From the NCBI GenBank assembly GCA_021809525.1, contig JAKAYU010000010.1, positions 1 to 37,557 of the forward strand: DNA of 37,557 nt, written 5' to 3'. How positions within the stretch are numbered: position 1 is the first letter of the stretch; each line of letters begins with the position of its first letter. Position numbers and translations under genes: made by a program. Under the pieces are notes generated by a model that had not been told where the DNA came from, did no database searches, and saw only the letters and a program-made list of their open reading frames with translations. This document shows, one piece after another, positions 1 to 37,557 of this stretch. Origin of the DNA: Pseudomonadota bacterium (GTDB lineage Bacteria > Pseudomonadota > Gammaproteobacteria > Steroidobacterales > Steroidobacteraceae).

Positions 1-1
1 C

Positions 2-1366
2 TGCACGGAGTGGGTGGAGGACGCCTTTCAGGGCAAGGAGCTGCTGCACGAGATCTACTCGCGGCTGCTCAACCCCACCTCCATCTGTCTGGCCAACCAC
101 ATCGTCGATCTGGAGGCCGGCCCGGAGGCGGCCGACTACTTCGCGTGGAATTTCAACTCGGGCATGGCCGCCATCGACGCCACGCTCGCCAACCTCGTCG
201 GCTACGAGGACATCGTGCTCGCCAGCCGCAACGTCTACGGCGGCACCTACCAGCTGCTGCACGACTGGTACGGCAAGCGCAGCAACCTCAGCGTCTCGGT
301 GGAATGGTTCGACGGGGAGACGGGCGCGGCCTTCGCCGAGCGGCTGGCCGACATCGAGCGCCGCTATGGCGCGCGCCTGGCGCAGGGACGGCAGATCTAC
401 ATCTACCTCGAATCCCCCTGCAATCCGCACGGCAACATCCTCGACGTCCCGGCCATCTGCCGCCTGGCGCACGCCAAGGGCCTCACCGTGATCTGCGATG
501 CGACCGTCGGCACCCCGGTGCTGCAGCGTCTGCTGCAGCGCGCGGACCGCACGGAGCGGCCTGATTTCCTCATTCATTCCTACACGAAGGACATCTGCGG
601 TTCGGGCAACACCACCGCCGGGGTGGTCATCGGACGCAGCGAGCGGATGTTCCTGCCCAAAGGACAGACGGTGCGCGCCACTGGCCACGACGGCCACGAG
701 CGCGAATACCGTTGGGACGAGACCATGTTCTGGAACGTGTACTACGTCAAGGGCGCGTTCCTCGACGCCGACAAGGCGTTCGAGGTGCTGAGCGGCATGC
801 GCACCATGGAGCTGCGCGTGCTGCACAAATGCATCAACACCATCGTACTCGCGCGCAGCCTCGCCCTGCACCCCATGATCAACGTGCACTGCTCGGCGGT
901 GGAGCATCATCCCAACGGCGAGCTGCGCGAGCGGCTCATGACCCTCGGGCTGCCGGCGCCGCTGTTCACCATCGATTTTCAGGGCACCGCACGTCATCCG
1001 CTGCGTCTGGAAAAGGCGTGCCTGCAGCGGCTGCTCGATAGCCTGGAACCCGCTTTCGGGCTGCAGGTCACACTCGGACAGACCAACACCGTGGTGTTGT
1101 GCCCGGCCCTGACGAGTCACTCGGAGATGTCCGAGCAGGCCCTCGCGGCTGCGGGCATCACCCCGACCACGCTGCGCATATCGGTCGGCGACGAAGATCC
1201 TCGCTACCTGCTCGAGCACCTGCGCCGGGCCGCGCAACTCGCCGCCGGTGAGCAGGTGCCGGAGTTCGTCGCGGGCTTTCCCTCGCGCGCCCAGCTCAAC
1301 GAGATCTACCAGCAGGTTTACACCGACGTGCACCGCCGGTGGATCGCGGCCCGCTGCGCGGACTGA
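2..1366 (+). CDS. PLP-dependent Cys/Met-metabolism (trans-sulfuration-like) enzyme, 5'-truncated
   Basis: The reading frame is open from the window edge, so the N-terminus is missing; 454 codons are visible. The protein has the type I PLP fold of cystathionine gamma-synthase-like enzymes. The segment IHSYTKDICGSG carries the lysine (codon 587-589) expected to form the Schiff base with PLP. The cofactor-binding half includes FNSGMAAIDATLANL, and the C-terminal domain ends in LRISVGDEDPRYLLEHL, a typical end for the family. The visible part already exceeds the usual 390-430 residues, so this is a long variant. A GTG at 14 is an internal codon rather than a convincing start. The substrate (cysteine, homocysteine or another amino acid) cannot be read from the sequence. 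No partner gene follows: the next 300 bases are empty and the next gene is a remnant. Confidence 0.85.
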   Translation, partial: CTEWVEDAFQGKELLHEIYSRLLNPTSICLANHIVDLEAGPEAADYFAWNFNSGMAAIDATLANLVGYEDIVLASRNVYGGTYQLLHDWYGKRSNLSVSVEWFDGETGAAFAERLADIERRYGARLAQGRQIYIYLESPCNPHGNILDVPAICRLAHAKGLTVICDATVGTPVLQRLLQRADRTERPDFLIHSYTKDICGSGNTTAGVVIGRSERMFLPKGQTVRATGHDGHEREYRWDETMFWNVYYVKGAFLDADKAFEVLSGMRTMELRVLHKCINTIVLARSLALHPMINVHCSAVEHHPNGELRERLMTLGLPAPLFTIDFQGTARHPLRLEKACLQRLLDSLEPAFGLQVTLGQTNTVVLCPALTSHSEMSEQALAAAGITPTTLRISVGDEDPRYLLEHLRRAAQLAAGEQVPEFVAGFPSRAQLNEIYQQVYTDVHRRWIAARCAD

Positions 1367-1660
1367 TGCATGCAGAGGGGGCGGCCGCGCCCGATGGCGC
1401 GCGCCGCCCGCGCAGCGCACCGGCTCGAACAACGCCAGCCGCACAGAGCCCCTCCCGAGCCGCGAATTCATCATCGCGGTGGTGCTCTTCATGCTCCCTG
1501 GGCCAGATGCGGCCGCTGTCAACGGGCCGGCCGCAAATCGTCTCAGGCCCACAAGCAGTCGACCTGATAAACGCATCGCCAGCTGGCTCCTCGGGTCCCC
1601 CAGGAAGGCCGCGAGCGGGCGGATGCGAGCGCCGCGGCGCGTACAGACGGAGGACGGAAG
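1367..1660. other. Intergenic stretch with no supportable gene
   Basis: I see no ORF with family resemblance on either strand between the PLP enzyme and the remnant that follows. A short purine-rich run just before 1661 could be the old ribosome binding site of that remnant. Confidence 0.5.
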
Positions 1661-2342
1661 ATGGGAAAAGAACTCCGCGCGTAGAGAATATACGGTACGG
1701 TCTCCGCGCTCGCATTCCTCGTCCTGGCCATATCGGCATTCCCGATCGCTCGACATAGAAACGTATTCGGTACGATCGACGTTCAACGCATCAACGTGGT
1801 GGAGCCCAACGGTACGCTGCGCATGGTCATTTCCGACCAGGCGCGCTTCCCTGGGGCCATCGTCCAGGGCAAACGGTACCCGTTCTACCGGCACACGGCG
1901 GGGATGCTCTTCTACAACAGTGAAGGCTCAGAGCATGGCGGGCTGATCTTTGGCGGGCGAAAGCATGCCAACGGCACCGTGTCGAGCGACGGACACCGCA
2001 GCTTCGATGGGTACGATCAGGATCAGACCTTCAGCCTCGAGGACGCCCAAGGCGCAACTGGGTAAACGACCCGCCTCGCATTCCTTGACGCACCGAAGTG
2101 ACCCATCACCGATCCATTCAAACTGCCGCGTAGTCAGTGGCAGCATTTTCTCAAGACGCATCCCGCCTTCAAGGCGCGCTTGACGATGGAGAGAGCTGCG
2201 GACGGCGGTGTTTTCCTCGCACTGGAGGACAAACAGGGTCGCACACGGCTCGCGCTCAAGGTCGACTCACACGGCAACTCCGTGATTCAGCTGCTCGGTG
2301 CAAACGGAAAAGTCGTTGCCCAGCTGCCGCGCCGGCGGAAAG
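1661..2342 (+). pseudogene. Decayed membrane-anchored hypothetical protein with three in-frame stops
   Basis: One reading frame carries protein-like sequence throughout, interrupted by TAG at 1682-1684, TAA at 2063-2065 and TGA at 2099-2101. It starts with ATG 1661 behind a purine-rich stretch. A hydrophobic anchor follows (TVSALAFLVLAISAFPIA), then FGTIDVQRINVVEPNGTLRM and a block rich in Gly, His and Tyr around HTAGMLFYNSEGSEHGG. After the second and third stops the same frame resumes with SQWQHFLKTHPAFKARL and then DKQGRTRLALKVD and ANGKVVAQLPRR. The coherent frame on both sides of the stops shows this was one gene of about 225 residues. I recall similar intact hypothetical proteins but know no function. 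There is no stop at the expected end; the frame runs on to 2521 through unrelated sequence. No frameshift is needed to explain the remnant, so decay looks recent. Confidence 0.75.
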
Positions 2343-2517
2343 AAGCACATTCGCACGGCGTGTGCGGCACGGTGTGCGCCCCGGGCCAGACCGCGCCTGC
2401 GGCGCATCGCGCCGCCTCAGCCGCACCTGTCGCCTTTTGCCGTCAGTACTGGCGTTCGGACGCGCGATCGCGCTACGGTCTGCCAGAGGAGCCCGTCGGA
2501 TCGCCCAAGGTGGTCTC

Positions 2518-4092
2518 ATGAACCGAATGGTCTTGCCCGGCAGCGAGCGGGACCCGCTGCCGCAGGCGCGAGTGCTGCGAGCTGCCGCTGCCGATGAGCG
2601 GCTCGAAGTCACCCTCATCCTGCGCCCGAGCGCCCCGCAGCGCTGGCGCGAGCGCCTCGAGCGGCTCGGCCGGCTTGAGCGGCCCGCCCCCCTGACTCGC
2701 GAGCAGTTCGCCGAACTGCACGGGGCGAGCGATGCGGATCTGCGCGAGGTCGCGGCCTTTGCGGCCGCACACGGCCTGGCGGTCGTGCAGCAGCACGCTG
2801 CGCGCCGCACGGTCGTGCTCGCCGGCACGGTGGCCCAGATGAATGCGGCCTTCGGCGTGCAACTGTTCTGGTTCGAGCATCCGGACCTCACCTATCGCGG
2901 CGCGCGCGGCGCGGTGCAATTACCCGCGGCGCTGCTCGACATCGTGATCGCGGTGCTCGGTCTGGACAATCGGCCGCAGGCCCGTCCGCACCTGCGCATC
3001 CGCACCGCTCCGGCGCCCCGCCGCTCCCAGGCGTTGCCATCGCTGGCCGCCTCGTTCACCGCCGTCGAGCTGGCGGCGCTGTACGGTTTCCCGAGCGGCT
3101 CGGGCCAGGGCCAATGCATCGCGCTCATCGAGCTCGGCGGCGGCTACCGTCCGCGCGATCTGCGCACGTACTTCGATGGCCTCGGGCTGCCGATGCCCGA
3201 GGTCGCTGCGGTGTCGGTGGATCATGCCGCCAACGCCCCGACGGGCAATCCCAACAGCGCCGATGGCGAGGTGATGCTCGACATCGAAGTGGCGGGCGCA
3301 GTGGCCCCCGGGGCGACCCTTGTCGTGTACTTCGCCCCCAACACCGACGCCGGCTTCCTCGATGCCGTCACCACCGCCGTGCACGACACACAGTACCGGC
3401 CGACCGTCATATCGATCAGCTGGGGCGGACCGGAATCGACTTGGTCGGCACAGGCGCTGCGCGCGATGGACCAGGCGTTCGCCGCGGCCGCGGCGCTCGG
3501 TGTGACGATCTGTGTGGCCGCGGGCGACTCCGGCTCGACGGACGGGATCGCCGGCGCCAACCATGTGGACTTCCCGGCGTCGAGTCCGCACGCTCTTGCC
3601 TGCGGGGGAACGCGCCTGAAGGCCACGGCGAGCGCCATCATCAGCGAGACCGTCTGGAATGACGGGACTCCCGCGAACGGCGCTACGGGCGGCGGGGTCA
3701 GTACCTTCTTCCCACTGCCCGTCTGGCAGCAAGGCTTGCGTACCGTCGATGTACAAGGCCAGAGTCACGCGCTCATGCACCGCGGTGTACCCGATGTGGC
3801 CGCGGACGCCGATCCGCGCTCCGGTTATCAAGTCCTCGTGGATGGCGCCGCTGCGGTGTTCGGGGGGACGAGCGCCGTGGCGCCGCTGTGGGCCGGGCTG
3901 ATCGCTCGCATCAACGCCGCCGACGGTACGCTCGCCGGGCTGATCAGTCCGCTGCTCTACGCGCATCCCTCGGCGCTGCGCGACATTACCCGAGGCAACA
4001 ACGGCGGATTCCGCGCCACCCGCGGCTGGGATGCCTGCACGGGCCTCGGCACTCCGGACGGGACCCGCCTCGCTGTGCTGCCGGGCTTGTGA
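2518..4092 (+). CDS. S53 family peptidase (sedolisin/kumamolisin-like), pro-form
   Basis: A 524-residue serine-carboxyl peptidase, normally active at acidic pH. Residues 1-165 look like the Pro-kumamolisin activation domain. The catalytic domain starts near residue 178. Glu251 and Asp255 lie in DGEVMLDIEVAG, the oxyanion Asp337 in CVAAGDSGS, and the nucleophile Ser452 in GGTSAVAPLWAGL. The Glu-to-Asp(oxyanion) spacing of 86 equals that of kumamolisin. The C-terminal calcium site is visible as DITRGNNGG followed by GWDACTGLG. I chose ATG 2518; the frame stays open upstream to 2137, but that part overlaps the previous remnant and shows no family resemblance. There is no clear N-terminal signal peptide, so the export route is unclear. 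It is convergent with the phzF-like gene, 14 bases away. Family assignment is firm; substrate is unknown. Confidence 0.93.
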   Translation: MNRMVLPGSERDPLPQARVLRAAAADERLEVTLILRPSAPQRWRERLERLGRLERPAPLTREQFAELHGASDADLREVAAFAAAHGLAVVQQHAARRTVVLAGTVAQMNAAFGVQLFWFEHPDLTYRGARGAVQLPAALLDIVIAVLGLDNRPQARPHLRIRTAPAPRRSQALPSLAASFTAVELAALYGFPSGSGQGQCIALIELGGGYRPRDLRTYFDGLGLPMPEVAAVSVDHAANAPTGNPNSADGEVMLDIEVAGAVAPGATLVVYFAPNTDAGFLDAVTTAVHDTQYRPTVISISWGGPESTWSAQALRAMDQAFAAAAALGVTICVAAGDSGSTDGIAGANHVDFPASSPHALACGGTRLKATASAIISETVWNDGTPANGATGGGVSTFFPLPVWQQGLRTVDVQGQSHALMHRGVPDVAADADPRSGYQVLVDGAAAVFGGTSAVAPLWAGLIARINAADGTLAGLISPLLYAHPSALRDITRGNNGGFRATRGWDACTGLGTPDGTRLAVLPGL

Positions 4093-4106
4093 GGTGCGGG
4101 GCCCGC

Positions 4107-4892
4107 TCAGATCTGCGCGTGCCCCTCGAGGTAGAAGACGCAGGTGCCTTCGAGCTCGACGCGTGTGCCGCGCACACGACACGTCAGTTCTCCGCCGCGC
4201 CGTGAGGCCTGGAAGGCGCGCAGTTGCGTCTTGCCCAGACGCTCGCCCCAATAGGGTGCGAGCGCGCAATGCGCGCTGCCGGTCACCGGATCCTCCGCCA
4301 CCCCGCGCGCCGGAGTGAAATAACGGCTGACACAGTCGTACTCGCCGCTGCCGCGTGCCGTGACGATCACGCCCTGGCGGTCCAGCTCGGCAATGGCCGC
4401 GATGTCCGGCCTGAGCGTGCGGACGGTCTGCTCGCTATCGAGCACGACCAGGTAATTGATGGCATCGGCACGCACTTCCTGCGGCCTCGCGCCGAGCGCC
4501 CGCACGAGCGCATCCGAGGCGCCCGACGGTACGGTGGGCCGGACAGGGAAATCCATCACGTAGCCGTCGGCCGCGCGACGGACGTGCAGCGCTCCGCTCG
4601 CGGTGTGAAACGTGACGGCTGTGGCGCCCGGCTCGAGCCTCTCGAGCACCACGGCAGCGCTGGCCAGCGTCGCGTGCCCGCACAGCGGCACCTCGACCGC
4701 CGGCGTGAACCAGCGCAGCCGGTACGTTCCGTTGCCCCCTACGAGGAATGCCGTCTCCGAAAGGTTGTTTTCGGCGGCGAGTGCCTGCAGCACCGCGTCG
4801 GACGGAAAGGACTCGAGCGGCATCACGGCGGCGGGATTGCCGCTGAAGCGCTGCCGGGTGAAGGCGTCAACCTGAAAAATTCGCGTACGCAT
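4107..4892 (-). CDS. PhzF-family epimerase/isomerase
   Basis: A 261-residue protein with two similar halves, the diaminopimelate-epimerase-like fold of PhzF. The N-terminus MRTRIFQVDAFTRQRFSGNP is typical. The likely catalytic acid Glu46 sits in NNLSETAFL. The other family signatures are LCGHAT (70-75) and DPVTGSAH (201-208). PhzF itself isomerises trans-2,3-dihydro-3-hydroxyanthranilate in phenazine synthesis, but most family members outside phenazine clusters have unknown substrates, and no phenazine genes are nearby. It starts 12 bases after plsC, so it is probably the last gene of the glyQ-glyS-plsC transcript. The function stays generic: an isomerase of a small metabolite. Confidence 0.9.
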   Translation of the reverse strand: MRTRIFQVDAFTRQRFSGNPAAVMPLESFPSDAVLQALAAENNLSETAFLVGGNGTYRLRWFTPAVEVPLCGHATLASAAVVLERLEPGATAVTFHTASGALHVRRAADGYVMDFPVRPTVPSGASDALVRALGARPQEVRADAINYLVVLDSEQTVRTLRPDIAAIAELDRQGVIVTARGSGEYDCVSRYFTPARGVAEDPVTGSAHCALAPYWGERLGKTQLRAFQASRRGGELTCRVRGTRVELEGTCVFYLEGHAQI

Positions 4893-4904
4893 CGCGCGAC
4901 TCCC

Positions 4905-5630
4905 TCATTGGGCCGGTGCGTCCGCCTCGAGCCGCGCGACGGTCGACTCGATCCACGCCTGCACCTGTTGGTTGACCTCGCGCGGATCGCGCCCGGCGGC
5001 ACTCACCGGCGGCCCGATCACCACCCGGATGGTGCCGCTGCGCTTGCGCCAGCCGCGCCGCGGCCAGAAACGGCCCGCGTCGTGCGCCACCGGCACCAGC
5101 AGCTTGCCGGTCTGCGCGGCGAGCAGCACGCCGCTCACTCCGTAGCGGCGGGTCTGGCCGGGCGGCATGCGCGTGCCCTCGGGGAAGATGATCACCCAAT
5201 CCCCCTCCGCCAGGCGCTCCTGGCCCTGCGCGACGACCTGACTGACGGCTGAATGGCCCGACTTGCGGTCGATGGCAATGGCATGCATCTGACGGATGCC
5301 CCAGCCGACGGCCGGGACCCAGGTCAGCTCGCGCTTCAGGACCCACACCTGCCGCGGGAAGACGAGCGCCATCGCGATGGTCTCCCACGAGGAGGAGTGC
5401 TTCCACAGCGCAATGTGATTGCCTGCGGGCAGGTTCTCGAGCCCCTCGATCCGGTAGTCGAGCCGGCACGTCCACCTCAGGACCGCCAGCAGCACCCGCG
5501 ACCAGACGCGCACCAGCGCGAAGCGGCGCGGAAACGGCAGGAGGGAGCAGGCAACGACGAAGAAGATCGAGTAGAAGAACGTCCACAGGAACAGGAAGAC
5601 CGTGAAGAGGAGCGATCCGAGCAGCTGCAT
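4905..5630 (-). CDS. plsC: 1-acyl-sn-glycerol-3-phosphate acyltransferase
   Basis: A 241-residue membrane-bound acyltransferase that converts lysophosphatidate to phosphatidate in phospholipid synthesis. A hydrophobic N-terminal segment (residues 4-32) anchors it. The acyltransferase motif is KHSSSWET with His78 and Glu83, the HX4E form of the HX4D motif that I recall from other gammaproteobacterial homologues. The glycerophosphate-binding motif FPEGTR lies at 149-154. It starts 9 bases after the glyS stop and is followed 12 bases later by the phzF-like gene. In many gammaproteobacteria gmhB lies between glyS and plsC; it is absent here. Confidence 0.92.
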   Translation of the reverse strand: MQLLGSLLFTVFLFLWTFFYSIFFVVACSLLPFPRRFALVRVWSRVLLAVLRWTCRLDYRIEGLENLPAGNHIALWKHSSSWETIAMALVFPRQVWVLKRELTWVPAVGWGIRQMHAIAIDRKSGHSAVSQVVAQGQERLAEGDWVIIFPEGTRMPPGQTRRYGVSGVLLAAQTGKLLVPVAHDAGRFWPRRGWRKRSGTIRVVIGPPVSAAGRDPREVNQQVQAWIESTVARLEADAPAQ

Positions 5631-5639
5631 GGCAGTGCC

Positions 5640-7781
5640 TCAGCCGGGCAGCCGCGAGAGGTCCGCGACCCCCGCGAACAGTGCGCGCATCTCGCGCAGC
5701 AGCGCCAGGCGGTTGCCGCGCAGCTGCGGATCCTCATCCATGACCATCACCTCCTCGAAGAACGCATCGACCGCCTGCCTGAGGCCGGCGAGTTCCGTCA
5801 GCGCGCCCGCGTAGTCGCCGCGCGCGATGGCGGATGTCACCGTGGCACTGAGCGGGCGCAGCGCATCGAACAGCCGCTGCTCGGCCGGCAGGCGCAGCAG
5901 TGCGGGATCGACCGCCGCCGTCGGCACCTGCCCGGCCTTCTTCAGGATGTTGGCCACACGCTTGTTCGCCGCCGTCAGGCTCACCGCCTCCGGCAGCGCC
6001 AGGAACGCCCCGAGCGCGGCGAGCCGCGCGTCGAGCTCCAGCGGCGAGCGCGGCCGCGTCGAGAGCACCGCCTCGAACATCTCCGGGGTGACGGGGCGGG
6101 CATTGCCGGGTGCGCGCGGCTCGCCTTCCAGGTAGTACGCGCGCAGCCGTTCGAACACGTAGTCGTACAGTTCGTCGGCCGACTGGGGTGTCGCGGGCAC
6201 CGGCTTGCCGGCGGCGAGCGCGATGCGGTCGATGTCCGCGCGCGCCAGACGCGCCGCCTGCTCCAACACCGCGGCGAGGTCCACCTTCAGGCGCTTCTCG
6301 AGCAGGATACGGGTGAGGCCGATGGCCGCGCGCCGCAGCCCGAACGGGTCCTTGGTGCCGGAGGGCCTCTCGCCGATCGCGAAGATCCCGGCGAGGGTGT
6401 CAAGCTTGTCGGCGATCGCCAGCAGCGTGCCGGTGCCGGTGAACGGCAGCGCATCGCCTGCGGCGCGCGGCAGGTACTGCTCGCCGAGCGCGGCTGCGAC
6501 TTCGCGGTCCTCGCCGTCCGCGGCGGCGTAGTGCGCGCCCATGATGCCTTGCAGCTCCGGGAACTCCCCGACCATGGCGGTGAGCAAATCGCACTTGCAG
6601 AGCAGCGCGGCCCGCTCGAGCAGCGCGGTCGGCTCACCGAGCGCGGTGGCCATCTGCACGGCGAGCGCGCGAATGCGCCGGGTTCGATCGCCGAGCGTGC
6701 CGAGTCTGGCCTGGAACGTCACGCCGTCGAGCGCCTCGATCCGTTGGGCGAGCGGGATCTTGCGGTCCTGATCCCAGAAAAACGCTGCATCGGCGAGGCG
6801 CGGCCGCACCACGCGCTCGTTGCCCCCGATCACCTTCGCCGGCTCGCGGCTCTCGATGTTGGCGACCGCGACGAAACACGGCAGGAGCGCGCCGTCGGCG
6901 CCCTCGAGCGGGAAGTACCGCTGGTGATCCTGCAGCGTCGAGATCAGCACCTCGCGCGGCAGATCGAGGAAGCGTGCTTCGAAGCGCCCCGTGAGCGGCA
7001 CCGGCCATTCCACCAGCGCGGTCACCTCATCGAGCAGCGCCTCGCTGAGCAGCGCCCGGCCGCCGAGCGCGGCGGCCGCCGTGCTGACCCCTGCGCGGAT
7101 GCGCTCGCGCCGCGCGGCGAAGTCCGCCACGACATGGCCGCGCTCCCCGAGGATGCGCTCATACGCGCCGGGGCTCGTGAGCCGCAGCGGTTTCGGCGCA
7201 TGAAAGCGGTGGCCCCAGGTCAGATTGCCGGCCGGTGTCTCGAGCAGCGTCGTCGGCACGACGTCCCGGCCGTACAGCATCACGAGCCAGTGCACGGGGC
7301 GCACGAACTGCGCCTCGCTCGCGCCCCAGCGCATGCGGCGCGCAATGGGCAGCGCATCGAGCGCGCTCTGCACGATGCCGGGCAGGAGCTCGACGGTGGC
7401 CGCACCGGCCTTCACGCCGGTGTAGTAGAGGAACTCCCCTTTGGCATCCTTGCGCCGCTCGAGCGACTCGATGCTCGCGGCGCAGCTCGCCGCGAACGCC
7501 TGTGCGGCGCGCGTCGGCGCGCCGCCGGCATCGAATGCCGCGCCGAGCGGCGGACCGCGGCGCTCCAGGCGCTGCTCGGGCTGGCGCGCCGCGAGCCGTC
7601 TGACCCGAACCGCCAGTCGCCGCGGTGTGGCGAAGGACTCGAGTGCGCCGTGCGCCAGCGCCGCCTTCGCTAGAGCGGACTCGATGCCGGCCGCGAACGC
7701 CAGCTCCAGTTGCCGCAGCGTCTTCGGCGGCAGCTCCTCGGTGCCGATCTCCACCAGGAAGTCGCGCTTCTCCATGCTCAT
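5640..7781 (-). CDS. glyS: Glycine--tRNA ligase beta subunit
   Basis: A 713-residue beta subunit of the bacterial alpha2beta2-type glycyl-tRNA synthetase, acting in the cytoplasm with GlyQ to charge tRNA-Gly. The N-terminus [20 protein letters not shown] is characteristic of GlyS, as are [31 protein letters not shown] and DPFGLRRAA. The C-terminal part forms the DALR-type anticodon-binding region. I chose ATG 7781 because it overlaps the glyQ stop as ATGA, implying translational coupling and balanced subunits. ATG 7775 is a possible alternative two codons later. Length is close to the usual 690 or so residues. Confidence 0.97.
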
Positions 7782-8695
7782 GCTCCCACCGCTGTGCTCT
7801 GCAGCATGGGAAAGCCAAGCGCCTGTCGTGTTTCGAAGTATGCGCGGGCCACCGCGCTCGCCAGCGTGCGCATGCGCAGGATGTAGCGCTGCCGCTCCGT
7901 GACCGAAATGGCGCGCCGGGCATCGAGCAGATTGAAGGTGTGGGAGGCCTTGAGCACCTGCTCGTATGCCGGCAGCGGCAGTCCGTCGGCGAGCAGCCCC
8001 TGACAAGCGCGCTCGTGATCCTCGAAATGCCGCAGCAGCGTCGGCACGTCGGCCCGCTCGAAGTTGTACCGGGACTGCTCGACCTCGTTCTGGTGGAACA
8101 CGTCCCCGTAAGTGACCCGGCCGCGCGCACCGTCGGTCCACACGATGTCATACAGGCTCTCCACGCCCTGCAGATACATCGCCAGGCGCTCCAGCCCATA
8201 GGTGATCTCGCCGGTGACCGGCCGGCAGTCGAGCCCGCCGACCTGTTGGAAGTAGGTGAACTGGGTAATCTCCATGCCGTTCAGCCAGACTTCCCAGCCG
8301 AGTCCCCATGCGCCGAGACTCGGGGATTCCCAGTTGTCCTCCACGAAGCGCACGTCGTGCACCAGCGGATCGAGTCCGAGCGCGCGCAGGCTCCCCAGAT
8401 ACTGCTCGATCAGATCGGGCGGGGAGGGTTTGATGATGACCTGGAACTGATAGTAGTGCTGCAGCCGGAAGGGGTTCTCCCCGTAGCGCCCGTCGGTCGG
8501 ACGGCGCGAAGGCTGGGCGTAGGCGGCGCTCCAGGGCTCCGGGCCGATCGAGCGCAGGAAGGTGGCCGTATGAAAGGTGCCCGCGCCGACCTCCATGTCG
8601 TAGGGCTGCAGGACGATGCAGCCGCGCTCGGACCAGTAGCGCTGCAGCGCGAAGATGAGCTCCTGGAAGGTGCGGGGCGCGGGCGGGATTTTCAT
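7778..8695 (-). CDS. glyQ: Glycine--tRNA ligase alpha subunit
   Basis: A 305-residue alpha subunit carrying the class II catalytic core that activates glycine with ATP. Typical blocks are [18 protein letters not shown] near the N-terminus, [12 protein letters not shown], and the run from [20 protein letters not shown] to [18 protein letters not shown]. The length is normal. Its stop overlaps the glyS start (ATGA). It is the first gene of the glyQ-glyS-plsC-phzF-like run. The leader is short and I saw no T-box or other riboswitch in front of it. A TATACT hexamer at 8726-8731 (minus strand) could be its -10 box, but no good -35 accompanies it. It is divergent from glnA. Confidence 0.97.
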
Positions 8696-8819
8696 GACGA
8701 TGCCGAGTGAGCAAAACAGCCGCCGAGTATAGCGAAGCCCCGCCGGGCGGGAACGGCGCACCAAAACAGGGCCGTGCCCGGTCGAGCCGAGGATGGCCGG
8801 GCCAAACGGGCGCATCGTC

Positions 8820-8835
8820 TGCACTGTTTTAGTGC
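8820..8835 (+). promoter_or_regulatory. Probable NtrC binding site (distal)
   Basis: GCAC and GTGC half-sites separated by seven bases (TGCACTGTTTTAGTGC), matching the dyad core of NtrC sites. Its centre is 31 bases from the second site and roughly 115 bases upstream of the expected glnA start point. The upstream placement suits an enhancer acting on the sigma-54 promoter at 8918. Confidence 0.72.
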
Positions 8836-8851
8836 TATCATCCGGCTGCGC

Positions 8852-8866
8852 GCCCTTTTTTAGTGC
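8852..8866 (+). promoter_or_regulatory. Probable NtrC binding site (proximal)
   Basis: GCCC and GTGC half-sites with a seven-base T-rich spacer: one mismatch from the GCAC-N7-GTGC core. It lies 31 bases, about three helical turns, from the distal site, so two NtrC dimers would bind on the same face of the DNA. Confidence 0.6.
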
Positions 8867-8917
8867 AATTTCGCGTGAAGTCGCGGCTAACCGATTGATC
8901 TGCAAAGGGCGTCGGCC

Positions 8918-8933
8918 TGGCACGCCGCCTGCA
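8918..8933 (+). promoter_or_regulatory. Sigma-54 (RpoN) promoter of glnA
   Basis: TGGCACGCCGCCTGCA matches the -24/-12 consensus TGGCACG-N4-TTGCA except for one base. The invariant GG and GC are exactly ten bases apart. It lies about 140 bases upstream of the glnA ATG and downstream of the two NtrC-type sites, the classical arrangement for nitrogen-limited glnA expression. Confidence 0.82.
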
Positions 8934-9072
8934 CTATCCGACTGCTCCGCCACGCGACTCACCAGCGGATGAACGTCGAGCGACCGGCAGGCCCTTCGGG
9001 ATCGACCCGATGTGGCGGCAGCTCGGGCTGTCCCGATGAGGCGGGCGCTACCCCTTTTCCTCCGGAGGCGAT

Positions 9073-10482
9073 ATGACACCGAGCGATGTACTGAAGTTGA
9101 TCAAAGAGAAAGACGTCAAGTTCGCGGACCTCAGGTTCACCGACACCCGGGGCAAGGAGCAGCATGTCACCATTCCGGCGCGGCTGGTCGATGAGGACCT
9201 GTTCCGCGATGGCAAGATGTTCGACGGCTCCTCCATCGCCGGCTGGAAGGGCATCAACGAGTCGGACATGATTCTCATGCCCGAGGCCAACACCGCGGTG
9301 CTCGACCCGTTCTTCGAGGAGACCACCGTCAATCTGCGCTGCGACGTCATCGAGCCGGCCACCATGCAGGGCTACGAGCGCGACCCGCGCTCGCTCGCCA
9401 AGCGCGCCGAGGCGTATCTGAAGTCGACCGGCATCGCCGATCAGGCGACCTTCGGGCCCGAGAACGAGTTTTTCATTTTCGACAGCGTGCGCTTCGGCAA
9501 CGAGATGCGCGGCGCCTTCTACGCCATCGACTCCGTGCAGGGTGCGTGGAGCTCCGGCACCGAGTTCGCCGAAGGCAACACCGGGCACCGCCCGGGAGTC
9601 AAGGGCGGGTACTTCCCGGTGCCGCCGGTCGACGCCTACCAGGACATCCGCTCGGCGATGTGTCTGGCCTGCGAGGAGCTCGGACTGAAGGTGGAAGTGC
9701 ACCACCACGAGGTGGCCACCGGCGGACAGGGCGAAATCGGCATCGGCGCCGGCACCCTGGTGCAGAAGGCCGATCAGGTGCAGCTGTTGAAATACGCCGT
9801 GCTGAACGTCGCGCAGCGCTACGGCAAGACCGCGACCTTCATGCCCAAACCGCTGGTCGGCGACAACGGCAGCGGCATGCACGTGCATCAGTCGCTGCAG
9901 AAGGACGGCAAGGCGCTGTTCGCCGGCGACAAGTACGGCGGGCTCTCGGAGCTCGCGCTGTATTACATCGGCGGCATCATCAAGCACGCCAAGGCGCTCA
10001 ACGCCTTCACGAACGCCGGCACCAACAGCTACAAGCGCCTCGTGCCGGGCTTCGAGGCGCCGGTGATGCTCGCCTACTCGGCGCGCAACCGCTCCGCCTC
10101 GATCCGCATCCCCTGGGTCTCCAGCCCCAAGGCTCGCCGCATCGAGGTGCGCTTCCCGGACTCGACCGCCAACCCGTACTTCGCGTTCACGGCGATGATG
10201 CTGGCCGGGCTCGACGGTATCCAGAACAAGATCCACCCGGGTGATCCGGCCGACAAGGACCTCTACGATCTCGAGCCCGAGGAGGCCCAGCACATTCCCA
10301 CCGTGTGCCACTCCCTGGACATGGCCCTCGAGCACCTCGACAAGGACCGGGAGTTCCTGACGCGCGGCGGAGTGTTCAGCAACGACGTGATCGATGCCTA
10401 CATCAAGCTGAAGATGCAGGAAGTCACCCGCTTCCGCATGGCCACGCATCCGGTGGAGCTGGAGCTGTACTACAGCTGCTGA
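9073..10482 (+). CDS. glnA: Glutamine synthetase, type I (GS-I beta)
   Basis: A 469-residue dodecameric enzyme joining ammonia to glutamate using ATP. Seen: the N-terminal beta-grasp domain with [17 protein letters not shown] and [12 protein letters not shown], the catalytic block around [21 protein letters not shown] (substrate and metal site) and [13 protein letters not shown]. Tyr398 in [12 protein letters not shown] matches the adenylylated tyrosine of the enterobacterial enzyme (Tyr397), so activity is probably also controlled by GlnE. ATG 9073 follows a strong GGAGG. Expression is predicted to depend on sigma-54 and NtrC (sites at 8820-8933). ntrB and ntrC follow downstream after a DUF4124 gene. 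Confidence 0.98.
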
Positions 10483-10500
10483 GCACCCGTGAGCGCGCCG

Positions 10501-10557
10501 CTGTCTTGCCGCGCCGAGGCCGCTCCCGTGACGGGAGTGTGCCCCGGCGCGGGACAG
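10501..10557 (+). terminator. Nested inverted repeat after glnA (terminator or attenuator candidate)
   Basis: Three nested complementary blocks: CTGTC 10501-10505 with GACAG 10553-10557, CCGCGCC 10509-10515 with GGCGCGG 10546-10552, and CTCCCG 10523-10528 with CGGGAG 10532-10537 around a TGA loop. The structure starts 18 bases after the glnA stop. No U-tract follows directly, so it may stabilise the glnA mRNA end or partly uncouple glnA from the downstream genes rather than act as a classical terminator. Confidence 0.5.
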
Positions 10558-10636
10558 AGTCTCACCAGCGTCGCCGCCGGGCGACACTCGGGCGCGCTTT
10601 TGTGCTCGGCGCGCCAAGGCGATATGCTCGCTGTCC

Positions 10637-11209
10637 ATGAGCGCCTCCCGCTGGATCCTTCGGACGGCCATGGCCGCAGTGCTGTGCGCGGGGCTGTCCG
10701 CCGCAGTCTGGGCCGGCAATGGCGACGGTGCCACGGTGTACAAATGGGTCGACGCCCATGGCGTCATCCACTACAGCGACCGGCCGCACCCGAACGCCAC
10801 GAAGCTGACCATCCAGGGCGCACAGGCCTATGCGCCGCCGCCTCCGCTTCCGTCCGACCTCAGCGCCGCGCCGCCGCCGGCTGCTGCGCGGCCCGCGCGC
10901 GCCTACAACAGCTGCCGCATCGCCCAGCCGCGCAATCAGCAGATGCTGATGAACGTGCATCACGCCACCGCCATCGTGCGCACCGACCCACCCCTGTTGC
11001 CGGGCAACCGCATCCAGCTGTTCGTCGACGGGCGGCGCATGCCGGGCGAGGGGCCGGCGTTCACGTTTCCGGTCTACCGCGGTCAGCACTCGGTTTCGGC
11101 GGTGGTGGTCAACGGCTTCGGGCAGATCCTCTGCGAGACCTCGACGGTGACGTTCTACGTGCACCAGCCGTCGATCCAGAATCCGCACAACCCCGTTCAT
11201 CCGCACTGA
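10637..11209 (+). CDS. DUF4124 domain-containing envelope protein
   Basis: A 190-residue protein with a signal peptide (residues 1-26, ending AVWA), so it is probably periplasmic or membrane-associated. Directly after it lies the DUF4124 motif YKWVDAHGVIHYSDRP. A Pro/Ala-rich linker (about 60-88) leads to a second domain (about 90-180) with two cysteines and a beta-rich, immunoglobulin-like look. The molecular function of DUF4124 is unknown. Its position between glnA and ntrB recurs, as far as I recall, in several gammaproteobacterial lineages. Start ATG 10637 is set by the signal peptide. It could be co-transcribed with ntrBC, which begins 45 bases further on. Confidence 0.85.
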   Translation: MSASRWILRTAMAAVLCAGLSAAVWAGNGDGATVYKWVDAHGVIHYSDRPHPNATKLTIQGAQAYAPPPPLPSDLSAAPPPAAARPARAYNSCRIAQPRNQQMLMNVHHATAIVRTDPPLLPGNRIQLFVDGRRMPGEGPAFTFPVYRGQHSVSAVVVNGFGQILCETSTVTFYVHQPSIQNPHNPVHPH

Positions 11210-11254
11210 TCCGCCGCGCCCCGCGCCGGTCCGGCCGGCAGCCCGGAGCGTTCC

Positions 11255-12349
11255 GTGGCCGTTGAGCACGGTTCGCCCTCGGCGCTCGCGCACTTCGATC
11301 CGGCCGGCCTGTTCGATGCGCTCTCGACCGGTATCATCGTCCTCGATGCGCAGCTGTGCGCGATCTACGCGAACGTGGCCGCGCAGGATCTGCTCGCCTT
11401 CAGCCTGAACCAGGCGCGCGGCCGGCCGTTCACCGACTTCCTGTACGACAGCAACGGACTGCGCGCGCTGCTCACGCGAGCGCTCGCCACCGGCGAGGGC
11501 ATTGCCGACCGCGAGTTCACCGTGCGGCCGGCCGCCGCGCCGCGCGAGCCGCGCACGCTCGATGTCACCATCACGCAGCTCGAACAACAGATCACCGGCA
11601 CCCACCTGCTGCTCGAGCTCGCCGATGCCACGCAGCGCCAGCGCATCACCCGCGAGAATGACCTGCTCGCCCGCCTCGAGGGCAGCCGCATGATGATTCG
11701 TCAGCTCGCCCACGAGATCAAAAATCCACTCGGCGGGCTGCGCGGCGCGGCGCAGCTGCTCGAGCGCGAGCTGCCGCAAGCGCAGCTGCGCGAGTACACG
11801 CAGGTGATCATCGGCGAGGCGGACCGGCTGGCCACGCTCGTCGATTCGATTGCAGGGCCCGCGCGGGCGCCGGAGAAATCGCTGCTCAACGTGCACGAGA
11901 TCTGCGAACACGTGTACCGACTGCTGCGCGCCGAAGCCACCGCCGATGTGCTCATCGAGCGCGACTACGACCCGAGCCTGCCGTCCGGGACACTCGACCG
12001 TCATCAGCTCATCCAGGCCCTGCTCAACGTCGCGCGCAATGCCCTGCAGGCGCTCGGTGGCCGCGGGCGCATCGTGCTGCGCACGCGTGCGCTGTCCAAC
12101 GTACACATCGGCTCCGTCCGCCACCGGCTCGCCGCGAGCGTGCAGGTGCAGGACGACGGCCCCGGCGTGCCGCCGCAGCTGCACACGAGCCTGTTTTATC
12201 CGCTGGTGACCGGCCGCCCCGACGGCACGGGCCTGGGGCTTGCCGTCGCGCAGGAACTCGTGAGCCGCAACGGCGGCCTGATCGAATTCGACAGCGAGCC
12301 GGGCCGCACGGTGTTCACGCTGTTGCTGCCGCTCGGAGAAGACGCATGA
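11255..12349 (+). CDS. glnL (ntrB): Nitrogen regulation sensor histidine kinase NtrB
   Basis: A 364-residue soluble sensor kinase/phosphatase that sets NtrC phosphorylation under control of PII. The N-terminal PAS-like domain covers about residues 15-125. The phosphoacceptor His153 lies in RQLAHEIKNPLGG. The HATPase domain has the N box (NVARNALQAL), G1 (DDGPGVP) and G2 (GTGLGLAV). There is no membrane segment, as expected for NtrB. I used GTG 11255, which gives normal length; no better ATG precedes the PAS domain. The stop overlaps the ntrC start as ATGA, indicating coupled translation. Confidence 0.95.
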   Translation: MAVEHGSPSALAHFDPAGLFDALSTGIIVLDAQLCAIYANVAAQDLLAFSLNQARGRPFTDFLYDSNGLRALLTRALATGEGIADREFTVRPAAAPREPRTLDVTITQLEQQITGTHLLLELADATQRQRITRENDLLARLEGSRMMIRQLAHEIKNPLGGLRGAAQLLERELPQAQLREYTQVIIGEADRLATLVDSIAGPARAPEKSLLNVHEICEHVYRLLRAEATADVLIERDYDPSLPSGTLDRHQLIQALLNVARNALQALGGRGRIVLRTRALSNVHIGSVRHRLAASVQVQDDGPGVPPQLHTSLFYPLVTGRPDGTGLGLAVAQELVSRNGGLIEFDSEPGRTVFTLLLPLGEDA

Positions 12350-13779
12350 ACGAGGCGCTGCGCGTATGGGTGATCGACGACGATGCCTCGATCCGCTGGG
12401 TGCTCGAGCGCGCGCTGCGCAACGCCGGGCTCGTGGCGCGCGCTTTCGACTCCGCCGAGCCGGCGCTCGAAGCGCTGCGCCGCGATGCGCCCGACGTGCT
12501 GATGACCGACATCCGCATGCCGGGCCGCTCCGGGCTCGATCTGCTGCGGCGCCTGCGCGAGACCCGGCCGCTGCTGCCGGTCATCGTCATGACTGCCCAT
12601 TCCGATCTCGGCAGCGCAGTGTCCGCCTACCAGAGCGGCGCCTTCGAGTATCTGCCCAAGCCCTTCGACATCGATCAGGCCGTGGCGCTGGTGCGGCGCG
12701 CGGCGCGTGTGCAGCCGCCGGCGGCCGCGGACGGCGCCGCCGAGGCGCGTATTCCGGAGCTGCTCGGCACGGCGCCGGCCATGCAACAGGTGTTCCGCGG
12801 CATCGGCCGGCTGTCGCGCTCGAGCGTGACGGTGTTGATCACCGGGGAGTCCGGCACCGGCAAGGAACTCGTGGCGCGCGCGCTGCACGAGCACAGTCCG
12901 CGCACGGGACGCCCGTTCATCGCGCTCAACACCGCAGCGATTCCGGGCGATCTGCTCGAGTCGGAGCTGTTCGGCCACGAGCGCGGCGCATTCACCGGCG
13001 CGGAGGCGCAGCGGCGCGGACGGTTCGAGCAGGCCGATGGCGGCACGCTGTTCCTCGATGAGATCGGCGACATGTCGCTGCCGCTGCAGACACGCCTGCT
13101 GCGGGTGCTGGCCGAAGGGGAGTTCTACCGTGTCGGCGGTCAGACGGCGATCCGCGTGGACGTGCGCGTCATCGCCGCCACGCACCAGAACCTTCACGAA
13201 CGGGTGGCGCAGGGGCTGTTCCGCGAGGACCTGTATCACCGTCTGAACGTCATCCGCCTGGCGCTGCCGCCGCTGCGCGAGCGGGCCGAGGACGTTCCGC
13301 TGCTGCTGCGGCATTATCTGCGCACGGCGGCGCGTGACCTCGGCGTCGAGCCGAAAACGCTCGCCCCCGAGGCCGAGCGCCGCCTCGCCGCGTACCGCTG
13401 GCCGGGCAACGTGCGAGAGCTGGTCAACGTCTGCCGCCGGCTGTCGGTGCTTGCCCCGGGCCGCGAGATCGGGTCCGAAGATCTGCCGGCGGAAATCGGC
13501 GCAGGCGGCGCGGCCGAGGCGACCGCTGACTGGCAGAGCGCGCTCGCGGACTGGGCCGCGCGTCAGGCCGCAAGCGGCGAGGGCGCCCTGCTCGATCTGG
13601 CGCTGCCGCAGTTCGAGCGGATCCTGATCCGCGCGGCGCTGAAGCGCACGCAGGGCCACCGCCAGGAAGCCGCGCGGCTGCTGGGTTGGGGGCGCAACAC
13701 CCTGACACGCAAGCTGAAGGAGCTGGCGCTCGCGATTCCCGAATCCGGCGCGGATGCGCCCGAGGCGAGCGGATCGTAG
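12346..13779 (+). CDS. glnG (ntrC): Nitrogen regulation response regulator NtrC
   Basis: A 477-residue sigma-54 activator. The receiver domain (1-120) has Asp55 in VLMTDIRMPG as phosphorylation site, with the acidic pocket DDD at 11-13. The central AAA+ domain has the Walker A GESGTGKE (167-174) and the sigma-54 contact loop GAFTGA (214-219), then GGTLFLDEIGDM as Walker B. A Fis-type helix-turn-helix closes the protein (KRTQGHRQEAARLLGWGRNT). It should bind the GCAC-N7-GTGC dyads upstream of glnA. It is convergent with pyrD. Confidence 0.97.
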   Translation: MNEALRVWVIDDDASIRWVLERALRNAGLVARAFDSAEPALEALRRDAPDVLMTDIRMPGRSGLDLLRRLRETRPLLPVIVMTAHSDLGSAVSAYQSGAFEYLPKPFDIDQAVALVRRAARVQPPAAADGAAEARIPELLGTAPAMQQVFRGIGRLSRSSVTVLITGESGTGKELVARALHEHSPRTGRPFIALNTAAIPGDLLESELFGHERGAFTGAEAQRRGRFEQADGGTLFLDEIGDMSLPLQTRLLRVLAEGEFYRVGGQTAIRVDVRVIAATHQNLHERVAQGLFREDLYHRLNVIRLALPPLRERAEDVPLLLRHYLRTAARDLGVEPKTLAPEAERRLAAYRWPGNVRELVNVCRRLSVLAPGREIGSEDLPAEIGAGGAAEATADWQSALADWAARQAASGEGALLDLALPQFERILIRAALKRTQGHRQEAARLLGWGRNTLTRKLKELALAIPESGADAPEASGS

Positions 13780-13817
13780 CGCCGCTGCGCCCCGTGTGGC
13801 CCGGCGGGCCTGGCGCC

Positions 13818-14765
13818 TCAGACGTGCAGCGTACCGGTGAGTTCCCCGACGTTCGCGAAGCCATGCTCGTGCAGGTACGCGGCGATGCCCGCGTTGATCC
13901 GTTTGCACACCATCGGGTCGTAGAACAGCGCCGTGCCGACGCCGATCGCACTCGCCCCGGCAATGAGAAACTCGATCGCGTCGGTGGCTGTCGTGATGCC
14001 GCCCTGGCCGATGATCGGGATGCCGTGCCTGCGCGCCACGTCGTAGACCTGGTGCACCTTCAGCAGCGCGATGGGCTTGATCGCAGGTCCCGAGAGCCCC
14101 CCCTGGATGTTGCCGATCACCGGGCGGCGGGTGCGCGCGTCGATGGCCATGCCCATCATCGTGTTGATCACCGCCAGCGCGTCCGTCCCCGCCTCGATAC
14201 AGCGACGGGCGTTCTCGCGGATGTCGGTCTGATTGGGCGAGAGCTTGGTGATGAGCGGCTTGCCGGTCACGCGCCGGCATGCCTCGACCACCTGCGCGGA
14301 CATGTCCGGATAATTGCCGAAGGCGACCCCGCCCTCCTTGACGTTCGGGCAGGAGATGTTGATTTCGATCGCATCGATCGGCGACTGATCGAACAGGCGC
14401 GTAACTTCAGCGTACTCCTCGACCGTCGAGCCCGACACGTTCGCGATGAAGCGCGTCTCGGTGAAATCCAGCTGCGGCAGGATCCGCGCGATGACCTGCT
14501 CGGCGCCCGGGTTCTGCAGGCCGATCGCGTTCAGCATGCCCGCGGGGGTCTCGCACACCCGGTGCGCCGGATTGCCGAGCCGCGGGGCGAGCGTGGTGCC
14601 CTTGAGCACCACCGCGCCAGCGTCGCGATTGGAAAAGCCCTCGATGCGGGTGTACTCCTCGCCGAAGCCTACGCACCCGGACAGCAGCACGATGGGCGAG
14701 GCGAAATGCAGGCCGCAGAATTTCAGTTTCAGCGCGTCGGACGGACCAGTCGATGTCTGGGTCAT
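13818..14765 (-). CDS. pyrD: Dihydroorotate dehydrogenase, class 1B type
   Basis: A 315-residue FMN TIM-barrel enzyme oxidising dihydroorotate to orotate in pyrimidine synthesis. Cys139 in EINISCPNVKEGG is the active-site base of class 1 enzymes. Other class 1B marks are SPIVLLSGCVGFGEEY near the N-terminus, the lysines in VVLKGTT and LITKLSPN, and GIPIIGQGGI in the FMN-phosphate region. Class 1B enzymes normally pair with PyrK, an FAD/2Fe-2S subunit usually encoded next door; none is seen here. Most gammaproteobacteria use the membrane class 2 enzyme, so this is a notable choice. Related dihydropyrimidine dehydrogenase-like enzymes are a weaker alternative. Confidence 0.88.
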   Translation of the reverse strand: MTQTSTGPSDALKLKFCGLHFASPIVLLSGCVGFGEEYTRIEGFSNRDAGAVVLKGTTLAPRLGNPAHRVCETPAGMLNAIGLQNPGAEQVIARILPQLDFTETRFIANVSGSTVEEYAEVTRLFDQSPIDAIEINISCPNVKEGGVAFGNYPDMSAQVVEACRRVTGKPLITKLSPNQTDIRENARRCIEAGTDALAVINTMMGMAIDARTRRPVIGNIQGGLSGPAIKPIALLKVHQVYDVARRHGIPIIGQGGITTATDAIEFLIAGASAIGVGTALFYDPMVCKRINAGIAAYLHEHGFANVGELTGTLHV

Positions 14766-14843
14766 TGCGATATCAGAAGTGACACCCGGCGCGCGCCCCG
14801 GGAGGGCCGTGCATTATCGCATCCCGGGCGCGTCCCCACGATC

Positions 14844-15221
14844 TCACTGGCGGTGGATGTGGATCTGGATGCGGCCCTTCGGCCCGATCAGCCAGGAGGC
14901 CAACCAACCGGCCATCCAGACGATGAGCGCCGCCTGAAAGGCGGTCCAGAACCCGCCCGTGAGGTGAAACCCCGGCAGCATCCACGCCACGAGCGCAAGC
15001 ATCGCGGCATTGACCACCAGCAGGAACACGCCCAGCGTGAGCAGCGTCAACGGCAGCGTCAGCAGGATGACCACGGGTCGGACGATGGCATTGACGACCC
15101 CGAGGAGCAATCCCGCCAGCACCAGCGTGCCGGCGTTGTCGATGCGGATGCCGGGCACCCAGCGCGTCGCCAGCCACAGCCCAAGCGCGGTCACCACCGC
15201 GCGCAGCACAAATGCCGTCAC
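14844..15221 (-). CDS. Small four-helix membrane protein, phage-holin-4_2-like family
   Basis: A 125-residue, strongly hydrophobic protein with about four transmembrane helices: MTAFVLRAVVTALGLWLATR, the LAGLLLGVVNAIVRP helix, the LPLTLLTLGVFLLVVNAAM helix and a last one around AALIVWMAGWLASWL. The NAIVRP and LTLPLTLLTLG pattern is characteristic of the widespread family annotated as phage holin family 4 (YvlD-like). Members are common in bacterial chromosomes and usually have no phage context; function is unknown. The start GTG 15221 overlaps the stop of the SRPBCC gene as GTGA, so the two are translationally coupled. pyrD lies 78 bases downstream. Confidence 0.82.
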   Translation of the reverse strand: MTAFVLRAVVTALGLWLATRWVPGIRIDNAGTLVLAGLLLGVVNAIVRPVVILLTLPLTLLTLGVFLLVVNAAMLALVAWMLPGFHLTGGFWTAFQAALIVWMAGWLASWLIGPKGRIQIHIHRQ

Positions 15222-15670
15222 AGGCCCTCCATCGGATCGGAAGACTCCAGCAGCGCCTTCAGCCGCACGAGCGCGGCCTGCCAGCCCGTGCGCTGGCGCA
15301 GGTAGGGGATGTCCCATTCCGGATCGGCGGGAACTCCGGAGCCGAGCAAGCGCACAATGGTGCCCGAGCGCGAGGACTCCAGGATGAAGTCATCGACCAG
15401 GGCGCTCTCGGCCGGCGGCAGCGCGGCCGAGGGCAGATAGATCAACCGCAGCCGCTTGCCCGGCACGAACACATCGATGCAGGCCTCCAGTTCGGTGACA
15501 CGGTCGACGCGCGCCCGGAACAGGCCGCCCGGACGGGGGTTGATGGACGCATCGGGCGAGCACCATTGCGCGAGCAGCCGGGAATCGGTGAGCGCCGCCC
15601 AGACCGGGGTGAGGCCGGTGCGCAGGTCGAGCCGATGGGCATAGCCCCGGGTCTTCTCCATGCGCGCCAT
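15218..15670 (-). CDS. SRPBCC (AHSA1/START-like) domain protein
   Basis: A 150-residue protein of the activator-of-Hsp90-like SRPBCC superfamily, a hydrophobic-cavity fold binding small molecules or acting as co-chaperone-like module. Family features: LTPVWAALTDSRLLAQWCSP near the N-terminus, the GGLFRARV turn, and a C-terminal helix beginning GWQAALVRLKALLE. ATG 15670 is chosen; ATG 15661 three codons later is equally possible. The ligand is unknown. It overlaps the downstream small membrane protein gene, which suggests co-expression but does not define a role. Confidence 0.8.
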   Translation of the reverse strand: MARMEKTRGYAHRLDLRTGLTPVWAALTDSRLLAQWCSPDASINPRPGGLFRARVDRVTELEACIDVFVPGKRLRLIYLPSAALPPAESALVDDFILESSRSGTIVRLLGSGVPADPEWDIPYLRQRTGWQAALVRLKALLESSDPMEGL

Positions 15671-15814
15671 TGTGCCATCGACCCGCCGCCTCTGCAGAGT
15701 GTCCCGGCCGCGCCGAACGCCGAGCGGCCAAGCGAGCGAATCGGCAGAATAATCGACACGCCCGCGCTCGAGCGGGTCCCGACCGTGCTCCCTACACTGC
15801 CTCCGGAGGCTTCG

Positions 15815-16207
15815 ATGGCGCTCGTCAATCTGGTGATCGTGATGGCTCTGCTGCAGTTTTTTGCGTTCGGCGCGGCCGTGGGCAAAGCGCGCGGCACCTA
15901 CCGCGTGGCCGCCCCGGCGACCACGGGCCATGAGATGTTCGAGCGCTACTATCGGGTGCAGATGAACACGCTCGAGCTGCTGGTGATGTTGCTTCCTGCG
16001 CTGTGGCTGTTCGCGTACTATCTGAGCCCGGCCACCGCCGCGGGTCTCGGCGTGCTGTACCTGATCGGTCGGCTGGTCTATTTCGTGTCCTACGTGAAGG
16101 ATCCGAAGACCCGCTCGCTCGGATTTGCGCTCTCGAGCGGCCCGATCCTGCTGCTGATGCTCGGCGCGCTGTACGGGGCAGCGCGTGTGGCCTGGCACGC
16201 GTACTGA
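15815..16207 (+). CDS. MAPEG family membrane protein
   Basis: A 130-residue four-helix membrane protein of the MAPEG family (membrane-associated proteins in eicosanoid and glutathione metabolism). The conserved ERYYRVQMNTLELLVM stretch is the family hallmark, followed by GRLVYFVSYVKDPKTRSLGF. ATG 15815 follows GGAGG at a good distance. Bacterial members may have glutathione-dependent transferase or peroxidase activity, but the substrate is not known. It is convergent with gpsA, ten bases apart. Confidence 0.9.
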   Translation: MALVNLVIVMALLQFFAFGAAVGKARGTYRVAAPATTGHEMFERYYRVQMNTLELLVMLLPALWLFAYYLSPATAAGLGVLYLIGRLVYFVSYVKDPKTRSLGFALSSGPILLLMLGALYGAARVAWHAY

Positions 16208-16217
16208 GCGGCGCCGG

Positions 16218-17240
16218 TCAGTCCGTTTCGGACTTGATGGGCCGGGTCATCAGCTCGCGCACGGCCTCCCGGGGCGCAACCGCCTCGTAGAGCACCCGGT
16301 AGACCGCTTCGCTGAGCGGCATCTCGACGCCGTGCCGCGCTGCCACGGTGTGCAGCGCGCGCGCGGCCGGATAGCCTTCGACTACCTGTCCGATCGCCGC
16401 CAGCGCCTCGGCCGGCGTGCGGCCGGCGGCGAGCTGTAGCCCGAAGCGCCGGTTGCGCGACTGATCGTCGGTGCAGGTCAGCACCAGGTCGCCGAGACCC
16501 GCGAGGCCCATGAATGTCTCGCGCCGTGCCCCAAGCGCCACGCCGAGGCGCATCATCTCGGCCAGTCCGCGCGTGATCAGCGCGACGCGGGTGTTCGCGC
16601 CGAAGCCCAGGCCGTCGGACAGCCCGGCGCCGACCGCGAGCACGTTCTTCACGGCTCCGCCGACTTCCACGCCCACGATGTCGGTGGAGGTATAGGCACG
16701 GAAATTCTCCGCCGACAGATCCTGCGCCAGCGCGGTGGCGAAGGCCGCATCCGTGGAGGCTATCGTCATGGCCGTCGGCAGCCCCGAGCCCACTTCGCGC
16801 GCGAACGTCGGACCGGAGAGCACCGCCACGGAGCGCCCGGGCCCGAGCACCTCGCGTGCCACCTGGTGCGGCAGCAGCCCCGAGGACAGCTCGAAGCCCT
16901 TGGTGGCCCAGGCGAGCTGGGTCTCGGGGGCGAGCAGCGGGGCGATCTCGATCAGCAACGCCCGAAACGCATGACTCGGCACCGCGATCAGCAGGTCGCG
17001 CGCGCCCTCGAGGGCAGCCTTCAGGTCCGGCTGCACCTGCAGCGCCTCGGGAAACGGGCGAGCGGAGGGAAGATAGCGCTCGTTGCGCCGCGTTCGGGCC
17101 ATGAGCGCCATCTGCGCGCGGTCGCGGCCCCACAGCCGCGTGGGACGGCCGCTGCGCGCGAACTGCACGGCGAGCGCTGTCCCCCAGGAGCCCGCGCCCA
17201 GCACGGCCACCGGCCGGTCGGTCCCGGATGCGGTGCTCAT
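16218..17240 (-). CDS. gpsA: Glycerol-3-phosphate dehydrogenase [NAD(P)+]
   Basis: A 340-residue cytoplasmic enzyme reducing dihydroxyacetone phosphate to sn-glycerol 3-phosphate, the phospholipid backbone. The Rossmann motif VAVLGAGSWGTALA lies at 11-24. AWATKGFE and VLSGPTFAREV follow, and the catalytic lysine lies in GGAVKNVLAVGAG. The substrate-binding block includes DQSRNRRFG. It is the last gene of a minus-strand run rhodanese-grxC-secB-gpsA, 22 bases after secB, a conserved gammaproteobacterial arrangement. Confidence 0.97.
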   Translation of the reverse strand: MSTASGTDRPVAVLGAGSWGTALAVQFARSGRPTRLWGRDRAQMALMARTRRNERYLPSARPFPEALQVQPDLKAALEGARDLLIAVPSHAFRALLIEIAPLLAPETQLAWATKGFELSSGLLPHQVAREVLGPGRSVAVLSGPTFAREVGSGLPTAMTIASTDAAFATALAQDLSAENFRAYTSTDIVGVEVGGAVKNVLAVGAGLSDGLGFGANTRVALITRGLAEMMRLGVALGARRETFMGLAGLGDLVLTCTDDQSRNRRFGLQLAAGRTPAEALAAIGQVVEGYPAARALHTVAARHGVEMPLSEAVYRVLYEAVAPREAVRELMTRPIKSETD

Positions 17241-17262
17241 GGGCGGGCGCGGGCGGACGGGC

Positions 17263-17748
17263 TCAGTTGGCCTGCTGACTGGCCGGCATGCCCTGGGCGT
17301 TCTGGTTCGCCGCGTACAGGGCATCGAAGTTCACCGGCGGCAGCAGCAGCTGCGGGAAGCCGCCCTGCGTGATCAGGTGCGAGACCTGGGCGCGCGCGTA
17401 CGGGAACAGCACGCCGGGGCAGATCGCGCCGATGGCGCGCTTGGTGTCCTCCTCGGAGAGGTTGCGCAGCATGAACACGCCGGCCTGCTTGACCTCGACC
17501 AGGAACGCCGTCGCCTCGCCCTGCTTGGCCGACACGGTCACCGTCAGCACCACTTCCTGCACCTCCGGCGCGAGCGCCGTGACCGCGGTCTGCAGGTCGA
17601 GATTGATCTGCGGGTTCCAGTTGCCGTCGCCGCGCGGACCGTTCGGGGCCTCGTACGAGCAGTCCTTCAGATAGACGTGCTGCAGCTGCAGGATCGGGCC
17701 GTTGGCCTCTTCGGGTGCCGGCGCGGTGCCGGCGGCTTCATTCGCCAT
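17263..17748 (-). CDS. secB: Protein-export chaperone SecB
   Basis: A 161-residue tetrameric cytoplasmic chaperone that keeps preproteins unfolded and delivers them to SecA. Diagnostic segments: LQLQHVYLKDCSYEAPN, NPQINLDLQT, ICPGVLFPYAR and LITQGGFPQLLLPPVNF. The acidic and Ala/Pro-rich N-terminus and the Gln-rich tail are typical disordered ends. It starts three bases after the grxC stop and precedes gpsA. Confidence 0.97.
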   Translation of the reverse strand: MANEAAGTAPAPEEANGPILQLQHVYLKDCSYEAPNGPRGDGNWNPQINLDLQTAVTALAPEVQEVVLTVTVSAKQGEATAFLVEVKQAGVFMLRNLSEEDTKRAIGAICPGVLFPYARAQVSHLITQGGFPQLLLPPVNFDALYAANQNAQGMPASQQAN

Positions 17749-17751
17749 GAT

Positions 17752-18018
17752 TCAGACTCCAGTTTGCAAAAGTTTGTCGAGGCCGCCGCGGGCATCGAGC
17801 GCGTAAAGATCGTCACAACCGCCGACGTGCGTCTCGCCGACGAAAATCTGCGGCACGGTGTGCCGCCCGCTGCGTGCCGTCATCTCGGCGCGCGCCTGTG
17901 GGAACTGGTCCACGTCGATTTCCTGGAACGCAATGCCTTTGCGCTCGAGCAGCTGCCGCGCGCGCGCGCAATAGGGGCACCAGCCGGTGGCGTACATGAG
18001 CACCTTCGGTGCACTCAT
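17752..18018 (-). CDS. grxC: Glutaredoxin 3
   Basis: An 88-residue dithiol glutaredoxin reducing disulfides and mixed glutathione disulfides. The active site GWCPYC has Cys14 and Cys17. The cis-proline loop is HTVPQIFVG and the glutathione-binding end GGCDDLYALDARGGLD. The ATG overlaps the rhodanese stop as ATGA, so translation is coupled. secB follows three bases later. Confidence 0.97.
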   Translation of the reverse strand: MSAPKVLMYATGWCPYCARARQLLERKGIAFQEIDVDQFPQARAEMTARSGRHTVPQIFVGETHVGGCDDLYALDARGGLDKLLQTGV

Positions 18019-18458
18019 GCATTGCTCCCCGCGCCTTTCTCCACCGGCAGCTGCTCGGCGCGCCACGCTGAGATGCCCCCGCGAAGGTTCGTCGCCTGCT
18101 CGAAGCCCTGGGCGCGCAGCTGGCGGACCGCGGCGGCGGCGAGCGAGCCGCTGTTACAGTACACGATAATCGGCTTGTGCTTGTGCTTCTTCAGCAGCTC
18201 TTCGGCCTGCAGGATCTGCCCGCCGTCCATGCGGCGCGCGCCGGTGAGGTGGCCGGCCGCATACTGCTCCGCGGAGCGCAGATCGACGGTGAGCGCGCCG
18301 CGGTTCATCAGCTGAATGGCCTGCTGCGGGGAGACGGAGGCGAAACTCTCCGTGCGGGCGCGGATCTCAACCAGGAGCGCGAGCAGCGCGACGACCGCGG
18401 TCGCCACAACGAGCCAGGGATGGAGGTGAATGTATTGAGAAAGATGGTCCGTGAACAC
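18015..18458 (-). CDS. Membrane-anchored rhodanese-like protein (YibN type)
   Basis: A 147-residue protein with one N-terminal transmembrane helix (about residues 14-31) and a cytoplasmic rhodanese domain. Cys101 in VYCNSGSLAA is the persulfide-forming residue. VDLRSAEQYAAGHLTGA and NLRGGISAW are the other family landmarks. It starts with GTG 18458 and is the first gene of the rhodanese-grxC-secB-gpsA run. The neighbourhood of SecB suggests a link to membrane protein export or thiol chemistry, but the substrate is unknown. Confidence 0.9.
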   Translation of the reverse strand: MFTDHLSQYIHLHPWLVVATAVVALLALLVEIRARTESFASVSPQQAIQLMNRGALTVDLRSAEQYAAGHLTGARRMDGGQILQAEELLKKHKHKPIIVYCNSGSLAAAAVRQLRAQGFEQATNLRGGISAWRAEQLPVEKGAGSNA

Positions 18459-18499
18459 AGGGGTGCCAGAAGATCGTATCGGCCGCCAAAAGGTCGCGC

Positions 18500-18505
18500 A
18501 TTATA
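18500..18505 (-). promoter_or_regulatory. Candidate -10 box for the rhodanese-grxC-secB-gpsA operon
   Basis: On the minus strand the hexamer reads TATAAT, a perfect sigma-70 -10 box, about 42 bases upstream of the rhodanese GTG. The -35 region is poor (ATGCCG at a 16-base spacing, three of six matches), so it would be a moderate promoter. It lies nine bases from the chosen envC start on the opposite strand. Confidence 0.4.
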
Positions 18506-18513
18506 GCGCCCCT

Positions 18514-19710
18514 ATGCATTCCGGCATGACCCGAAGACCTGCGGCGCCCGCCGCGCGGATTTTCCTGGTTGCGCTGGCGCTGGCGCTCGCCCCGGCGGGC
18601 CCGGTTCAGGCCCGGATTGCCCCCCAGATCGCCGCCCGCCGCGCCCAGGCGCGCCTGCATGCGGTGCAGGTCCAGATCGCGCGCGTCGCGCGGCAGGTCG
18701 AGCAGTCACGGATCGAGCAGAGCCGCCTCACTCAGGCGCTGCGCACGACGGAGCAGTCCGCCGGCGCCGCCCGTGCGGCCCTCGCCTCCATCCGCCGCCA
18801 GCGCGCCGCGCTCGCCGCGCGCCGCACGCGTCTCGCGGCCCGCCGGCGGCGGCGCCAGGCGGACCTCGATCGCACCCGGCGGCTGCTTGCCGGGGAGCTG
18901 CGCGCCGCCTACCTCATCGGGCAGCAGGGCCCTGTGAGGCTGCTGCTCGAGCAGGGCGGACCGAGCCGGATGCAGCGCATGTTCGCCTATTACAGCTACT
19001 TCGGCCGCCAGCGCGCCCGGGTCATCGGCGACATCGAGGCCGATCTGCAGCACATCGCGCAGCTTGACAGGCAGATGCAGGCCTCCGACGCGCAGCTCGC
19101 CGGGCTCGAGCAGCAGCGCCAGAGACAGCTCACCGCGCTCGAGCACGCCACGCTCGAGCGCCGGCAGGTGCTGGCGAGCATCGCGGCACGCACCCGCACC
19201 CGCGCCGAGCGCCTGCTGCGCCTGCGCCGAGAGCAGCAGGGCCTGCAGACGCTGATCGCCGCGCTGCGCCGGGCCGAGGCCCGCATGCCGCGCGAGCGAC
19301 CGCCGCAGCGCTTCGCCCGCCTGCAGGGCCACCTGCCCTGGCCGGTGGCCGGCCGCCTGATCGCGCGCTTCGGCCAGCCGCGCGCCGGCGGCCTGCGCTG
19401 GGACGGCGATCTCATCGCCACCCGGCTCGATGCACCGGTGCGCGCGGTGGCGCCGGGCCGGGTGATCTTCGCCGACTGGCTCGCCGGCCTCGGGCTGCTC
19501 ATCGTCGTCGATCACGGCGGCGGCTACATGAGTCTCTACGGGCACAACGACCACCTCTATGCGCGCGTCGGCCAGCAGGTCGCCGCCGGGCAGCTGATCG
19601 CCGCCGCCGGCGACAGCGGCGGGGCGAGTCGCCCGGAGCTGTACTTCGGCATCCGGCACGGCACCCAGCCGGTCGATCCTCGAGTGTGGCTCGAGCGCCA
19701 TGCCCGCTAG
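18514..19710 (+). CDS. envC: Murein hydrolase activator EnvC-like protein (LytM domain)
   Basis: A 398-residue periplasmic protein with a signal peptide (to about VQA near residue 32), a long Arg/Gln-rich coiled coil (about 40-270) and a C-terminal LytM/M23 domain. The zinc ligands of active M23 peptidases are missing: the first motif region reads RWDGDLIATRLDAP without the HxxxD pair, and the usual HLHF is replaced by ELYFGIR. This matches EnvC, which does not cut murein but activates AmiA/AmiB amidases at the division septum with FtsEX. Start ATG 18514 or 18526 both fit; both precede the signal peptide. A dedA-type gene follows nine bases after the stop. Confidence 0.88.
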   Translation: MHSGMTRRPAAPAARIFLVALALALAPAGPVQARIAPQIAARRAQARLHAVQVQIARVARQVEQSRIEQSRLTQALRTTEQSAGAARAALASIRRQRAALAARRTRLAARRRRRQADLDRTRRLLAGELRAAYLIGQQGPVRLLLEQGGPSRMQRMFAYYSYFGRQRARVIGDIEADLQHIAQLDRQMQASDAQLAGLEQQRQRQLTALEHATLERRQVLASIAARTRTRAERLLRLRREQQGLQTLIAALRRAEARMPRERPPQRFARLQGHLPWPVAGRLIARFGQPRAGGLRWDGDLIATRLDAPVRAVAPGRVIFADWLAGLGLLIVVDHGGGYMSLYGHNDHLYARVGQQVAAGQLIAAAGDSGGASRPELYFGIRHGTQPVDPRVWLERHAR

Positions 19711-19719
19711 ACTGTGCCG

Positions 19720-20370
19720 ATGATTCACTGGCTCATCGATTTCGTCCTGCACCTCGACCGGCACCTGACGGTCTTGCTGGTCCAGGTGGGCGCCTGGACC
19801 TACCCGATCCTCTTCGCGGTGATCTTCGCCGAGACCGGTCTGGTGGTGACCCCCTTCCTGCCCGGCGACTCGCTGCTGTTCGGCGTCGGAGCGGTCGCGG
19901 CGGTCGACGCCAGCGGCACACTGAGCGCGCCGCTCGCCACGCTCGTGCTGGCTCTGGCGGCGGTGCTCGGCAACACCGCCAATTACGGCGTCGGACGCCT
20001 GATCGGGCCGCCGGCCTTCACCGGCCGCTACCGCTGGCTCAAGGTCGATTACCTGCGGCGTACCGAGGCGTTCTTCCTGCGCCACGGCGGCAAGGCGATC
20101 GCACTGTCGCGCTTCATCCCGATCATCCGCACCTGCATGCCGTTCGTGGCCGGCGTCGGACACATGCCGTACGGGCGTTTCCAGGGCTACAACGTACTCG
20201 GGGGCGTCGCCTGGGTGTCGCTGTTTCTCTGGGGAGGGTATTTCTTCGGCAACGTCCCGATGGTCAAGCGCAATTTCGGGCTCGTCACCATCATCATCAT
20301 CGGGGTGTCGCTGGTGCCGGTGGCGATCGGCTTCCTCACGCGGCATCGGACGCATTCGGCGCGCTCCTGA
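19720..20370 (+). CDS. DedA family membrane protein
   Basis: A 216-residue polytopic inner-membrane protein of the DedA/VTT (SNARE-associated) family, implicated in undecaprenyl-phosphate or phospholipid flipping and in envelope homeostasis. Family signatures: FAETGLVVTPFLPGDSLLF near residue 42, the GNTANYGVGRLIG helix, and SRFIPIIRTCMPFVAGVG followed by MPYGRF. ATG 19720 is used; a GTG lies two codons earlier. It sits nine bases behind envC, so the two are probably co-transcribed, which fits a shared role in wall synthesis or septation. Confidence 0.93.
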   Translation: MIHWLIDFVLHLDRHLTVLLVQVGAWTYPILFAVIFAETGLVVTPFLPGDSLLFGVGAVAAVDASGTLSAPLATLVLALAAVLGNTANYGVGRLIGPPAFTGRYRWLKVDYLRRTEAFFLRHGGKAIALSRFIPIIRTCMPFVAGVGHMPYGRFQGYNVLGGVAWVSLFLWGGYFFGNVPMVKRNFGLVTIIIIGVSLVPVAIGFLTRHRTHSARS

Positions 20371-20449
20371 GGGGCGCACCCGGTTGCACCTCAGGCGCCG
20401 CCTCTGCGTGAGATTCTTCGGCCGGCCGAATGCCCTCGAGTGCACAGAC

Positions 20450-20626
20450 ATGAAGAGCAGTCGGACGAAAATCCCGCGCACCAACGGCCAGCGCAAGCGT
20501 GAGGCGCTGCTCGCCGCGGGCATCGCCCCCAGTCAGTTCGGCAAGCGCAAGCCCGCGCAGCCGCATCGCGATCGCAAGCACGAGGCCGCGCGCGGTCAGC
20601 GCAAGCACAACGGGGACTGGGATTAG
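20450..20626 (+). CDS. Small basic hypothetical protein (58 aa)
   Basis: A 58-residue, very basic and hydrophilic protein. It has a compact central segment KREALLAAGIAPSQFGKRK and a His/Arg/Lys-rich tail (HRDRKHEAARGQRKH) ending in GDWD. There is no signal peptide, membrane helix or cysteine. The frame is open from 20384, but ATG 20450 is the most reasonable start. The helix-plus-basic-tail design suggests nucleic acid or ribosome binding; this is inference only. It lies 80 bases downstream of the dedA gene in the same orientation. I do not recognise the family. Confidence 0.55.
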   Translation: MKSSRTKIPRTNGQRKREALLAAGIAPSQFGKRKPAQPHRDRKHEAARGQRKHNGDWD

Positions 20627-20719
20627 GCGCGCTGCGACGCGGGCCATCCGGCCGAATTCCGCCCGGCGAGCACCTGTTGGCTCCGGCTTCCCGCCCGCAC
20701 CGCGCGCGCCGGTGCGCCG

Positions 20720-21157
20720 CTAATGCAGCCGCTCGCGCAGCCGCTCGAGCAGCGACCCCGAGCGCATGCGGCGCAGCGTCGCGGCCCAGCGGTCCTCAAC
20801 ACGCAGCTTTCTGTGCATGTCCTTCTCCTCCTGGCGCATCAGCTCGAGCACTCTGGTGTCCTCGTCGTGCTCGAGCCAGTAGCCGTGCTGATTCTCGCAG
20901 AACTCCATTTCCAGATCGTAGAACCGGTACGCGAAGCGCTGCAGCGCCGCGGCGCATTGCGGGCACCTCCAGCTCGTCGGCGTGGAGCTCGGCACGAGCG
21001 TGCCTTTGGCGTGCTCGCCGAAATCGAACGCCTCGTTCTCGAGCTCATCGAGCTCCTGGCGCTCGAACCACATGCCCTTGCAGGCAGGGCAGGCCTGCAC
21101 AGTGATCCTGTGCCGGACGGTGGACACGAGATCCACATTGCATCTGGGGCATTTCAC
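20720..21157 (-). CDS. Zinc-ribbon (zf-TFIIB-like) protein
   Basis: A 145-residue protein with two zinc-ribbon-like units. The first has Cys3/Cys6 and Cys23/Cys26 in CPRC and CPACKGMWFERQELDELE, the standard zf-TFIIB pattern. The second has Cys65/Cys68 (CPQC) and Cys87, but at the fourth ligand position the sequence reads CENQHGYWL: the last Cys is replaced by Gln, with a His next to it. A charged C-terminal helix (about 100-145) follows. The function of these small ribbons is unknown. It is divergent from the GMC oxidoreductase. Confidence 0.85.
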   Translation of the reverse strand: MKCPRCNVDLVSTVRHRITVQACPACKGMWFERQELDELENEAFDFGEHAKGTLVPSSTPTSWRCPQCAAALQRFAYRFYDLEMEFCENQHGYWLEHDEDTRVLELMRQEEKDMHRKLRVEDRWAATLRRMRSGSLLERLRERLH

Positions 21158-21276
21158 GTTGACCTCCGGGCGGGACTGACCCTGTCGCCAAAGCGGTTTT
21201 CCATGCTCAATCTCACGCCGGCCGAAGTCAAGGCGCGCGGTGTCCGGAGTATGATTACCGCGCCCGGGGAGGCGTG

Positions 21277-22869
21277 ATGGCCAACGCGTACGACTACATC
21301 ATCGTCGGCGCCGGATCGGCGGGCTGCGTGCTGGCGCACCGCCTGAGCGCCGACCCGACGATCCGGGTGCTGCTGCTCGAGGCCGGCGGCCGGGACGACT
21401 CGTTCCTGATCCACATGCCGGCGGGCATCGCTCGGCTCATCACCCCCAAAGTCAACTGGCTCTATGAGACGGAGCCTCAAGCAGGGCTGCACGGGCGGCG
21501 GCTGTTCTGGCCGCGCGGTAAGACCCTCGGCGGATCCAGTTCGATCAACGCCATGGTGTACATCCGCGGCCAGCCGCGCGATTACGACCATTGGCGCGAT
21601 CTCGGCAACCCCGGCTGGGGCTACCAGGATGTGCTGCCGTACTTCCGGCGTGCCGAGAACAACGAGGCCATCTACGACGACTGGCATGGCTGCGGCGGGC
21701 CACTCAACGTGTGCGAGCGGCGCTACACCAATCCCCTCAGCCGGCTGTTCGTCGAGGCGGCCGCCGCGAGCGGGCTGGCGCGCAATGCCGATTTCAACGG
21801 CCGCGAGCAGGAGGGCGCCGGGCTGTATCAGGTGACCCAGAGGGCCGGCCGCCGCTGCAGCGCCGCGAGCGCCTACCTGCACCCCGTCGCGCGCCGGCCC
21901 AACCTCACCGTCGTGACCGGCGCGCTGGCGCTGCGCATCCTGCTCGAGGGCCGGCGTGCGAGCGGAATCCAGTACACCCGCGGGGGCGCCGCGCTCGAAG
22001 CGCGCGCGCAGCGCGAAGTGCTGCTCGCCGCCGGCGCGATCAACACCCCGCAGCTGCTGCTGCTCTCGGGCATCGGGCCGCCCGATGAGCTGCGCGAGCA
22101 GGGGCTCGCGGTGCGGCACGAGCTGCCGGGCGTCGGGCGTAATCTGCAGGATCACCTGGACATCCACGTCATTCACGCCTGCACCCAACCCGTCACCCTC
22201 GATCCCCTGGCGCGCGGCTTCGGGGCGGCGCGCACGGCGATGCGCTACGCGCTCCTGAAGAGCGGACCGGGCGTCAGCAACGTCGCCGAGGCCGGCGCAT
22301 TCCTGCGCTGCGACCCGCAGTCCCCGAGCCCCGACGTGCAGCTGCACTTCATCCCCGCCTACGTCGTCGATCACGGGCGGCGCCGGCTGCCCGGCTACGG
22401 CATGACGCTGCACGTGTGTTACCTGCGTCCGGCAAGTCGCGGCACGATCCGTCTCGCTTCGGCCCGCCCGGCGCAGCCTCCGCGCATCGATCCGGCGTAC
22501 CTCAGCGCGCCGGCCGATCTTGCGCCGCTCATCGCCGGAATCCGCCGGGCCCGCGAGATCTATGCTCAGGCGCCGCTGCGCGGCTATCTCGGCGAAGAGG
22601 TGTTTCCGGGGGCCGAGCGAGGCAGCGACGCGCAGCTCGAGCACTTCATCCGCGGCGCCGCCGAGACCGAGTATCACCCGGTGGGTACGTGCCGGATGGG
22701 TACGGACGAGCAGGCCGTAGTGGATCCGCAGCTGAGAGTGCGCGGGCTCGAGGGCCTGCGCGTGGTCGACGCGTCGATCATGCCGACACTGGTGAGCGGC
22801 AACACCAATGCACCGACCATCATGATCGCGGAGAAGGCCGCGGATCTCATCCTCGGCCGCGGGTCCTGA
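21277..22869 (+). CDS. GMC family FAD-dependent oxidoreductase (alcohol/choline dehydrogenase-like)
   Basis: A 530-residue flavoprotein oxidising an alcohol to an aldehyde. The FAD-binding motif IIVGAGSAGCVLAHRLS starts near residue 7. The GMC signature 1 is GKTLGGSSSINAMVYIRG and signature 2 is GAINTPQLLLLSGIG. The catalytic pair is His in EYHPVGTCRMG and Asn in SGNTNAPT. The protein is closest in style to choline and long-chain alcohol dehydrogenases, but no choline uptake or betaine aldehyde dehydrogenase gene is nearby, so I do not name it betA. ATG 21277 follows GGGGAGG; a GTG lies one codon earlier. It is convergent with the GH144-like gene. Confidence 0.93.
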   Translation: MANAYDYIIVGAGSAGCVLAHRLSADPTIRVLLLEAGGRDDSFLIHMPAGIARLITPKVNWLYETEPQAGLHGRRLFWPRGKTLGGSSSINAMVYIRGQPRDYDHWRDLGNPGWGYQDVLPYFRRAENNEAIYDDWHGCGGPLNVCERRYTNPLSRLFVEAAAASGLARNADFNGREQEGAGLYQVTQRAGRRCSAASAYLHPVARRPNLTVVTGALALRILLEGRRASGIQYTRGGAALEARAQREVLLAAGAINTPQLLLLSGIGPPDELREQGLAVRHELPGVGRNLQDHLDIHVIHACTQPVTLDPLARGFGAARTAMRYALLKSGPGVSNVAEAGAFLRCDPQSPSPDVQLHFIPAYVVDHGRRRLPGYGMTLHVCYLRPASRGTIRLASARPAQPPRIDPAYLSAPADLAPLIAGIRRAREIYAQAPLRGYLGEEVFPGAERGSDAQLEHFIRGAAETEYHPVGTCRMGTDEQAVVDPQLRVRGLEGLRVVDASIMPTLVSGNTNAPTIMIAEKAADLILGRGS

Positions 22870-22872
22870 GCG

Positions 22873-22888
22873 GGCGCCGCGCGGCGCC
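22873..22888. terminator. Short inverted repeat between convergent genes
   Basis: GGCGCC, a four-base GCGC loop, then GGCGCC, in the 24-base gap between the GMC oxidoreductase and the GH144-like gene. It could serve both strands as a terminator stem, but no T-run follows on either side. Confidence 0.3.
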
Positions 22889-22893
22889 TGCGC

Positions 22894-24681
22894 TTATTGC
22901 GCTGCGCGGCGCTCAAGGCGCCACCCGCGGGTGCGGGCGGAGTCCCGGAGCACACGCGCGGCCAGTCCGTGCCGCCGGTGCCGAGCGGCGGCGTGCGCCA
23001 TCTTTTTGTCGAGCCAGCCGCCGGTGAATCCCGCGCGCTGCAGTCCGCGGCGGATGTAGGGGCTGTGGCGCATGATGCGCCAGATCAGCCGGCTGCGCTC
23101 GTTCTCGATCATGGCGATGATCGGCCCCTGGTCGATGCCGAGGAAGGCGGTGTCGACCCAGCCGCGGCCCGGCACGACGCGGCCGTCCTGCGCCAGCCGG
23201 GCATTGTTGAAGCTGGGGTTGAAGGAATCGACAAAGCCGAAGCGCGTGTAAATCATGTCGCCGTACCGGCGCAGCAGCGCCTGCGTCGCTTCGGTCACGT
23301 ACCGCGGGACGAACATCAGCGAGCCGATCGCCGCGGTCGGCGCGAGCGTCCCGTCGTCGACACTGTGTTTGCTGATGCCGCGGGCGACATAACCGTAGAA
23401 CTGCCGCATCCGCCCGTGATAGGGAGCGCGCACGTATCCCGGTCCGTCACACGCCGTCAGTCCCCAGATGTTGGGCCCGTAGCCGCCCCAGCCGTGCGGA
23501 TTGATGATGGCGTAGCGGCGCTGCACCAGCGTCGCGATCACCCCGTTCAGGAAGTAGGTCTCTCCCTGGGCTCGCATGAACGGATCGGCGATGCCGCGCA
23601 GATCGACCCACACGGCCGTGTACTGGTAGCCGAACTGCGGGCCGAATGACAGCAGCGTCAGGCCGCCGAAATGCCGCAGGTCGTGGTGATCGGTCGCGCT
23701 CCACGCGCTCCACGCGTTCTGCGCCAGAGGGTGCGTCGGGGAGCCCAGGCCGAGAATGTAAAGGATGGATGCCTCGTTGTATCCGTGCCAGCGCAGCTTC
23801 GAGAAGCCGTGGCGGGGGTGCCAGGCCATGCTGACCAGCGAGCTGCCGCCCGGCGCCGCCCAGCTCCAATCGACGCGCCGGTAGAGCTGATTGGCCAGCT
23901 GGCGCACCCGCCGCTCCGTCGGCGTATCGTGATCGAAGTACTCCCCGGCGGTGAGCACGCCCGCCATGAGCAGCGCGGTATCGATGGTCGAGAGCTCGCT
24001 GCGGCCGTACCGCAGGCCCGTGTGCATGTTGATGAAGTGATAGAAGAAGCCGTGATAGCCCGCATAACCCCTCGGCCCCCGCCCCTGCGGCAGGCTGAGC
24101 AGGAACGAGAGGACCTTGCGCACCCGCGCAGCGGCCTCGTGCCGGGTGACGTAACCACGGTAGGCGCCGATCACATCCGCGGTCAGGGCGAAGCCGACAG
24201 CCGCGATACTGGCCGGACTGCGGGCCGGCCACCGATCCGGCGACAAACCGGTCTTCGGGTCGGCCGTCAGCCAGAAGTAATCGAAAGTGCGCCGCTCGAT
24301 GTCGCGGAACATGCGCCGCGGATGCTCGGCGAGACTTCGCACGCAGCGCTCCGAGAGCGGGGCGAGGGGCCTGCCGGGCAGCGGCAGCGTCGCAGATGCC
24401 GGCGGACAGGCCGGTCCGTCGAGCGCGCTCAGGCGCCCGGTGTGCGCCAACTGCGCGATGCGCGGGCGCGTCGCGCGGATGGCTGCCCGCGTCGCCCGGA
24501 GGCTCTGTTGGGTGGCTCGGTCGGCGAGCTGCGTTGCTGCGGCGCCGAGCCGGGCCACCTCCGCCCGGAGCTGCTGCTCGGCGGCGCGCTGCGCTGCCGA
24601 GACATGCAGCCATGTGAGCACGGCAATCCCAATGAGGACATCGAGCGCGACGGCCCACAGCAGAGACTTTCTGACGCTCAT
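22894..24681 (-). CDS. Membrane-tethered glycoamylase-like / GH144 family glycan hydrolase
   Basis: A 595-residue protein. MSVRK precedes one transmembrane helix (about 7-27), then an Ala/Arg-rich helical region (28-80), and from about residue 120 the (alpha/alpha)6-barrel domain of the glycoamylase-like group that includes GH144 beta-1,2-glucan hydrolases. Recognisable blocks: DIERRTFDYFWLTADPKTGL, SIAAVGFALTADVIGAYRGY, GFFYHFINMHTGLRYG, SELSTIDTALLMAGVL and WHGYNEASILYILGLGSP. The later YGPNIWGLTACDGP block and the FGFVDSFNP segment complete the pattern. With an uncleaved anchor it should face the periplasm. Likely substrates are beta-1,2-linked glucans or osmoregulated periplasmic glucans, inferred from the family. 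Confidence 0.85.
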   Translation of the reverse strand: MSVRKSLLWAVALDVLIGIAVLTWLHVSAAQRAAEQQLRAEVARLGAAATQLADRATQQSLRATRAAIRATRPRIAQLAHTGRLSALDGPACPPASATLPLPGRPLAPLSERCVRSLAEHPRRMFRDIERRTFDYFWLTADPKTGLSPDRWPARSPASIAAVGFALTADVIGAYRGYVTRHEAAARVRKVLSFLLSLPQGRGPRGYAGYHGFFYHFINMHTGLRYGRSELSTIDTALLMAGVLTAGEYFDHDTPTERRVRQLANQLYRRVDWSWAAPGGSSLVSMAWHPRHGFSKLRWHGYNEASILYILGLGSPTHPLAQNAWSAWSATDHHDLRHFGGLTLLSFGPQFGYQYTAVWVDLRGIADPFMRAQGETYFLNGVIATLVQRRYAIINPHGWGGYGPNIWGLTACDGPGYVRAPYHGRMRQFYGYVARGISKHSVDDGTLAPTAAIGSLMFVPRYVTEATQALLRRYGDMIYTRFGFVDSFNPSFNNARLAQDGRVVPGRGWVDTAFLGIDQGPIIAMIENERSRLIWRIMRHSPYIRRGLQRAGFTGGWLDKKMAHAAARHRRHGLAARVLRDSARTRGWRLERRAAQ

Positions 24682-25720
24682 CGCGCCACCCGGCTGATCA
24701 CAGCGGACCGGCCAGCCGGCCGGCCCATGAGCGTGGCGCGCTGATGGCTGCCGCCCGGGCGCTTGCCTTCAGCACGCGCCAGGTCCCGCGGTGCTTCCCG
24801 GTGCTTTTGGACTCCTCCGTCACGCTGCTACGGATGCAAGCCAGATCCGAACGTCACGGGTGCCCGGAGCGGTCCGCAGGCGATGTCGCCGGTCCTGTCA
24901 CACGGTGGATATTGGCTCAAAACGTTCGGCACCTGTACTTCCTGGAAATCGGACGGATCGGCGCGCGCAAGCAGCGCGACCCTGCGCGCACTCATGTGTC
25001 GCGCACGCTGCCATTCGAAAGGCAAACGCCGCTCGCGTCAAGCGGCAGCGCGGTCGCAAGCATGAGCTTGGCGGCCGCCAGGGTGCACGGTGGCAGCGTG
25101 CGGCGTGCCGTATCGCCGACGGACATCGCCAGGGGCCGCAGCGCCCGGTGTCGGCTCGGCGCGCCTGTGTCTCCGACACCTCGATCCACGCGGCAATGCG
25201 CTCACCTGCGGCCGACGACCCTAGGGCTCATCGCCGCTCTGGGTGGCATTGTGCCTGAATTGCGGACCGCCGGATGCTGCCGCAGAGTCATTTCGGGCCA
25301 CGGTCCGCGCGCGACGTGCCCGTGCGCATGGCCTGGATAGGAGCGGCCGCGAACAGAGCCGACGGATCCTGTGCGCGCCCGCGGGCTGCGCAAGACCCCA
25401 GCAACCGAGGCGCCGTAGGGCAGCCGCATCTCGTTGTGGCGCGGGGCGCTTGAGACGCGTTGTCTTCCGGCACGCCCGGGGACGGCCTGCGCCGATGCTC
25501 GAGCGATCAGACAGGGTGCGAACGCGGCTGTTGTGTCGGGCGTCCTGCGCAGCATCCGCGCGTCATTGATCCCATCGCCCTCATCCGCTGCACACCGCTC
25601 GAACGGTTGAGCGCTGTTGCAGGTGAGCAGAACGTTCGCAGCGCACTCGGGCACACCATGGCGCGGCCGCCGGGGGATTCGCCGCCACCGGCGCCCTGCG
25701 CGCCTTTTTTCTCCCGCAGC
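24682..25720. other. About 1 kb without a recognisable gene
   Basis: No ORF on either strand shows a coherent domain, signal peptide or family motif. The open frames here (for example 24744-25340) have a composition typical of random GC-rich DNA. Upstream of a clear GH10 remnant, the stretch could hold further decayed sequence from the same locus, including the missing N-terminal half of that xylanase. I saw no insertion-sequence ends or long direct repeats. Confidence 0.5.
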
Positions 25721-25721
25721 T

Positions 25722-26751
25722 GACTGAGGCTCGGCCGAGCGTCCGTCCCGCTGTCGGCCTCGAATCCGGCGGATGTCATGCTCCTCACCGAGCGCATCCG
25801 CAGCCACATCAGGAACCTCATGCAAAATTCCGGCAGCGCGCTCTACGTCTGGGACGTGGTCAACGAGCCGATCGATCCAAGCGAGCCGGACTGCCTGGTG
25901 CACGTCCGTTCTACAAGGTGCTCGGCGCGCTACATCAGCATCGCGCGGTGGGCTGCGCACGAATACGCCCCGCCGGGCACGCAGCTGTTCATCAATGAGT
26001 ACGGGCTCAGCAACCCCAAGCGCCTGCGATGCATGATCCGGCTCATCCGGCGGCTGCGCGCGCGGCGCGCCGCTCGATGGGATCGGCCACGAGATGCACA
26101 CGCCCATCGACGGACCTTCACCCTGGGCGGAGTACTGGTCGATCGAGACGCTGCACCGGCTCCTCCCGCGTCTGCACCAGCAGCTGAGCGAGCTCGACAA
26201 CCGCGTCGACGCGCAGAACGACAATACCTCGAACTATGGCGCCAACGGCGGTGCCGTGCCGCCGGCCCTCCTCGACGAGCAGGGCTGGCTTTACTAAAGG
26301 AGCACTGCGATGTGTTCCGGGCGCTGAAGGGCACGCTCGAGGCCGTCACCTTCTGGGGCATGGCGGACGACAATACCTGGCTCGACAGCTTCCCGATCAA
26401 CCGACTGGACCTGCCGCTGCCGTTCGACAGGCGGCTGCAGGCGAAGCCCGCCTCCTGGGGATTCGTCGCTCCGACGCACCTGCCGGGCTACGGGCTCGAG
26501 GTCGCGCTCACCTGGCGCTCCGGGCCGCCCGGGTCGCAGACCTGGACGATCACCGCAACGAACCCCAGCGAGGCGACGGCCTACGACATGCAGATCAACC
26601 GCCTGTTCCTCATTCCAATGCGCGCGGATGACGATGATCTGCGCGGCGAGCGGGGGCACGGCCGCAGGATGCGGGCGGCCCACGCCGCCAGGCAAGGATT
26701 CTCTCTGCGCCCGAGGAGATGCTGCCGATCGGCAACATCCCCGCGGCCGGC
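25722..26751 (+). pseudogene. GH10 endo-1,4-beta-xylanase remnant with multiple frameshifts
   Basis: Recognisable GH10 pieces lie in order but in different frames. VPLSASNPADVMLLTERI and YVWDVVNEPIDPSEPD (acid/base Glu in WDVVNEP) are in one frame. HEMHTPIDGPSPWAEYW and QQLSELDNRVDAQND, which should hold the nucleophile Glu in SELD, are in a second frame (about 26090-26297). EAVTFWGMADDNTWLDSFP and LPLPFDRRLQAKPASWGFV return to the first frame. A beta-rich tail begins near TWTITATNPSEATAYD, and its end (LPIGNIPAAGSL) is in a third frame. A short region near 25905-25925 reads better (PFYKVLG) in another frame, implying compensating indels. The N-terminal half of the barrel is missing and TGA 25721 lies just upstream. 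The remnant runs up to the ybbP stop. An intact version would be a secreted xylan-degrading enzyme. Confidence 0.85.
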
Positions 26752-29250
26752 TCACTCCGCGCCGCTGCGCAGGACCGCGAGCGGGGGCTGGTTCAGCACC
26801 GAGCGGGTGGCGAGCCAGCCGCTCGCCGCCACGAACAGTGTGCCGCCCACGATGCCGATCAGGCACGCCGTCAGGTTGAAGCGGTAGGGCAGATGCAGCA
26901 CCTGACGCGTGAGGTACCACGCGGCCACGCTCGCGCCGAGCGCGGCGATCAGTCCCGACAGCGCGCCGAGCGCGGTGAACTCCGCCAGGATCCCCTGGGC
27001 CACCGTCGCGCGGCTCGCCCCGAGGGTGCGCAGCATCGCGCTCTCGTACCGGCGCTGCTCGCGGTTCGCCTGGACCGCCGCCAGCAGCACCGTCAGCCCC
27101 GCCAGCAGCGTGAACACGAACACGCTTTGCACCGCCAGGATCGCCCTGTCGAGCATCGTGCGCACATCACGCAGCAGATCATCGATATCGAAGATCGACA
27201 CGCTCGGAAAGCGCCGCGCCACCTGAGCGAGCGAGCGCGCTTGGCGCGGCGTGAGGTACGCGCTCGTGATGTAAGTGCCGGCTTGCTTCTCCAGCAGCCC
27301 CGGGGCGAACACGATGAAGAAGTTCGGCTTGAAGCTGTCCCACTGCACCTGCCGCACGCTGGCGATGCGCACCGTGAATCGGCTGCCGGCGATCTCGAAG
27401 GTCAGCTGCTCGCCGAGGTGCAGCCCGAGCCAGCGCATGAACTCCGTCGAGACTGACACCAGCGGCTTGCCGTAGTCGGCCGCGCTCCACCAGCGGCCCG
27501 CGACGATGCGATTGCCGCTGCCGGGCCTCGCCGACCAGGTGAGGTTCTGCTCGCGCATGGCGAAGCGCTCCCCGCGCGGATCGGCGAAGCGCACCGATTC
27601 CACCGGCCGCCCCCCGATCGCGGTCAGCCGGCCGCGCAGCAGCGGCAGCATGCGCGAGGGATGCGCGCCCTCGGCGCGCAGAAAGGTATCGAAGGCCGTG
27701 CGGCTCGCCGGCGGGATGTTGATGAAGAAGTAGTTCGGCAGATCCGCCGGCAGCGTGCGGCGCCAGCCGCCGGTGAGGTCAGTGCGGATGATGCCGAGCA
27801 GCAGCAGCGCCATGATGCCCGTGCCGAAGGCGACGAGCTGCACCACGCTCTCGAGGCGCCGCCGCCCGAGATTGGCGATGCCGTAGCGCCAAGCGACGCC
27901 CACACGCCCGCGCAGCCGGTTGGCCAGCATCACCAGCAGCAGCCCGGCGCCCGCCAACAGAGCGATGAATGCACCCAGGCCGATCGACAGCATCACGAAC
28001 GGCCGGCCGCCGCCCATGACCCAATAGACGAGCAGCACGATCAGCACGGCGGCCGGGCCGAACGAGAGCAACGCCGCCGGCGGCGGCGGCCCCACGTCGC
28101 GGCGCAGCACGCGCACCGCGGGGGCGCGGGTCAGCTGCAGCAGCGGCGGCAGTGCGAACCCGCCGAGCAGAGCCAGCGCCGCCAGTAGCGCGATGCCGGC
28201 CGGGGCGAGGCCGGGCGCGGGCAGCTCCCGCACGGCCAGCAGCCCGCGCAGTGCGTGCACCAGCCACAGTTGTGCCAGATAGCCGAGCCCGCCGCCGAGC
28301 GCGGCGGTGGCGAGCGCCACCGCCGTCAGCTGGGTGAGCATGAGACTCAGCACTTCGCGGCGTGTCGAGCCCAGCGTCTTCAGCAGCGCCACGGTGTCGA
28401 GGTGACGCGCCACGTAGCGCCGCGCCGCCATGGCCACCGCCGCGGCGCACAGCAGGACCGCCGCCAGGCTGGCCAGATTCAGGAATCGGTCCGAGCGCTC
28501 CACTGCGCTGTGGATCTGCCGGCTGGCCTCGGCGATCGTGCGCAGCCGCTCGCCGCTGCCCAGATGCGCCTGCAGCCACGCACGAAACACCCTGACTCGC
28601 CCCGCCGGGCCGGCGAAAAGCGCGCTGTAGTGCACGCGGCTGCCGGGCTGAATGAGCTGCGTGCGCGGCAGGTCGGCGGCGTTCATCAGCAGGCTCGGGA
28701 CGAGACCGGTGAAAGTGCTGCCCTGGTCGGGCCGCGAGATCAGCACGCGCCCGACGGTGAGGCTGGCCGATCCGATGGCAAGCCGCGCGCCGACCTGCGC
28801 GCCGAGCGCCGAGAGCAGTCTGGAGTCGGGCCACACGACCCCGGGCGGCGGGATGCCCGTGGCGGCCGTCCCCGGCGCGAACGACTGGCTGGCGACTCGG
28901 ACCCGGCCGCGCAGCGGGTAGCCGTCCGTGACCGCGTACACATCGGCGAGCTGGCTGCGCTCGCCGTCGAACACCACGCTCAGCATGCCGACCGCGCGCG
29001 CACTGCGCAGGCCGTCCCGGGCGGCCTCGGTGAAATCCGCCGCCGGGATGGGCTGGGGGGATTCGAGCCGCAGGTCGGCCGCCAGGACCTCGGTGGCCTG
29101 CAGCGCGACGGCTGCTCGGACACGGCTCACGAGGAAGCCCACACCCGAGAGCGCTCCGACCGCAATCGTCAAGGCGAGCAACAGCACCCCAAGCTCGCCC
29201 GCGCGCCACTCCCGGGCAAGCATGCGCAGTGCAAAGCGGACAGTGCGCAC
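26752..29250 (-). CDS. ybbP: ABC transporter permease YbbP (FtsX-like)
   Basis: An 832-residue inner-membrane permease with two FtsX/MacB-type units. An N-terminal helix (about 17-40) leads to a large periplasmic region. A first set of helices follows around AAVLLCAAAVAMAARRYVA, a central pair in the middle of the protein, and a C-terminal set (QSVFVFTLLAGLTVLLAAVQ to the end). The cytoplasmic coupling segments RHLDTVALLKTLGSTRREV and YESAMLRTLGASRATV occur once in each half. It starts with GTG 29250, one base after the ybbA stop, so the two form one transporter. The substrate is unknown; linkage to tesA suggests lipid-related export or lipoprotein handling. Confidence 0.92.
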   Translation of the reverse strand: MRTVRFALRMLAREWRAGELGVLLLALTIAVGALSGVGFLVSRVRAAVALQATEVLAADLRLESPQPIPAADFTEAARDGLRSARAVGMLSVVFDGERSQLADVYAVTDGYPLRGRVRVASQSFAPGTAATGIPPPGVVWPDSRLLSALGAQVGARLAIGSASLTVGRVLISRPDQGSTFTGLVPSLLMNAADLPRTQLIQPGSRVHYSALFAGPAGRVRVFRAWLQAHLGSGERLRTIAEASRQIHSAVERSDRFLNLASLAAVLLCAAAVAMAARRYVARHLDTVALLKTLGSTRREVLSLMLTQLTAVALATAALGGGLGYLAQLWLVHALRGLLAVRELPAPGLAPAGIALLAALALLGGFALPPLLQLTRAPAVRVLRRDVGPPPPAALLSFGPAAVLIVLLVYWVMGGGRPFVMLSIGLGAFIALLAGAGLLLVMLANRLRGRVGVAWRYGIANLGRRRLESVVQLVAFGTGIMALLLLGIIRTDLTGGWRRTLPADLPNYFFINIPPASRTAFDTFLRAEGAHPSRMLPLLRGRLTAIGGRPVESVRFADPRGERFAMREQNLTWSARPGSGNRIVAGRWWSAADYGKPLVSVSTEFMRWLGLHLGEQLTFEIAGSRFTVRIASVRQVQWDSFKPNFFIVFAPGLLEKQAGTYITSAYLTPRQARSLAQVARRFPSVSIFDIDDLLRDVRTMLDRAILAVQSVFVFTLLAGLTVLLAAVQANREQRRYESAMLRTLGASRATVAQGILAEFTALGALSGLIAALGASVAAWYLTRQVLHLPYRFNLTACLIGIVGGTLFVAASGWLATRSVLNQPPLAVLRSGAE

Positions 29251-29251
29251 G

Positions 29252-29920
29252 CTACAGGACCCGGCCGGCTTCCATGCGCACGGTGCGCCCGCAGCGCGCG
29301 GCGAGCTCGCGGTCGTGCGTCACGAGAATGAGCGTCGTGTGGGCCTCGGCGTTCAGCTCAAACAGCCGCTCGATGACGTTCGCGCCGGTCACGCTGTCGA
29401 GATTGCCGGTCGGCTCGTCGGCGAACAGCACCGCGGGCCGGCCGACGAACGCCCGCGCCAGCGCGACGCGCTGCTGCTCGCCGCCGGAGAGCTGCCGCGG
29501 ATAGTGTCCGGCGCGCTCGCTGAGACCCACGTGCTCGAGCGCGGCGAGCGCCGCGGCGCGCGCACCGCTGCGGCGCGCCAGTTCGAGCGGCAGCGCCACG
29601 TTCTCCAGCGCCGTCAGCGCCCCAATGAGATGGAACGCCTGGAACACGAAACCGACGTGCCGGGCGCGCACGCGTGCGCGCCCGTCTTCATCGAGCGCGG
29701 TCAGGTCGTATCCGGCGAGCAGCACCCGGCCGCTGGTCGGCAGGTCCAGGCCGGCCAGCAGCGCGAGCAGCGTGGATTTGCCGGCGCCCGACGGGCCGGT
29801 CACCGCCACGCTCTGCCCGGAGGCGATCTCGAGCGACGCCTCGTGCACAATAGTCAGCGGACCGCTCGGACTGTCGACCGTCTTCGTGAGGTGCTCGGCT
29901 TTGAGAACGCACTCCCGCAT
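29252..29920 (-). CDS. ybbA: ABC transporter ATP-binding protein YbbA
   Basis: A 222-residue ATPase of the MacB/LolD-like group, partner of YbbP. Walker A GPSGAGKST, Q-loop VFQAFHLI, signature LSGGEQQRVALARA, Walker B AVLFADEP followed by TGNLD, and the H-loop LILVTHDREL are all intact. ATG 29920 is the only good start. It is divergent from tesA, and if tesA starts at 29886 the two coding regions overlap by 35 bases. Confidence 0.95.
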   Translation of the reverse strand: MRECVLKAEHLTKTVDSPSGPLTIVHEASLEIASGQSVAVTGPSGAGKSTLLALLAGLDLPTSGRVLLAGYDLTALDEDGRARVRARHVGFVFQAFHLIGALTALENVALPLELARRSGARAAALAALEHVGLSERAGHYPRQLSGGEQQRVALARAFVGRPAVLFADEPTGNLDSVTGANVIERLFELNAEAHTTLILVTHDRELAARCGRTVRMEAGRVL

Positions 29921-30548
29921 CGCGCCGTCTTGGCTCGCCGTGTTGGGCATCGGGCTGCTCGTCATCACACTGCCCTCCGCCTGGGCCTCCAGTCGCACCA
30001 TCCTCGTATTCGGCGACAGCCTGAGCGCCGCGCATGGCTTGCGCCCGGAGCAGGGATGGGTGGCGCTGCTGGCGAAACGCCTGCGCAGCCAAGGGTACCG
30101 ATACCGCATCGTCAACGCCAGCGTGAGCGGCGAGACCACCACCGGGGGACTCGAGCGTCTGCCGCACGAGCTGCGCGCCTCGCACGCGGGCATCGTCATC
30201 CTCGAGCTCGGCGCGAACGACGCACTGCGCGGCTTGCCGCTGACGCTCGCGGCGCGCAACCTTGCCGCCATGGTGCGTCTGGCGCGTGCCGCAGGCGCGC
30301 GCGTACTGCTGCTCGGCCTGCTTCTCCCGCCGAATTACGGGCCGCGCTACACGCATCAGTTTGCGGCCTTGTATCCGCGCCTGGCGCGGGAATTTCATGT
30401 GCCGCTCGTGCCGTTTCTGCTCGCGCACGTCGCACTCGACCCGCATCTGATGCAGTCCGACGGCCTGCACCCCAACGCGCGCGGGGAGCCGCTGGTCCTG
30501 AACAACGTGTGGCCGTACCTGAAGCCGCTGCTGCAGCGCACGCCCTGA
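29886..30548 (+). CDS. tesA: Acyl-CoA thioesterase I / arylesterase (SGNH hydrolase)
   Basis: A periplasmic SGNH/GDSL esterase and thioesterase of the TesA group. Block I has the nucleophile Ser in VFGDSLSAAHG. Block III is GANDALRG and block V SDGLHPNARGE gives the catalytic Asp and His. The start is uncertain. GTG 29886 gives 220 residues and a signal peptide with an Arg-containing n-region ending SAWA. GTG 29940 gives a 202-residue protein whose signal peptide lacks positive charge. I prefer 29886 for the better signal peptide, although it overlaps the divergent ybbA start. The tesA/ybbA/ybbP arrangement is conserved in E. coli and relatives. Confidence 0.9.
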   Translation: MRCSALRTHSRIAPSWLAVLGIGLLVITLPSAWASSRTILVFGDSLSAAHGLRPEQGWVALLAKRLRSQGYRYRIVNASVSGETTTGGLERLPHELRASHAGIVILELGANDALRGLPLTLAARNLAAMVRLARAAGARVLLLGLLLPPNYGPRYTHQFAALYPRLAREFHVPLVPFLLAHVALDPHLMQSDGLHPNARGEPLVLNNVWPYLKPLLQRTP

Positions 30549-30615
30549 GCGGCAGGCTTGGTCGGCGCATCGAGTCGCGCTATCGTTGCCGCCTTTGACA
30601 TCCGGAGGTCGTTCC

Positions 30616-31530
30616 ATGCGCTCATCCGCCCCGCCCGCCGCGACCACGTCGCGCTCGAACCGTTGCGCTCAAGGTCCCGCCCGCCTCATGCTGTGGGCGG
30701 CCGCCTGCACCCTCGCGCTCGCCGGCTTCGCGCCGCGCGTGTACGCGGCCACCCCGACTGCAGTGCGCCAGGCGCTCGAGGCGGCGATCAACGGACCGCA
30801 GCGCACGCCCGCCTACAAGAAGCGCGACAAATACCGTCATCCGCTGCAGACGCTGGAGTTCTTCGGTATCCGCCCGAACATGCGCGTCGTCGAAGTGTTG
30901 CCCGGGGGCGGCTGGTACACGGAAATTCTGGCGCCGTTCCTGCGCGCCCACGGTCAGCTCATCGAGGCGACGCCGCCGGTGGCGGGCACGAGCGGCTACG
31001 CGCATCGCTCGGCGCTGTACTACTACCACAAGCTCGCGGCCGATCCGGCCGTCTACGGCAAAGTGCGCCTCGAGCCGTTCGAGCTGCCGAACTACCTGCA
31101 TCTCGGCGCGCCGGACTCGGCCGACATGGTGGTCACGTTCAACAACATGCACGATCTGATGTTCGAGAACGTGCATCACGAGGTGACTCCGATCTTCCTC
31201 GAGAAGTTTCTGCGCAGCGCCTATCACGTGCTCAAGCCCGGTGGCATTCTTGGCATCGCCGGTCATCGCTGCGCGCCCGGCACGCCGCTCGCCACGTGCT
31301 TCCCGATGGCCCGTCTCCCGCAGGCGTTCGTGATTCACGAGGCCGAGGCGGCCGGCTTTGAGCTCGGCGGGACCTCCGAGGCGCTCGCCAATCCGAAGGA
31401 TCCGCGCAACATCCCGGTCTTCCTTCTGCCGCCGACGCTAGCGGACAAAAGCGCGGCTGCCCGCCGCCACTACGCGGCGATCGGCTATGCCGATGCCTAC
31501 CTGCTGAAATTCATCAAACCCGCGCACTGA
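30616..31530 (+). CDS. Methyltransferase-fold protein with an N-terminal signal peptide
   Basis: A 304-residue protein. Residues 23-45 (LMLWAAACTLALAGFAPRVYA) form a convincing signal peptide preceded by basic residues. The rest resembles class I SAM-dependent methyltransferases: motif I RVVEVLPGGGWYTEIL (90-105), an acidic stretch at ADMVVTFNNMHDLM, and LRSAYHVLKPGGILGI as post-motif III. ATG 30616 follows CCGGAGG at a good distance. Families of exported predicted methyltransferases are known, but SAM is not expected in the periplasm, so the substrate and even catalysis are open. It lies 67 bases after tesA and is convergent with an MFS gene. Confidence 0.85.
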   Translation: MRSSAPPAATTSRSNRCAQGPARLMLWAAACTLALAGFAPRVYAATPTAVRQALEAAINGPQRTPAYKKRDKYRHPLQTLEFFGIRPNMRVVEVLPGGGWYTEILAPFLRAHGQLIEATPPVAGTSGYAHRSALYYYHKLAADPAVYGKVRLEPFELPNYLHLGAPDSADMVVTFNNMHDLMFENVHHEVTPIFLEKFLRSAYHVLKPGGILGIAGHRCAPGTPLATCFPMARLPQAFVIHEAEAAGFELGGTSEALANPKDPRNIPVFLLPPTLADKSAAARRHYAAIGYADAYLLKFIKPAH

Positions 31531-31539
31531 CCCGGGCGG

Positions 31540-31571
31540 GCCGGCCGCCGCCGCCGCAGGCGTCGGCCGGC
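31540..31571. terminator. GC-rich hairpin between convergent genes
   Basis: GCCGGCCG (31540-31547) pairs with CGGCCGGC (31564-31571) across a 16-base GC-rich loop. It ends directly at the stop codon of the minus-strand MFS gene and starts nine bases after the methyltransferase stop. It may terminate both transcripts. No T-run is present. Confidence 0.4.
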
Positions 31572-32810
31572 TCACTGCTCGGTGGGGGCACCGGCGAACG
31601 CCACGCTCTTGGCTTCCTTGCCGAGCAGCGTCGCCACCGTCAGCGCCACCGCGACGATACCGAGCGTCCAGGCCAGCACCGCGCCGAGATCGTGTCCGTG
31701 GCGCGCGGCAATGCTCGACTGCAGCGGAGCGAGCAGCGCCATCGCGAAGTTGCCGAGCTGATAGGCGAAGGCCGGCAGGATCGCCCGCACGCCCGGGGGC
31801 GAGAGCTCATTGAGGTGCGCCGGCACGATCCCCCAGGCCCCCTGCACCATGAACTGCATCAGGAACGCACCGAGCGCAAGCAGCGGCACGCTCGGGGCAT
31901 AGGTCCACAACGGGATCACCGGCAGGGCGAGCAACGCCGCGCAGGCAATAGCCTTCCTGCGGCCGATGCGCTCGGAGAGCGCACCGAAGCCCATGCCGCC
32001 GAACAGCGCGCCGATGTTCATCAGCATCAGCAGGTCATCGGCGCGCGCGCCCGTCAGTCCGCGCTGCTGGATGAGGAACGGCTTGTACAGATCCTGTGAG
32101 CCGTGCGAGAAGGCGTTGAACAGCGCCATCAGCGCGATCATGTAAAGCAGCAGCGGCGTGTTGGCGCGCGCGATGCGCCAGAGCTCGCGCAGCGTGGCGC
32201 CTCTGGCGTGCCGGCCCGCGAGCCATGCCGGGGACTCTGCGACGCCCGCGCGGATGTACAGCACGAGCAGCGCCGGGACCGCCCCGATCACGAACAGTCC
32301 GCGCCAGCCCACGGCCGTGAAGAACAGCCGCGAGACGGCCGCCGCGAGCAGGAAGCCGAGCACGTAGCCTTCCTGCAGCAGCCCGGAGAAGAACCCGCGG
32401 CCCTGCGCCGGCAGTGTCTCGAACGCGAGCGCCGCGCCGACGCCCCACTCCCCGCCCATGGCGAGCCCGAACGCCGCGCGTAATGCGAGCAGGACGGCGA
32501 GGTTGGGCGCAAACGCCGAGGCGAGCTCGATGAGCGCGTAGGACAGCACGTTCGCCATCAGGATCGGCCGCCGTCCGTACTTCTCGGCGAGCCAGCCGAA
32601 CACCAGGGCGCCCACCGGGCGCATCGCGAGCGTGAGGGTGATGCCGAAGCTGACGGCGGTGAGGCTGGTGCGAAAGTCCGTGCTGATCGCGCGCAGCGAT
32701 ACGATGAAAATGAAGAAATCGAACGCGTCGAGCGTCCAGCCGCCGAGCGCTGCGAAGTAGGCGTGGCGCTGCGCGCGCGTCAGCGGCGCGAAGTTGCGGA
32801 TCCACTTCAC
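31572..32810 (-). CDS. MFS transporter, metabolite:H+ symporter type
   Basis: A 412-residue major facilitator protein with about 12 helices. Helix 1 carries LDAFDFFIFIVSL with an acidic pair seen in sialate, aromatic-acid and dicarboxylate symporters. The loop 2-3 signature is GWLAEKYGRRPIL and helix 4 contains RAAFGLAMGGEWGVGAAL. The second half repeats the loop signature as ALSERIGRRKAIA. The GEWGVG motif points to the sugar/metabolite:H+ symporter group. The substrate cannot be told from sequence; organic acids are plausible. It lies downstream of the POT gene on the same strand, 27 bases apart. Confidence 0.9.
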   Translation of the reverse strand: MKWIRNFAPLTRAQRHAYFAALGGWTLDAFDFFIFIVSLRAISTDFRTSLTAVSFGITLTLAMRPVGALVFGWLAEKYGRRPILMANVLSYALIELASAFAPNLAVLLALRAAFGLAMGGEWGVGAALAFETLPAQGRGFFSGLLQEGYVLGFLLAAAVSRLFFTAVGWRGLFVIGAVPALLVLYIRAGVAESPAWLAGRHARGATLRELWRIARANTPLLLYMIALMALFNAFSHGSQDLYKPFLIQQRGLTGARADDLLMLMNIGALFGGMGFGALSERIGRRKAIACAALLALPVIPLWTYAPSVPLLALGAFLMQFMVQGAWGIVPAHLNELSPPGVRAILPAFAYQLGNFAMALLAPLQSSIAARHGHDLGAVLAWTLGIVAVALTVATLLGKEAKSVAFAGAPTEQ

Positions 32811-32837
32811 GGTCGAGCCCTCCCCGAGGCGCGCGCG

Positions 32838-34340
32838 CTAGTGCACGCCCGCCATCAGTCGTTTGACCGCCGGTGTAACGAGCAGCATCACACCGCCGCC
32901 GATGACACCCCACCAGAACAGTTTCAGGAACAGCGCAGGCAGCGTCGCCAGATGCGCCGAGCTGAATTCGCTTGAGAGCAGGCCGGCGAGGATGCTGCCG
33001 AGGGCAAGCGTCAGGAACCACAGCCCCATGGTCTGGCCGGCGAAGCGCTTCGGCGCGAGCTTGGTGCTTGAGGACAACCCCACCGGCGAGAGGCACAGCT
33101 CCCCGCACGCGTCGAGAAAGTACGTCACTGTCAGCCACAGCGGGGAGACCTGCTGGCCATGCAGCACGCGCAGGGCCGCGACGTACATCACCCAGAAGCC
33201 CGCGCCGAGCAGCAGCAGTCCCCAGGCGAACTTCGCCGGATACGACAAGTCTCGGCCGCGCCGTCCGAGCGAAACCCACAGCGCCGCGAACAGCGGCGCG
33301 AGCGCGATGACGAACACCGGGTCGATGATCTGCATCAGTCCGGCGGGCATCTTCCAGCCGAAGACGTAGCGATCCGTGTACTGCTGGGCGAACAGATTGA
33401 ACGAGGCGAACATCTGCATGTAGCCCATCCAGAACACCGTCGAGGCGGCGAACAGCACCGCCATGGCGAACACGCGGCTGCGCTCCTCGCGGCTCAGGCC
33501 GGCGAGCAGCGCCATGTACAGCATGTACCCGGCCATCAGGACCGCGACTACCCAGGAGACCCCCGCCGAGAGCGTGACGGGATTGAACGTGACGATGCCG
33601 CCGACGGTCAGCACCACCAGTACGGCGATCACTGCGACAAATGCCCACAGCGCGAGCCACGAGCGCCGCCGCCGCACTGCCGGCGGGCGGCCGCACTCGC
33701 CGAGGTAGCGGCGCGTGGCGAGGAACTGCGCCACGCCGAAGAGCATGCCGACCGCCGGCAGTGCGAAGCCCGCGTGCCAGCCGTAATCGCGCGCAACGAT
33801 CGGCACGAGCATCGGTCCGAGCAGCGAGCCGATGTTGATGCCCATGTAGAAGATGGAAAAGCCGGCGTCGCGGCGCGAGCCGGCTTCGGATTCCGGGTAG
33901 AGCTCCCCGACCGTGGCGCTGACGTTCGGCTTGAGCAGGCTGACGCCGAGCACGTTGAAGATGAGCCCGAGGAAGAACGCGCGGCGGCTGCCGGCGGCGA
34001 GCAGCGCATTGCCGGTGGTGATCAGGATGCCGCCTGCGAGCACCGCGCGCTGGCCGCCGATCAGCCGGTCGGCGATCCAGCCGCCGAGCAGCGACAGCAG
34101 GTACGTGCCGCCGAAATACAGCCCGGTGATGGCGCTGGCATTCTGGTCGCTGAAGGCGAGCCCGCCGCGACCGCTCGCGGCGACCATGAACAGGATGAGG
34201 ATCGACTGGATGCCGTAGTAGGTGAACCGCTCCCACATTTCCGTGAAGAACAGCGTCGCGAGGCCGCGCGGATGGCCGAACAGAGTGCGTTCGGACGCCG
34301 CCGCGGCGCTCCTGACCGTGTCACTCGTGGTGGTGCTCAT
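32838..34340 (-). CDS. POT/PTR family proton-dependent oligopeptide transporter
   Basis: A 500-residue proton-coupled di/tripeptide importer. The family motif EMWERFTYYG (ExxERFxYY type) lies in helix 1, and FGGTYLLSLLGGWIADRLIG is the loop 2-3 signature. FSIFYMGINIGSLLGPML is the POT motif in helix 5. About 14 helices are expected, as in bacterial members. A short hydrophilic N-terminus precedes GHPRGLATLFF. The neighbouring MFS gene may be co-transcribed. Peptide import fits an organism that also makes an S53 peptidase, but the genes are far apart. Confidence 0.94.
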   Translation of the reverse strand: MSTTTSDTVRSAAAASERTLFGHPRGLATLFFTEMWERFTYYGIQSILILFMVAASGRGGLAFSDQNASAITGLYFGGTYLLSLLGGWIADRLIGGQRAVLAGGILITTGNALLAAGSRRAFFLGLIFNVLGVSLLKPNVSATVGELYPESEAGSRRDAGFSIFYMGINIGSLLGPMLVPIVARDYGWHAGFALPAVGMLFGVAQFLATRRYLGECGRPPAVRRRRSWLALWAFVAVIAVLVVLTVGGIVTFNPVTLSAGVSWVVAVLMAGYMLYMALLAGLSREERSRVFAMAVLFAASTVFWMGYMQMFASFNLFAQQYTDRYVFGWKMPAGLMQIIDPVFVIALAPLFAALWVSLGRRGRDLSYPAKFAWGLLLLGAGFWVMYVAALRVLHGQQVSPLWLTVTYFLDACGELCLSPVGLSSSTKLAPKRFAGQTMGLWFLTLALGSILAGLLSSEFSSAHLATLPALFLKLFWWGVIGGGVMLLVTPAVKRLMAGVH

Positions 34341-34391
34341 GATCCCCCGTGTGCTCTTGTTGTTGTATTCGTGAATGGACGCTGGCCGGAC

Positions 34392-35162
34392 TCAGGAGGG
34401 CGCGTTCGGCTCCTCCTCGGCCGCATCCGCCCGGGGGCGCACCAGGATGCGCGCCATGATCACGCCGGTCTCGTACAGCAGGTACATCGGCACGGCCATG
34501 ATCGACTGCGAGACGGCATCCGGCGGAGTGATGAACGCCGCGACGATGAACACGCCGAGCAGCACGTAACCGCGGATGGAGCGCAGCTTCTCCACCGTCA
34601 CCAGATTCATCACCACCACCAGCACCACCGCGACCGGCACCTCGAACGCCATGCCGAAGGCGAAGAACATCACCAGCACGAAGTCAAGGTACTGCGAGAT
34701 GTCGGTCATCATCGCCACGCCCTTCGGGGTGGTCGCGACGAAGAAATGGAAGATCGCCGGAAACACCGCGAAATACGCGAATGTCATGCCGATGTAGAAC
34801 AGCACGATCGAAGAGATGAGCAGCGGCAGCGCGAAGCGCTTCTCATGCCTGTACAGTCCCGGCGCGATGAACGCCCAGGCCTGATAGAGCACATAGGGCA
34901 TGGCCGCGAACAGCGCGACGAAGAAGGCCAGCTTGAACGGTGTGGTGAATGGGGCCGCCACCCCCGTGGCGATCAGGCTCGAGCCCTTCGGCAGCATCTT
35001 CAGCAGCGGACGCGCGATCCAGGTGAACATCTGATTGGCGTACAGCGCGCAGGGCACGAACAGGATCCCGACCGCCACCAGCGCGCGGATGATCCGCTCG
35101 CGCAGCTCGAGCAGATGCGAGATCAGCGTGCCTTCGGCGAGGCTTTCAGACTCTGGGCTCAT
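34392..35162 (-). CDS. tatC: Twin-arginine translocase subunit TatC
   Basis: A 256-residue six-helix inner-membrane protein that, with TatB, recognises twin-arginine signal peptides and exports folded proteins. The N-terminal cytoplasmic segment ISHLLELRERIIRALVAVG is the conserved signal-binding region. MPYVLYQAWAFIAPGLYRHEKR and FGMAFEVPVAVVL, with the conserved intramembrane Glu, are also present. The start overlaps the end of tatB by 17 bases. The C-terminal tail is acidic. Confidence 0.97.
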   Translation of the reverse strand: MSPESESLAEGTLISHLLELRERIIRALVAVGILFVPCALYANQMFTWIARPLLKMLPKGSSLIATGVAAPFTTPFKLAFFVALFAAMPYVLYQAWAFIAPGLYRHEKRFALPLLISSIVLFYIGMTFAYFAVFPAIFHFFVATTPKGVAMMTDISQYLDFVLVMFFAFGMAFEVPVAVVLVVVMNLVTVEKLRSIRGYVLLGVFIVAAFITPPDAVSQSIMAVPMYLLYETGVIMARILVRPRADAAEEEPNAPS

Positions 35163-35550
35163 GCGCGCCGGGGGCGGAGTTCGGGCCGGCTGGCTCGCCG
35201 GAGGCCTCGGGGTCAGGCCGATCTACGGAGAATTCGGCCGGCTCGACGGTCGTGGCCGGCTCGAACGGCCGCGTCGCTGACTCTGCGCCCGGGCTGGCCG
35301 ATTCGGCCGCCTGCGCCGGGGCGCTCGGGTCCTCGGGCGCGACGGAGGGCGGCTCGGGCGGACTCGGGCGGCGGCGGCCGTCGAAGTCGATCTCCTCCTC
35401 CAGCTGCTCCTGGAACTGCCGCGCCATGGCGCGCGCGCGCCCGACCCAGCGGCCCACCCGGCGTACGACGGTGGGCAGCTTCTCCGGGCCCAGCACGACC
35501 AGCGCCAGGACGAAGATGAGGAGGATTTCGGAAAAGCCGAAGTCGAACAT
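35146..35550 (-). CDS. tatB: Twin-arginine translocase subunit TatB
   Basis: A 134-residue protein with the TatB N-terminus MFDFGFSEILLIFVLALVVL, the hinge GPEKLPTVVR and an amphipathic helix to about residue 52. A long Pro/Glu/Ala-rich disordered tail follows. The GPEKLP hinge distinguishes it from TatA. It begins 86 bases after tatA and overlaps tatC. Confidence 0.95.
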   Translation of the reverse strand: MFDFGFSEILLIFVLALVVLGPEKLPTVVRRVGRWVGRARAMARQFQEQLEEEIDFDGRRRPSPPEPPSVAPEDPSAPAQAAESASPGAESATRPFEPATTVEPAEFSVDRPDPEASGEPAGPNSAPGAHEPRV

Positions 35551-35636
35551 GGCGTCTCAGCGGGCGTACCGGGCGCCGATGCGGACGCGGCCGGCCGCGC
35601 GGGCCGTGCGCTGCGGGGCCGTCCTCGCCACGGGCC

Positions 35637-35894
35637 TCAGACGTTCCGGCCGCTCTTCGGTGCCTGGGTGCCGCTCTTCATCTCGGGGGGGAATTCGGCG
35701 TCAGACCCTTCGGAGCGGATCTGCCGAGTCTCGGCGGACGAGGCGGACTCTTCCTTGTCGCCCTCGTTCATCGCCTTCTTGAAGCCCCGCACGGCATGGC
35801 CCAGGTCATCACCGATGGTGCGCAATTTCTTGCCGCCGAAGATCAGCAGCACGACGACCAGGATGACCAGCAGGGTCTTGAAATCGAAATCCAT
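35637..35894 (-). CDS. tatA: Twin-arginine translocase subunit TatA
   Basis: An 85-residue pore-forming subunit. One transmembrane helix ([17 protein letters not shown]) is followed by the amphipathic helix [19 protein letters not shown], which is typical of TatA, and an acidic tail. The N-terminus MDFDFKTLL has a charged Lys just before the helix instead of the more usual neutral residues. It is the first gene of tatABC. Confidence 0.95.
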
Positions 35895-36019
35895 AAGCTC
35901 TGGACTCCGCTTACGCGATTAAAATGAAAGAACCGACCCTCATCATAGGCCAATTGGCCCGCCTGGGCCGAGAAAGTTTGACCCCGCGGCGTCGGGGAAA
36001 ACACGGATACCCGTTCGGC

Positions 36020-36457
36020 TCAGCTCTCGAGCCAGAACGTCACCGGTCCGTCATTGATGAGCTCGACCTGCATGTCCGCGCCGAACTCCCCGCTCGCCAC
36101 CGGTGCGTGGCGGCGCTGCGCCTCGCGCACCAGGTGCGCGAACAGCGCCAGCGCCTGCTCGGGCGGGGCGGCTGCGCTGAAGCCGGCCCGCGTGCCTTTG
36201 TGTGTGTCCGCGGCCAGCGTGAACTGCGGAACCAGCAGCAGCCCCCCGCCAGTGTCCCGCAGCGAGAGGTTCATGCGGCCCGCCGGGTCCGGAAAGATCC
36301 GGTAGGTGAGCAGCCGCTCGAGCAGCCGCTCGGCCCTCGCCCGCTCGTCCTCGCGCCGCACCCCGATCAGCGCCAGCATGCCGCGGCCGATCGTCCCGAG
36401 CTGCCGGCCCTGCGTGCGGACCTCGGCGCGGGCGACCCGTTGGATCAGTCCGATCAT
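36020..36457 (-). CDS. dtd: D-aminoacyl-tRNA deacylase
   Basis: A 145-residue dimeric enzyme that removes D-amino acids (and glycine from tRNA-Ala) after mischarging. The N-terminus MIGLIQRVARAEV, the segment AADTHKGTRAGFSAAAPP and the C-terminal Gly-cisPro motif NDGPVTFWLES are typical. The other family motif, SQxT, reads PQFT here (GLLLVPQFTLAADT), so the usual serine is proline. Length is normal. It is separated from tatA by 125 bases and is divergent from the cytochrome c gene. Confidence 0.95.
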   Translation of the reverse strand: MIGLIQRVARAEVRTQGRQLGTIGRGMLALIGVRREDERARAERLLERLLTYRIFPDPAGRMNLSLRDTGGGLLLVPQFTLAADTHKGTRAGFSAAAPPEQALALFAHLVREAQRRHAPVASGEFGADMQVELINDGPVTFWLES

Positions 36458-36538
36458 CGGCCTCTCGCCCGGCTGGCGTCCGAGGTGGCCCGTCCGATAA
36501 GATCGGCAACTGCTTTGCGCACTTGGCCGGAGATCACC

Positions 36539-37204
36539 ATGTCGGAACTTTGGCTGCGTTCATACGTGCGTTCGGGCCTGCGATTCGCCCTGGTGATCGC
36601 GGCGGGGGCGTTTGCGGCGCTCGTCACTCCCGCATCGGCTCAGCAGCCGCCCGCGGGCAACGCGCATCAGGGCAGAATCATCGGCTACACGTGTCTGGGC
36701 TGCCACGGCATCAAAGGATACCGTAACGCATACCCCGACTACGCCGTGCCGCGGCTGCGGGGCCAGTCGGTCACCTACCTCATCAACGCGCTGAACGAGT
36801 ACCGCAACGGCCAGCGCGCCTATCCCACTATGCATCTGCAGGCGCTTTCCCTGAACGAGCAGCAGATCGCCGACGTGGCCACGTATCTCGGCGGCAAGCC
36901 CGTCACCGCCAAACCGCTCCCGCAGTCGGCCGTGCCCGCGGCGGCCCAGGTGTGCGCGTCCTGCCATGGCGCCAACGGAATCGGCGTCGCGCCGATGTAC
37001 CCGACACTCGCCGGCCAGCACGAGAGCTACCTCATCCGGGTGCTGCACGAGTATCAGACCGGCTACCGTCAGAGCCCCATCATGGGCGCGATCGCCCATT
37101 CGCTCACGAATGCCGAGATCCGCACCGTGGCGGCCTACTTCAGCCACCTCAAGCCGGGATTGCACACCGTCCCGCGGCCCTATACACGCTGGTCGGGGCG
37201 CTGA
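36539..37204 (+). CDS. Dihaem cytochrome c (c4-like)
   Basis: A 221-residue periplasmic electron carrier. A signal peptide (residues 1-34, ending PASA) is followed by two similar haem domains. The first CxxCH is CLGCH (52-56) with a candidate axial Met98 in YPTMHLQAL; the second is CASCH (139-143) with Met in SPIMGAIAH. The repeated pattern LRGQSVTYLINALNEYRNG and LAGQHESYLIRVLHEYQTG is the cytochrome c4 hallmark. It likely passes electrons to a terminal oxidase or nitrogen-oxide reductase; no such partner is in the window. ATG 36539 is supported by the signal peptide. Confidence 0.93.
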   Translation: MSELWLRSYVRSGLRFALVIAAGAFAALVTPASAQQPPAGNAHQGRIIGYTCLGCHGIKGYRNAYPDYAVPRLRGQSVTYLINALNEYRNGQRAYPTMHLQALSLNEQQIADVATYLGGKPVTAKPLPQSAVPAAAQVCASCHGANGIGVAPMYPTLAGQHESYLIRVLHEYQTGYRQSPIMGAIAHSLTNAEIRTVAAYFSHLKPGLHTVPRPYTRWSGR

Positions 37205-37244
37205 TCGGCCGCTGAGCGCGGCGGTCCGCGCGGGCCGCAGAACA

Positions 37245-37279
37245 CGGTCCGGGAAAGGCGCCAGGCCTTTCCCGGACCG
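37245..37279. terminator. Perfect 15-bp hairpin downstream of cytochrome c
   Basis: CGGTCCGGGAAAGGC (37245-37259), loop GCCAG, then the exact complement 37265-37279. It lies 40 bases after the cytochrome stop. There is no T-run after it on either strand, so it is an unusual intrinsic terminator or an mRNA-stabilising structure. Confidence 0.6.
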
Positions 37280-37410
37280 CAACTCACCGGCCGGGGAACC
37301 GGTGTCGGCCGGGCTTGCACCGCGCCCTTGCTCATTGCACGGCACCGGGCGCTGGCCGCCAGCGCCCTCGGCCTGCCGTGATGCGCATTCCCTGCTTGAA
37401 CGGACTCGAT

Positions 37411-37449
37411 CCTGCTGCCGGGGCGGCCTGCGGCCGCCCCGGCAGCAGG
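37411..37449 (-). terminator. Perfect 17-bp hairpin directly after the degQ stop
   Basis: The left arm 37411-37427 and right arm 37433-37449 are exact complements, 17 pairs, with a five-base loop. The right arm abuts the stop codon of the minus-strand protease gene, so it forms the end of that transcript. No U-tract follows. Confidence 0.65.
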
Positions 37450-37557
37450 CTACTGCACTTCGACCGGCACGAAGATCCGCGTGTCGCCCCGCTGGATCAG
37501 CAGCGCCACATGGCCCTTGGACTTGGCCACTGCGGCCTGCAGCTGGCTCGGCGAGGT
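37450..37557 (-). CDS. degQ: Do/DegQ-family serine protease, C-terminal fragment
   Basis: Only the last 35 residues lie in the window: TSPSQLQAAVAKSKGHVALL followed by IQRGDTRIFVPVEVQ and a TAG stop. This matches the end of the second PDZ domain of DegP/DegQ periplasmic proteases in proteobacteria. The protease domain lies beyond the window, so the DegP or DegQ subtype cannot be separated. A strong hairpin follows the stop. Confidence 0.7.
   Translation of the reverse strand, partial: TSPSQLQAAVAKSKGHVALLIQRGDTRIFVPVEVQ

Follow-up and report, generated by a model that had tools for sequence, protein, structure and literature searches.

As read from its sequence, glnA of a gammaproteobacterial genome is almost certainly transcribed from an NtrC-activated, putatively IHF-bent σ54 promoter, whose start is predicted at about position 8944 of the window, the whole stretch of 37,557 nucleotides analyzed here. 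In kind it is ordinary, one more instance of textbook NtrC/σ54 control; comparison with relatives brings out an IHF-type site as well as a possible p1 (basal σ70) promoter and a possible brake site for NtrC itself. Of the elements found, the brake site is the only one that may be new, which is not proven.

An ordered NtrC and σ54 module in front of glnA

Two dyads of the form GCAC-N7-GTGC lie upstream of glnA, 31 bp apart from start to start (Table 1); dyad I is the sole exact copy in the window, dyad II has one mismatch. They are followed by TGGCACGCCGCCTGCA, in which the GG-N10-GC spacing is exact and a single C for T separates the element from the σ54 consensus TGGCAC-N5-TTGCW; departures from consensus in this genome are one base each in dyad II and the −12 box. 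The original prediction, made from the letters alone, had described the dyads, their distance, and the −24/−12 element in these terms and had proposed control of glnA by NtrC and σ54. Both the description and the proposal are borne out: the genome has the regulator, the sensor, and the sigma factor as well as the sites, whose order and spacing are conserved. That the module was “complete” does not stand, as an IHF-type site and other conserved elements had been missed; judged by sequence, the IHF-type site corrects this word, yet it is not new in kind.

Chance matches in GC-rich DNA would be the simplest objection, and single sites are indeed no commoner than in shuffled sequence. Dyads with at most one mismatch occur 60 times in the window against a shuffle mean of 50.2 (sd 7.15), with 10 of 100 shuffles reaching 60, and a loose σ54 pattern gives 15 matches against a shuffle mean of 16.2, thus without enrichment. 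Both kinds of match being at chance level, it is only the ordered set that carries weight. This set was defined as a dyad pair of at least 15/16, 28–34 bp apart, followed 56–75 bp on by a σ54 element of at least 7/8; with these thresholds, which were set at the observed values, it occurs once in the window and not at all in 150 windows simulated with matching dinucleotide composition, in which dyad pairs alone have a mean of 0.047 per window. Because of this, and because order and spacing are conserved among relatives, chance is rejected as the origin of the set as a whole; we leave it next to no probability. Across the genome, exact dyads number 229 (coding and noncoding unsorted) versus 77 with a reversed-pattern control, a count from which no regulon is claimed; the tandem pattern occurs at six places versus none in the control. 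Four further 7/8 dyads, at 10965 (after glnA) and at 11598, 11937, and 12225 (in ntrB), are at chance level for the window and were set aside as candidates for a glnLp promoter.

The proteins that would act on these sites are encoded in the same genome (3.57 Mb, 325 contigs, 94.21% complete). ntrB and ntrC lie in the glnA locus itself, the circuit having been described as closed within 5 kb and the divergent glyQ start as 125 bases from the distal dyad; both distances hold. NtrC comprises a receiver, an AAA+ domain with GAFTGA, and a Fis-type helix-turn-helix; aligned with its E. coli counterpart it has 296 identities over 484 alignment columns and retains the DIRMPG and GAFTGA stretches as well as the recognition region. 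The latter, 26 residues (TQGHKQ...LKEL), differs by a single K/R change, so that the protein should read the same dyad as E. coli NtrC does. rpoN has one match in the genome, above cut-off, ihfA and ihfB are both present, and there is one P-II gene, called glnK by inference. In the window, glyS also scores above its NCBIfam cut-off, and a gene for a Pro-kumamolisin/subtilase-type peptidase occupies 2137–4092. Scanned against Rfam with gathering scores, the window matched no family, and a tRNA search found none. An open reading frame of 35 codons (8969–9076), which overlaps the glnA start as ATGA, was rejected as a leader peptide, its ATG being lost, by eye, in the relatives L085, L089, and L090.

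From these parts we infer the following course. Under nitrogen limitation NtrB would phosphorylate NtrC, and NtrC~P would bind dyads I and II, whose centres lie about 116 and 85 bp upstream of the predicted start and which would then serve as an enhancer. IHF would bend the DNA between enhancer and promoter, and the looped NtrC would open σ54 polymerase at the −24/−12 element, with glnA transcribed from the predicted start. ntrB and ntrC, farther along the same strand, would bring feedback if they are cotranscribed with glnA.

Table 1. Genes and sequence elements of the glnA locus (positions in the window; n/8, matches to the eight fixed bases of the dyad)
Feature	Sequence	Positions	Strand	Remarks
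glyQ		7778–8695	−	divergent neighbour of glnA; NCBIfam cut-off passed
−10-like box of glyQ	TATACT	8726–8731	−	present in 29/29 loci holding glyQ
Dyad 0	GCACCAAAACAGGGC (7/8)	8758–8772	+	candidate for a weak, distal NtrC site; lies between the glyQ promoter and dyad I
Dyad I	GCACTGTTTTAGTGC (8/8)	8821–8835	+	NtrC enhancer site by sequence; kept in relatives
Extended −10-like box	TGC-TATCAT	8833–8841	+	possible basal σ70 promoter; touches dyad I
Dyad II	GCCCTTTTTTAGTGC (7/8)	8852–8866	+	NtrC enhancer site by sequence; kept in relatives
IHF-type site	TAACCGATTGATC	8888–8900	+	one mismatch to YAANNNNTTGATW; between enhancer and promoter; conserved place
−24/−12 element	TGGCACGCCGCCTGCA	8918–8933	+	σ54 motif match; rpoN in genome
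Dyad III	GCACTATCCGACTGC (7/8)	8931–8945	+	candidate NtrC brake site over the −12 box and the predicted start
glnA		9073–10482	+	type I glutamine synthetase; NF007006 and TIGR00653 above cut-off
DUF4124 ORF		10637–11209	+	between glnA and ntrB
ntrB (glnL)		11255–12349	+	NR(II); passes NCBIfam cut-off
ntrC (glnG)		12346–13779	+	NR(I); passes NCBIfam cut-off

Conservation of the promoter plan in the genus

The comparison covers the best 30 same-genus loci minus L109, in which the 5′ end of glnA is missing; the remaining 29 were aligned on the T of the −24 box. They come from 37 same-genus genomes (own included), seven of which have no locus among the best 30; L005 was removed as a duplicate of L110. 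Fifteen loci form clade A, to which the window belongs and which is one group on the glnA tree (support 94/98), and 14 form clade B; six outer loci complete the set.

Conservation of the dyads among relatives had been proposed as a check, and it turned out in favor of the prediction: dyad I is kept with at least 7/8 in 27 of the 29 loci, dyad II in 28, and both in 26, where their distance is 31 bp in 16 cases, 32 in eight, 30 in one, and 33 in one. TGGCA and TGCA of the σ54 element are invariant (29/29), which is partly by construction as the element was chosen by a joint score with the dyads and then served as the anchor. Within at most 400 bp before glnA (less where a contig ends), 71 of 80 public loci have one or more dyads of at least 7/8 and nine have none. 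Mean pairwise identity in the flanks of the IHF-type site, at −16 to −2 and −50 to −31, is 0.30–0.32 in both clades, hence the conserved blocks there do not just reflect shared ancestry; clade A is less random at −94 to −86 (identity 0.45), +17 to +23 (0.52), and +40 to +60 (0.45). The distance between the −24 T and the glnA start is 52–183 bp in 27 loci but 310 bp in L093 and 374 bp in L094; these two keep the inner promoter plan except that dyad II of L094 falls below 7/8, and in L092 and L095, their closest relatives, the promoter module is 144 bp from glnA.

The sequence AATCAA-N4-TTG is given in PMC3224663. The consensus of IHF is WATCAANNNNTTR, of which YAANNNNTTGATW is the reverse complement, and it is YAANNNNTTGATW that relatives carry between dyad II and the −24 box. 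A match with at most one mismatch is found in 27 of the 29 same-genus loci, namely 15/15 of clade A and 12/14 of clade B (the other two have two mismatches), and in 4/6 outer loci. Thirty of the 32 such matches in the interval −240 to +30 sit at −30/−29; the other orientation gives one match and shuffles of the interval 0.0024 per locus. Among 72 distant loci, searched in either orientation, the match is irregular, the best one having at most one mismatch in 20 and at least three in 22, so that the IHF-type site is not general.

The extended −10-like box that touches dyad I may belong to a basal promoter. It matches TATAAT in at least four of six positions in 17 of the 29 loci and is absent from the other 12; at the same place after dyad II such a box occurs in 0/29. 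A σ70 consensus scan of 8600–14000 found no promoter, and it is therefore conservation that speaks for the box. The candidate σ70 start, at about 8848, would fall between dyads I and II, where bound NtrC would block it; the box resembles glnAp1 of E. coli, which NtrC represses (PMC3870243).

Further upstream, dyad 0 is found with at least 7/8 at −163 to −157 from the −24 T, a range picked after viewing the data, in 13 of the 29 loci (shuffles, 0.007 per locus), and the half-site GCAC[CT]A at this place in 18 (shuffles, 0.005). Dyad 0 is asymmetric, and its 15-mer recurs unchanged as the distal dyad in one of the P-II gene promoters (L157). The dyads might also serve the divergent gene, an effect that the original prediction had mentioned as a possibility, with NtrC at dyad 0 or I altering expression of glyQS; we consider this improbable. 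glyQ does lie upstream in 25 of the 29 loci (on the minus strand in those with a strand listed) and likewise in a number of other Gammaproteobacteria, and dyad 0, or its half-site, is 25–27 bp from the glyQ −10 box in eleven clade-A loci, the window included. L091, where it keeps 26 bp to the box and has lost its place relative to glnA (−117), points to glyQ as well. However, glyQ has its own −10-like box, no σ54 element in the intergenic region faces it, and in five clade-B loci (L100, L102, L104, L110, and L112) the half-site is tied to glnA, as it keeps its offset to the glnA promoter while its distance to the glyQ box varies between 37 and 113 bp. The letters after TATACT of glyQ (CGCGCGCT, TTTTG) recur in many loci, too.

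A candidate site across the −12 box and the start

Dyad III has at least 7/8 in all 15 clade-A loci, being 8/8 in 12 and 7/8 in three, the window among the latter; in clade B it is 7/8 in two of 14 loci and lower in 12, and in the six outer loci it does not exceed 6/8. The corresponding place in P-II gene promoters of the genus has at most 6/8 in all 29 (two reach this value). The genome holds 21 other strict σ54-like sites, of which 18 were examined (C43, C46, and C192 were left out), and 17 of these have less than 7/8 at the place; the remaining one, which lacks an upstream dyad, has 7/8. As clade A is a single group on the tree and one change suffices, the simplest story from these sequences would be one gain of dyad III in clade A, after which it decayed in three loci: the window, the sister L084 of the window, and L088.

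The bold reading makes dyad III a brake built into the promoter: once NtrC~P is abundant, the protein would cover the −12 box and the start, block σ54 polymerase, and so cap glnA expression, much as governor sites do at E. coli glnAp2, though from a place on the promoter itself. This would add to NtrC/σ54 activation, the best explanation of the promoter, and not replace it. Besides its constancy in one well-supported group and its rarity at the same place of other σ54-like promoters, the pattern of conservation within the dyad argues for this, the centre columns +18 to +23 being variable (0.20–1.08 bits) and TGC at +25 to +27 invariant; in L094 the DNA changes directly after the dyad, which is still 8/8. 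But the GCA of the dyad comes from the −12 box, so only five bases are free, its centre is not random (the T at +17 is invariant, and identity is raised as given above), and its 3′ half has decayed in the window and L084 (CTGC, TTGC). The scarcity of the dyad in clade B, and its occurrence at a σ54-like site without upstream dyad, also speak against a brake, which we regard as possible rather than probable.

Conservation runs on to +33, and the clade-A block from −12 to +33 may instead be an initially transcribed or leader signal acting in start choice, promoter escape, or RNA stability, and no NtrC site at all. Columns +28, +30, +31, and +33 are constant in 14 or 15 of the 15 loci, CTCCGC recurs, by eye, in several clade-B loci without dyad III, and clade-A identity is raised in the dyad centre and again at +40 to +60. 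Against such a signal stand L094, where the downstream part is lost and dyad III exact, and the empty Rfam scan; L093 has an exact dyad III and keeps TCCG after it. A start or leader signal is quite conceivable, if short of probable, and at least as likely as the brake. What the brake would imply for clade A is put forward tentatively, and we doubt it more than we believe it: its glnA promoter would have gained an NtrC site within the −12 box and start, one protein serving as activator and brake and the same sequence as −12 element and operator half-site. In the literature searched, with subscription papers largely outside, no NtrC site across a glnA −12 box is named; absence from print is not claimed.

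Comparison with P-II gene promoters and other species

A natural contrast to glnA is offered by the promoters of the P-II gene in these genomes. Of 37 genomes searched 36 had a match; 30 loci were scanned (L130, L139–L167), and L166, at a contig edge and without a σ54 element with dyad, was dropped, which leaves 29. In the own genome the P-II gene stands behind a σ54 element and two 7/8 dyads 32 bp apart, and promoters across the genus resemble that of glnA in having dyads, mostly two at about 32 bp, and a σ54 element. In contrast to glnA, where they are mostly 8/8, the enhancer dyads are mostly 7/8, which suggests that the P-II gene may need more NtrC~P than glnA does. The IHF-type match is weaker (at most one mismatch in 5/29, at most two in 13/29) and often at −28, and no promoter of the 29 has a 7/8 dyad at +13, where glnA of clade A has dyad III. 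In some P-II gene promoters there is, near −48, a third dyad, together with an IHF-like match around −28. Elsewhere, L119 (G000:C112:1143-1958) has an exact dyad 68 bp upstream of a σ54-like element, and L115/L128 (G000:C85:13061) a σ54-like element with a 7/8 dyad at +13 and without upstream dyads.

A close known counterpart, of the same plan, is glnA of E. coli K-12, used here as a control: it has a pair of NtrC dyads, both exact and spaced 32 bp, along with a σ54 element, and shares the gene order glnA-ntrB-ntrC. The enhancer is nearer in the window, dyad I being at −97 from the −24 T as opposed to −121 in E. coli, where 121 bp separate the beginning of the first dyad from the σ54 element. 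Moreover, 701 bp of the E. coli locus contain no IHF match with at most one mismatch, and the divergent neighbour is bipA instead of glyQ. IHF between activator sites and the σ54 element is a feature of E. coli glnHp2 and of nif promoters, which differ from the window in belonging to other genes and, for nif, in using a different activator, NifA. The governor sites of E. coli glnA lie between enhancer and promoter, whereas the candidate brake site of the window overlaps the −12 box and the start. NtrC activates glnAp2 and has extra governor sites of low affinity there (PMC3870243). For glnA of Xylella fastidiosa, primer extension mapped a σ54 start that disappears in an rpoN mutant, and a putative IHF site is reported together with two putative NtrC sites (PMC3224663). 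The leader there is 35 nt, compared with about 129 nt in the window, and the accessible part of that report mentions nothing comparable to dyad III, that is, no site spanning the start (PMC3224663).

The analysis confirms textbook nitrogen control in this gammaproteobacterial genus, and the comparative set supplies testable detail in the form of an IHF-type site whose offset hardly varies and a dyad, specific to one clade, that spans the start; the latter, if it is a true NtrC site, would make glnA self-limiting.
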